A stretch of 64,000 nt of DNA, from the NCBI GenBank assembly GCA_030435675.1, contig CM059621.1:17712374-17776373 (forward strand). The letters run 5' to 3'. Source of the DNA: Steinernema hermaphroditum. Its lineage: Eukaryota > Nematoda > Chromadorea > Rhabditida > Steinernematidae. The notes beneath the pieces are model-generated. The model had not been told where the DNA came from and made no database searches. It saw only the letters and a program-made list of their open reading frames with translations. Of this stretch, positions 1 through 64,000 are shown one piece after another. The position numbers were made by a program, and so were the translations under genes. The first letter of the stretch is position 1; the number at the start of each line of letters is the position of its first letter.

Positions 1-1218
1 CCACATCTACGCCGCGCCAGGGATGAAGTAGTCTGCCAGACATCCTCTGTTTGTCTATTTTCGGTGTCGCGCAAGGCATAATGCCTTTGATTCGCGAAAT
101 AAAGTCGTAAGTCGTACTAGAGCGATGTTTTTGTATCCAGAAGGTACTATAAAACGGTTTACGGAGGTTGTTTCAGTTAAAGTCCACTGCACAGAATACC
201 CACATAATTTGCACCTGTGTTGCTCCTGCACTATTGAAAAGCACATTTCGATAACGACTCTTGCACTATATGTATAAAAGGCGACAATTCCATTTTCTGA
301 CGTGCTTTAAATAGCAGTTGAAGGTGAAATTCTGCAGGCGGGGGTGTTACTGTTTGTTTATTTGTTTGCAATATTTTTGTGCCATCCCTTTTTCGAAGCA
401 GTAGTCGGAGGAATGGAATAAGAATCCGGCTGGGCTTGCCCTTTGCAATCGCTTAAAAAATTTAGGCATGTACCCTAAGCCGGAGCTTAAACCAAGTCTA
501 GACGTTAGGATGTCGAAGTATCTACTTGAAATGACATCTCCAGCCAACTCACTTTTACCTGTATCCTACTATGAACCTCATCCTGCGCGATCTTCTCCTA
601 GGCTGTATTCTTTTTTTGTTGTGTTCTCTAAACAGAGGATACCACCACCGGCTGTGACAGAACTCCCAGACCAAGAACCCATCCCTGAGAAGCAGATGAG
701 AGTTCTGAAACCGCCTCTGCGCCGCAAACGCCCTGAAAGTTCCGTCGAAGTTTCGTAGCCATTTCTGGAATTTCGACGATACGCACGAAGCATCACTGAC
801 CGGTTCCACATCGACGCCACCCCAGGAATAAAGCCCACTGTAAGTGATATCCTCTGTTTTGTATATAATTTTGTGCTATGCAATGCCTTTGATCTATAAA
901 GTAAAGTCGTGAAGCCGTGCAAGTCTCTCAACAGATTTCGTCCAAAGCTTTGCAAATATCCGCGTTACAATCACCTCGTGAATGCTGATTTTTGTTTGCA
1001 CTAGGAAGCGAACAATAATTGATCACCTGTTCGGAGATGTCACGACGGATACTTAAAGTGTGGATGACGCATAAATGTGACAAGATGAGTGACGTTGCTT
1101 CCGTCTTGCGCCAAGCAAACGACAACTATACACGTATCTATGCATTTACTTTGTAATTCGGATAGGCTGTGACGGCTGGAGGGACGACGAAAAAAGAATC
1201 AGTTGTTTCGGACACTTA
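1..1218. other. no gene recognised
   Basis: Only short overlapping reading frames occur here, none with splice-site support or a recognisable domain. Around 466-510 there is a piece of a dispersed repeat (motif TAAGCCGGAGC) that also occurs near 3.7-3.8 kb and 37.05-37.13 kb. Confidence 0.5.
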
Positions 1219-1617
1219 CAAGGGAACATCCCCAAGTGTCCGACGAGTTAGGAGCTGAGATGTGGCGCGGCTTGTAGACGGTCTTCTAACTAAGAAAACG
1301 CACATAATCTCATCGGCCATAAATCAGTCGGGCTACCATAAAGATGGTCATGAAGTTGCAAGGTCTCCTGGTGCGATGTCCCTGACTAGTCAGAATATAC
1401 GGTATTTTTGTCCGATTTTGGACGGGGTTTTTAAGGATTTCGGCATTTAGAGCCAAAATTAACATTACCAGTTAACAACCATGTTCTTTTAGCAAGAAAA
1501 GGGGTCAAAAAATGACAAAAAACTGACATTATGTGCGTTTTCTTAGTTAGAAGACCGTCTACAAGCCGCGCCACATCTCAGCTCCTAACTCGTCGGGCAC
1601 TTGGGGATGTTCCCTTG
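1219..1617. mobile_element. MITE-like element with ~100-bp terminal inverted repeats
   Basis: The left end begins CAAGGGAACATCCCC and the right end is its reverse complement. The arms (about 1219-1320 and 1515-1617) match over about 100 bp with few differences. Both ends abut TTA, consistent with a TA or TTA target duplication. The ~200-bp centre has no coding capacity. The same terminal motif (CAAGGGAACATCTC) recurs near 43987, so the family is dispersed. The superfamily is not assigned. Confidence 0.75.
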
Positions 1618-2608
1618 TTAGACATACCAATTTTGGACTTCTTGCAAATATCGATCTCCCCATTGAATTTGGTGTTTCTGCTGATGGCTTAATTACTCTT
1701 TTGGGATTTTGGGAACTGGCTGACACCCATAGCGATCATCAAAAACTTCCGGGGTGATTCCAGAAGTCACAAGGACTTCTATGTCGACTTTGGAGAGGAA
1801 ACATATCCTCGTTCCTATTCATTGTCAACAACATTTCGTTCTTTTGCTCTCTCGTGATGTTTACGTGATTGTATTTGAAAACAGATGGCGCGCTGCAAAT
1901 TGTAAACATCTTGGCGGAGAGCACAAGATCACTTTTTTCAAAAACTTGCAAGGGCCTCAAATTTCGCTCTCTTTATTAGCCTTCTGGGAACAGAGAGCAA
2001 AGATTTGCTCCCACATTTGACTTCACATAATTGTCATTCGAAGTCAATTAAGAGGCTTTGCAATGCCCCTTTTTACATCCAAAAAATATTTATAAAGGGC
2101 CAGGCGAGGCACGGAAGCGTTCCTCTTCTGCACGTTCTCAGTGTTCTCGGCGCCCCGAAGAGTGAATTATTGACCCACTGTCGCAAGTTGGTGCCACGCC
2201 ACTAATCGCGAAGAGATTCATCGAAACAATAAATGTGATCTTTAGGAGCTGTGCGTGCGGAACGGGATGTTTAAAACGTGTTTGCACATGAGGTGTAAAA
2301 GATCATATTTTTAGCAGCGGAACAAGGTGGATAACTTCCAGTCCTTCAGCTCAAAACTTTGGTGAAATCTCAATCTTTTCATGTAATCAGTTGGCGTCTC
2401 CGATGAGTCATTTATCATCAATGTTTCAAACTGAATTTGAATCAAATGTACGAGGAACAGACATGCCGACCTCCTGAAATTTCGCAACACAAGCGAAACA
2501 CCGAGAGCTCCGGCTCGCCTACCCGACTGAGTATTCCGTAATCAGAGCCGGATCCGGCTCACCTCGGTTGGTTTCGAGTGAAGCTGAGTGGGCATCCTAC
2601 CGCCGCAA
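1618..2608. other. no gene recognised; GAGCCGG-rich stretch at the end
   Basis: No supported gene. From about 2480 there are repeated GAGCCGG/CCGGCTC blocks, which also occur near 19.79-19.84 kb. Confidence 0.4.
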
Positions 2609-2726
2609 CATGTACGAACCGGCTCCGGCTCAGTTGGTATCTCTGACAAGGATGCCAAATATTGGTTTTTCGATATTTGGCATCCTTGTCAGAGATACCA
2701 ACTGAGCCGGAGCCGGTTCGTACATG
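2609..2726. repeat. perfect 54-bp inverted repeat with 10-nt loop
   Basis: Arms 2609-2662 and 2673-2726 are exact reverse complements, separated by a 10-nt loop. Transcribed from either strand it would form an uninterrupted 54-bp hairpin. The arms contain the GAGCCGG motif found just upstream and near 19.8 kb, so a repeat origin is likely. The pairing is too long and too perfect for a typical animal microRNA precursor. Confidence 0.9.
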
Positions 2727-3338
2727 AATGTAGACTAGATCAAATCGATCGAACAAGGGATGAAATAAGGGACCGAATAATTCCATGCACTTTTAAATTT
2801 TTTGGATCGAATGTTTCCTTAGGGGTTTAACTGAAGCATCCCCTGCTTCACTTTTTATGAGTTTTTTTCTCCTACAAGATAACCGAACATCAGAAATGCG
2901 TCGTGCACTCTTCATAGAATCACGTTGTGTTTCCACTGGTCGCATATTTTTTGGAAAGGGCAAACTTGCCGTAAACTGACTCAGCTCTCGGACAAGTAAA
3001 GCCGTTACTCTTCTACATACGCTATCTGATAAAGTCACATCACCGTACTTTCTTAGAGCGTTTCCACTGAAACGATCATAAAACACTCAAAAATCATGCT
3101 AGTCACCTTTGATCGCAGGTACTCCAGTCTCATAGTCTCTGTGTTTCTCTCAAAAACATACCCATCACATTCCGTTCACCAAAGAACGGATTTGATATCA
3201 AATTTCGCCGATAATTTATGTGCACCGATAATGCACTGAGCGTTCTTCGGATCTTTCTCATAGGAGCCTCAGGGTTTTAAGTATCATTGTCTTCGATTTA
3301 GACTTCAGCTATATGAGTCATTATTTGGGCCGAAGCAG
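2727..3338. other. no gene recognised
   Basis: Short frames only. The longest, on the minus strand around 2793-3086, shows no known domain and no clear splice pattern. Confidence 0.4.
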
Positions 3339-4138
3339 GACAACTCGCCGCCGCCAACTCACCGCCGGCTAACTCCCCGCCAGCGGAAATATACTGGAAC
3401 TGCGCCGGCTACCACTTAGAGCACATCTAAATTCCAGTGCTCGATTCTAGCTTAATCTACGCCCACCTTGAAGGCAAATTTGCAGATAACTAGTGAATAT
3501 CCACAAGAGTCAAGAACATTATGTACCATATCTAAGCGAAGCTTCCAGGAATACAGACCTCGCTTAAAACAAATAGACGTGAGTCTAAGCCAAGCCTGAA
3601 GATTAGCCTTAACTACGAACTCGGTATAGCGGCCAAAACCTGCAAAGAGGACAACTCATCCGAGTCCTTATCCAATATCGACCAAGGTCTGGCGATATTT
3701 AGGGTACGGACGGGCGAAGCGAGTCCCATATTCATTTCGCGAGCGGCCTAACATCCAGGCGTGGTTTAGGCTCAGGCTTAAGATTATGCCTATTGATTTT
3801 AAGCGAGCCCTGTTGTCATGCTGGCTTCGGCAAACCCCGACTTCGCTTATGTTCCGGCTTATGCTGAAGCCTGTTGAATTTAAGCGATTCTGAACGTATT
3901 AGTTGATCATATAGCAAGCGATCATATAGCAAGTAGACTGTTGTGGATATTCACTTACTCTCTGCAAATCTGCTTTGAAAGTACGCGTGAACTGGGCTAG
4001 AAGCGGGCGCTGGAATTTAGATGTGCTCTAAGTGGTAGCCGGCGCAGTTCCAGTATATTTCCGCTGGCGGCGAGTTGGTGGCGGGGAGTTGTCCTGGCGG
4101 CGAGTCGGCCGGCAGCGAGTTCGCGGCGGCGAGTTGTC
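3339..4138. mobile_element. 800-bp inverted-repeat element with GC-rich ends
   Basis: The ends are inverted copies starting GACAACTCGCCGCCGC. The terminal repeats, about 100-110 bp, contain tandem GGCGGCGAGTT-type units and then a near-identical stretch up to GAGCACATCTAAATTCCAG. The interior is non-coding and carries TAAGC-rich repeats related to those near 37.1 kb. This looks like a non-autonomous DNA transposon or fold-back element. Confidence 0.75.
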
Positions 4139-5287
4139 ACGTACCGTATTTGGGCACAATCCCGTATAAAGTTCAGCCGATCTTTTGCCTGAACGTATTT
4201 TTTTGAACACAGATGTCCTTCTGCTCATCAATTATAGGCGGATGTCGTCGATTAATAGGGATGATTGATGGGGACGAACGTGTGGACTGATGGAAAAGCG
4301 TGCGAAATACTGGAAATTCCAACATTCTAAAGAAACGTCTCAGGTGGTTGGGGTGAAACATATTTGATACTATCGTGTATATGCTATAGATATTACAGGT
4401 TCTGTCTTAAAACAAGTAGTTAATGGTTACACAATTTTCCACGCTTTTCAATTTCATTTTTTCTTTTCCTTTTGTTATTGTATCATTCTTGACTCAAATG
4501 TATTCATACCGATTCGACCTGATATCGTAGTGCAATGAACTTTACTCACTGTTTTATTTCTAGGGACATGTTGCACTATTGCTCAGAAATAATTCCCATT
4601 TTCGATTTTCGAGTGCTGACGACCTTTGCATCATCGGTGACAGACAACCCCGGTGTCCCGTAGGCGGGATTAATTATGGGAAGGTTAATAGAAATCGACC
4701 ATCTCTCAATTGATGTTCGTCACTCGGTGTCCGCGGCGTCGGCCAACTGTGAAACGAGATTGGCGGCGATAAATTGGCGATAAGGGAGCCGCCGACGTTT
4801 GTCAGGCACATTTGTCTCCCACGGGATGAGTTGACTTATCTCGCCAATTACCCTCTGCTTGTCCTTTGCTCCGATAAGTGGCCTCCCTTCTTCCGCCTTC
4901 TGTTCAGAGATTCACATGCTCCTAAAACAACAAGCCCCTCTCGCTCCGAATGATGAGAACTCACGTACACGTCTCTATTTACACTTTTTGGGAGTCGATG
5001 ACGAGCCGCTTCTCGGTATTTGCGTGCCAATTTTCTTTTCGCCGGCCTATTCATAAAATTACGTTTGCAGCGTTTCCACCACTAGTAGGAGATACTACTA
5101 AATGCTCATACTAATCACCGTTTCTCTATGGTTTAGCGGACCACATACCCAAAATATCAATTACCTTCAAATATCCGACGATCACTCTATTTGTCCGGGT
5201 TATGGCCAAGTGCAATACGAAGCGAAGCTCTGCAGACTATGCTATGTTTATAAAGGCTATGGACCTAAGGTTATCGTTATTCGTCAT
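4139..5287. other. no gene recognised
   Basis: Nothing beyond short frames on both strands. It is the 5' flank of the tRNA gene. Confidence 0.4.
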
Positions 5288-5360
5288 GACCGTGTGGCCT
5301 AATGGATAAGGCGTCGGACTTCGGATCCGAAGATTGCAGGTTCGAATCCTGTCACGGTCG
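5288..5360 (+). tRNA. tRNA-Arg (anticodon TCG)
   Basis: This 73-nt cloverleaf has a 7-bp acceptor stem (GACCGTG with CACGGTC) and a D arm GCCT...AGGC. The anticodon stem TCGGA/TCCGA encloses TCG at 5321-5323. The T arm is GCAGG-TTCGAAT-CCTGT and the discriminator base is G. There is no intron. A and B boxes are intact, and a run of T residues just downstream supplies a Pol III terminator. It should decode CGA (and by wobble CGG) arginine codons. Confidence 0.97.
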
Positions 5361-8202
5361 AAATTTTTTTTATCTTTTCCTCTATGCTGTACTGTCACGC
5401 ACAGGAAAGTCATGAGCCTTTCTTTTGAACTTCCGTTGGAGAAAAGACGAGAAATACTGGTGCGCTGATATCATCAATGGACATTTTCGTATGTCCCACA
5501 TTTGGCACAGTATACGACATGATGTCTACGGCAAAACAAACCATCATTGATGCATATGATTCTATTTCATTTGGGCTACTATACCCTATAATATCTCTAG
5601 TCTCTCTAGATTCTTTTCTGTGTAGAAGGAGAAGTATACGTGAACGCTTATTATCCAGCCGATGTTCCGCATTACATTATTCTCACGATACACAATCTTG
5701 ATTTCTCACAGACACAATTCTTGCAACATGTACAATGTCTAGTAGTAAATTTCATTTTATCATTGAACGGAGAACAGTCTTCGACTTGATTTTTCTTGTG
5801 TACATTCTGTGATCTTAGCATACATCTCGTTCTATGTCTATAATGTTGATAAAGCGCTAGCGGGGAATTCAATTTGCAAAAATGATGTTACTCGAAAGGA
5901 CGGAAAACGAAAAACAAGACATATGAGCTGAGAGCAAAGATTTCGCAGTCGAATTGCTGTGATGAGTTATCTAAGGAAATTATCTGCATGCAACAGTTTG
6001 TTTAACAGACCGTGGATCTCACGATAGATCAACCAAACTGCTGCCATGTGCAAGATAACAAATCCACTGGTGATCCCATCTGAACGGGTACACTGCGGAT
6101 CTATGCAATTATGAATCAACATAAACCCCTTTATCATAGGTTTGATACGAAAACGTACAGATACGTGAGCGTATTACTTAATTTTCCCCCGAGCATTGAC
6201 GACAGCATTTCCAGCATTCCCATACCTGTGTTGTTTTATATGAATAACGAAGTTAGACAGAGCTCTGAACTTTCTTTCTCACTGCTATATATAGCAATTT
6301 TTTTTTCGCTTTCTCACACTTCATACGTACATGTCGGACTGTCCGACTCTCCTTTTCCGTAAGTCGTCTGTTACAGGATAACCTTCAATGTTCGTCACGC
6401 GGCACGAACGTTACTCATAATACTTATCACACATACAGTTGTAGTTCAAAAATAAATCCCTAAGGGATGCAACTTACACTACGCTTCGGCATCATTATAT
6501 GCAAACGAGACATTGTCCCTTGCGCCGTCACTTCCATGTACTGCAATGTTTATTTCATAGCCCCCTTTCTCATGCTAATTGGGCTAGAAGTAAAAACAAC
6601 GCGACGCAACTAGTTCTCTTTTTGATAATTATGCATAATGACTTTGCTGCTTGACGGTCACTGAAGCGAGGAGCCTGTTTAATGGATTTTATCATCACGA
6701 AAACTGCGTGTACAGGGCGGACTCTCCAGGGGATTCACTCGACGTTCTTCCTCGTAGACGGAGAGAATACGCTTAGCTGCTTGTACTGACCTTCCTTCCT
6801 CTCCCACAAGTTCTCTGTTTTGTTTTTTTGTTCCGTTCCTCTTCCATTTTTTGCAAATTTTTTTTTGCTATTTGCCCTTAAAACTGCGGGCGTATTGCTC
6901 GACGGAAGCATCACATCTTCCGAGGAGATAAACGTGGCGGGATGTAATTATGAAGCCAATTAACTAGAGTCGTTTACGTGCAGTTGGAGGCCGGTGAACA
7001 CATAGTTATGCATAAGCACGAATACCGTACTTTTTTCCTATCTACGTGGCACCCAGTTAATCTGATGACATGAATACCGGCCCCCTCAAAAGCATGCCGT
7101 CATCCAAACCGCCGCCGTTTTCACACTTTTCCTTCACAAATACGATTTCTGAGAGGTGCCACCTATGGGTATTCGCGTTCGTATTCTCAGACATGGCGCA
7201 CTCAATTGTTTTCCACCTCCTCAAAGTAACTCCTTACGTGGGATTGTCGACAGTGTTATCGCGCCAGTGCCTCCTGGGAACCGATTGGAGTATTAGAGCG
7301 TATCACTCGAGTGCCTTTCTGATTAATTTTGACCTAATCCGGTACACTCTTTGCACGGCTTGTTCTGATGATAGTTCCGCTAAAGGGTGATAGTTGCGCC
7401 ATTGCCTTTAACTTAGGACGGCATCGGCTTTACCGGCTCAGCGCTTCCTCGAATGACGTAATGTGTTTTGAATGATAATGAAAGATGAGGAGGCGCACAG
7501 CAGTCTCATTTATGTTTGTTTTAATCATGACCCAAAGATATAAAGAAGAGAATTTCGATGTAGTTCGACAGTCTCTTCAACCGTCTTTGCCCTGTACAAT
7601 TGCTTAAAAATTTCCGGTATCGTGTATTGGCACATCGTGAATTCGAAACCTTGGCGGCCGTCATTATGTGCTTTATCGCTGTTTGATTAATCCGCTTTCT
7701 AAAGCAACATACTTTGCACAGTGTTATTTTAAGCAGACGGCCGCGGTCTTCCTCTGAATAGATTATCGACGATATTTACGAAGAAAACAAGACATCCTTC
7801 GTATAGGGTAGCTAATTAAAAGACGCTTTGCGGCATCTTTAGTCTTAAGAAGTGTCTCCACTCAAAGATTCTTCCTAAAACAAAGTGATTCTGCACCAAA
7901 AGCTCTCAGCCCGCTTCCGTACCCGCGTCCTTCGTCCGTTTTCGGTGCTTGAGAGTGACGCAACGTGCGGCGACGTGTTGGTGGTTGCGCATCAAGAGAA
8001 ATCTAATTAAAAGCGCGCAAGTGAGACAACTAAGCACTCACTCCCACATCGCCGTTGTTTTCTGCCGAGGCTCCAATTTTCTCTCCGTCTCCGGGAGAAA
8101 CTTGTTTCCCGGCAGTCCGGCATGTTGGCCGCACTGTCTTAATTAATCGTATCGTTGATTGGCTGTAGAACGATTGCTAATAAATACCACATGTTTTCAG
8201 AG
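5361..8202. other. no gene recognised; upstream region of the globin gene
   Basis: Frames of 60-106 codons occur here but none has a recognisable domain, consistent exon structure or conserved motif. I see nothing I can support as a gene. Confidence 0.4.
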
Positions 8203-10721
8203 ATGGGCGCCAATCACAGCTCCGATTCTGGACATGAAGATGGTGGTCCACAGCAGCGAACGAAGAGAATTTGTAGTGTGCCAGGTGAGCTTTCAACCTT
8301 GAATTTCAGCGCATTGCCATATTATCATAACTTTCAAAGAAGCGTGAAAGCTTCAAGAAGTGGATGTAATCTATAAAAAGGTGCGTAATCAGCATTAGGA
8401 GGCTGTAAATAACTGTTTCGTTATATCCATTAGATTATATTTTTTTTTATCTCACACTTTGTTTCACTTTCATATGTCAGGACCCCATCAAGCTGATCTT
8501 ATAGTCTTGCACTTTGCTCTGGTCTTCGACCAAACAGGTCCCTTGTCTATCGTCTGCCATACGTCATTTGTCTTCGAGGCTTATTTTCGTTTCTTTTGTC
8601 CTCACACCCACCATATGACGAATGAGCGGGCATCGGCGTGGGACACTGACTTCGCTTATGGAAATTGAGACCCTATGCAAGAAGGTAGTCTTTCTTGGTA
8701 AAGTAGAAGGAAGTAAACTAGAAGAATACGAACGGTAAATCTAAGAACCTGGGAAATGTACATGTATCATAAGTAAGCTGCATTTTGTTTCCTTTAGTCG
8801 ATGCACTGCACTTTGTGAATCATTTTTCATTTAAAATTTGAACTTTCGACATGCATCCAAATCACTATTAGTAAATATGGTCGTCTAGTTATCCGATCAG
8901 TGGTGTCATTTGCGCTTTGATATCGATCTGTTCTTTAGAGATGCAGAGTCGTTTTTAAAGGCTCTCTGTTTTGCTGAGGGCTGTGCTCTTGCAGCCGATA
9001 ATTAAAATGGGTCCTAAACTAGTTGGGCAGTTCCCACAAACAAGTGCCATTTATATCCTTTCAATTTAGTGAAAAAGACGCGCGGCAGTGAAAGCAGCAA
9101 CGACTCGGGCATAAAGGAGAAGTCTTCTTCCATCTCTGTCGAACGAAGACGGTATTCACAATAAACGAGATTTGAAAAATGAATCCATTTGCCTTCAGCG
9201 GAAGTTCGTCGCCGCGAGGGTCAAGCGAGGAAATTTCCTCTAACGAGGCCCTGCCGGCGCCCGGGTCCCTTTCCCTTTCGGCGTCGACTACCTCTCTGAA
9301 CAAAACTTCAGCCGAAAAACATGTTCTGACAAAGCGACAACGGCTCCTCATTCAAAACAGCTGGAAGCGGAGTCGAAAGGTGGGAAATTAGGTGGTACCT
9401 TCCTAATCGTCTTCTTTAGACTGGCGCAGACAATGTCGGATCGAGAATCTTCCTTCTTGTTCTGACAGCGCAGCCGGACATCAAGATGATCTTCGGGTTG
9501 CAGAAGATCCCTCAAGGACGGCTCAAGTACGACCCACGCTTTCGACAGCACGCTGTGGTGTTTACAAAGACGTTTGACTACATCATCAAGAACCTCGAGT
9601 ACAAAGAGAAACTAGTGCAGCACTTTCAGGTATTTTATAATAGGGTGGTGTAGTGAAGTGGATAATGTTATGCCACTTAGGCGTCACTAAAAAACTGAAC
9701 TCAAGTGTGTTTTAAAAGGAAGCAAATTTTTTTTTGTTGCTCCTTTTTTCGTTTTTGCTTGACGAAATTAATGTTTTGGGAACAGCGCGGGAAGAGGGAA
9801 AACACGAGAACTCCAATATTTAAAATGACACAGAATCTATTATTTTAGGCACTTGGCAAGAAGCACGTTTCGATGCAAGGCCGTGGCTTCCGCCCTCAAT
9901 ACTGGGACACCTTTGCTGAGTGCATGACTCAAACAGCCATCGAGTGGGAAGGAGGACGACGATGCCGCGAGACGATGAACTCCTGGCGAATTCTCGTTGG
10001 CTTCATCATCAAGCAGATGCGTGCAGGATTTGACCAAGAAAACAACACTCGGAAACGATTCAGCTCCGCACAGCCATCTCCACGTAAACCAAACGAAACT
10101 CCGCGGAAACCTCCTAACGGGCAACTGCCAACCTCAACGAGTGTACGGTCAACTGAAGTTCGGCCGCCTGGACCAGCGCTCAACGGATGGACTCCCCAGC
10201 CTCACAATGGCTACTACCTTCATCCACGCAACTCTGAGAACCATTCGATGTATCATGCCGCTAGTGACGCATTCTTACGGCAGGACAGCTCGCGGTCAAC
10301 TTCGGGATATGCGTCCGATTATGGTTCCGACCTAAGTGATCTCAGACAGTCGCCGAAAGTACTATATGGACGAAGTGCCGATATGAGTGACCGATACATG
10401 GATATGTGCTCGCCGCGCCAACTTCCTCCCCGTCCAGATAACTACTATTACAGAAGAGGTTCTGACGTGTACGGAATGCCGGCCTTCAATGGGTGTCCGT
10501 ACCCGATGGCTCATCAACTCGACCATTCCGAACCGGGTGTTCGTGAACGCAGTCCATCGCCGCCATATCTCGATGCCCTAGAGACCCTTCACATCGATTC
10601 TCCACAAGTGGCAAGGAAGAAAATCAGTCTTCCGACCCCACCACACAATTCGCAGATGATGATGCAGGTTCCACAGGCTCCAATCAGGAAGTATTCTACC
10701 GGTGTCGTGTACTATCAGTGA
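8203..10721 (+). CDS. globin-family protein with N-myristoylation-type start and long tails
   Basis: Exons 8203-8284, 9070-9151, 9199-9379, 9420-9629 and 9849-10721 join in frame to give 475 residues. The ATG lies 2 nt after a TTTTCAG acceptor, which suggests SL trans-splicing. The protein starts MGANHS, a good N-myristoyl-glycine context, so membrane attachment is likely. A Ser-rich N-terminal tail is followed by a globin fold at about residues 96-242 (LTKRQRLLIQNSW at helix A). His159 sits at distal position E7 (FRQHAVVF) and His191 at proximal F8 (LGKKHV), so haem binding is expected. A ~230-residue Ser/Pro/Tyr-rich C-terminal tail follows, unlike compact oxygen-carrier globins. Nematodes carry many such long globins, thought to act in redox or gas sensing. 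The particular orthologue is not assigned. Confidence 0.88.
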
Positions 10722-12169
10722 TACTTTTCTTTATTTATTTGTGATTTTGAATTCTTCATATCTAAATATATTTCGTCTTTGGGAAGGATAAATCTTGATC
10801 AAGTATAGTGTAGAGCACTTCAAGCCATCATAGGAACAAGAGCTCCGCCAACGTTTGCTTACAAATGCAGATAGAAATGTAGCTTTAAGACGTTCTAAAA
10901 AAACACAAGCGATCTAAAATGTCCCACTATATGGAAACGTGAAACATGAGATGATGCTCGAGCTGCTTTGATTCCTTTATGAAAAAAAAAACGCAACCGG
11001 TCTCAAAGCTAGTTAAAATGAGATCTCAGACAGCCTCGGTCGTCTACCTCGGACCAACTTGCCAGAAATCACTAAAAGAAGTGAGGCGAAGATACAAGCG
11101 ATTAGACAAGAAGGAAATAGAAATAGGATCAGAACATTGCCCAAGAGCGCCCGGAGAAACGATCGACAAGGCTCGAAGAATGGTGGTGATGATGAGAGCG
11201 AGCAAGAGTAGATATTTATTTTGGCTTCATGTAATGTTGACGATTCCACAAATAAATCGCAAAATCGTGATCAGACACCTTTGGCCAATTGCTACAATTC
11301 TACATGGATGGCATCTAGTCTCATTCACCAAACACAGCACCGAATCAAAATGCGACTTACTTCTCTGGCTTTTCATATTCCGATTCTCCGAAATATTTCT
11401 GCATCTCGTTCATGTCGGTACTAACCAGGTGATACAACTGACCAGATTGCACATAACGACATTTTTATTCACGTAACCTGCGACGTGACCTTCAACATTT
11501 TTCTCTTCTCCCTGCAGGCGGCACGTTTGCGCGCCTTAATCAGATGAGCACAAAGTTTTTGCCTTTTGATTGATATTCAGTCAAATAGTATATATCGGGA
11601 TTTTGTCCAGTGTAGCAAACCATTTGCAAATAAATCGTTTATTAGCCTGATCATATAATTTAACCTAACCGTTATACCATTAAGGAGATTTCGTCGACAA
11701 CCTGTTTTTCCGGTAATTTTTTCCGGATTCTGATTTTCCGGCGAAAAAGCTTTCTGCACGGGCACAATTTTTAGATGTCAGCAAAATTACAGCGGAGATG
11801 TTATCAGGTAACGCATTCGATGAACCCCGACTATCATAGTACTCTGTCGGTAGCAGTACGAATCGATCTGAAAGAAAATTGGTTTTTGGCTTTATCGCAC
11901 TTCAATGATTAAAATCTATGGGAAGTACTTCGCACAAATGCGTTCTGAAACATTTCCGCTCGAGGGTAAATTCCCATGAGCGCTGCACATGAATATGCAT
12001 GTGTACTTGCATGTTCTGTTTGTACTTACGATGTCTAATAAATTTTGAGTTTGTGCATGGGAACGCCCGTTCAAAGTTTGCAAAACTAATTTCCAATTTT
12101 CTCATTCGGCGGCTATATTTCTTCATTTGACGATATTCGTTCGTAGCCTGGGCAGTGCACCTTCACGCG
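10722..12169. other. 3' flank of globin gene; no further gene supported
   Basis: A 165-codon frame at 10979-11476 begins in an A-rich run and shows no domain, so I do not call it. A tract ending TTCGTAG about 24 nt before the next gene's ATG may be its splice or trans-splice acceptor. Confidence 0.4.
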
Positions 12170-13609
12170 ATGCTGTCCGACTACGCCAATGGGACGGCTC
12201 TCCTGGTGTTCAACCAGTTCTTCGTGTACGTTATGCCAGGGCCGTTAACAGTAGTCAATCTACTTGTTATTTGGCTGACATGGAAGAAAGTGAGAGCGAC
12301 ACTGTCGCGGACCTTCGCTTTCAATCTTACGATCCCGAGTTTTGGATACAACCTCTATCTTATTATGCTGGACATTCTTGGAGCGTTGAAGTTGGATCAA
12401 CATTTTGGTTTTCGAGCTGGGTAAGATAGCTTGATTGAAATCATCTCAGACGACGAGAGAAAATCGAATGCTCTTTGTCCCTCTGCTGCATGCCCATTGT
12501 CTCTCGTCGTCTGCTGAGTAAGGCAGCGTGATTGAAATCGTCAAATCTTTGAGGTGAAAAAAAAACGAATCCCAAATTTGTGGGAACAATGAAAGGCTCT
12601 TAGAGACGTCATCAATCAACTTCGCTAACGCTACCACTTTCAGACCCGATCCAATATTCTTGGATTTTCTCACGGACTTCACTTTGTATCACATTTCGTA
12701 CACCTACCGTAACCTGGCTCTTCTACAAGTATCGCTCACGTACATATCGTTCACAAGGCCAATGCTCTATCAGCGAATCAATCACACGAAGTAGGACCTT
12801 TTCCACGTAGAACACTCTACACTGATACTACTCCTAGAAAAATGGTGATTTTGTTCACCAGTTGCCATCTGCTCGCCTTTCTCCTCGCCTTGTGTGCAAC
12901 GACGGCTCCCAACAGAGCAGCGTACAAGTATCTGAGCAAGGACCCTTACGAAGAATCGGCCGTTCCTGTCGAAGTGCTGGAGGTCATCTCTGGTTGCGAC
13001 GACGGAATTACATTTGCCGTTCTGATAGTTTTGTATTTATCGGTTAGTGTATAACTTACGATGAATACGTTATTTGCATTTTGTAGTCAATCAGAGCGAT
13101 TTTCAAGTTTAAGCGCCGCAATGCTAAACTCCAGGGCACTTCATCTGAACGACTCTCGCGCCTTCACGCTCAACTTTATGCCACCCTTGTTCTTATAACT
13201 CCTCCGACCATATTTCTTATACGTAAGCCTTCTTTCCGTGCAGACTAGCTAGCAGCAACACGCTTACAGCAAACTCTATATGCATCAACTTCCTCATCGC
13301 CCTTGTACCCACGCCAGCTCCAGTATTCGATCAACTGTGCCAATTCAAAATCGAACTTTACACTGCGCTCCTTTCGGTAGGCACTTTTATGAACCTTAGG
13401 ACGACAATGGTTCTATACTATCGCCCAATTCTCATAATATAAGGTCACTGATTTTTGTTCAGATGAGACTCTGCCTTGCATCGACAATGATTTTGATTGC
13501 ATACGGCGACTACAGACGAGCTCTCGTCAACGCAATCAAAAAGGTCAAACCCACCTTTGGAGGATCTACGAACGTGACAGTTGTCCAACTGACCCCGCGC
13601 AGACCTTAA
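12170..13609 (+). CDS. seven-transmembrane chemoreceptor-like GPCR
   Basis: Six exons (12170-12420, 12644-12790, 12838-13042, 13087-13222, 13270-13376, 13463-13609) join in frame to give 330 residues. Seven hydrophobic segments are visible, including LLVFNQFFVYVMPGP (TM1), LLAFLLALC (TM4) and LYATLVLITPPTIFLI (TM6). The N-terminus is short with an NGT glycosylation site, and the C-terminal tail is basic. Length, topology and the YRRAL motif after TM7 fit the nematode serpentine receptor superfamily, whose members mostly act in ciliated sensory neurons. I cannot assign the subfamily. The start is the first ATG before TM1; a further 5' exon is possible. AATAAA occurs near 13832. Confidence 0.75.
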
Positions 13610-14063
13610 TTACGGTTCATCAATCGTGAATACTTTCTAGAGACATTCAGCAGTCTGAAGAATCCGTTAACAGCCAAAAGTAGATACAAAAATAATATAG
13701 TCGACACTGTGCCTGAGTACGAGTTTAGTAGAGAATCTTTTCATCTGTTGAGCAATATATCGTTCGTTAGAAATAATGGTAAAACGAAGATAATACTAGA
13801 CTGTAGAAATTTTGTGCGATTTTCTTTGGATAATAAACAATGTAAATGCTTTTACTGCTCTTAGTTTTAGTACCTTCTTACACAGTCTTTAATTTGTGTC
13901 GGTGGCGTTCGATCGGTTCCGTCCGCTTTCCTAGAAATGAATTGAGTGAATGGTCGTTCTCGGTCGTCTTTTGTCGGCACATTGATTACCTCGGCTCCCA
14001 CAAGGCCTGAAATACCAGTGCCTGTATGGGAAGCGCGCTTTTCTTGGCTTTTACTGCCTTTCC

Positions 14064-14544
14064 AAGAAGATCATCAACTGTGCTATACTGTGCCTTTTCT
14101 GTGCTTATATCACTTCCTGCACGATGCAATGCCGTCGGTTCGAGAAGATAAACGGTGTAAATGGTGTAATCCTCTCTTGCAACTCTTCAGGAAACTCTTA
14201 TGAACTGCTGGAAAATTGGAAAACGCAAAACGCATTTTTTGTGATTAGAAAAGCTCTCTATTCGATAGACAGTGATTATGTACAGGTACTTAATTATAGG
14301 CATCCAAGGATTTAACCACTTCAGAGATGATCCGACGTCGACTGTCCCTGTCGGGTAACTTCGAACACTTTTCCCAGATTTTCTTGCGGTGGAAACGAAC
14401 TTTGGCGAACTGAAGTTGAGTTACAGTACAACAAAGCAGTTAAAAGGCGATCTTACGTGTTCCGGCGATATTCTCAGCTTTACAAGTCCGAGCACAATGC
14501 GACCGAGAGTGTTAAGAACTTTTTCCGATTTGTGGTGGGCGTAG
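14064..14544 (+). CDS. putative small secreted protein, start not resolved
   Basis: The stretch 14064-14123 reads as a signal-peptide-like segment (INCAILCLFCAYITSCT) without an in-frame upstream ATG, so the first exon may begin in an unseen exon or at ATG 14124. Possible exons are up to 14285, 14327-14354 and 14378-14544; they keep frame and use GT-AG introns of 41 and 23 nt, the second being shorter than usual. In the last exon a different frame (to 14681) is also open, so the exon model is uncertain. No known domain is seen. It is convergent with the ASPM-like gene. Confidence 0.3.
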
Positions 14545-14637
14545 ATATGGTGGAACACACAACTCACTATCGCTTCGGCTCTTTTTCGGACCTCAGAACG
14601 GACAACATGCGAGCGGCTCTAAATTTGACACGTAGCA

Positions 14638-17600
14638 TCAGATGTCTTCAGATGTCTTTTTGTAAAATATGCAACACATGATGGAAAGCAAGCTCCCCAT
14701 GGAATTTGTGAATCTTCGGGGCAGCGAAATATTTCTTTTATACTGTGGCCTCAGATCTTGAACACATACCTGTACAAGAACAAGCAAGATGGAACCCAAC
14801 TGCTCCAAGGCGTCTTCTGTGCAAATTCCACGATTTACATTATTCATCGAATCGATGATCACCGGAACACCGTTGTTTTCAGCGATATATTCTGCACACC
14901 TCGAAGACAACCAAGCGAATTTCGCTGAAAAATATTGTTCAGAGGCCAACAGATGCTCAGAACCGACCTATATTACAAGCAGCCAACATTCGAACCTTAA
15001 AGCTGTCATCGAGGAGCGCCTCCAAGCAGCTGCCCATTCGATCATAGATGGGCAGATCTATGTCAGGGTCGGCCGCTTGTTGTGTCCTCCACTCCACCAT
15101 GAACATCTTTCTTTCAGAGATCTCCTGGCTATAGAAACATCTGGTCAGGAAGCCGCGTACTGCTGTCTTTAAATGGCTATGAACTCTTTAACGGATTTTA
15201 TTGATACCTGGATTGTGATCACTGCTCGTTCGTGTTCCTTAGTGTAGTAGCCCGTATTTGAGTTCATTTGTTCCGAGATCATTTGAGTATATTTGCGTCT
15301 TGCTAAGAACATTCTTACCGTGGCCTGAAGTAAAAAAGTACAAATCGGAGGTGCTACTTCTATGCCATGTAGGCATGCATTTTATCTTACCTGAATCATA
15401 ACGGCTGCTCTATTCTGCGCCTGTTTACGTCGCATGATTTGGACCTGCTCGTACTCACGAAGCATCTCTGCATATCTCCGTCTGGCCAAATAACCTCTCA
15501 CAAGTTTCTAAGCAGCATTATAGAAAGAAATGAGCACAATCCAAACCTGAATGAGGACTGCGGCCAGTTTTTGTTCTTTCATCCGCATTTCCATGTGTAT
15601 TCTGTACTCATTGTAGAGCTCAGTAAATCTCAATCTTGCTAGGTAGCCTCGTACTGCAGCCTGAAACCACAACAACTCAGATCTGCTATATAAAGTTTGT
15701 TTGGGATTTGTCCCTAAATTTTTATCCTGTTTTTGTCGTGATTTTACCTGAATAATCACAGCAGCGTTGTTTTTCTCTAGCATCGATTTTTCCATTTGAA
15801 GGCGTCGATGTTCCTCGAGCATTTTGAAATAGAGACACCTGGTTAAAAAACCTCTTGCAACTGCCTAAATAAATGAATCTTATGTATTGCATAAGTGAAA
15901 ATCAAGCGGTTTTAAAGAATATGGTGTCTTTCTGTTTTATAGCAGAACCGGATTTTACCTGGATGACTACAGCAGCTTCATTTTGTTCTTTAGTTAAGCG
16001 TTCGCACTGGAGGCGTTTGAAGTTCGCGAGCTCGGTAGAATATCGTCGTCTCGCCAAGAAGCCTCTTAAAGCAGCCTGAAATCAATGATTTTCTAAGTTT
16101 TTTTCCAAAGTCAAAGCCGTTTTCAAAGTCCACGTTATTCTTTCTATTCAGATATACATTGTTATATACAGATATGGACTTTGGTCTTCGTTAGTCAATG
16201 GTTTTCGAATAGTGGTTACAATAGCTGCTTTAGAAATGCGTTTAAAGAGTATGGTGTGTATGGTAAGCAAAAATTTTTACCTGGATAACTACCGCAGCTT
16301 CATTTTGTTCTTTAATTAAGCGTTCCCATTGAAGGCGTTTGAAGTTCGCAAGCTCGGTAGAATATCGCTGCCTCGCCAAGAAGCCTCTTAGAGCTGCCTA
16401 AAATAAATGATTTCTATGATGCTAAGACAAATTTTTTTGAATCATTTCATTGTGTCGGTTCACGGATATGAATCCATTTCGAGATTTACTAATAGAGAAA
16501 TGGACTTTGATCTTCGTGGACTTTGAGTCTATGGTTTCCGAATACTGGTTAGACTGGCTTACTTGTATTTTTACGGCGGCCACGTTTTTCTTATTCCAGA
16601 TTTGCTCCTTCATTTGTTTATACCTCCTTGTTGCCAGGATGGCTCTCGCTAATGTCTGGAATAAAAATTAATGTCCGCTTTCGTAGAATGCGTTTACAGA
16701 CTTGAATGGCGATGATCGCTCTGTCCCGTTTCAGTTTCAGCATCTGCTCTTCGATAATGCGTACATACCGTCGCCTTGCCAGAAAGCCTCGAACCACAGC
16801 CTTAAATTATTCGCCTTTATCATTACTGTTCTAAGTCTTTTCACCTGAATGAGAACTGAAGCTTCATTTCGAATCTTAATTGACTTTTCCATCGTCCTCT
16901 TTCTGTGCTCCTGAAGCATCAAGACATACCGCTTTCTGGCCAAGAAACCTCGTATGACAGCCTTTAAAGTTGTGATATTTTGGAAGGAGTAGTTGAAGGG
17001 TACCTGGATGACAGTTGCAGCCCAAGCCTGCTCATGATTTGTTATGATGAATGTAGCGTCATGTGATGGAATATCAATTGAAAAGGTTTGATTATTACGG
17101 GCAAGATTCTTTAGTTTCTGCTCACGCTCCTTGATTTGCGTAGCGTACTTTTGTCGAACGAGGAATCCTCTAAAAGCTGCCTAAAAGGGAATTCGCTGGT
17201 GAGAGTCATCGATAGCGAGCCCACTTGAATTTTTAGAGCTGCACTTTGAATATCTCGACGAGAATGAGCTGGCGTTGACTCAGCGTAGAATCCAATCATT
17301 CTCCAAAGAAGCTCGAGTACGGTATTCACATCTCCCAACAAAATGTTTTCCGGTTTTATGTCTGCAATGTATTGTGAAATTGGCAATGAATGACAGTCCC
17401 ACCTCCGACATCAATTCCTCCCTGACGAGCCATATGAAGGACAGTTCTCAAATTTCCCAATTTACGGAGACGATCTCCACCGGGATTTCGAAGCATTCTT
17501 ATAACTTCGTCTATCTCGTACGCGGCAACCACTTCGGTGATTTTCCTGAAATGAGAATAATTCACTCAACCTAAGTTACCTGAGCGTAGGTGTAGGTATA

Positions 17601-19180
17601 GGCATGATTGATGTAACTTGCATTATGTTTATGCGGTGGAACTGTCAGTTATACCTATGCTTATACCTTTGCTCTCGTAACTTTATAGGGGTTTTATATT
17701 GTCAATGTGTGTCTAAGCCGACGACCTGTTTGGGATTAACATTCACCAATTCACTCCCTGTGGGCCAATTTTCAGCTCGATCTGAGGCGGAGACTGACGG
17801 AGACTTCCATGCACAGTCAAACCCGTAGAGTGTGGGCAAAACAAATCTAACGAACCCAAGAGTGAATCCATCGGCCAACGAGGACGGAAAATTCTCGCGG
17901 ACTGTGTAATCGTACTCCTCGAAGAATCCTTGCTTAAAATCGGGGGCGAAACCGATTTTCTTAAGCACCTTCGGAATATTCGTGCTCCCAGCGAGGATTT
18001 CTCTGCTCAGCATACTGTACACATCATTGAAGCACTAAAATACATTGTTCAATGGGTCTTTTATAAGTCTTTACCTTATACACGGAGTTTTTCAAAAAGA
18101 GACATTTCACTTGAGGAACTAACGTAGAAGAACGCATCAGTTCAACGGCGATCAAGAAGTGGCACATTTTTCCGATAAAATGTCGATGAAGCATCACCAT
18201 CCCTTCCGGTGTTATGATGTTCCTACATTGGCGATGCAGAGAAAACGCGTTAATGAGCTTACTTCGATTTGCCGATGGCGTACTTCTTGCAGGACAAAAT
18301 ACTCTCGTCTGACATGATGTTTGTCTGAATAAACCTCGTTATCGAGGAGATGGCACGTCTCTTTGTCGTCAGGACCAATTTTTTCCCAGTGATGACTTGT
18401 AGCCCAAGGTGCAGCCATATTGGGTGGAAGCTTAGAAATAGTTGAAGAATTTCTGTCTGGAGTCCGATGTCCGAAAAAACTTTTTTGTCCGTACGAACAG
18501 CAATGTGACCCGTTTGAACAAGGCGATCGATTTCGGAAGGGAAAGACGAGTTGAGAAACAATGCAGTCGCCCTAAATATTATATTATATAATAGCCAAAT
18601 TGATGGCAATCATATGTGTTCTCTAGAAACGTTTAGAAAAGAAACACATTTCTAAAACGTACGTTCTCTGAAGAGACACCATCTTCCTTTCTTTGGCGGC
18701 CATCTGAGCTGTCACGTCCTCGTTACTACGCGTTTGGGCGTATGCTTCGTTTTTGCCGGAACTGGCCAGGAGATCCCTAAGATATTTCGTCGCTTCAGTC
18801 TTTGTTTTCACCATCAGCGATTCCACTTCAGCTGTGTCATAATAATCCACTCCCACAAGGTGGTTTATCCATTTCGACAGAGCAGTAAGTTGCTTCGACT
18901 TCTGCTCTTCGATGTCGTAAACGCTGAGAGAAGGCTTAGAGTGCGTAGGCAATCCTGTAGAGTTTAGGAAGAGCTGCGCCGTCTCCGAAGCATCGAACTT
19001 AGCCTTCGTTTTGACGATCTGTTGGCGCTTTATCTTAAACGCTTCTCGTCGGGCATTCATTCTTGCCTCTAGTTGCTTCCTGCGCACGGCTTGTTGCTGT
19101 GCGACTTCATTTTGATAGTCGGCTAGAATAGAGAACACCATTGCAAGTGTAAAAGAGTGCAAAAGCACAACCTTGATCAT
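14638..19180 (-). CDS. aspm-1: abnormal-spindle (ASPM-1-like) protein
   Basis: Seventeen exons keep frame: 18663-19180, 18263-18571, 18075-18222, 17856-18034, 17403-17545, 17225-17361, 17004-17180, 16845-16961, 16702-16800, 16563-16655, 16281-16397, 15959-16075, 15748-15864, 15547-15660, 15391-15507, 14968-15166 and 14638-14924. The product is about 995 residues. The first 478 match the ASPM calponin-homology region (DIGLQTEILQLFLSFHPIWL; CLFLKNSVYK; EEYDYTVRENFPSSLADGF). Ten IQ motifs follow (IQ then xAxRGFLxRxxY), each split by a phase-0 intron. The C-terminus matches the ASPM ARM-like end (CAEYIAENNGVPVIID). ASPM proteins bind calmodulin through IQ motifs and focus microtubules at spindle poles. 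The N-terminal ASH domain of larger family members is not seen. The start codon at 19180 is tentative because a splice acceptor lies inside the first exon at 19123. Confidence 0.9.
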
Positions 19181-19846
19181 GAATTATGTTTTGTTTTGAT
19201 GGAGTCAAAATTCCGCAGCTGGCCGACCTGCGGCGCTTGTCCACTAAAATGATATGCTAAACGTTCATTTCTGTATGATATTTCCAACCTCTGTTCGTTG
19301 ATGGTGATGTACAGATATTTTCGTCATCCATTTTCAGATTTCCTGTAGTTAGATTGAATGAGGAGGAAAGGAGAACCCGCCAAAAAATGGAAAAAGGATA
19401 TCACATGAATACCAGCACGTAATAGAAAAGCCGCTCGCTTATTACAAAATTGAACATTAGGAACTGTGTTCTTGCACCAAGTTGTTTTGTGGAAAATAAA
19501 AGACGGAGAGTCGTTGTTTTTCAAATATAATCAACACCCGCGGAAGGCACACAGCATACGGTTTCATGGTTATCGTTGTGGGACTCAATGAGATGCTGTG
19601 TGAAAGTGACCCGTGTATAGAAGTTAGATCTTGCGGCCGCATGTTCGCATGTAGCTTTAGGTGATATCATTCAAGATTCAAAACTATAATGGACCGGTGT
19701 GTAAACCAAGTAAACGTTGGGTTGATGGATTGAGGCAAACAAATGGTGCCTATGTGTGATAAGTGTTGAGATCAGTGATGGGAACTCGAGCCGATTTCGC
19801 AATCCGAGCCGAGCCGCGAGCCGGCTCCGGCTCGGGTCTGCACGAG
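19181..19846. other. no gene recognised; upstream of the ASPM-like gene
   Basis: Possible upstream exon or promoter of the minus-strand gene, but I could not recognise further ASPM coding sequence. GAGCCG-rich repeat sequence occurs at about 19790-19840. Confidence 0.4.
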
Positions 19847-19972
19847 CGGTGCGGCCTTCATCATATACATTGCGGCCTGCAACACGCAACGTGTTTTTTC
19901 TATCTGAGTCGCCGCGAATTTGATGGGGGCGTGCCCATATGTTTGTACTTATTGCCATTGGATGTTGCCTTC

Positions 19973-20482
19973 TGTCGCCTCCAGGCGACCCTCTTCTTCC
20001 TTTCCCCCTATTTCAGAGGCCATTGTCGCCGACAGGACCAAATCTGTCGGCGACAAGCGGCCCGTCGCGCGACGAAGAAATCACAACATCAACGAGCCAC
20101 CGCCTCAGCCGCCATCTTCGTCGCCACCAGACACCTTCGCTCCCTCGCCAGTCGAACAGTTCGAAGGACGGTCAGCGGTCGCGCACGCCGTCTCCACCGC
20201 TTCCGTCCTCGTCTCCTCGCGTCGTTCGCCGCTCGCCGCTTAGTGATCCGTGCCCCCTTATGCCCCGTGCCTTTGTCTTATATTTCGTGTATATAAATGT
20301 TTAATTACCCAAGTTTGAGATTTCTCTACAACGCTCTCTCTCGCGTTTTCCTTCATCGTCGTCGATCCTCAGTTCGTCGTCGATCACCCTCAGCAAAAGA
20401 CCCGCGTGGCAGGACCCCAGGACGAGAAGGCCCATTCCTCCGTCCACTCTCCAATCCAACACACCACTGAACAGCCAGTTCA
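19973..20482 (+). mobile_element. solo LTR of a BEL/Pao-related element, 5-bp target duplication
   Basis: The unit starts TGTCGCC and ends GTTCA, with CCTTC on both sides (19968-19972 and 20483-20487). The paralogous repeat at 20861-21104 shows the empty site with a single CCTTC at 20982-20986. Inside are TATAAA, then 21 nt of the SL1 leader (20299-20319), then CCCGCGTGGCA at 20401-20411. These occur in the same order as in the LTRs of the intact BEL/Pao element at 24.5-34.6 kb, although the two LTRs are otherwise diverged. No internal element sequence remains, so this is a recombination-derived solo LTR. Confidence 0.9.
20299..20319 (+). promoter_or_regulatory. 21 of 22 nt of the SL1 spliced leader inside the solo LTR
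   Basis: The stretch from GTTTAATTACCC through AAGTTTGAG equals SL1 nucleotides 2-22; the first base is T instead of G. TATAAA lies directly upstream (20292-20297). The leader is followed by ATTTCTC, not by the GT donor that follows it in SL RNA genes. Confidence 0.9.
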
Positions 20483-20860
20483 CCTTCAGAAGAAAGTGCA
20501 TGGGGCGGTGCGACTTCTTCAATGGTCTTAGATCTAATCTTGCTAGAAAGGCTTTTCATACTTCTGCGGGCAGCCGCGAGCTAGCTACTCAGCGGCCATT
20601 TGGTTTCTTATGCTGCGTGTGAGATGGTCGCAGCTCCGTGCTGCTCTTGTAGCGCTCATGTTTTATATGATCTGTGTCAAATTGAATCGAAGCTCTTAAG
20701 CGGTCTTTCTATTGGGTTGGAGCATTGAAAATGGGCCACTTGGTACACATCCTTTATTTTTAAAAATCGAAGCTCTTAAGCGGTCTTTCTACCTTCTAAA
20801 AAATTAGCCGTGCTGTGTCTACTCGACTTTGCGGCAGTACGTTGCGGCCGGCAACATAAA

Positions 20861-21104
20861 CGGTGCGGCCTTCATCTTATACATTGCGGCCTGCAACATG
20901 CAACATGTTTTTTCTATCTGAGTCGCCGCAACTTTGATGGGGGCGTGCCCATATGTTTGTACTTATTGCAGTTGGATGTTGCCTTCAGAAGAAAGTGCAT
21001 GGGGCGGTGCGACTTCTTCAATGGTCTTAGATCTAATCTTGCTAGGAAGGCTTTTCGTACTTCCGCGGGCAGCTGCGCGCTAGCTGCTCAGCGGCCATTT
21101 GGTT
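20861..21104. repeat. dispersed repeat, copy 2 (empty site for the solo LTR)
   Basis: Nearly identical to 19847-19972 joined to 20488-20605. The insertion point reads GTTGCCTTCAGAAG with one CCTTC. No coding function is visible. Confidence 0.85.
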
Positions 21105-21440
21105 GAAGCCTGCAACACATACGTTGCGGCCTGCAACATATACTGTATACTTGTAATGCTTATGTCCTGTTTCTGTGCTAGCTGCTCAGCGGCTATTTGG
21201 TCTCTTGCAAAGTACACGTCCGCGCAATGTACGTTGTAGGCCGCAACATACTCTAAGTTCCGGGCACAAAAGAGACGACAGTTTGCAGTGAGGTCTATCT
21301 GGCTTTTAAAGAAAATTTTCCATGTTGTTTTCTTGGCTTGCTCGTATCTTTTGTTCTCGATGATTCGGCGCGAAACGTACATTGGCTTACTCGTGGTGTC
21401 TGGTCATTATTCCAAAAACACGTGTTGCATAGTTTCAGTA

Positions 21441-21900
21441 ATGGGAATCTCGGCTTGGATGTTCTTTGTCTGTACGACGGCCTTGCAGGCAACCGCCTTC
21501 ATCGAAGAGGACCTGGCTCATGCTCGAGTCGCCGCAGTAGAATTAGGTGAAATCGAGTAAGTCTAGGAGTGCCTCGGAACGCATACAAAAACTGTATCCT
21601 AGGTGTTCTTCGATTGAGATGGAATGTTATAATGTGAAGATTAACTTATCGGAGCCCAACGACAACATGAAGATTAGCGAAAAAAAGAAAGAAGTGCTGA
21701 ACTACTACTGTACGGATATCGATGAATCTACCCGAGCGCGTAACCGCCGAGGAGTTCTGTCAATGTTTCTTGGCGGTGCTTTGAAACCTCTGCAATTGGT
21801 GTATGATGCGTTCATACACTACAAGGTGCTGGGATTGACGAATGAAATGAAATTGACGAATAGCCAAACGATATATATCGTTTGGCTCCGAATTCTCTGA
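21441..21900 (+). CDS. small secreted protein, unknown function
   Basis: Exons 21441-21556 and 21603-21900 join in frame to give 137 residues. The ATG lies 2 nt after an AGTTTCAG acceptor, a typical SL-addition position. The N-terminus reads MGISAWMFFVCTTALQATA, a good signal peptide. The mature part is mixed charged with at least three cysteines (ECSSIEMEC; LNYYC). I do not recognise a family. The last ~15 codons run through a short palindrome at 21862-21887, so the true 3' end may differ. Confidence 0.5.
21862..21887. repeat. 26-bp perfect palindrome
   Basis: AGCCAAACG, then ATATATAT, then CGTTTGGCT forms a perfect palindrome centred on the AT block. It lies between the convergent reading frames on the two strands and makes both read the same residues there. 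Confidence 0.85.
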
Positions 21901-21902
21901 CT

Positions 21903-22253
21903 TACCAGTGCCTTGCATCGATCCAGCAATATCTCCGATTCCTCGACTGCGCCATCGCGGTTCTTTTTGAATGTCATAACACTGGGCAACTTCAGCCCTA
22001 ATTTAGCTGATCCGGCCCTGTTGACAAATCCCATGTGCCTGACGTTGTAGACGGTCTCTGTGCTTGCCACACCGGGTATGCACGTTGTCAGGTTCACCGT
22101 TAGTTCGCTCATGTCGCAGCTGTGCGGGAATACGTAACTTCGCACGAAGAAATCAGCTTCCTTCGTTCCCGGCTGCTTCAACAGTTGCGTGTCGGGGATT
22201 GCATTGTCAAAAAATATCGAGCGAAGAAAGTCGTCGAAGATTTTTATCTTCAA
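21903..22253 (-). CDS. orphan exon of an unrecognised gene
   Basis: An open minus-strand stretch reads through DFFVRSYVFPHSCDMSELTV and TTCIPGVASTETVYNVRHMG. It ends at a good GTAAGT donor just below 21903. Composition is protein-like, but no domain is recognised and no neighbouring exon could be joined. It may be a gene fragment left by rearrangement, or one exon of a gene with distant exons. Confidence 0.35.
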
Positions 22254-22504
22254 TTTGTTCGATAGTCTGTAACATTTATTTATATTTAGCTTTTCTCACC
22301 AAGTCTTACCCCGTTATAGTTGTTTCAATAGAATAAATCAACATATGTAGGCTATTTATGAATATGTTCTTCACATGGACAATTCATGGACTGGTCAAAT
22401 ACATCCTTGGACTGATAACTATCTTGCTTGAAGCTTGAACTGCACGAGACTTGCAAAACACAGTTCAATGCGAGGAAGTCATTCCAGGCATTCCATCATT
22501 CCAT

Positions 22505-23205
22505 TCCAAAAAAATACGATTTCCAAAAAAGTGCCGAAATCGGGCTGAGTGTGTCTCGAATTCGACCTCATCCTGTCACGAGGAAGTCATTCCAGGCCGT
22601 CAGCTAGGGCGCATTTTTGTGGCACAACCGAGAAAGTCAGAACGGCCATAGTTTGGCTATCGAGAGCCTATTGATAATTTTGAGAAAAATACGATTTCCA
22701 AAAAAGTGCCGAAATCGGGCTGAGTGTGTCTCGAATTCGACCTCATCCTGTCACGAGGAAGTCATTCCAGGCCGTCAGCTAGGGCGCATTTTTGTGGCAC
22801 AACCGAGAAAGTCAGAACGGCCATAGTTTGGCTATCGAGAGCCTTTTGATAATTTTGAGAAAAAATACGATTTCCAAAAAAGTGCCGAAATCGGGCTGAG
22901 TGTATCTCGAATTCGACCTCATCCTGTCACGAGGAAGTCATTCCAGGCCGTCAGCTAGGGCGCATTTTTGTCGCACAACCGAGAAAGTCAGAACGGCCAT
23001 AGCACTTTTTCGGAAATCGCATTTTTTCTCAAATTTTTACAACAGCTCTCGATAGCCAAACTATGGCCGTTCTGATTTTCTCGGTTGTGCCACAAAAATG
23101 CGCCCTTGCTCACGGCCTGGAATGACTTCCTCGTGACAGGGCGAAGCCGAATTGGAGACACACTGAGCCCGATTTCGGCACTTTTTTGGAAATCGGATTT
23201 TACGA
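22505..23205. repeat. 176-bp satellite family: three direct copies and one inverted copy
   Basis: Direct units recur at 175-176-bp spacing (the motif CGGCCATAG falls near 22644, 22819 and 22995). Each includes AAAGTGCCGAAATCGGGC, GGAAGTCATTCCAGGCC and GCACAACCGAGAAAGTCAG. From about 23000 to 23205 the unit runs in reverse, forming an inverted repeat with the direct copies. The same family occurs as a longer run at 56.7-57.7 kb. Confidence 0.9.
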
Positions 23206-24240
23206 GTTTACGAGTTTACGAGTTTATTTCTCGTATCTAAGGCTTACGCCTTGCGAGACGTCATATATATGCACAAGAAACACATTGTCACTCCGTAGTC
23301 GCCGGTCTTCTTCTGGCTTCGGCACATCAGAGTAGAACACAGCGATCCCATCAGTGTGCGCGGGGATCAGAGATGCGAAGAGCCGATTCCGATGACGGTG
23401 GAGCACAGTGGATCTGTCTTCAACTCGGGTGGCGGCGCGGACGTCGGAGTTGAAGAGCTTCTTCGGCAGTTTCCGCGGGAGACACGCGAAGAACGGCATC
23501 CGACGAAACGCGTCGGTGGAGCACAACGGACGAACCGGGAACCATCAGACTGGCTGCGCGGACTTTCAGCGAGACTTCGACTTCTCTGGCGGCGCGGGTG
23601 GAGTCGGGCGGCAGTGACTAGCTTCTTGGCAAGACGGTGGAACTACGGCTCCCTGGTGTTCCAGGCCTTCTGGGAGCCGGAAGCGATCATTGCACCAACA
23701 ACGACGGCCGAGAACGACCGCTCACTCAACTCATTCGGCCCAGACAGCCTCAGAGAGAGAGAGCGAGTGGACGACCCGACCGATCGCTGGGGACACAAAT
23801 AAAAGGCAAATCGGATTTTTGGGCACATTAAGTTTACATCGTAAGTGACCTTTTCGGCTTTCCACAAGTCCATGCAAATAACTATTGTTGTGCACAAGGC
23901 ATTTTTTTCCCTATTCATCTTAACTGTCCCGTCTTTAATACACAAAAAATACCCCATATACCCCATACACGCACCTTGTTTAGTCTGCTCATTTAAGCAT
24001 TGAGAAGTAGCGACAGGTTTGCGTCCGCTGTTAGCGAAGGAAGTACCTTATCAGCGAGGACAAAACACGAAAGCATCAGTGACTGTGTCACTTTGAGACC
24101 GACGCTTTAGCAAAAATTCGGGAAACCCTTTAGTTTACGCCACCCTACGTCTTCCCTCGGGATATGCTTGATATAAATTCAACAGAAATCTAGACCTAAA
24201 CGTAGTACGATTCTGAAATCACTTGTTTTCAGTCTCACCG
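23206..24240. other. unassigned, locally GC-rich; upstream of the NFAT5-like gene
   Basis: A 148-codon plus-strand frame at 23356-23802 overlaps open minus-strand frames and has low-complexity Arg/Gly/Glu composition. I do not accept it as a gene. A TTGTTTTCAG acceptor at 24232 precedes the NFAT5-like start by 8 nt and may be an SL-addition site. Confidence 0.4.
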
Positions 24241-24511
24241 ATGCCGTCCCGCAACATTCCATCACGGACACCAAGTCAAACACGCAAAGCTGCCGTCGTA
24301 CTTACTGTAGTTCGCCAGCCCGAGCAGCAGCACCGCGCTCGATATCTCTCCGAAGGAAGCCGCGGCGCTATCAAGGATCGCAGTGGATCTTCCCATTGCA
24401 GTGTCCAGGTGCATACGAGCTACAGTCTCCAATAGAATAGTCCGGATGTTGCAGCTCACTGGCTACTACCGCCCCATGCGCGTTGAAATGTATGCCGGAT
24501 CGGGGGCCGGG
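24241..24511 (+). pseudogene. NFAT5/TonEBP-like Rel-homology protein, 5' part (interrupted)
   Basis: Exon 24241-24408 encodes the start of the Rel-homology DNA-binding domain. The stretch QHRARYLSEGSRGAIKDR matches the DNA recognition loop of NFAT5-type proteins. A 46-nt GT-AG intron follows. The second exon starts at 24455 (LTGYYRPMRVEMYAGSG) and is cut at 24511 by the BEL/Pao element. The reading frame resumes exactly at 34593 after one copy of the CCGGG duplication. NFAT5-type factors regulate transcription in osmotic stress and immunity in other animals. The ATG at 24241 is 8 nt after an acceptor and is the likely start; an earlier exon cannot be excluded. As assembled, this allele cannot make an intact DNA-binding domain unless the element is spliced out. 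Confidence 0.85.
24507..24511. repeat. target-site duplication CCGGG (left copy)
   Basis: CCGGG immediately precedes the 5' LTR and is repeated at 34588-34592 directly after the 3' LTR. Five bp is a usual duplication length for BEL/Pao elements. Confidence 0.95.
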
Positions 24512-24896
24512 TGTCGCGTCCGCGACTTCATTCGAACCATCCTTTCTTAATCATCAAGTCATCCTATTCAAAGATCACCATCGGAGGAGTTGTGAGTCAA
24601 GATTTCAAAAGTACAAAAGTGTCAACAACTGGATCACGAGGCAAATAAGGGAAGGACTTGCGGGCCGTCGAAAACAACTTAACGACCCGCCACAGATCGC
24701 TCCCCTTCCTCACTCTTCCACCCGAACATCGTTCTTCCCTGTTACGTGTTAAATTTGTCGTGTTTGTATTTTATAAAAGGTTTAATTACCCAAGTTTGAG
24801 ATCCCACAGAACTATACATCCTAACGTGATCCAATCAAAGACCCGCGTGGCAGATTTCATCGAACGAGCTTCTAACCAACGAGACCCGACCGCTTA
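24512..24896 (+). repeat. 5' LTR
   Basis: 385 bp, starting TGTCGCGTCC. TATAAAA is at 24772-24778 and SL1 at 24779-24800, followed by CCCGCGTGGCA at 24842-24852. The last four bases are CTTA, whereas the 3' LTR ends TACA. A TGG-initial primer-binding site follows immediately. Confidence 0.95.
24779..24800 (+). promoter_or_regulatory. complete SL1 spliced-leader exon within the 5' LTR
   Basis: All 22 nt match nematode SL1: GGTTTAATTACCC followed directly by AAGTTTGAG. The next bases are ATCCCAC, not the GTAAAC-type donor of an SL RNA gene, so the copy ends exactly where a trans-spliced leader would join an mRNA. TATAAAA abuts it on the left. A TATA-directed start would fall near the 3' end of the leader, so whether SL1 belongs to U3 or to R is undetermined. 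Confidence 0.97.
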
Positions 24897-24914
24897 TGGT
24901 GCATCGTCCTCATC
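24897..24914 (+). other. putative primer-binding site
   Basis: TGGTGCATCGTCCTCATC begins with the TGG expected opposite a tRNA 3' CCA and directly follows the 5' LTR. The tRNA is not identified. Confidence 0.5.
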
Positions 24915-25012
24915 GAACACCGAGTCAAAAACGGTCAGTTCTTTTATAAGCCATCGGAACTATTTCTACCTATCTGTGGAGATTTATTGGGTTATTTGCT
25001 AACAACTAAGTC

Positions 25013-28000
25013 ATGGCACCAGGCAGTGTAGCAACTTCCCCAGACAAGGCGCGGCTTACTAGAGCGTTTAATAACCTAGTAAAAGTCATTGATGACTACA
25101 GCAATCTAGTTATGTCAGCACCTAATTATCCATCCGACCAAAATGAGCTAGACAAATTCATTTTGGAAAAGGAACTGGAAGTTGAAGATGCGAAAATCAC
25201 AATTACCCATGAAATACATGCAGTAGAAGACGCAATGGAGAAGTACAAAAGTACCTTCCTTGATCTCCTCGAGGAAGAAAGAACTAAGGATGAGGGAAAA
25301 TTCTTGGAGATGTCAGACAAGTATGGCGACGCCATTGATGGCGCACAGGCACGTCTCCTTGAACTAGAAAGGATATCGTTCGGCTTGCAAACGAAACGCA
25401 AGCTGGGATGTCAGCAGGACAAGACGCAATCAGTATTCAATGCAACGAACACTGATATTCAAATTCGTAGCCATGGTCCACCCATTCAACCCTCATCGAC
25501 TCAGGCGTCCCTAAAACTGCCCGAGATCCCTTTACCTAAGTTTAAGGGTAATTCATGGGAATGGGACAATTTCTATGAATTGTTCCAAAATCAGATCGCA
25601 TCCAAAGCAATATCGGACTTAGAGAAGTTTCACTATCTTCTCGCGTCCTTAGAAGACGAGCCAAGAAAGCTCATGGCAGCTTTCCAGCCAATTGGCAGTA
25701 GCTTCTATCCAGCCATGGACTTACTCAAGCAAAGATATGGCAATAATACAGTTATTATTGAAACTTTGCTGACAAAGCTTAATCAAGCACAAGCTAATTC
25801 CACCAGTCTCAAAGACATGCGAAAATTGTTGAACAGATTGTATGTCATCACTAATCAGTTGCAAGCCAAGAAGATTGACATGGATTCAATGGCATTGCTA
25901 AGCCAGATTAGGCTGAAATTCTCGGAAGATTTGCAGAGAAGACTCCTAGCTAAACAGCAATCAGCAAGTTCTTGGAATTGTCAAATCATGCTTCAATCAT
26001 TGGATGAAATCATTCAACAAGAAGAAATGATTTCCTGCCAGATTCATACTTCTCAAATGAAGAGTGAATCAAAGCAGAAGTTCAATCAGGACAAGGAGTC
26101 CAAGAAGCACAAGAACAACGAAGACCAAGAATCAGTCGAGAAGTACGAGAAACCAAAGATGGCATGCGTCTACTGTAACAACAATAACCACAGATCGTTT
26201 GAATGTACCCAAAAGGTCAAGATCGAAGAAAGGACAAAGTACCTGAGGGACAACAAGCTGTGTCTCAACTGTTTGAAAACAGGACACAGAGTAGCAGACT
26301 GTAAGGCAAGGGGAAGATGCTTCCATTGCAAAAAGAAGCATCATAGCAGCATATGCGGAGAGCAAAAGACGAGAGCCCAGTCATCTACTACAGAAGAAAA
26401 GAAGGCGCTGAAGGCTGACAAATCAAACTCCGCGGATATGTTCATGTTGGAAGAAGACAGTAATCCATTACGCAACTTCAGGATTACTGAAGCTAAAGCT
26501 GATACACTCATTGGTACCGCTCAAGTGAGGAACAAGCTCAATGGAAAGACAACAAAGGTCCATGCACTCCTCGACACAGGTGCCGCTCGTAGCTTCATTT
26601 CAAAGCAACTCGCAGAAGAGCTGCAACTTCAAGAAGTATCAGCTGGAACAATCTACATTCAACCTTTCAACACTCCGAGTCCCATCCCTACAGAAGCATG
26701 TGCTTCAATGATAGAAGTCATGGACACCAAAGGCAGTAGCCATGACATCTACGTACTGATAACTGAGGGAATTCATGGTGAAGGGAGCAAGTCCTTCATG
26801 CCCGATCAAGATATCAAGTACATCAAGCAGCATGAACTCGAACTCAACGAAATCTACAAATCGAGAGACCCGTTTCAACCGAAATTAATCATTGGATGTG
26901 ATTATGTTTGGCACTTTTTATGCACCCTGAACCAAAAGCACAACCTTCCATCGGGAAGAAAACTCATTCCAACCACGATTGGATACATGGTGTCAGGACT
27001 CAAGAGACAACCACTTAAAGAAGAGGTCGTCAATGTGCAGCCAATTCATGAACCACATTTATCCATGAACCAGGAAGACGATCAACGCGCGTGGCTAACT
27101 TCTCTGGAAATGGAAAGAGTCGGTTGCGAAGGGCAAGAAACTAAGCAGCAAGAGTCCGAGCGAATCAATCAAGAAGTTGTACGTCGATTCAAGGAAACAG
27201 TCCGGCGCAATGATGATGGATACTACGTACGATTCCCATGGAAGGAGAATCATCCGAATCTTCCGGACAACTATGGGATAGCAATTCAACGCCTTAAATC
27301 GACAATCAAGTTCCTGCAAGGAACACCAGGACTGCTCAAGCAGTACAACGACATATTTGAAGACCAACGGAATAAAGACATCATCGAGGAAATCAATCCA
27401 ACGGCAGAACCCGTAGGACCTCGAGTACACTACTTAGCACATCAGCCTGTACTGACTCCTCAGAAGGAAACCACTAAGCTGAGAATTGTGTTCGACGCAT
27501 CGAGTCATCTCAAGGGCAAGCCATCTCTCAACGATTGCATTAATCAAGGACCAACGATCCTACCAGACCTAGCCGGAATCATAATCAGATTCAGGGTCGG
27601 AGACATAGCAATCATAGCAGATATTGAGAAGGCATTTCTTCAAGTCCGACTTCACATGGAGGACAGAAATGTAACAAGATTCCTGTGGATCAAGGATCCC
27701 TCGAAACCAGTCGAACAGAATAACATACGTGTATTTCGATACACTAGAGTCACCTTCGGAATCAATGCAGCACCATTCCTGTTGGCACAAACTATCAGAT
27801 ATCATCTCTCGACCATCCGAGACAAGCAATTGGCGAGAGAACTAGAGAAGAACACTTATGTCGACAACATTGTCTTTACGACTTCGAACGTCAAAGAAGC
27901 CGAACAATTCTACGACAAAACTAAGGATCTTTTTCGTGTCATTGGCATGAATCTCAGAGCATTCATCTCAAACGACAAGAAGATCACGAAGTCGATACCC

Positions 28001-31000
28001 GACATAGACTTAGCCACAGTTCAAGAAGAAACGAAGATGCTTGGAATTCGTTGGCATCCCGAAGCGGATAATCTCACATGGACAGTAATCATCCCAAAGG
28101 ACGACGACATCACGAAGCGAATCGTGACCAAACGCTATGCTAGCATCTATGACCCTATGGGATACCTTTGTCCATTACTTCTCCAAGCAAAGCTATTCAT
28201 CCGAGAATTGTGGAATGAAAATCAAGACTGGGACATCCGTTTAAGTGAAGAGTTGAGCGAAAAATGGAAAACAATAGCAGACGCCATCACCAGCTTCAAC
28301 AAATCTCTTCCAAGACAAATCATCAAGATGGAAGAAGATTGCAGGATAGTCATCTGCTCTGACGCCAGCAATGACGCCATCGCGGCGTGCATATATGCTG
28401 TCAGCGGTGAAGAAACCAACCTAGTCATGGCAAAAAGCAAATTGACACCGAGTAAAGCAAAACCAACTATGCCGAAGTTGGAACTCAATGCGATAGTACT
28501 CGGAATGAGACTAGGAACATTCGTCATTCAACATCTTCAGCACAAGGTCAACATTACGGAAGTCATAGTTCTGTCAGATTCACAAATATCTCTTTCGTGG
28601 ATCAGATCATCAGCACCGTCCAAAGCGGGAATCTATGTCGACAGAAGAATCTCGGAAATTCGATCCGTCACAGAACAGCAAATCAGTTGTGGAAGACGTG
28701 TATTATTTGGATACATTACCACGGACCAGAACCCGTCAGATTGTGCAACACGTGGCCTAATAAGAGAAGAAATACAGCACCATATCTGGTGGACTGGACC
28801 CATCTACAGTCACTTACCACTATCCTCTTGGCCCAAGTCATTGGATCCTTTCGTCATCCCAGAAGATAAGACGGAAGTCATTCAAGAAACAGTGATTGGA
28901 GTGACTTGCCAAGAACAAGAGAAGAAGACCGTAGTCACGGAAATTATCCAAAAGTACTCATCTCTCAAGAGAGCTCAAGAAGTCCTGGCATATGTGTTGC
29001 GAGTTATCAATAACTGCAAACATAAATCAAAGCAAGAACCCTGGACACTATCAACGAAGCGACAAATTGGAATCGAGCTATTCTCCGGACCTCTCACGGC
29101 GCAAGAAACCGAGAGAGCTTTACAACTGTTGATTTACTGTCATCAACAGGAATTACATGGGGATGATCCATCCTACAAAAATCTCGTCATCTTCAAGGAT
29201 AAACATGAAATCCTTCGGTGTAGAGGAAGACTCGGAAATTCAGAGCTACCAGAACAAACAAAATTCCCAATCCTAATCATATCAAAGTCGCACCTCGCGA
29301 AAATGATTATTCAGGAAGCTCATGGGAAGTTTCATAATTCTGTCAGTAGCACAATGGCAGTAGTACGAAGCAAGTACTGGATCATCCGATTGAGAGTCAT
29401 GGTCAAGCTAATCATACGGCGATGCCTGGGATGCCAAAGATTCAACAATCTACCCTACAGGTATCCAGACATGACTCATCTACCACTTGAACGCGTTATC
29501 CGCACTTGTCCATTTTGTCATATTGGACTAGACTACTTTGGACCCTTAAAAATCAAGCATTTTCTTAGTAGAGAACTAGTGGACAAAGCTTATGGAGCAA
29601 TCTTTACGTGTCAAGTTACACGACTGATTCATATCGAGCTTGTCAGCAATATGACCACTACTCAGTTTCTAAATGCCTTGAGAAGACTATTTGCCCGCAG
29701 AGGGGTTCCAAAGTCCATCACGTGCGACAATGCTCCTACATTCACTCTTGGAGAGAAAATGCTGCAAGAAGTAGCTAGAACCATGAATGAAGACAACGAT
29801 GTCAAACGATTCATGGCTAACAAAGAAATCCTCTGGAGGAAGATTACCCCCTACAGCCCATGGCAAGGAGGATTTTACGAACGACTCATTCGCAGCATCA
29901 AAGAATCGCTCTACAAAGTCATCGGATCTAAGGCGCTAGCTTACGAAGAGCTTGAAACGCTACTCATTGAGATTGAAGGCACCTTGAACAGTCGGCCGAT
30001 GACGTACATTGAGGAGTCATGGAATGAGAATCCGATTCTTAGACCCATTGACTTCATTCAAAACGAGATGATTGTTGCTTATCCATTCGAGGATCATTCG
30101 AGTCAAGAACCAGATGATGACTATTTCCCACCCAGCGACAAAGTTCAACTTCGAACAAGACAACAAACCTGGGAAGCTTTGAAGTCATCAATACATCTCA
30201 ACCACCAGTTCTGGAATATATGGTCGAAGCATTACTTGACTCAACTTAGAGAGCATCACAAGAAACGAATGGATAGAAGCCAGTCATCAAGCACACCGAA
30301 GGTCGGAGATGTAGTCATAATTATGGAACAGAATCAGCCACGAAATCAATGGCAGTTAGCTCGTGTGACGAAACTCCGACAATCTAACGATGGTCACATC
30401 AGGGAAGCCAAAGTAAAACCAGTCAACTATGGCGACGAACTCCTGAGACCAGTCAATCATCTTATCCCGCTGGAATTATCAGACTCTACTACTAGTGAAG
30501 ACAACAACGATGAGGAGCAGCGGGAAGCAGAAGAGCCAACACAACCACGTTACAATCTACGTAGAAGACCACGACCAAATTATGCCGAGGATAACAACAT
30601 CTACGCCATTCAAGATCGATCGTCATCACCCTTAGCACGACCCATGCAATACTGGAACCTTATGTTCATAGGCATGATCATAGCAGCACTATTGCCACAA
30701 TCAGAAGCAGCAAGTGCCTATTCGACCATCCAGTGCATCAAAGGTGGAGTCAAACTCAGCACATACAACGTCACGGAGTATGAGCTCTGTACGGGAAACT
30801 ACTGTACAATGCGGAAGAATCCACCATCAGAAGAAACCTTTTGGGTCCCACCTGAAGTATCGATTGAATCATATGACGTTATCCTGAAGGCCAAAATGGA
30901 CGAAAAAGTCATCGTGAGTCAAACCAGTTGCGAAGCAGCCCCCTTCTGTGAAAATATCAGATGCACATTTTGCACAACTCTGATATTCAACCCAGAGTGT

Positions 31001-32764
31001 TGGCCAAAAACAACGATTATAGTCATTGCCTTCATGATCTACACATTTCTCGTATTTCTATATCTCTTTACGAAAGTCATATGGAAGCTACTGAAGAAGA
31101 TCTGCAGCAAAATCATATGCAGCCGTCGAAGGAAATTACAGCTCCACCAGTGGGTTACCATGAGCATTCTGATTATGCTCGCGGTTAATCAAGCAGCAGC
31201 AATCTGCCAAGACGTAAACATTCTAACTTCGTCGAATACGAAATGTTTCAAATCAGGCAACAATGAAACATGCTCGGTGGAACTCATTCAGTCGATCAAA
31301 ATCAATCCATTGGAACGATCTGCATGCTTCAAACTACATGCAGAGAACAAGGAAATCTTGCAAGTGGAAATCCAATGGAAGAAGCTTATCCTGACTTGCA
31401 ATGAAAGAGCGAAAGTCATTACCAGAGATACGGCCACCATGGTTGCTTACAGCAAACGCTGTGCGAAAGCAGGATCATGCAGTGGAGACAAGTGCAATGA
31501 CATACTACCAGACAGTCTAATCGATGAATTAAAAGAAGGCAACAGCTACCCTGGGACGACAAGATGTATCCCAAGCTGTGGAGGAGTAGGATGTGGATGT
31601 TTCTTCTTCACTCCTGCTTGCCTATTCTATCGAATTTACCACAAACCAAGAAGTTCGAACGTCTACTCAATATTTGATTGCCCAACATGGAATCATGAAG
31701 TAGAAATCGAACTCACAGAGACGACTCTAAGTAGTCCGAAGACGCAGCCGTCCACTATTCGACTTTCGCCTAACAAGAGGGTCAGTCACAATAACAAGTC
31801 CATCGTCCTCAGTAATCTTGCGATACCAGTCATTCAACCATTGCTGAATCAATTCATCAAGAATGAAGAAGGAGTAGCAATGCTGGATGAACCCGTCAAG
31901 ACACCTTTAAGGTGCGCTTCAGAGAAGGACGCTCACAAGCTCAAGTGTACTGGAGAAGACGACTGCAGATGCCATCCTACAGAGGATAAAATCAATTGCG
32001 AATGCCCCGAAATCGATCTACAGAAGAAGATAGAAAACGTGCACAACCGTTTACCCATTATCTATCCTTCTATGAAACTTCAAGAAGAACGGGGACAAGT
32101 CACAGCAGAGCTTGAAGCAGCTCTAGCATCAGAAGTGACCATTTCGATCAAGGATAACTTTACCCGATCAACAACATCCATTGATGAAGATATCTGTAAT
32201 ATCAATACATCGGAAATCAAAGGATGTTATGGATGCATAACCGGAAGTTCGGTGAACATTACATGCAAGTCTTCAAGGAAGCCAATCATTGGAATCGTAA
32301 CCTGCGGGCAATTTACAGTCGCTATACCCTGTTCACCCGCCAGAAATACTACAACCATCCGCTTTCATCATCAAAGGGCGGAGGTGCAAGAGACTTGCAA
32401 AATCAGCTGCGGAGCTCATTCGGAAGAATTCGAAATGCATGGAATTCTGAACTTCGCTCACTTGAATACAGATCCGTGGAGAGAGCTTATTGAGGGAAGA
32501 GGTCTGACCAGCTTGGAGTCATTTTGGCCGGATATCACGCATATTTGGATGGTATTCATGACGAAAATCAAATTTATTGGAGCAGCAATTGTAGGCATGC
32601 TCATTTTACTCATGGTCACCTACAACTACGCTGGTGCGCTAGTACAGCTACTGACGCGGTTAGTAGCTGGCGCTGCTAAGTTCGTACTCGTTACAGTATG
32701 GGTGCGAATGTACTTAGGCTCCCGTCAAGCTCTCGGACCAAAACATGGTTCGAAGAGTGAGTAA
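25013..32764 (+). CDS. BEL/Pao Gag-Pol-Env polyprotein in one reading frame
   Basis: There are 2583 codons without stop or frameshift. Residues 1-350 form a helical Gag. CysHis knuckles lie at about 384-448 (CVYC...; CLNCLKTGHRVADC; CFHC...). The aspartic protease motif LLDTGAARS has Asp521. The reverse transcriptase active site reads YVDN near residue 949 rather than YVDD. RNase H carries CSDAS near 1115. The integrase HHCC finger spans about 1436-1474, with core acidic residues in LDYFG (~1506), CDNAP (~1571) and GGFYERLIRS (~1620). From about residue 1876 the frame continues into Env: two hydrophobic segments, a cysteine-rich ectodomain with a phlebovirus Gc-like loop (GCGCFFFTPACLFYR, ~2195), and a C-terminal membrane anchor near 2520-2550. 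Env fused in frame to Pol implies proteolytic release or a spliced subgenomic RNA. Env annotation rests on motif and cysteine pattern. Confidence 0.95.
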   Translation: MAPGSVATSPDKARLTRAFNNLVKVIDDYSNLVMSAPNYPSDQNELDKFILEKELEVEDAKITITHEIHAVEDAMEKYKSTFLDLLEEERTKDEGKFLEMSDKYGDAIDGAQARLLELERISFGLQTKRKLGCQQDKTQSVFNATNTDIQIRSHGPPIQPSSTQASLKLPEIPLPKFKGNSWEWDNFYELFQNQIASKAISDLEKFHYLLASLEDEPRKLMAAFQPIGSSFYPAMDLLKQRYGNNTVIIETLLTKLNQAQANSTSLKDMRKLLNRLYVITNQLQAKKIDMDSMALLSQIRLKFSEDLQRRLLAKQQSASSWNCQIMLQSLDEIIQQEEMISCQIHTSQMKSESKQKFNQDKESKKHKNNEDQESVEKYEKPKMACVYCNNNNHRSFECTQKVKIEERTKYLRDNKLCLNCLKTGHRVADCKARGRCFHCKKKHHSSICGEQKTRAQSSTTEEKKALKADKSNSADMFMLEEDSNPLRNFRITEAKADTLIGTAQVRNKLNGKTTKVHALLDTGAARSFISKQLAEELQLQEVSAGTIYIQPFNTPSPIPTEACASMIEVMDTKGSSHDIYVLITEGIHGEGSKSFMPDQDIKYIKQHELELNEIYKSRDPFQPKLIIGCDYVWHFLCTLNQKHNLPSGRKLIPTTIGYMVSGLKRQPLKEEVVNVQPIHEPHLSMNQEDDQRAWLTSLEMERVGCEGQETKQQESERINQEVVRRFKETVRRNDDGYYVRFPWKENHPNLPDNYGIAIQRLKSTIKFLQGTPGLLKQYNDIFEDQRNKDIIEEINPTAEPVGPRVHYLAHQPVLTPQKETTKLRIVFDASSHLKGKPSLNDCINQGPTILPDLAGIIIRFRVGDIAIIADIEKAFLQVRLHMEDRNVTRFLWIKDPSKPVEQNNIRVFRYTRVTFGINAAPFLLAQTIRYHLSTIRDKQLARELEKNTYVDNIVFTTSNVKEAEQFYDKTKDLFRVIGMNLRAFISNDKKITKSIPDIDLATVQEETKMLGIRWHPEADNLTWTVIIPKDDDITKRIVTKRYASIYDPMGYLCPLLLQAKLFIRELWNENQDWDIRLSEELSEKWKTIADAITSFNKSLPRQIIKMEEDCRIVICSDASNDAIAACIYAVSGEETNLVMAKSKLTPSKAKPTMPKLELNAIVLGMRLGTFVIQHLQHKVNITEVIVLSDSQISLSWIRSSAPSKAGIYVDRRISEIRSVTEQQISCGRRVLFGYITTDQNPSDCATRGLIREEIQHHIWWTGPIYSHLPLSSWPKSLDPFVIPEDKTEVIQETVIGVTCQEQEKKTVVTEIIQKYSSLKRAQEVLAYVLRVINNCKHKSKQEPWTLSTKRQIGIELFSGPLTAQETERALQLLIYCHQQELHGDDPSYKNLVIFKDKHEILRCRGRLGNSELPEQTKFPILIISKSHLAKMIIQEAHGKFHNSVSSTMAVVRSKYWIIRLRVMVKLIIRRCLGCQRFNNLPYRYPDMTHLPLERVIRTCPFCHIGLDYFGPLKIKHFLSRELVDKAYGAIFTCQVTRLIHIELVSNMTTTQFLNALRRLFARRGVPKSITCDNAPTFTLGEKMLQEVARTMNEDNDVKRFMANKEILWRKITPYSPWQGGFYERLIRSIKESLYKVIGSKALAYEELETLLIEIEGTLNSRPMTYIEESWNENPILRPIDFIQNEMIVAYPFEDHSSQEPDDDYFPPSDKVQLRTRQQTWEALKSSIHLNHQFWNIWSKHYLTQLREHHKKRMDRSQSSSTPKVGDVVIIMEQNQPRNQWQLARVTKLRQSNDGHIREAKVKPVNYGDELLRPVNHLIPLELSDSTTSEDNNDEEQREAEEPTQPRYNLRRRPRPNYAEDNNIYAIQDRSSSPLARPMQYWNLMFIGMIIAALLPQSEAASAYSTIQCIKGGVKLSTYNVTEYELCTGNYCTMRKNPPSEETFWVPPEVSIESYDVILKAKMDEKVIVSQTSCEAAPFCENIRCTFCTTLIFNPECWPKTTIIVIAFMIYTFLVFLYLFTKVIWKLLKKICSKIICSRRRKLQLHQWVTMSILIMLAVNQAAAICQDVNILTSSNTKCFKSGNNETCSVELIQSIKINPLERSACFKLHAENKEILQVEIQWKKLILTCNERAKVITRDTATMVAYSKRCAKAGSCSGDKCNDILPDSLIDELKEGNSYPGTTRCIPSCGGVGCGCFFFTPACLFYRIYHKPRSSNVYSIFDCPTWNHEVEIELTETTLSSPKTQPSTIRLSPNKRVSHNNKSIVLSNLAIPVIQPLLNQFIKNEEGVAMLDEPVKTPLRCASEKDAHKLKCTGEDDCRCHPTEDKINCECPEIDLQKKIENVHNRLPIIYPSMKLQEERGQVTAELEAALASEVTISIKDNFTRSTTSIDEDICNINTSEIKGCYGCITGSSVNITCKSSRKPIIGIVTCGQFTVAIPCSPARNTTTIRFHHQRAEVQETCKISCGAHSEEFEMHGILNFAHLNTDPWRELIEGRGLTSLESFWPDITHIWMVFMTKIKFIGAAIVGMLILLMVTYNYAGALVQLLTRLVAGAAKFVLVTVWVRMYLGSRQALGPKHGSKSE

Positions 32765-32877
32765 ACCGTCATGAGATGCAAGGTCCCTTCAAGATGGCCT
32801 GCATTTAGTCAAGGACCCATCCAAATAACCATATCCATTAGTCATATAACCGTTATAACTACAAAATTGACTCAAGC

Positions 32878-34176
32878 ATGTTCCAGATGTCCCACGAAAC
32901 ACTTCAACTCACTTATGAATATCTCAAGAGCGCCTATGATGACGCTCTAGTCCGGATTCATAAGTTAACATCACCTGAAGAATTGAAGAAAGCAGCGAAT
33001 GAAAGCAGAGCGAAGGCAACCGAATCCATCCTCGAAACTGCAGCGGACAAGTTCACGGAGATTCAACGACTGGTGAAACAACTCATGATTCTCCAAGCGT
33101 TCCGCTACCAAAACCAACGACTGCGGGATGAACTTCGGGCCACAGCCATGGGTCTACAATGCATCACGGAGACTTTGGACCAGGTTCAAGGAAAGAAGTC
33201 ATACGTTGATGAGTACACCAACTGGTTGGATTGCAAAGTGGAAGTCAATCGATTTGTCTACGATCCAAAGTTAGACAAGCCAGCTTCAGATCCAATGGTG
33301 AAGGTTACAAGTCATGAGACCAGAGACCGTGAACTCCTAGTGAAGAAATTGGACGAAAACCTCGAATCCATTATGAGCACGATCAGACGCGTCGAAGAGA
33401 CTATGAATGACGTCTTTGAAAGACCACTAGTCATCAAAGAAGTCAAAGACGCTAAAGTAAACACCGAAGAATCAGAAGGAGTTGAGATTCATGTCCAAGA
33501 AATCCAGACCGAACAAATGGAAGTATCCATCCCAAACTTAGTAGAAGACGATGAGTTGATGGAAGAGACCGAATAGCTTGACTACGACGAAGATCCCGAG
33601 GAAATCCAGAATTCGCAGTCCGTGGATGGACAAGAAGACGAATCACTAGAGACAGCCGAAGGGGCCACTCAGACGGACCTCTCAGTCATTCCACGTTTCG
33701 AAGGAAATGCAGCAGCACGATGCAAGTGCCTCAAGGTAGTGCAGAGAAGAATCGAAATTCATTTGCATGACATATATGAAGAAATTCAAGAGCTGAGAGG
33801 TCTAATCCATTCCCGTACTATTGACCCACACAGAGTCGTCCATGGAAATCTCCAAGGCGTCTTTTGTGGAGACACGGGAAGGCATTATTCGGAACAATGT
33901 CCTGTGAAAACCCACATTGATGATAGGAAGGATGAACTGAACCGTCGACACAGATGTTTCAAGTGTTTACAAATGCATGGAGGCCGGTGTCTGAAGCACT
34001 ATCAGTGCCGCCACTGTTTAAGCCATGACCATCACCAGGCAATCTGTCCCAGGATCACAGACATTGCGATTCTGAAGGTTCGCAGAGAAGAGCTAGAAAT
34101 CGAAAGGACAGAAGCTAGTAACGTCTTGGCTGAAGTGCGAGAAGAATTCGACCGATTGGAAACAAGTCATCCATAG
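32878..34176 (+). CDS. extra 3' ORF with Gag-like CysHis array, one in-frame TAG
   Basis: This 433-codon frame lies between env and the 3' LTR. It begins ATG at 32878, or ATG 32887 just after TGTTCCAG, which could be a splice acceptor for a subgenomic RNA. Residues 1-230 are helical and probably coiled-coil. A single TAG at 33574-33576 interrupts a continuous acidic segment; the frame reopens at once and runs to 34176. The last third has cysteines and histidines spaced like the element's own Gag knuckles (RCFKCLQMHGGRC; CRHCLSHDHHQAIC). I infer a diverged second nucleocapsid-like protein. The stop may be a mutation in this copy or a readthrough site. I know of no equivalent ORF in described BEL/Pao elements. 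Confidence 0.8.
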
Positions 34177-34189
34177 AAGCATCAACTGT

Positions 34190-34202
34190 CAAGCGGGGGG
34201 AC
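34190..34202 (+). other. polypurine tract before the 3' LTR
   Basis: CAAGCGGGGGGAC directly precedes the TGTCGC start of the 3' LTR, the usual plus-strand priming position. Confidence 0.75.
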
Positions 34203-34587
34203 TGTCGCGTCCGCGACTTCATTCGAACCATCCTTTCTTAATCATCAAGTCATCCTATTCAAAGATCACCATCGGAGGAGTTGTGAGTCAAGATTTCAAA
34301 AGTACAAAAGTGTCAACAACTGGATCACGAGGCAAATAAGGGAAGGACTTGCGGGCCGTCGAAAACAACTTAACGACCCGCCACAGATCGCTCCCCTTCC
34401 TCACTCTTCCACCCGAACATCGTTCTTCCCTGTTACGTGTTAAATTTGTCGTGTTTGTATTTTATAAAAGGTTTAATTACCCAAGTTTGAGATCCCACAG
34501 AACTATACATCCTAACGTGATCCAATCAAAGACCCGCGTGGCAGATTTCATCGAACGAGCTTCTAACCAGCGAGACCCGACCGTACA
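34203..34587 (+). repeat. 3' LTR
   Basis: 385 bp, differing from the 5' LTR at one position before the last four bases; ends TACA directly before CCGGG. Contains TATAAAA and SL1 at the same offsets as the 5' LTR. Confidence 0.95.
34470..34491 (+). promoter_or_regulatory. complete SL1 spliced-leader exon within the 3' LTR
   Basis: 22 of 22 nt, at offset 267 in the LTR, the same as in the 5' LTR. Confidence 0.97.
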
Positions 34588-36356
34588 CCGGGCCCGTCTC
34601 CGCTCATCCACTCTACCAGCTCATTCCAGTATCTGGAAAAGCGGCGAACACGACACCCTGCAAAGCAGTAACATCATCGGAAGGAATCAACTGCTTGGAG
34701 GTGACTCTGCGGCAAGAAAACAATATGACTGCACTGTTGGTCGAAATAATTAGGAACATACAGACAGTAAAAGAAAAACTTTCAGACTCGACTGTGTGGG
34801 AATTTTGAAAATATGCACTTATGACGTGAAGCAGCGCCGTCTTACCAAAAGTGCCTCGAACTGCTCAGTATGTCTCGTATTTCGAGCGTTCATTCCCGAT
34901 CCAAGTGGCGGTCCAGATACCGTAATCCAAACGGAGAGCGAGCCAATTCGATGTGTGCAGCAGCTTGGCGTCCCCGAAGTTTTCAAAATGTCTCTGAACA
35001 CTGCAAATGCTAGAGGCGGCTGCGATCTTTTCGTAATTGGAAGAAATTTCGACCACAACACTACCGTTCTCTTCAGGGAATACAAAGAAGGTACTTTGCA
35101 GAAACTTTGAACAATTACTAAAAAAAGCTTTAGACGGCAATCTTTCGTGGAGCGCTGAGGCCCCCATCGATAAACAATATTTACATCAGGTTTAGTTGAA
35201 CACCTACGACATAGGTTCATCTCACTTTTAGTGCCACATAGTATGCACAGTGCCCACGTACCACAGCCTTGGACGCGGCGGGACCGTATCGGTCACAGTA
35301 AAGTGCGGCTCCAAGTTGAGCCATCCAACCACGTTCCACTTCACGCCGAATCCCGGTCAGTTATCGAGGCGGTGAAATGCCTTTATGCACCTCAATTCTC
35401 CCCTCCTTACGCTTCTCTCCTAATCTTTCCCTCAGCCTCGCACTGCCTTCAACGGTGTGGGCCAAGGTAGGGTGCGACCCGGCTTTGTCTCATCTAGTTT
35501 CAGGCCTCTGCTTTCTTCAGGCCTCTTGCATTTAGAATGGGATGGAAGTGATGTAGAAAAGGGGTATATAGAACTGGTTATTGAATGGGTTCTTATTTTC
35601 TGCAGAAGGTTATATACATCAACCTATTTCGAAAATTTAATTGTACGTTGGCATGTCAGTTAATCCTCTTTAAAACTGCAAGACAAAAAACTGAAATGTC
35701 GTGGAACAAAAGAACTGAACGTATAGCGTAAATTCAATTTTTAACATCATAACTACCCTCTATTTTTTTCTTTTTAACAGATGAAATCAATGGTACTCTA
35801 GTTCTCCCAACTTTTGACTTGATTTGATCGCATGACCGACAAAAGTTAAGTGCTGCCATACTGCACCCTCACCTCTGCTTCTTGATTTTCCATTCTGCAA
35901 AAACATCTACTGATGAACGCCTTTATCGTGCCTTTGCTTCTGTTTCGCAACAGGAATTCTTCATCACCGTAGACTGCATTCTCGGGGCAAAGTACACAAC
36001 TCATTGCCACGCTCTCTCGATCACCCCACTTTCGCGGCGACGATAAACATCGCCCTATTACAATTTAGTGCTGCGCCCTTCAGATCCTGATTAGGGACCG
36101 ACTCCTTCCCTTATGGTCCCCATCCTTACGCTGAATCACAAAATCTTTAGAAGACGATGACTGGCGGCCGCCAGAGTCCCCGAAGTACGAGATCCCTTCG
36201 TATGACAGAGGCTACGAGGCGTCATACACTCCATTGGGCTACGGTAGCCTATCGCACGGTCCAGGCAGCTCCGGAGCATATCACCACGACGACGACAAAG
36301 GTGCGGCTTTCGGCAAACGAATGAAGCTTACCGAAGACGCTGGCGTGTATTTCTGA
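34588..36356 (+). pseudogene. NFAT5/TonEBP-like Rel-homology protein, 3' part (interrupted)
   Basis: After the right CCGGG copy the broken exon resumes at 34593 (PVSAHPLYQLIPVSGKAANT) and ends at 34735. Further exons are 34786-35090, 35134-35189, 35232-35355 and 36151-36356, all in frame with GT-AG introns. They encode the rest of the Rel DNA-binding half (NNMTALLDCVGILKI) and the IPT/TIG dimerisation half (GGCDLFVIGRNF; SAEAPIDKQYLHQCHIVCTV). A short acidic and Tyr/Gly-rich tail with a basic GKRMKL patch ends at TGA 36356. Removing the element and one duplication copy restores an open frame of about 352 codons. No other lesion is visible, so the gene was probably functional until this insertion. 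Confidence 0.85.
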
Positions 36357-37167
36357 TTCGCCAATCAACAGCTGTCTCCGTACACCAAATGTATTATCTT
36401 TCGATTGCGGGTGATTGTTCGCTTCCATTTGTTGATTAACTTACAATTTATGGGTGAGATTTGAGATTCGATGGATAATATTGATATATATATTTTTTTT
36501 CTGTCACAGAGGCAAGTAGAAGAAAGATGAATAAAAGATAGTCGCAGTGTCGTGTCCGTGGGACACCGAGTTCCACGCTCAAGGGCATGTGTGATTCCCC
36601 TGGTCAAGCTCAGTCTAATAAGCGAAAATATACATACGCAACGACGCAACTGTCACGAGATGAACTCAAGAATGAAATTAGAACAGAGAAAATTGGTGAA
36701 ATTGTGGAAAATGAAAAGTGGAGTCTGAACGCTCTAGAATGAGATCGACTTGTAAAATTGATATTTTGTATGTGCTTCTAAGAGACTGTTAAAAATGCAC
36801 AAGGAGCTGGAATACACGCATTGCATTAATATTAAAGAACGGAAAATGGCTGATGTTGCGCGCATCCACTACTCTTGCAATCTTTACTGTTTGGCCTAAG
36901 CGGCAGGTTGACGATTATGTGAAAAAATAGCACAGGTGAAAAATGCGCACAACTTTTTTCATGAACAGAATTTGTGTGACCGTTCTGATGATGGCTTTAT
37001 TTAGAAGTGCTAGGATATCAGCGAAGCTGTTAAGACTACAGACTCGCCCTTCGGGCTCGCTTTAAATCGATAGGCATAGTCCTAAGCCGGAGCCTAAGCT
37101 AAGCCTGGATGTTGGGCCGCACGCAAAATGAATACGGAGCTCGCTTCGCTCCCCCGCAGCTGTCTGT
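36357..37167. other. no gene; dispersed repeat near the end
   Basis: 3' flank of the NFAT5-like gene. At about 37035-37150 a repeat matches 3700-3810 in inverse orientation (GGGCTCGCTTTAAAT... and TAAGCCGGAGCCTAAGC). Confidence 0.5.
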
Positions 37168-37863
37168 GTGCACAATCCGTGGAGAGCGTGGTCTGAAACT
37201 CCATTTCAAATATCTATCTGTGTTATGAAAAAAGTTTGCTCCTTTTTCACCCGTGCTCTTCTTTCACTTGTGCTCTTTTTTCACTGTGCTCTTTTTTCAC
37301 CTGTGCTCTTTTTTCATGAAACCCAGGTTGACTACTACAAGCACTTAATTCCCTACCCGAAATGCTATCAAGACAAATGCCGCTTGTCCTGCGGCGTGGG
37401 AACAAACGAAATTGTTTTGATTGGCGTTCTGAAGATCCGCCAGCAAAACAAAAGAACACTATGGGAAACAGAAGGCGTGGTCATTGCCGCTTCCGATTGG
37501 ACAGCCAACCTTCTGGAAGTCCTTAAAGAGGACGCCAGAAGAGCGGCCACATTTGTGTTCGTGGTCCTGGCAGCGCTCGCAGTCACGTACTGCTGCGGCC
37601 CAATGCTGATCCAACTCGCGCTCGGCCTTATATGGAGATGTTTAAAAGCTCCGTTTCAGAAGAATCTACTAAAACTGCTTCTGCTGGGCACCGTAACTAA
37701 CGTCATGGCTAAGCAATGGGATATCAATGAAAACCTGGAGATGTCCCCTTTCAGCCCCACAACTCGGTCAAGCCCGCGGCTCACGAGATTCGACACGCTG
37801 AAGAAAGATTCCGCATTATCGGGGCGATGCTTAAAACCAAGAAAAATAAGGCTAACTCAATGA
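37168..37863 (+). pseudogene. fragment of a second retroelement Env
   Basis: The 231-codon open frame has an Env-like C-terminal part: a cysteine pair region (CYQDKCRLSCGVGTNEIVL), then a membrane anchor (FVFVVLAALAVTYCCG) followed by a second hydrophobic stretch. This order parallels the C-terminal end of the intact element's Env, but the sequence is clearly different. No pol or LTR is recognised beside it. The first ~50 codons run through a simple tandem repeat (37252-37317) and are probably not original coding sequence. Confidence 0.6.
37252..37317. repeat. short tandem repeat, ~18-nt unit
   Basis: About four imperfect copies of GTGCTCTTTTTTCACCT. Confidence 0.8.
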
Positions 37864-38400
37864 GTTGGAGCCTAAGGAGCGACGCAGCGAGAGCTGCCCG
37901 CGAATTCGGCAACGATGTCAGACTCTCGCGCGGTACCATCGAGAACCATTTGGTTCGCCTAGCGAACGCCAAGGCCGAATTCGTGGCCTACCGACAGATG
38001 GCTGAATGGGCCATCGACGTGGATCATGGTCTAGATGGCTCCTCGTAACTACTGCAAAATACGCTGGAACTCAATTCGATCACCACAGGGACAATCGAAG
38101 AGACAGCCAGCCAGCTGGAGCTCATCAATGAGGGCGCTTAAGAAGCCTTGTCCTCAAAAGAATCATTGCGAGCACGGAGTCGGAACGACTGAACGTTGCT
38201 CGAGGAAAAGGAAACCTCTACGAGAACGACATCTCGTTCCGACGCACCTTCGACATTCGACAAGGAAGGCATCCGGTGACCGGCTGCCCACCGGGACGTC
38301 CACTTCACCGCTTTTACTTCAGAACTTCGCCATCGTCGTCCCAGCGTGAAGACCAATCGGCCGAAGATCGAAGAGCGCGCGCCCACTCGCCGTGAACACC
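37864..38400 (+). pseudogene. decayed ORF downstream of the Env fragment
   Basis: Open stretches separated by stops and frame changes are rich in helix-forming residues (for example RLANAKAEFVAYRQMAEWA, then ASQLELINEG in another frame). The position just 3' of an Env fragment matches that of the extra 3' ORF in the intact element. No CysHis array is visible, so the link is tentative. Confidence 0.3.
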
Positions 38401-38785
38401 GTCAAAAGTTTTGTGAGAGAGCTTGTGTCTCCCATCTTCGCCTAGCGACCTGAGTTCGTTGCGAACGCCTGGTCACACACGTCTGAACCAGCACATTACG
38501 ACTTGTAAGAGAACCATACCCTCAGCGATATTTTACTTTTCGAAACTTTTAACTTTACTTTTCGTAATACGGAAACAAATTTTTCGGAACAGCACAATAA
38601 CAATACGACTTTATTTCATGAATGAAGAGGCTTTGCACGACACCGAAAATAGACAAACAGAGGATATCTCTTGCATCTGGCTTCACTCCTTACATGGCGT
38701 TGATGTCGAACCGGTTTGACGTATGTTTCAATAAAAACAATGCTAACAGTTTTTGAAGAGGCGAAGAGCTGAATCCGGAGCAGAT
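38401..38785. other. no gene recognised; 3' flank of innexin
   Basis: AT-rich, short frames only. Confidence 0.4.
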
Positions 38786-40002
38786 TCATCGGAGATCTTC
38801 CGCGATGCGATCCATGCTTTGCATGTAGATTTCTTTGGCGATGTCGTTTGCTACGATGGCTCCATTGTGTTGTTTTATCAGAACGAGAAGGAGGATTCCA
38901 TCGGCGCCAAGGAAGTCGATAACGTGGCTCTTCCTGTCGATCTTAGTGTTCGGCCACTAAAAAGAGATGCATAATTTTGAAAAGCAATGCTATGTCATCG
39001 CGGGAGATTCGAAAAGTGATGCTAGTCATGAAATGAGCGCCTTACCATCAGAAGTTTCTTTAAAAGTCGGCGACGGAGTGCAGGGATAAGTAAGTTACTT
39101 GTGGAGCATAGAGCAGAAGTGAAGGTGATGGCCGAGAGGAACGATGACCAGATGAGGTAGAAAGTGAAGACGGAATGGTAGAATCCGTTAAGCGGCAAGG
39201 TGCATTCCATCGATTCGGTATCCTGGGGCTGAAAGCATAGGTGCATAGAGTGACATCCACAGAAGGTCACGGTACCTCGTGGAATTCCAGAATGCATTGT
39301 CCTTTCAGTGGAAAACCGTCATCGACGATGTGCGAGGTGATGAACAATTGGAACGCCACGATTCCTACGTACAACAACTTGGTGCAGATGTACGCGACAG
39401 TGCCAGTGATTTTGGAAGATCTAAAGGAAAATTTCGAACTCTCTGCAGAGGAACTAACCTCTTGTTGATCTCGCAAGAGTCTTGGATAATTTTGGCACAT
39501 CTGACAAGCTGTATTTCGTGATCTTCTCCAGACAACGAGCTAAGCTTCTCGGCTTCAAGGACCATGGCTCGAAAATCTGTGTTGTGAAAGTGGAGCATCA
39601 CTTTCCAGAACAGTTTCGGCAAAATGCTGAACAGTGACATGGCTAGGAAGATGTACGGGTACCACATGTAGTATGCCAATCTTCCACGACTGAGATCTGG
39701 CATGTCTTTTTCATCCAGGCGATACAGCCCCTCAATGTAGCACCGCTGAAGATAGTGTTCGACGTGGGAGTCTGAAAGAAAGGGATATTGTGATACTGAT
39801 GTAGGCACTACTTACGGATCGGGGCCCTGGGATTTGGTAAAAGGCAGGTAATGGCGCGGCCAAATTGAACCTGACCGAAGGCCAGAACTGTTAGCATCAT
39901 CGTTATTCCGAAGGCCACGCTGCCATTGAGGCGATCGATCAGATCGTCCAGAGGGTCGTTGAGGAATCCGATGAGAGGGAAAACTTCGGATCCGATGAAC
40001 AT
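38786..40002 (-). CDS. innexin (gap-junction protein)
   Basis: Five exons (39816-40002, 39459-39771, 39276-39420, 39046-39228, 38786-38956) join in frame to give 332 residues. The order is an N-terminal cytoplasmic stretch, TM1 (SVAFGITMMLTVLAFGQ), first extracellular loop with cysteines (ITCLLPN, YLQRCY), and TM2 region (YYMWYPYIFLAMSLFS). A cytoplasmic loop, TM3, second extracellular loop (GQCILEFHE; MECTLPLNGFYH), TM4 and the innexin C-terminal motif (DFLGADGILLLVLIKQH) follow. Innexins form hexameric hemichannels and intercellular channels. The protein is slightly shorter than most family members. The orthologue is not assigned. A second, different innexin lies at 54.8-56.5 kb on the other strand. 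Confidence 0.88.
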
Positions 40003-40576
40003 GGTGGAATGTGCGGAATCTGGAAAGGAGTTTGGGGATTAGTTGCGGAAATAGTACATGCAGAAAGAGGTCACGATATAGAGGAGAAGGGCATTTTAAA
40101 CGGACGCGGGAAGTTTCGAAATAATTTAATCAACTGCGGTGGCATCACTTTTGGCAGACGAACCGACGAGCCCTTTGTAAAGCAGATTTATTCTCAAGTT
40201 ACGATATGCTGATTGTTTAAAATCTGCACTCACAGTGCGCTGAAGATTATGTGTTTCGATCGTTTCGATTTACTATTTACGTTTCGATCGCGGGCTCGTA
40301 CGAAATTGTGAAGTCGAAATTCTCTGAAAAGGCACAACAGCCTTTGTGTTTTAAGACTTTCTTATTTCACAATCTGTTTGCTATATTGCATAGCATGGGG
40401 CACAGAGAGGGGCATAGGATGAGATATGTACCGGGGACGGGATAAGGCATTCAACGGGCGTGGAGGATGGGTGGACTGGAGTGGTAGACTGTAGACGTAG
40501 ACAGGGTCAGTTTCCTCAACATGGCCAGATCAGACACGAGGCTCTCTGGCAGAAGACATGAAATCATTCAGCATTA
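40003..40576. other. innexin upstream region; no gene
   Basis: Lies between the innexin start and the left inverted repeat of the large element. No coding support. Confidence 0.4.
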
Positions 40577-41126
40577 AGCGGTTGAAACCCCAAAGGTTGA
40601 AATCCCAAAAGGGGACGGTTCAGACCTCAGGGGAACGGTTGGACAGTTCAAATCCTCAAAAACAAGGGACGGTCTAAATCCTAAAGGGGACGGCTTTATG
40701 CCTGTATGCCTTATTTGTTACTTGAAATATGACAAAAGCGGTTAGATAAAACAACGTTTTATACGGCGCACAATATGAATGAAACTAAACTGACGGCACA
40801 GATCTCAAACGTTTCAGGCATCGAAAAATGCATCCAAAGAAGTTGCTTACTCGTTTGCACAACATTCAACCTAAATCCATTGTTTCAGACTCGAATATCT
40901 TATTGGCGCACATCGAAGGATGGATCAAATGGAGGACCTTTTGCTATAAACAGACGGGAAAAGCCAAAGGTCACAGATCTCCGATAATGAAGCAGCTAAG
41001 GGGCGCGCGGTCTGCGGCTCCTCTCCAAGTAGATTAGACAGATATGCCCTTGTCTAAGCAGCTGAGAGTTGTTTATTATGTGTAATCAGTATCCATATTC
41101 TCGCGCATTGTTATTGCTCACGAGTT
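40577..41126. repeat. left terminal inverted repeat
   Basis: Matches the reverse complement of 52700-53300. Includes GATATGCCCTTGTCTAAGC and TTGTTATTGCTCACGAG near its inner end, and an array of GGGACGGT-type units at its outer end. Confidence 0.85.
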
Positions 41127-41745
41127 CGAGGTGGTGCATGGGCTTCATGTGGTATAAATTGTGTGATGAACAGTGGCTGCTAACCACGTAAATCTTTGGG
41201 TCTCGCCTACCGAATGCACCTATCGCTTTGTTCTTTGTAGGTATCACTCACAGCTACCATGCCCACATAGCGACTCCACGAGCTCATTTTTAACTTTAAA
41301 GAAATAGAGGCCAAGTGTTGAAAAAGTGAGCGTTGGATTCTCAAAAAGTCCGACTACCCGAGGCTGCATCTTTTAAAGTTGACCTCCACAAAGACTCTCC
41401 ACTTTGAGCTGAGAGAGCTCTGTTCGGATGTTCATAGAACACTTTCTTCGCTCTATCATACCGTCGTCTGCGCTCGTCTACAAATGACGACACCAGAGGA
41501 AACCACTCATAATAAGACAAAGAAGTCAAAACTTGGACCAAAACATTTTTCGATCCCAAACCCCTTGTTTTCTATGAACGAGGGACCCGCCTTTTGTCCA
41601 GGAAGTGGGCTGCAGTTGTTTATTCAAATATTCCATACCGGGAATTATAGAGATGCATATATGTTAAGAAAAACTGCTACTTAAATCATCGGCCATTTTT
41701 TATGGATCAACCCAATACATACTTGACGCATCAATAAATGAATTA

Positions 41746-44700
41746 CTACTCGGACTCCAATGGTGAAACGTCCGTCGAACAGCTCCACAACAATTGTGAT
41801 ATCTTTGAAAGGTTTTGAGTTGCGCCCGAGGCTAGCTTTTGCCATAACTTCCGAAGATCTATCTCTCTAATAGGTACTTTATTCAGCTCCTTGGGTCCTA
41901 TTCTGAAGCACTCTTTCGGCCTGACTTTTTTTTCGGCAACGCCAATCTAAATCAGTTGTTTTGGAACTTTGTTTGAAAACTCACAAGTGCTCCAGTCTCA
42001 TTGTCGAAGATGTGGAAAGAGCTGGTCCTCGGAGTGGAACTCTTTCCTGGGAAAAAGTAGGCGATCAGTTTCTTTTCTCGTCGCTCACCACAGAGCATTA
42101 CGGTCGGCGCGCTGCCTTCACACAGCTTAACCAATTCGGTGATGTGATCGAGGTCTTGCAATCTTTTGACTTCTACATCACCTAACAACTTTGACTGAAA
42201 CTGTGTGCATTAGCTCAGGATTTCGCTTGTCTCATACCGTGTTTGCATTAATTCCGTAAAGGCCGATAGATGCAGTGTCCGTTGTCTTTATGGACTCAAC
42301 CGCACGACAAACCATTTCCTTGGTCCACGGCTTGTAGAGCCGATCGTCCATTTCTCTATATTCTTCGCCTGTTTCTTCCGTTCTATCGAAGGGACTTGGC
42401 TGGCACTTTGGGCATATATGCGGCCAGTCGAGATCGTTAAAGTTAGCGCCGTAGTTCCAGAGTAGCTCTTCGCCAGCCTAAATATACGCGTATACGTCTT
42501 TAGTTTCAAGAAGCACCTCAGCTTAATATTAGTGCATAATTTCAGAAGATAGTGATTTTGAAATAAAATCCATACTTTAATGCGTCTGATGGCTTTAAAG
42601 ATGGTGAGCGGTCCTGAGTGCTTCTCGCCTCGTAAGCTTAGAAAGTGCTTCTCAGGAGTTACATTCACACAACTCTTGTGCGGCGAGTGATTCATGAGTC
42701 GTCCAAGACTCATCACTGAGTCGTACTTAATGTTGTGCCCGATTGTCACAACTTTTATTCGTTCCTTTCGCTCGAAGGCATACGAGGTGATGATCTGATG
42801 GAGCTGGAAATCCTCATTTTTAAGACGCTCCATTCTCTGGTCGTATGTCGGTTTGTCCACAGTGTAGCCGCTGAAACCATTTAGGTTGAACATGGAATTT
42901 GAGCACATGACGTAGGAGGGAATGGTTCCTGTCTGCTTGGGTAAACGATCTGTGTAAATACTTACAAGTAATCGCATACAATAGATCCTTTAGGAATATC
43001 GCATTTTGCCCGAATTCCTCGACCAACGCCTATCCGTCGTGGCATTATTGCGAGCCACTCCCATTTCTGCACCGGATAGGCCGTTCGTCTTGTCCACAAT
43101 TCACGATCACTGAGCGGTTCAGCAGGGAACCAGTTGCAGGCTTTTGCATTGTGATTTGCTATGTCCTGTTGGATTTCGGCGAACATATCTTTCCTTGTCC
43201 ACCTGCAGGCTTCCTCCCTGAACATTTTGGCGTCTTGGGGGGAAACAACGGGAACTGCTCCTTGTGCTACTTTCTGAGCTACGAGAATTGCGTAAATGCC
43301 GCAATCGTAGCCGTTCTGTTGTTGGAACTGCTCGTTTTCAACCACGACCAGTCCTTTAGAGACGAGATTCAACGTTCTCGCAACTTTCTTGATGTATTTC
43401 GCCATTTCATTCGTTGGTTTACGATAGACAGAATCGTAAAACCTAATGACATCGTCGATCCTATCATGCACAGCGAGGGCCCAGTGATGGTGAGGTTCGT
43501 TACGGTGCAGAAGCATGAACGTTAGCCTCCGATGCACGTCTAACGCGTTTGTTGTTCCTGCGATCGTTAGTCCAATGGAGTTCCAGCCTATTACAGTCTC
43601 TGTAGGCAACAAGCGGGCAAGTAACGACATTATGCCACTGTTCGACATGTAACCGTCGAACCCCGAGGAGAGCAAGTCACCTTCTATCTCCCAGTTCAAC
43701 ATAGCGAGAACTTCGGCGGATTTGACATAAGGGACGATTGGAGGTAGCGATTCCAAATCTGAATAGAGGATTAGCATTATTATTAGACTCAACATAACAG
43801 TGAAATGTTGTTCGATAATATTTCTGTTCAATATAAATGTATCATATGTTGCTTACTCTGCTAACTTTAAAGACACATACCTTTCTTCTCGAGGTACTGT
43901 AAGAGGTCCGGTTTCTCTTTCTGTCGTTTTGCCTCATCTGATTCTGTTTCTTCTAAAAACGAGTTTAATTGTTTTATTACAGCCAACAAGGGAACATCTC
44001 AAATGCGGACATTTTGACCTAAAAATTGGGGAGCGGGTAGAGCATGCCGATATACTGTACAGCCCACATGCATAGTCTTATCTGCTCTAATTCACCAGCC
44101 TCGCGAAAGAGCCGTTTTCTTATGTGTTAGCATGATAGTGTCGGGACGCTGCCCCCGCGCTTCTAGAGACTGACTATAAAAGGTTGCGGTTGTCAGTCGT
44201 TAGGAAGAATGTTGGTGGAACCACTCATCCGCCTTCGTCTGTCTCCTCAATCACCGCCTTTCCCTTACAACCCTCGTTTCCCATCCTTATGAGTCCAATT
44301 ACCACCCGAAGAAATAAAAGATTTCCTATAAGGACTTTTTATGTTTTGTACATTTGTGCACCAGAGTAAACAAGAGGAAAAGGCTAAAATGTAGCACAAT
44401 CTGCTTCAAATAACTTCAAGCTGGCTTCAGATTTACGATGAAACACAAATGTCTACTGTCTACAGTAGTACATAAATATCCGTAAACAAAAAGTCTTTAA
44501 AAACTGATTTCACCAGCAAATTCGCCGACCCAATTTGACAACTCATCTTTTGAGAGGTACAACCCTTTTTTCTCACCAGAATGTAGCATAATTAACCGCA
44601 CTTTTTAAGGTGCTAAATGTGTACTTACCATCTGAGTAGAAGTGAAGATGCGGCGACATGACCGGATTATCTTCCGGCGCTTCAACTTCCTCTTCTGGAA

Positions 44701-47700
44701 AACGTCAGTGGGCAATTACTGTTCTGATCTAACATTTTGATAAACTAACCAGAAAAACTTTCAAGATCTTCATCATATTCGATGCAACTCTTGAAAGATG
44801 ATAAACTCTCGAGTTCTGAAAAATTGAAGGCAATAGAATGGACGTGCCACTGAACATACATACCATCGTCACTACTTGCCACATGAGGTGACTTCGTAAA
44901 AGGGACATCGATTCCGACATCAAAGGTTGGTTCCGTCGCCGGGGCGCAATCTGATGGTAAATCTAAATGACCTCCTTAGTATTGCCGTTCAAGATTACAA
45001 TTTAGAGCTTGGTGATGTTAAGAGCGGAATTGTGGACCACGTAGTGTAATTAACTGGGTGATATTGTTATTATGAATGGAAGAGATATGGTTTGTTGTTG
45101 CACTGCGGAATTGAGTAACTTCAATTTAAACCTACCAAATCCAAAACCTGTGTCCTCTTCAACTCGTCCGACTCGCAGGGAGCTGCACTTCTTTGCAATT
45201 CTAAGCACTGAAAGCCAACATTTGAGTTATTTCCGTGTATATCTCTGCATAAACAACTCACGCTGCTCACGTGCTGTGGGTTTGATGAGACTTGACGATG
45301 ACTTCGACTGCATGTTTTCACCGGTTGCCAGCATCTGGTTTATTTTCACAAATTTCGTGCTGGCGATATCAATAAGTTGATCGGCGTAGATCACTTTCCT
45401 GGTCCTTTCGCTGTGACCAGCGAGGAAGGCTCCATCCAAATCAGCTGAAATGAGTTTTTTTTCTATGTGCAGTGATGTGCAGTGATTACTCACACGGAGC
45501 AAAGAAGAATCGCAACAACGACTCGCCCAAAATATTTTGAGATTTTTTTTGTGTGATGTGTTTTTATGTCCCTTACTAATCTTATAATATATAAACGGGG
45601 CTGTGCGCGAATTCGCCCCGTCTAGGTGCTAAAAGCTAATGTCTAATAGCCCTGCGGGCGGCAAGGCATCCGAAGCCAACCAGCGGTAAACACACGAAGG
45701 GCCTAATGGCCTTCCGGATAGAGACACCGTAGCCCTGCAGGCGGTGAGATTGGCACTCACAGAACCGTTTTATCCTGGTTTAACCCGCTAGACGTTCTTT
45801 TTAAACTGTCTGTGTGGCTCACTGCGAACGTGTTAGATTTGTAATCGGTCGGGGTCGGTTCGACACCGGCCCGGGTCCCTATTTTGGCTGCTGCCTGAAA
45901 CCGACCGCGCTTAAGGGAAAATAAACCCGGCTGCGCGCGAATTCGCGCCCTCCAGGTACTAAAAGCCAATTAGCTTATAGCCCTGCGGGCGGCAAGATTG
46001 GCGCTCATGGATAGGGCTGAAGTGGGCGAAACAACTGTAAAGTTTTAGGAAACTCGAACCGACATCTCTGCTGGTTACAAAATAGGCAAAAAATCACTGA
46101 AAAACTTAAAAAGCTAAAAGCCTAGCATCGCCAGAGACATAGTGGAAGTAGAGCGCTATCGTCTCAACAGTCTGTGTGGCTCATTACGAGCGTTCTCCGT
46201 TTGTAAGCGGGCGGTGTCGGGTTCGGTTCCCCTCGGGGTCCTTATTTTGTGTGGGTGTTTTGCACCGTGCTCACGGAAAAACACACACACAGACAGACAG
46301 ACCAACGGACCCGTCGGTTCTCCGTTTATATATAAGGGATATAGGAGATGTTAGTGATAGTTGCCATCCAGGAATAAAGAAGTATTGAAGAAGCCTTCCT
46401 AACTCGAATGAGCAAAATATACGCAATATTTTGTTTGTTGCTTATTGGATGACACGTAAAGCAACTTACGATTCATTATTTTTCGGCAGACTTCGTCAGC
46501 AGCAGCCGCGTGTCTTACGTCGTTCATGGTAGCCACGAAGGGAGCCCCCTTGAACTTGCACGCCGACTTCATCAGCTGACTGACAGTCGACGAGAAGAGC
46601 TGCCGACCAGCACTGTTCACAAAGAACGGCTGGTCGTTGGCATACATCTGCCGATTTTTCGACAGGGGGAACATCCTTAACATAAACGGTAATCGCAAAA
46701 TGCTGGTAAATTACACACCTGTCTCTGGCCTTGACGTACACGTCCAACTGCCTCCACATCCGCTTGGTGAAGAGGAGGCAGTGATGGCTGAAGTTGACAC
46801 TTTTCGGGGCAGGAAACAGCACCGGTTTTAGCAGTGCGTACTCTGCCACTGGAGTGTCCATCTCCAGCCAACTTCCTTCAGTCAAGTCGACGTGCTCGCG
46901 GCGAATTTTGTAGAACGCTTCATTGCGAGCTCCGATGTTCATGACGACAGTCGTGTACATGACTATGCTGCAGATGAGTTATTTGAAGGGATGGAACCAT
47001 TTTGACAACGTACCCAAGAACTCGATTGTACTCAGAAATGCCGACATGACTCTCAGGATCAGCCAACTTTTCCTCCAGGTTTGCGATAAAGTCCTGGGTC
47101 TTTTCTTCGTAGACGTACCCCATGTACTCATTGAAAGGGGTATCTGAAAAGAAGATATGAATCCGTCTCAACCGTCTCCCCGGGGATCCCGACAGTCCCA
47201 CGTTACTTTCTACCGTCCCCTGGGATCTTAAAGTCCTCTAGGACGTAATCTCGGCAGTGAGTGGCACATCCGGGTACGGTCGAAAACTCAAAGGGGGTGA
47301 TTAAAACGGCTGGATGCCGCGATTTTAGTAAAAAAAAGCTCTCTATCTGTTTGCAAAGAACACTGCCCGCTAGTGAAAAGAGAAGGCGAGAGATAAATAA
47401 CTTATTCTACTTAAGTACGAACATGGTGATTAATGTTTGGTTAACAATGATTGTGTGAAAGTTAAAAAAAGTTAACAAGCTGATAAAGCCACATCGACAG
47501 AGGGCAGGAAATTGTAAGTCATAATGGCACTACATTGGCAAAAAAGCGTACTTACTTTTCAACTGTCGCCTGCTTACAACGGCCGTCGTTGAGTCCGTTG
47601 AGAAGTTCCTGACGCTGTCAATAGCTTGATCGAATGCTATGTATTCCGGAAGCGTTTTGAACTCGGACCCATATTGATCCCTGAAGAATCGGAAAAAGTC

Positions 47701-48107
47701 CGACAGTCCCTTGACTCGTTGGTCAAGCTGAGGCTGTGTTCCCCCTAAATCAAGTGTAAACATATAATTAAAGGTCTGCTGAGTACCTAGGTGTTTAAAT
47801 GTTTCTAAATAGTCGACAACACCTTCCGCGTGGTCCGCGATGAAATGCGAGGTCAGTTCCTGAGGGCCTAAAGAAGTACGTTTGGGACAGGAAATATAAG
47901 TTTGCCTACCATCACTTCCTGGATATGTGACGAACCACTCCTTATACAGGTATCCGAACGCTTTGAGGACGTAGCTCCTGTACTGGGAACATCCTCCCTC
48001 TCTCCTTTTTGCCAAATTGAAGTGTTCATCATATTTGGCAAAGACGGCATGACCAGAAGGGACAATCTTCCACAGGAGGTGTTTCCCTTGAAGTGCAGCT
48101 TCGGCTT
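41746..48107 (-). CDS. tyrosine recombinase - Ulp1 protease - SET domain protein
   Basis: Exons: 47910-48107, 47787-47867, 47556-47744, 47014-47143, 46719-46967, 46470-46675, 45262-45444, 45136-45207, 44864-44962, 44750-44815, 44629-44694, 43881-43952, 42966-43758, about 42576-42950, 42238-42477, 41985-42194 and 41746-41946. Recombinase: core-binding part LLWKIVPSGHAVFAKY; Box I NIGARNEAFYKIRREHVDL (Arg); NDVRHAAA (the usual HxxR with N in place of H); GHSERTRKVIY (His and catalytic Tyr). Acidic linker exons all share phase 1. The Ulp1 cysteine protease has His in PHHHWALAVHD, Asp in RFYDS and Gln...Cys in QQQNGYDCG. SET: RRIGVGRGIRAKCDIPKGSI, then SLGRLMNHS, then AGEELLWNYG with a post-SET-like CPKC. 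The SET-I stretch after CDY at about 42966 needs a frame change or an alternative splice. The true start is unresolved; it may continue from the exons at 48.4-52.3 kb. Confidence 0.75.
45590..46020. repeat. short interspersed repeats inside an intron of the recombinase gene
   Basis: The 1.0-kb intron 45445-46469 holds several copies of a unit with TAGCCCTGCGGGCGGCAAG (near 45645, 45730 and 45978) and GCGCGAATTCGC (near 45605 and 45936). They flank the tRNA-like segments. Confidence 0.7.
45805..45885 (+). repeat. tRNA-Thr(TGT)-derived SINE-like segment
   Basis: Has a tRNA-like A box (TGTGTGGCTCA), an anticodon loop TTTGTAA and a B box (GGTTCGACACC), but the 5' and 3' acceptor strands do not pair. 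A tRNA-derived SINE head or tRNA remnant, not a functional tRNA. Confidence 0.6.
46160..46241 (+). repeat. second tRNA-Thr(TGT)-derived SINE-like segment
   Basis: Contains TGTGTGGCTCATTACGAGCG, GTTTGTAAGC and GGGTTCGGTTCCC, again with non-pairing acceptor strands. Related to the copy at 45805-45885. Followed by (CA)n and an A-rich end near 46280-46390, as in SINE tails. Confidence 0.6.
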
Positions 48108-48361
48108 CTGTATTGGGCGATTATTAAAAGTGAGCAAGAAAATGGAGCAAAATCTACTGAACTTTTTGAAAACCGCTTAAATTCATGTAGCAAAAAAGGC
48201 CACTAACTGTGATTGTATAATGCATGCATAACTGATTTTCGGGGATACTCTGAGGGAAGAAGCTGTACGTTCTAAATACACTAGTCATCACTAGATTAAA
48301 GCCAAAATTCTTGCTTCAAAAGCTAGGTTCATTAAGGTCTGTGATAACATTTAAAAATAAC

Positions 48362-51300
48362 TTTCCCGATCTTGGCTTCTGCTTGATTTCGACAGCATAT
48401 CGGCTAACTTGATCGTGATAAGTCCGTTCGTCCAAATCGAATTGAGGCTGGTGGAAGAGAAATAATGTACGAGAGGTAACGAGGCTCACTCACCTTCCCG
48501 AAAATCTTAAAACCACGATTTTCTAGAGACTGTGCAAGCACCATTCTCAGCTTATCGTGCTGTTCACCGACGTATCCAGCTTGTCGGAGCGGCTCTTCGA
48601 TGATGTCGTCGAAGGAGCCGACACTGGCCAGGGCGAGAAGCTTGTTCCGTTTGATGGCACGATTCTTGTAATAGTGGGAATCTTCACGTTCCTGCTCGTC
48701 TTTTCCGTGCCCTTTGACGTGATCCGCAAACTTTCGTGTTACCACCAGATCGCACTTATCACACGCAAGGTAGTGCTGGCAATTCTGTCCGCTATGTTCC
48801 TCAACGTGCGGCGAATTTATGAAAAGTCGCTCGTCGTAGCTCTTATCGAACGTCTGAAAGATGTTTAGACGCGGCGAAATATCCAGCTCCAATGTTTTTT
48901 CTTCAATAACGTGAAGTGCGTAGAGTGCAAAGAATTCCACTAGGTGCATACACTTTTTCTGTCAGTTATACGTTTTTCTATCAAATGACCTACCAGCGGC
49001 CGACTTCCAGCTTCCTCATCCTGCACAAGCGGCCCACTTCCAGCTTCCTCATCCTGTACAAGTGGCCCACTTTCTTCGGACACGTTAGGCTTTCGCTGCT
49101 TTCGTGGAGTCCATTGATAGAGATCCAGATCGAGACTTTCCCCAATACACGGCTGTTTCTCGAAGGAACCAATGTTGTCGTCGAAGGCGGAGGCACCACT
49201 AAGTCTGCATTAAGTTTGGAAGCCTAGAGCAAAAGAACTTACGTTGAGTAAACTGGTGAAAGTGGGGCAACATCTTGATTCGTACTATTCGCACTTAAAC
49301 TTTACATTAGTGCCCTAAAACTACAAGTCTCAGTCCTACTTTTCTTGAAGTTGAGGCTCCGCTGGCGTGGATTCCTTTTTGGTAGCATCTTTGTACAAAT
49401 GCGCCACAAAGGTTCCATAGTCGAAGCTTAGCTCATGTCGTCTGTAACATTCCATAGTACTGGTGTAAAAGAATGTACCTACTCCAGAGATTCTTCTTTG
49501 CCTGCAGATCTGAAGCAGACGTGCCGTATATTTTGTGCATACTGCAGTTTGCGGCTGTAGACCATGCTCTTCCATTCATATCCATCGTCACGAAGTGCCT
49601 GTCGAAGCTGCTTTCCGTTCATGAGTCGACGGGCTGATGTGGAGGTTTTGTAGCCCTGAAGGTCATACAAAACAAATGTGCCTGCTGGAGGTCGGCGCAC
49701 ATTCTCCGTTCGAGCAATCGACAGGAGCTGTTGCTGAGGTCGTTCTGTAAAATTGATGTGCTCCATCATTAATACATGTTCCCTTCGTGTAATCTTACGA
49801 AGAAATTGCGCATAGTCGCTTTGAGACCACTGCGAGCGATCTTCTGTAATGCGGCCGTCGTCAGTGGACAGATGGTCGGGTGTAGAAACGTGTTGTGACA
49901 TTTCTTCACGATAGCGACCGCGAAGCCCGTCGTAGTTCAAAAAGAATTTAACACGTTTCTTCAGGGACTGACTGCCGGCCACAGACTTAATCGTCTCAAG
50001 AACGTGCATGCCACAACTGTCGTTATCCTGCTGTGTGGGACGGTCTCTGTGGCTAGCGAGGTGTACTTGAATTCCGGAAAAGCTCCTGCTCAGGACGTTC
50101 TGGACATTATCCAGCATTTTATTGAGTTCCTGCGTGCCCTACGGAACAATGATAGAACACTGTTCACCTGTTCACGATTCATACCTTTCTGTCTTTTGAG
50201 CTTTTCCTTGAATCGAAGATTTTTGCACAGTTTGACTGGGCGTCTACGATAGCCACGGCGCAGTGGTTCGTTTCGGCTATGACGATCGGCAAAGCAATCC
50301 ATCGATATTCGCTTCTTGCCAAGAAGTTCATGTCCGTTGGCGATCGTTCATCGTCCAAATTCAGCCATATGTCCGGGTGCACAAGCGAGACCTTCCCATT
50401 TAAATTCGTATTGAGGTCGCTTATCTAAACGACCTCTTTGCCCTCTTTCCAACTCGAGGTAACAAACCGTTTTGGCTGCTACATGGAACAGTGCCTTTGC
50501 AGTTAGCCGACCATCCAACGAGGAATGGTCTACTTCAGTATAGCGATGCCAGTCGTGTTCACCTTCCAAGAATGACTGTGGAACATCACTCGCAGTCAAG
50601 TACTTTGGAAGCTGCACGGGTTCCAGTTGAAGAGTTTCCAAAACTGTTTGTTTCTCTGAAATCGAATCATATTCGAAATACTTTGTTTTAGTGTATAAGT
50701 AAATTATAACTACGTGAAATGTTGAGAAATGTTTTTTCATGCGAAATAATGACCATAAAAGATGAAACAGTTTCGATACGGTAATAAACTACAGTCAAAT
50801 AAGGCTACTTACCAGAACTGCGGAGGGCCGCGCCATAGACTACTCTCGCAACAACAGTTTTCATGAAGCGCTTTTTCGATAGTTCGACGTGCAGTGTCTT
50901 TCTTGCTTTCGAAATCCTTCCAACGACAAGCTTGGACTTGCACACAGCACTTTGATCGGACCTAGTCTAAAATGATCAGTATGGCTAGCAAAGTCAAATC
51001 ATTGAGAAACAGACTTTGAAACGGATGCAGCGCTTACAACTTCCTTCATTGGACGCAGTTTTAGAAGAGATGTCAATCTAAAAAGGATTTGAAGTTATTA
51101 TTATACTACAAAATTGGTCCAAATAGCAAGTTTTCAAAGTCAACTTTCGTCTAAACACAAAATGGCCAGTTGTGACAGGAGCGATTTGGGAACCCTAATG
51201 TGGTGTTTTATCTAATGGGTTGGAACACTAAATGGGGCACTTGGTAAATATTCTCTTTTTTCGCCATTTTCGCAACCCTTGTAAGGAGAAGCAAAACATT

Positions 51301-52272
51301 GCTAGTTGTGATAGGATTGATTACGAGGATAAAAACAAATTTATATATGCTAGAAAAGTGAGAAGATAAAAATGAGGGACTGTGCCGGAAATGTCAGCCG
51401 AGGTACTATCCAGCTCGACCACACACTCGCTCCCGTCGACGTTGACGAACTCAATTATAGTCATTTGTACGAAACTTTCGGAACGTGTTTAGGTAGTGAA
51501 TCTGGATTGAGGGCACGCGATTCGGTGTGCGTGTGATTGCCCACACCAAGCTCTACCACCCCCACCATATCTCAATCCGATCCGCGTTTGGCACTTGGAA
51601 GCATTCCCTTGTCAGCAATACACTTACTTCGGTGTTTAGTTGATTCGTCTCCTTTTTTCCCTTCTTCAGATTTTTGAAAAAGCTAAACCGTGTGTTTGAC
51701 CGATTGGGAAGCGGTCCTCGGCGTTGCAGCGCGATAGCGTCCAGTCTTTCCTGAAAGTTTTCCATACATAAAATGGCGAAGTTAACGATGAAACAAGATT
51801 CAGTAGTAAATCAATTCATTCTCACATCTTCTATGCGCAGTTTCCGGACCTCCTCACGATTTTCTTCTTGCATCTTATCTAACGCATCAGTGGAAGGGGA
51901 GCCGTCTTCAGAGTACGTATAGTCCTGCTGCGTTTTAGAGTTCATTTCGAGAACTTTGCATCTTTCCTTCTCCTTAGCGTAACACGACTCAACAGCACTC
52001 CAAAAGAAGTTGGATGTCGACGCCAATGGTTTTGAAGAAACCGCAGTGGAGCCACTGCACAGAGAAAAACCTTGTCCATGTCCATTATTCTTTATCTTTC
52101 CAGCGCTGTATCCGAGGAGATTGTCACCAGAGAAGGCCCCACGGATTTGTGTTGTTTGCGAGGACAACAGATTTGCCTGAAGCGATACACCGGTTGCATG
52201 TTTCGCCGTTCCCAAAAAACCAGAATTTGTACTTGATCCTTTAGGAGCACCAAGTTGCATTTGAGTAAACAT
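48362..52272 (-). CDS. Ulp1-type protease with SET-like segment and C2H2 finger (same element)
   Basis: The ATG at 52272 lies 7 nt after a TTTCAG acceptor. Exons: 51826-52272, 51628-51750, 50813-50966, about 50185-50655, 49483-50138, 49340-49441, 49243-49293, 48994-49198, 48494-48853 and 48362-48447. The N-terminus is Ser/Gly-rich with GF and FW pairs. Ulp1 fold: WLNLDDE, catalytic His in NHCAVAIVD, Asp in KIFDS, and QQDNDSCG with the Cys. A stretch ending RHELSFDYG resembles the end of a SET domain. A linker with a tandem GPLVQDEEAGS repeat and a finger (CDKCDLVVTRKFADHVKGH) follow. One frame change is needed near 50385. The junction to the recombinase exon at 48107 does not keep frame with the obvious sites. 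So this is either a separate gene or the N-terminal half of one protein exceeding 2000 residues. Confidence 0.65.
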
Positions 52273-52699
52273 TGGAAATCTGAAATGAAAATGAATTAAG
52301 AAGTTTCGTTATTTCAGGGAATAAGGCAATGCTCGTGGGCGGACTCTCCTGAGAAAGCATCCCAGCGGAAGCAGCTCTTTCTATTTTTCCTTTCCTTGTT
52401 TCTCTGGGTGTAAATTTTACGTTTTCACAGTTTTCCCGATCCGAAAATATGTTATTGTTGAAATGCAAAGATTATTATGCCCTGAGAGTAAGCGTGGCGA
52501 AAAAAGAGAATATTTACCAAGTCCCCATTTTTAACGCTCCAACCCAATAGTTTGATCCAAAAACTGACATACAAGAAAGATGACTTATTGAAGAAAAACA
52601 TTTTTCGCACAGAAGCCCTTTTACAACAACAATTTCGAGTCTAATGAAATTTTTAGATTAATCACACTATGCGCAGCAAGAACGGACATGCAAACCAGG

Positions 52700-53410
52700 C
52701 AAACTCGTAAGCAATAACAATGCGCGAGAATATGGATACTGATTACAAACAATAAACAACTCTCAGCTGCTTAGACAAAGGCATATCTGTCTAATCTACT
52801 TGGAGAGGAGCCGCAGACCGCGCGCCCCTTAGCTGCTTCATTATCGGAGATCTGTGACCTTTGGCTTTTCCCGTCTGTTTATAGCAAAAGGTCCTCCCTT
52901 TGATCCACCCTTTTCGATGTGCGCCAATAAGATATTCGAGTCTGAAACAATGGCTTTAGGTTGAATGTTGTGCAAACGAGTAAGCAATTTCTTTGGATGC
53001 ATTTTTCGATGCCTGAAACGTTGGAGATATGTACCGTCAGTTTAGTTTCATTCATATTGTGCGCCGTATAAAACGTTGTTTTATCTAACCGCTTTTGTCA
53101 TATTTCAATTAGCAAATTAGGCGTAAAGCCATTTCAGCCGTCCCATTTAAGACTTAGACCGTCCCTTTTTGCACTTTGAACAGTCCCCCATTTTCAAAGA
53201 TCTGAACCGTCCCCTTGTGGGATTTCGACTGTCCCTTTTCGCGCTTTGAGCCGTCCCCTGTCTTTGAGGATTTGAACTGTCCCCTTTTGGGATTTCAACC
53301 GCCCTTTCAGGAATGAGCCGGGATTTCGACCATCCCCCTGAGATTTTGACCGCCCCCTTGGGATCTGGACCGTCCTCCAATCCGCTTTGGGATTTCGGCC
53401 GTCCCCGGAT
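52700..53410. repeat. right terminal inverted repeat
   Basis: Inverted copy of 40577-41126, with a longer outer array of ACCGTCCCC-type units (about 53130-53410). The inner end reads AACTCGTAAGCAATAACAA. Confidence 0.85.
52841..53002 (-). CDS. 53-codon ORF within the right inverted repeat
   Basis: ATG at 53002, TAA at 52841; starts MHPKKLLTRLHNIQPK and ends NRREKPKVTDLR. The inverted copy in the left repeat (plus strand from 40828) carries the same start but is frame-shifted after about 30 codons. It lies upstream of the main coding chain on the same strand. It may be a leader peptide or an alternative first exon, or simply chance within the repeat. Confidence 0.25.
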   Translation of the reverse strand: MHPKKLLTRLHNIQPKAIVSDSNILLAHIEKGGSKGGPFAINRREKPKVTDLR

Positions 53411-54812
53411 CCTGTTAAAGCCTACGCGATTACGTCATAGAGGTCACTTTTGGTTGCGGGTTGTCCACAAGGCTGCACCGATGTCTATGCTGTACACTTG
53501 TGGCGCACACAATAAAGCAAGGACAACCAGGAATTGCATTTTGAAATCTAAATTTGAAATGGAAGAGAAATGCTAATGAGATAAGTCATGCCTAAGCGCG
53601 AGATATTGGGCATTACGTCTAGATGCCAACATCCTGAGGGGACGGTCGAGATCAAGGGGATCGGTTGAAACGGATTTATGCCGCAAATTATTAGGTTGAT
53701 GCAAAAGAAATGTCGATATTTTTCAAAATAGAAATTCATCCTGAAAGTATGATCATCAAAAGCTGTATCCAAAAGATATTCGCCATTATTATCAACGAAT
53801 TGTCCCCAACGTCAACGCGCAGAATAATTGCCTCAATAAAAACCTGTAAGAATTCAGCTGACTTAAGGACTCAAAGAAGTTGCTGACCCTAATTTCGAAT
53901 TCCTCACTTCTTTTGAAGTTTTCTTCTGTCAAGGGGTGGTAGTCAGATGGTGTGATGCCATAGCTATATTTTTTCGCAGCGATCGATCTTTCTAATAGCG
54001 TTCTAATAGCGGTTGATTGATTACATCTAAACGTCGTAGTGAATTCTCTTGTAGTTTACATAGGATTGTGCTCGACATGTTCTTATAGTGCTGTGTTAAC
54101 CTAGCCGTTTTCCGTTTGTTTCGTATTCAAGGCTCTCTTCTGGGACAGGCTGGAACCACCGCTCGCATTCACGTTCTCATGGGACATCTTCTTCGAACAG
54201 CTTACACATGCTACATTCGGAAGGAGTCTTGTTTGTGTGAAGTCGTACGGTATACAAATCCGCGCAAATCGGTACATCAGCCCACGATAGACTTGAAAGG
54301 AGTGATGCGGTGACTTCATTCGTTGGGCCACTTACAAACAGCTGTAATGTCTCGAACTGGAGACTGGTGCCCCGATTCTCTCTGTCCGATGAAATATCAT
54401 GTGGCGTGACAATATGGTTTTGCTGGCGGGCTAAAAAAAGATGGGCTAAAGCTTCCTGCTTTTCAAGTTAAAACCACGTGCAAATCGATATGCATCCCGC
54501 TTTATCGTCGCCGAGCGCGATTTGACTACGGACGGACGCGCGAAGGAAGGAAATTTGAAAGGACGATCGCGTCGAGACTAAGCGACTTATTGATACTCAG
54601 CGCGTCCGTTGTTTGATAACCTGTTTTAACCGATTTTGTTCTTTGTTGATGAGTTTAATATGTGTTATAAACTAACGCCCGTTATTCTCGTACATCAACT
54701 CCCGCGTGGCAAAGACAACGGCGAGCCTCCACTTTACGCTTCAGAAGTCTAATACCTTTCAGATTTGTTTTTCTCCTTGCCTTTTTAACGCACTGAAGGA
54801 AATCGAAACAAG
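53411..54812. other. repeat fragments; no gene supported
   Basis: Contains a short GGGGACGGT-type fragment near 53637-53689, oriented opposite to the right inverted repeat, then a mariner-like end. Near 54701-54711 there is CCCGCGTGGCA, an 11-nt block also present in the LTRs at 20.4 and 24.8 kb, with TATAAA about 35 nt before it. Confidence 0.45.
53691..53880 (+). mobile_element. mariner-like terminal fragment
   Basis: Begins TTAGGTTGATGCAAAAG preceded by TA, very close to mariner terminal inverted repeats. Following sequence is AT-rich and degenerate, with no transposase frame and no second end recognised. Confidence 0.5.
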
Positions 54813-56517
54813 ATGATAACCATCATGAATGTGGTTCACAAGATCTCACAAGGCGACTACCTACTGCCGGCGAACTTACATCTCTCCGATCGTTTGATTT
54901 ATTGGGGCGTCCTGGTAAACTTTGCCTTGGCCTTCTACGTCTCGGAGACCGTAAGTTAATTTTTATTTTGGTCCACAAACTTTTTACATTCTTTTTATGT
55001 ATGTTTTATGGGAATTGCGGAGAAATAGCTGTAGCTCCACATACTCTGTGCTTTGAAAATATCTGACCAAGCTAATTTAGGGTGCTCGCACACCTCCGCT
55101 AAGTTGTGCCTTTGCGATCGACTACACACAATCGGCGATCGAGCATGCCCAACAATCGTGTCTCGAGAACAACTTCACGTTGTTCACGGTTCCGGGAATG
55201 GGCCCCGTCAATCTTCTTCGCGGCGTGAAAAAGTGCACCGACGACGTTTTTGGCGAGCGATCGTTTGTTCAAGGTTATAAGGTCAGCTGTTCTTAGCGGG
55301 CTCTTTTATCATGCTTATTGTTTTATTCAGCATCTTCATATGTGTTTCTGCAGCCTGGGAGCTTTAAGCATAGTGTCCATACTGCTATGGAAATTCTTGT
55401 TCCCCAGCTCTTGTAGTAGGCGTTTGCGGCGTTAAAGCAACCCTTTGAACAATTACTTGCAGTTAACGTTCTCGATACTCTCAAGAAGTACGTGGAATCG
55501 AGAACAACGGTCATGCCAGCCGTCAGTGCTAATATGGTTCGAAGTATTGGCAAAGATTTGCACAGCAACTTTTTGAAAAGAAAGTACATCTCCAACTACA
55601 TGCTGTACCTTGTGGGAAAAGTATTGTTAGGATTCCCCCTTTTCCTTCTGCAGGTACTACCGTCCCTACCTCATGAACATACTGGGCCGTATTGCTTCGC
55701 AGTCTTCCCAGTTGTTTCTACTTCGGGTTTGTTCCGAGTTTTCTGGATTTGTTTTCTTACGGTAGGGGAATGCAAGTGGTGTACTCGCGAACTAAAAAAA
55801 ATCCAGGAAAGTCAGAATAAATCACAACTGGGAAGCAACTGAGAAGACTGGGCAGCACTTTTCACTTTCGTGGATATGACCACTGGATTCCGTACAATAT
55901 TTAGATTTGCATTGTGGCACACTGTGTCTCCCCAATTATAGCCATTGGATCCCCAGGGCACTTCGAGCATGTCCGCCCTCTACACTTGCAGTGGCCTGTA
56001 TCAGTCATAAAAGTGATCCTGGGGGTATCTTCAACAAGCGGAATCTTCCCTGCGGAGGCATACTGCGTTGTTGTGGTGAGTTGTCTGTCAAAATATTGAG
56101 TGCTATCAAGTTTCTTTGATACAGAACGAAGTAAAATCACTCGACTGCCGCCCTGTGCGTTGCCACCTGAACAACGCTCGAAGCTACGAAATCGCGTTCG
56201 CCGTCTTCGTCATCTACAACGTCCTCTCGTGCTTCGTGCAGGCCTTGCATGTAGTCACACTGTTTTCCTCGATTTTCTGCTCGAGAACGACAGTTGTGAA
56301 GATGCTAATGGCGCACGCGTTCGCTGAAAGGCCTCTGGAGGTCACGGAACAATCGATTTACTTAATTGCTGATGAAATGGGAATGGAAGGTTTATTCCTA
56401 GTTATGATCGAGGAATTGATGCCGTCTATGATGACTATTCCTATACAACAACTGTGCCAAGTCGCTTATAAGAAATATGTAGGCACAAAGACGACAAAAG
56501 GCGCACATTTAGTGTAG
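54813..56517 (+). CDS. divergent innexin
   Basis: Clear exons: 54813-54950, 55081-55281, 55331-55412, 55463-about 55620, about 55970-56082 and 56125-56517, with GT-AG introns and matching phases except between 55620 and 55970, where the exon choice is uncertain. The N-terminal stretch ends in TM1 (YWGVLVNFALAFYVS), followed by a first loop with two cysteines (PPLSCAFAIDYT; QQSCLENNFTLF). TM2 (LGALSIVSILLWKFLF), a charged cytoplasmic loop, and a second loop resembling the innexin pattern (SGIFPAEAYC; VRCHLNNARSYEI) come next, then TM4 and the C-terminal motif MGMEGLFLVMIEEL. Family assignment rests on the order of these elements; identity to typical innexins looks low. Confidence 0.65.
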
Positions 56518-56734
56518 TAAACGATGCTGTTAACTGGTCATGTATCATACAACGGCGGCAGATTTGCAGAGCCCGTCCTGAATTCAAATCTGGACCCACT
56601 TCAACTCAAACTTGGACCCCGACCCGCTTTGGCATATTTGCATGTTCACGGCGCATTCTGGACTGTGCTTTAATAAATGCTCTTTTTTTTACAATACTTC
56701 ACTCCCTTGGATCAATGGCATTCGTGAGGGTTTC

Positions 56735-57685
56735 GAATTCGGCCTCGCCCTGTCACGAGGAATTCATTGCAGGCCGTGAGAAAGGGCGCATTTTTGTGGC
56801 ACAACCGAGAAAGTCAGAACGGCCATAGTTTGGCTATCGAGAGCCGTTGTAAAAATTTTGGAAAAAATCCGATTTCCGAAAAAGTGCCGAAATCGGGCTG
56901 AGTGTGTCTCCAATTCGACCTCATCCTGTCACGAGGAATTCATTGCAGGCCGTGAGCTAGGGCGCATTTTTGTGGCACAACCGAGAAAGTCAGAACGGCC
57001 ATAGTTTGGCTATCGAGAGCCGTTGTAAAAATTTGAGAAAAAATCGGATTTTCAAAAAAGTGCCGAAATCGGGCTGAGTGGGTCTCGAATTCGGCCTCGC
57101 CCTGTCACGAAGAAGTCATTTCAGGCCGTGAGAAAGGGCGCATTTTTGTGGCACAACCGACAAAGTCAGAACGGCCGTAGTTTGGTTATCGAGAGCCGTT
57201 GTAAAAATTTGAGAAAAAATCCGATTTCCGAAAAAGTGCCGAAATCGGGCTGAGTGTGTCTCCAATTCGACCTCATCCTGTCACGAGGAAGTCATTCCAG
57301 GACGTGAGCTAGGGCGCATTTTTGTGGCACAACCGAGAAAGTCAGAACGGCCATAGTTTGGTTATCGAGAGCCATTGTAAAAATTTGAGAAAAAATCGGA
57401 TTTTCAAAAAAGTGCCGAAATCGGGCTGAGTGTGTCTCGAATTCGGCCTCGCCCTGTCACGAAGAAGTCATTCCAGGCCGTGAGCTTGGGCGCATTTTTG
57501 TGGCACAACCGAGAAAGTCAGAACGGCCATAGTTTGGTTATCGAGAGCCGTTGTAAAAATTTGAGAAAAAATCCGATTTCCGAAAAAGTGCCGAAATCGG
57601 GCTGAGTGGGTCTCCAATTCGACCTCGTCCTGTCACGAGGAAGTCATTCCAGGCCGTGAGCTAGGGCGCATTTTTGTGGCACAAC
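56735..57685. repeat. 176-bp satellite, about 5.4 tandem copies
   Basis: CGGCCATAG (or CGTAG) recurs every 176 bp (offsets near 56824, 57000, 57176, 57352 and 57528). The family is the same as at 22.5-23.2 kb. The array stops within a unit at 57685 and the 173-bp array starts at the next base. Confidence 0.95.
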
Positions 57686-60600
57686 TATCAATTCGAGACA
57701 GCAGGGCCCCCGCTCATACCAAAAGCTCTGCATCTGACCCTCGTGCTCCAAAGTACCATATCATTTTTATGATTGGATCTTGTAGAACTGCACGAGCCTG
57801 ATCGAACGCGCCTACTCCCGCTGGATTTACTGTGGACTATCTTAGTTTCCTGCAAAACTTTCAATTCGAGACAGTTGAGGCCTTGTTCATACCAAAAGCT
57901 CTGCATCTGACCCTCCTGCTCCAAAGTACCATAGCATTTTTATGATTGGATGTTGTAGAACTGCACGAGCCTGATCGAACGCGCCTACTCCCACTGGATT
58001 TACTGTGGACTATCTTAGTTTCCTGCAAAACTTTCAATTCGAGACAGTTGAGGCCTTGTTCATACCAAAAGCTCTGCATCTGACCCTCCTGCTCCAAAGT
58101 ACCATAGCATTTTTATGATTGGATGTTGTAGAACTGCACGAGCCTGATCGAACGCACCTATTCCCGTTGGGATTACTGTGGACTATCTTAGTTTCCTGCA
58201 AAACTTTCAATTCGAGACAGCAGGGCCCTTGCTCATACCAAGAGCTCTGCATCTGACCCTCCTGCTCCAAAGTACCATATCATTTTTATGATTGGATCTT
58301 GTAGAACTGCACGAGCCTGATCGAACGCACCTATTCCCGTTGGGATTACTGTGGACTATCTTAGTTTCCTGCAAAACTTTCAATTCGAGACAGCTGAGGC
58401 CTTGTTCATACCAAAAGCTCTGCATCTGACCCTCCTGCTCCAAAGTACCATAGCATTTTTATGATTGGATGTTGTAGAACTGCACGAGCCTGATCGAACG
58501 CACCTATTCCCGTTGGGATTACTGTGGACTATCTTAGTTTCCTGCAAAACTTTCAATTCGAGACAGCAGGGCCCTTGCTCATACCAAGAGCTCTGCATCT
58601 GACCCTCCTGCTCCAAAGTACCATAGCATTTTTATGATTGGATCTTGTAGAACTGCACGAGCCTGATCGAACGCACCTATTCCCGTTGGGATTACTGTGG
58701 ACTATCTTAGTTTCCTGCAAAACTTTCAATTCGAGACAGTTGTGGCCTTGCTCATACCAAAAGCTCTGCATCTGACCCTCCTGCTCCAAAGTACCATAGC
58801 ATTTTTATGATTGGATCTTGTAGAACTGCACGAGCCTGATCGAACGCGCCTACTCCCGCTGGGTTTACTGTGGACTATCTTAGTTTCCTGCAAAACTTTC
58901 AATTCGAGACAGTTGAGGCCTTGTTCATACCAAAAGCTCTGCATCTGACCCTCCTGCTCCAAAGTACCATAGCATTTTTATGATTGGATCTTGTAGAACT
59001 GCACGAGCCTGATCGAACGCGCCTACTCCCGCTGGATTTACTGTGGACTATCTTAGTTTCCTGCAAAACTTTCAATTCGAGACAGCTGGGGCCTTGCTCA
59101 TACCAAGAGCTCTGCATCTGACCCTCCTGCTCCAAAGTACCATATCATTTTTATGATTGGATCTTGTAGAACTGCACGAGCCTGATCGAACGCGCCTACT
59201 CCCGCTGGATTTACTGTGGACTATCTTAGTTTCCTGCAAAACTTTCAATTCGAGACAGCAGGGCCCTTGCTCATACCAAGAGCTCTGCATCTGACCCTCC
59301 TGCTCCAAAGTACCATATCATTTTTATGATTGGATCTTGTAGAACTGCACGAGCCTGATCGAACGCGCCTACTCCCGTTGGGTTTACTGTGGACTATCTT
59401 AGTTTCCTGCAAAACTTTCAATTCGAGACAGCAGGGCCCTTGCTCATACCAAGAGCTCTGCATCTGACCCTCGTGCTCCAAAGTACCATAGCATTTTTAT
59501 GATTGGATCTTGTTCTACTGCACGAGCCTGATCGAACGCGCCTACTCCCGCTGGATTTACTGTGGACTATCTTAGTTTCCTGCAAAACTTTCAATTCGAG
59601 ACAGCAGGGCCCCCGCTCATACCAAAAGCTCTGCATCTGACCCTCCTGCTCCAAAGTACCATAGCATTTTTATGATTGGATCTTGTTGAACTGCACGAGC
59701 CTGATCGAACGCGCCTACTCCCGCTGGATTTACTGTGGACTATCTTAGTTTCCTGCAAAACTTTCAATTCGAGACAGCAGGGCCCTTGCTCATACCAAAA
59801 GCTCTGCATCTGACCCTCCTGCTCCAAAGTACCATAGCATTTTTATGATTGGATCTTGTTCTACTGCACGAGCCTGATCGAACGCGCCTACTCCCGCTGG
59901 ATTTACTGTGGACTATCTTAGTTTCCTGCAAAACTTTCAATTCGAGACAGCAGGGCCCCCGCTCATACCAAAAGCTCTGCATCTGACCCTCCTGCTCCAA
60001 AGTACCATAGCATTTTTATGATTGGATGTTGTAGAACTGCACGAGCCTGATCGAACGCGCCTACTCCCGTTGGGATTACTGTGGACTATCTTAGTTTCCT
60101 GCAAAACTTTCAATTCGAGACAGTTGAGGCCTTGTTCATACCAAAAGCTCTGCATCTGACCCTCCTGCTCCAAAGTACCATAGCATTTTTATGATTGGAT
60201 CTTGTTCTACTGCACGAGCCTGATCGAACGCGCCTACTCCCGCTGGATTTACTGTGGACTATCTTAGTTTCCTGCAAAACTTTCAATTCGAGACAGCAGG
60301 GCCCCCGCTCATACCAAAAGCTCTGCATCTGACCCTCCTGCTCCAAAGTACCATAGCATTTTTATGATTGGATGTTGTAGAACTGCACGAGCCTGATCGA
60401 ACGCGCCTACTCCCGTTGGGATTACTGTGGACTATCTTAGTTTCCTGCAAAACTTTCAATTCGAGACAGTTGAGGCCTTGTTCATACCAAAAGCTCTGCA
60501 TCTGACCCTCCTGCTCCAAAGTACCATAGCATTTTTATGATTGGATCTTGTTCTACTGCACGAGCCTGATCGAACGCGCCTACTCCCGCTGGATTTACTG

Positions 60601-63600
60601 TGGACTATCTTAGTTTCCTGCAAAACTTTCAATTCGAGACAGCAGGGCCCCCGCTCATACCAAAAGCTCTGCATCTGACCCTCCTGCTCCAAAGTACCAT
60701 AGCATTTTTATGATTGGATCTTGTTCTACTGCACGAGCCTGATCGAACGCGCCTACTCCCGTTGGATTTACTGTGGACTATCTTAGTTTCCTGCAAAACT
60801 TTCAATTCGAGACAGCAGGGCCCTTGCTCATACCAAAAGCTCTGCATCTGACCCTCCTGCTCCAAAGTACCATAGCATTTTTATGATTGGATGTTGTTGA
60901 ACTGCACGAGCCTGATCGAACGCGCCTACTCCCGTTGGATTTACTGTGGACTATCTTAGTTTCCTGCAAAACTTTCAATTCGAGACAGTTGGGCCCTTGC
61001 TCATACCAAAAGCTCTGCATCTGACCCTCCTGCTCCAAAGTACCATAGCATTTTTATGATTGGATCTTGTTCTACTGCACGAGCCTGATCGAACGCGCCT
61101 ACTCCCGCTGGATTTACTGTGGACTATCTTAGTTTCCTGCAAAACTTTCAATTCGAGACAGCAGGGCCCCCGCTCATACCAAAAGCTCTGCATCTGACCC
61201 TCCTGCTCCAAAGTACCATAGCATTTTTATGATTGGATGTTGTAGAACTGCACGAGCCTGATCGAACGCGCCTACTCCCGTTGGGATTACTGTGGACTAT
61301 CTTAGTTTCCTGCAAAACTTTCAATTCGAGACAGCAGGGCCCCTGCTCATACCAAAAGCTCTGCATCTGACCCTCCTGCTCCAAAGTACCATAGCATTTT
61401 TATGATTGGATCTTGTTCTACTGCACGAGCCTGATCGAACGCGCCTACTCCCGCTGGATTTACTGTGGACTATCTTAGTTTCCTGCATAACTTTCAATTC
61501 GAGACAGCAGGGCCCCCGCTCATACCAAAAGCTCTGCATCTGACCCTCCTGCTCCAAAGTACCATAGCATTTTTATGATTGGATCTTGTAGAACTGCACG
61601 AGCCTGATCAAACGCGCCTATTCCCGTTGGGATTACTGTGGACTATCTTAGTTTCCTGCAAAACTTTCAATTCGAGACAGTTGAGGCCTTGTTCATACCA
61701 AAAGCTCTGCATCTGACCCTCCTGCTCCAAAGTACCATAGCATTTTTATGATTGGATCTTGTTCTACTGCACGAGCCTGATCGAACGCGCCTACTCCCGC
61801 TGGATTTACTGTGGACTATCTTAGTTTCCTGCAAAACTTTCAATTCGAGACAGCAGGGCCCCCGCTCATACCAAAAGCTCTGCATCTGACCCTCCTGCTC
61901 CAAAGTACCATAGCATTTTTATGATTGGATCTTGTTCTACTGCACGAGCCTGATCGAACGCGCCTACTCCCGCTGGATTTACTGTGGACTATCTTAGTTT
62001 CCTGCAAAACTTTCAATTCGAGACAGTTGAGGCCTTGTTCATACCAAAAGCTCTGCATCTGACCCTCCTGCTCCAAAGTACCATAGCATTTTTATGATTG
62101 GATGTTGTAGAACTGCACGAGCCTGATCGAACGCGCCTACTCCCACTGGATTTACTGTGGACTATCTTAGTTTCCTGCAAAACTTTCAATTCGAGACAGT
62201 TGAGGCCTTGTTCATACCAAAAGCTCTGCATCTGACCCTCCTGCTCCAAAGTACCATAGCATTTTTATGATTGGATGTTGTAGAACTGCACGAGCCTGAT
62301 CGAACGCGCCTATTCCCGTTGGGTTTACTGTGGACTATCTTAGTTTCCTGCAAAACTTTCAATTCGAGACAGCAGGGCCCTTGCTCATACCAAGAGCTCT
62401 GCATCTGACCCTCCTGCTCCAAAGTACCATAGCATTTTTATGATTGGATCTTGTAGAACTGCACGAGCCTGATCGAACGCGCCTATTCCCGTTGGGTTTA
62501 CTGTGGACTATCTTAGTTTCCTGCAAAACTTTCAATTCGAGACAGTTGAGGCCTTGTTCATACCAAAAGCTCTGCATCTGACCCTCCTGCTCCAAAGTAC
62601 CATAGCATTTTTATGATTGGATGTTGTAGAACTGCACGAGCCTGATCGAACGCACCTATTCCCGTTGGGATTACTGTGGACTATCTTAGTTTCCTGCAAA
62701 ACTTTCAATTCGAGACAGCAGGGCCCTTGCTCATACCAAGAGCTCTGCATCTGACCCTCCTGCTCCAAAGTACCATATCATTTTTATGATTGGATCTTGT
62801 AGAACTGCACGAGCCTGATCGAACGCACCTATTCCCGTTGGGATTACTGTGGACTATCTTAGTTTCCTGCAAAACTTTCAATTCGAGACAGTTGAGGCCT
62901 TGTTCATACCAAAAGCTCTGCATCTGACCCTCCTGCTCCAAAGTACCATAGCATTTTTATGATTGGATCTTGTAGAACTGCACGAGCCTGATCGAACGCG
63001 CCTACTCCCGCTGGATTTACTGTGGACTATCTTAGTTTCCTGCAAAACTTTCAATTCGAGACAGTTGAGGCCTTGTTCATACCAAAAGCTCTGCATCTGA
63101 CCCTCCTGCTCCAAAGTACCATAGCATTTTTATGATTGGATCTTGTAGAACTGCACGAGCCTGATCGAACGCGCCTACTCCCGCTGGATTTACTGTGGAC
63201 TATCTTAGTTTCCTGCAAAACTTTCAATTCGAGACAGCAGGGGCCTTGCTCATACCAAAAGCTCTGCATCTGACCCTCCTGCTCCAAAGTACCATATCAT
63301 TTTTATGATTGGATCTTGTAGAACTGCACGAGCCTGATCGAACGCGCCTATTCCCGTTGGGTTTACTGTGGACTATCTTAGTTTCCTGCAAAACTTTCAA
63401 TTCGAGACAGCAGGGCCCTTGCTCATACCAAAAGCTCTGCATCTGACCCTCCTGCTCCAAAGTACCATAGCATTTTTATGATTGGATCTTGTTGAACTGC
63501 ACGAGCCTGATCGAACGCGCCTACTCCCGCTGGATTTACTGTGGACTATCTTAGTTTCCTGCAAAACTTTCAATTCGAGACAGCAGGGCCCCCGCTCATA

Positions 63601-64000
63601 CCAAAAGCTCTGCATCTGACCCTCCTGCTCCAAAGTACCATAGCATTTTTATGATTGGATCTTGTTGTACTGCACGAGCCTGATCGAACGCGCCTACTCC
63701 CGTTGGGATTTACTGTGGACTATCTTAGTTTCCTGCAAAACTTTCAATTCGAGACAGCAGGGGCCCCGCTCATACCAAAAGCTCTGCATCTGACCCTCCT
63801 GCTCCAAAGTACCATAGCATTTTTATGATTGGATCTTGTTCTACTGCACGAGCCTGATCGAACGCGCCTACTCCCGCTGGGATTTACTGTGGACTATCTT
63901 AGTTTCCTGCAAAACTTTCAATTCGAGACAGCAGGGCCCCCGCTCATACCAAAAGCTCTGCATCTGACCCTCCTGCTCCAAAGTACCATAGCATTTTTAT
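57686..64000. repeat. 173-bp satellite array, about 36 copies, continues beyond the window
   Basis: Units contain TTTCAATTCGAGACAG, AAAGCTCTGCATCTGACCC, CCAAAGTACCATA and TCCTGCAAAACT. Spacing is exactly 173 bp almost throughout; single-base gains occur near 63710 and 63880. Variants (CTTGTTCTAC against GTTGTAGAAC; CAGCAGGGCC against CAGTTGAGGCC) alternate between about 59.8 and 61.6 kb, giving a 346-bp dimer period there. Each unit leaves a 78-codon minus-strand frame open, but neighbouring frames overlap in different phases, so coding is not implied. Confidence 0.98.

What the first reader, a model, noticed from the sequence alone, without database searches (positions are those of the whole stretch)
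24779..24800. Intact nematode SL1 spliced leader built into the LTRs of a BEL/Pao retroelement
Both LTRs carry all 22 nt of SL1 (GGTTTAATTACCC, then AAGTTTGAG) at offset 267, ending exactly where a leader joins an mRNA and with no SL RNA donor after it. The related but diverged solo LTR has 21 of 22 nt at the equivalent position, although the surrounding LTR sequence differs. Conservation between two LTR families argues for function. One hypothesis is that an ancestral element captured SL1 by reverse transcription of its own trans-spliced RNA. The SL1 copy in the 3' LTR could then act as the R region, letting any trans-spliced genomic RNA complete first-strand transfer and making the host leader part of the replication cycle. 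It could also mimic a leader for translation. TATAAAA directly upstream leaves open that SL1 is promoter-proximal U3 instead.
Basis: partly seen in the sequence, partly recalled or inferred. Interest (0 to 1): 0.97.

Follow-up and report, generated by a model that had tools for sequence, protein, structure and literature searches.

The report
Host spliced leader as retrotransposon R
In this nematode genome, two unrelated kinds of jumping gene carry the worm's own 22-letter spliced leader at the joint of their end repeats where copying has to jump from one RNA end to the other, which suggests that they borrow a piece of the host's RNA machinery to complete their copying.

Summary
In detail: SL1 is exact in both LTRs of the window's BEL/Pao element and 21/22 at 20298. 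124 LTR-type places in the genome carry the SL1 21-mer; those read form about 21 families, some BEL/Pao and some Ty3/gypsy. A poly(A)-signal-like hexamer abuts SL1 in 27 of 27 representatives, and five common signals are absent after SL1 in 20 LTRs scanned. Copies found by U3 alone keep SL1 more often than U3 identity predicts (11 of 18 against 2.6). LTRs with near-identical SL1+U5 carry unrelated U3s, the change-over lying at SL1 (31 pairs; all four U3xU5 combinations), as strand transfer at R would leave. Best explanation: SL1 is R; its 5' copy most likely comes from trans-splicing (inferred). A TATA/initiator promoter is the main rival. SL1 is not required for BEL elements: 4 of 62 A17 hits have it nearby. 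Prior art: Brugia PAO elements flanked by SL1 (PMC7181701), without the R model or gypsy in the passages read. No RNA data were available.

The parts
24507..24511 (.). target-site duplication CCGGG, left copy (right copy 34588-34592)
24512..24896 (+). 5' LTR, 385 nt; four differences from the 3' LTR, three of them in the last four bases
24772..24777 (+). hexamer TATAAA, poly(A)-signal-like or TATA box, one base before SL1
24779..24800 (+). SL1, 22/22, proposed R region
24801..24896 (+). proposed U5; carries CCCGCGTGGCAG (24842-24853), complementary to the tRNA-Gly anticodon arm
24897..24906 (+). primer-binding site TGGTGCATCG, tRNA-Gly(GCC)
   Evidence: primer supported by L039 and L011
25013..32764 (+). 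2583-aa open frame with BEL/Pao Gag-Pol domains and a phlebovirus-type Gc domain
34194..34201 (+). purine-rich stretch before the 3' LTR, probable polypurine tract
   Evidence: read by eye
34203..34587 (+). 3' LTR
34470..34491 (+). SL1, 22/22, in the 3' LTR
20298..20319 (+). SL1-like block, 21/22, in a related LTR family

Best explanation
The SL1 block is the R region of these LTRs. U3 ends in a poly(A)-signal-like hexamer and SL1 follows at once, so the 3' end of the genomic RNA is made in or just after SL1 (inferred from recalled signal spacing). The 5' end of the genomic RNA is SL1 as well, most likely because the host trans-splices SL1 onto the pre-genomic RNA at the AG that ends the LTR's own SL1 copy; this would also remove the signal from the RNA 5' end (inferred). 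Minus-strand strong-stop DNA, primed by tRNA-Gly in the BEL group, then ends in anti-SL1 and anneals to SL1 at the RNA 3' end. Each cycle would rewrite the LTR's SL1 from host SL RNA, keeping it exact. Because the families share one R, strong-stop DNA can land on another element's RNA and swap U3s. Shown: place, conservation, hexamer, mosaics, tRNA-Gly primer. Inferred: both RNA ends and trans-splicing.
For: Exact 22-nt exon in about 21 LTR-type clusters of two superfamilies. Preserved in samples not chosen by SL1: 27 of 32 and 11 of 11 SL1-like blocks exact in two flank-only patterns, which also hit 3 and 5 unrelated places; 11 of 18 against 2.6 expected in copies below 95% U3 identity, P 2.8e-6 if independent. 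An AATAAA-like hexamer starts at -8 to -5 in 27 of 27 representatives; none of five common signals follows SL1 in 20 LTRs. 31 mosaic LTR pairs over 22 loci change over at SL1; all four combinations of two U3 types and two U5 variants exist; nine pairs show the reverse mosaic. SL1+TTTGAG in two families fits use of the AG inside SL1. Purine after SL1 in 26 of 27 representatives.
Against: No RNA data. TTTGAG is a poor acceptor by recalled nematode rules, and TTTGAG doubling may be replication slippage; each case is a single copy. TATAAA to the base after SL1 is 28-29 nt, the usual TATA-to-start spacing (recalled), and the second base after SL1 is T in 27 of 27 representatives, which would suit an initiator. 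The genomic RNA of Cer1, a C. [quoted passage not shown] Most BEL elements here lack nearby exact SL1: 58 of 62 A17 hits. Restricted to copies aligned up to SL1, the conservation test is weaker: 5 of 9 against 1.5, P 0.006.
Confidence: 0.55

Rival explanations
1. Core promoter: TATAAA is a TATA box, SL1 fills the stretch to an initiator at the base after SL1, and SL1 is kept as a transcription-factor site borrowed from SL RNA genes, whose leader is an internal promoter element in Ascaris (recalled; not found in the searches here).
For: Spacing of 28-29 nt; T/CATAAA in all 13 gypsy and 6 of 14 BEL representatives; invariant T two bases after SL1.
Against: 8 of 14 BEL representatives have no TATA-like hexamer but AATAAA or a one-base variant. 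No other common poly(A) signal was seen after SL1, so R would be only a few bases long. The SL RNA gene read has CATCGTC, not TATAAA, before SL1. Related U3s with unrelated U5s right after SL1 are hard to get by annealing in an R that starts after SL1.
Confidence: 0.2
2. R is SL1, but transcription starts at its first base; the RNA mimics a leader without trans-splicing.
For: The same mosaics; exact start of the block.
Against: The U3s show no resemblance by eye to the SL RNA gene flank read; it gives no reason for the exact 3' exon end or for SL1+TTTGAG.
Confidence: 0.14
3. Fossil: SL1 was captured once or a few times by reverse transcription of trans-spliced element RNA and is carried along without function; mosaics come from DNA recombination.
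For: This is what PMC7181701 states for Brugia PAO elements; most BEL elements here do without it.
Against: Same place next to the hexamer in two superfamilies; kept better than U3; repeated exchange at one point.
Confidence: 0.08

Closest known systems
Brugia malayi PAO elements with 'integral SL1' (PMC7181701, sections 7 and 24 read)
   Same: SL1 within 1 kb of PAO elements, sometimes two on the same strand flanking one element; authors conclude that leaders were added to expressed elements and integrated
   Different: No R-region model, poly(A) signal, mosaics or gypsy elements in the passages read; Brugia sequence not available here
Nematode BEL/Pao elements with phlebovirus-type envelope, such as Atlas virus of a hookworm (PMC9094657, passages)
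   Same: single Gag-Pol-Env frame between LTRs, phlebovirus-like Gc
   Different: the terms splice and SL1 do not occur in that paper's text
Cer1, a gypsy element of C. elegans (PMC3315495, passages)
   Same: a shorter Cer1 mRNA occurs with and without SL1
   Different: its 8-kb RNA was not trans-spliced at that site
Bipartite primer sites of Ty1 and Ty3 (PMC5371799, passages)
   Same: extra pairing between element RNA and the tRNA primer, like the U5 tRNA-Gly motif here
   Different: initiator tRNA-Met; Ty3's second part lies in U3

Membership tests
BEL/Pao (Belpaoviridae) | Pao peptidase A17, RT and integrase domains between LTRs | tested here: met
BEL/Pao (Belpaoviridae) | target-site duplication and tRNA primer site | tested here: met
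   CCGGG duplication; PBS
BEL/Pao (Belpaoviridae) | place in a pol tree | not tested
   no tree was built
Ty3/gypsy, for the second group of SL1-LTR elements | protease, RT, RNase H, integrase of gypsy type, no A17 | tested here: met
   pieces of four loci: L025, L003, L004, L093; SL1 on both sides of six RNase H hits; other families assigned by LTR similarity only
LTR R region | repeated at both RNA ends, between 5' end and poly(A) site | not testable with these tools
   no RNA data held
LTR R region | junction of U3 and U5 exchange | tested here: met
trans-spliced RNA | SL1 added from SL RNA, with trimethylguanosine cap | not testable with these tools
   only the exact exon block and SL1+TTTGAG cases
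SL RNA gene | SL1|GTAAAC with a downstream SL RNA body | tested here: not met
   window has SL1|ATCCC; compare L098

The most novel reading that the evidence does not exclude
Host SL1 is the R region of BEL/Pao and Ty3/gypsy elements: each replication cycle takes R anew from host SL RNA by trans-splicing. One shared R lets one family's strong-stop DNA join another family's U3, so promoters are exchanged between families at SL1.
Probability: 0.45. Interest if true: 0.95.

Novelty: new variant of a known kind. Interest (0 to 1): 0.84.

Why it matters
In LTR elements R is normally written by the element's own start site and poly(A) site. If host trans-splicing supplies it, these elements depend on SL RNA for replication, get a self-repairing R, and can trade U3 promoters between families. 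It would give a reason for SL1 near PAO elements in another nematode (Brugia), and it makes a clear prediction: in species with other leaders, the LTRs should carry that species' leader.

Tried and rejected
TATA box only: does not fit 8 of 14 BEL representatives; kept as a rival. SL RNA gene as DNA source: the flanks of the gene read differ. 'SL1 universal in BEL': rejected. SL1 in viral contigs and genome contigs: no match. Tandem SL1-SL1 from an AG before SL1: not seen; the three SL1+GV places begin GC, GA and GA. BEL-gypsy mosaics: none among the 50 most extreme pairs printed. PBS of the gypsy group (TGGCGATC): no tRNA identified; the one tRNA found in the window, tRNA-Arg(TCG), would give TGGCGACC, 7 of 8, and differs after that. 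Species: five large contigs and 90.6 Mb recall Steinernema (recalled, not tested; the S. hermaphroditum genome paper is not held).

Literature searches. Among the papers opened, only PMC7181701 tied SL1 to the ends of LTR elements in the passages read; supplements were not read, and papers on Ascaris Tas and C. elegans BEL elements were not read.

Full report
Observation. SL1 is exact at 24779-24800 and 34470-34491 and has one mismatch at 20298-20319; 100 shuffles of the window give none. The element has 385-nt LTRs (24512-24896 and 34203-34587) that differ at four sites, three of them in the last four bases; a CCGGG duplication; a tRNA-Gly primer site at 24897; and one open frame of 2583 aa with BEL/Pao domains and a phlebovirus-type Gc.

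Spread. The genome (90.6 Mb, 60 contigs) holds 265 exact SL1. Splitting the 21-mer (SL1 without its first base) by the next bases gives 25 places with A/C/T, 79 with GT then C/G/T, 18 with GTA then C/G/T and 3 with GV, one of them an SL RNA-like gene: 124 LTR-type places. The rest, SL1+GTAA, was not listed one by one; it includes SL RNA genes (L098) and two LTR-type sites (L016, L017). I read 98 sites in 95 of 96 loci, 76 distinct contexts, which form 22 clusters, one being the SL RNA-like gene. Not every listed place was read, and not every cluster was shown to have two LTRs; 20 same-strand SL1 pairs 1.2-12 kb apart exist.

Two superfamilies. One group has U5s with CCCGCGTGGC, complementary to tRNA-Gly, and BEL domains in the window and L028. 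The other has short U5s of about 60 nt and gypsy domains in L025, L003, L004 and L093. Families without a pol piece are assigned by LTR similarity only. Of 62 A17 hits, 4 have same-strand SL1 within 12 kb. Of 26 strong RT_RNaseH_2 hits, 8 have it within 7 kb, six of them on both sides, and of 28 weak hits 1 (random positions 0.7%).

Hexamer. In 27 of 27 representatives (14 BEL, 13 gypsy; one site, L051 near 612, left out because its superfamily is unclear) an AATAAA-or-one-mismatch hexamer starts at -8 to -5; between -60 and -9 six such hexamers occur in all 27 together. Gypsy representatives have TATAAA or CATAAA; 8 of 14 BEL representatives have AATAAA, AATGAA, AATACA, AGTAAA or AATAAG. Counting only AATAAA, TATAAA and CATAAA inside -7 to -1, 58 of 75 contexts have one, against 5 in 14,400 bases of upstream U3. 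In 20 LTRs scanned after SL1, five common signals do not occur; in 5 of them the LTR end was not located and 75 nt were scanned. That these hexamers are nematode poly(A)-signal variants, and their spacing, is recalled knowledge.

Conservation without choosing by SL1. With SL1 written as N between fixed flanks, the gypsy pattern gave 35 hits: 32 with SL1 (27 exact, 5 with 1 to 4 mismatches) and 3 unrelated; the BEL pattern gave 16 hits: 11 exact and 5 unrelated. Most of these are young, near-identical copies, so they show little by themselves. A U3-only query gave 41 rows, 40 copies (two rows belong to one copy), scored from 80 candidates: 29 of 40 have the exact 21-mer in place, 17.5 expected from U3 identity; below 95% identity 11 of 18 against 2.6 (P 2.8e-6); restricted to those aligned up to SL1, 5 of 9 against 1.5 (P 0.006). 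The P values treat copies as independent, which they are not. Of the 11 misses I read two: L101 has SL1 and hexamer replaced by U5-like sequence, L102 keeps only the last part of SL1. The per-position profile is biased for SL1 itself, because most loci were fetched by SL1.

Mosaics. Among 70 contexts (2,415 pairs) many pairs have U5s at 0.93-1.00 and U3s at the level of shuffled sequence (mean 0.47). By the cut-offs (U5 at least 95%, U3 at most 58%) there are 31 pairs over 22 loci. Identity per position is 87-100% from the first base of SL1 through +59 and drops before the AAA that precedes SL1; some upstream positions agree by chance, since few U3 types are involved. Two U3 types and two U5 variants occur in all four combinations (3, 3, 3 and 4 contexts); clustering gives 30 U3 types, 19 U5 types and 33 combinations, with four U5 types on more than one U3 type and two U3 types on more than one U5 type. 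Nine pairs, from few families, show related U3 (0.62-0.70) with unrelated U5. Minus-strand transfer between two RNAs at a common R leaves this; DNA recombination at 22 nt is possible but less likely.

Which 5' end? Trans-splicing is inferred. The block is the exact exon; the base after it is a purine in 26 of 27 representatives; two single copies carry SL1+TTTGAG, and in one of them 14 nt after SL1 are missing up to an AG (L055 against L083; L005 against L001). Against: poor acceptor, possible slippage, and Cer1's 8-kb RNA not trans-spliced. The T two bases after SL1 (27 of 27 representatives; 73 of 75 contexts) is unexplained and would suit an initiator.

tRNA. In L039 the LTR is followed by the antisense of a whole tRNA-Gly(GCC) with its CCA end. 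In L011 a U3 identical to the window's breaks off and is followed by a tRNA-Gly 3' end with CCA joined to anti-U5. Both look like aberrant reverse transcripts and identify the primer. Eleven of 14 BEL U5s reach P<0.003 for similarity to the antisense tRNA, the other three P 0.013-0.05; the unclear L051 site and all 8 gypsy U5s do not (single-base shuffles).

Prior art. PMC7181701 (sections 7 and 24 read) reports 120 integral SL1 in Brugia malayi, 60 within 1 kb of PAO elements, some in same-strand pairs, and concludes that leaders were added to expressed elements and integrated with them. The R-region reading, the gypsy elements, the hexamer and the mosaics were not met in the passages read from the papers opened or in the listings of the searches made.

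Verdict. The feature is real, widespread and placed at the junction where U3 and U5 are exchanged. R = SL1 is well supported by genome anatomy; supply by trans-splicing is likely but unproven.

Noticed in passing
L039 1684-1757; L011 1729 onwards: Two loci that look like aberrant reverse transcripts: LTR plus antisense of a whole tRNA-Gly(GCC) with CCA, and U3 joined to a tRNA-Gly 3' end with CCA followed by anti-U5.
   Followed up: partly
window 24842-24853; U5 of L027, L014, L012, L005, L079: U5 of the BEL group carries pieces complementary to the tRNA-Gly anticodon arm and, in some families, the D arm: a possible extended primer site.
   Followed up: partly
family representatives, two bases after SL1: T is invariant there in 27 of 27 representatives, after G or A in 26 of them; unexplained.
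   Followed up: partly
window 24893-24895 and 34584-34586: Three of the four LTR differences lie in the last four bases of the LTR (CTTA against TACA).
   Followed up: no
window 32878-33576 and 33622-34176: Two further open frames (232 and 184 aa) after the Gc domain, without Pfam match.
   Followed up: no
L101: A copy whose U3 is 99% identical to the query but with SL1 and hexamer replaced by U5-like sequence.
   Followed up: partly
L098; G000:C2 about 15.33-16.04 Mb: SL RNA genes in inverted pairs about 240 bp apart.
   Followed up: no
window 22510-23201: A 175-nt tandem repeat overlapping inverted-repeat arms of 141-200 nt.
   Followed up: no
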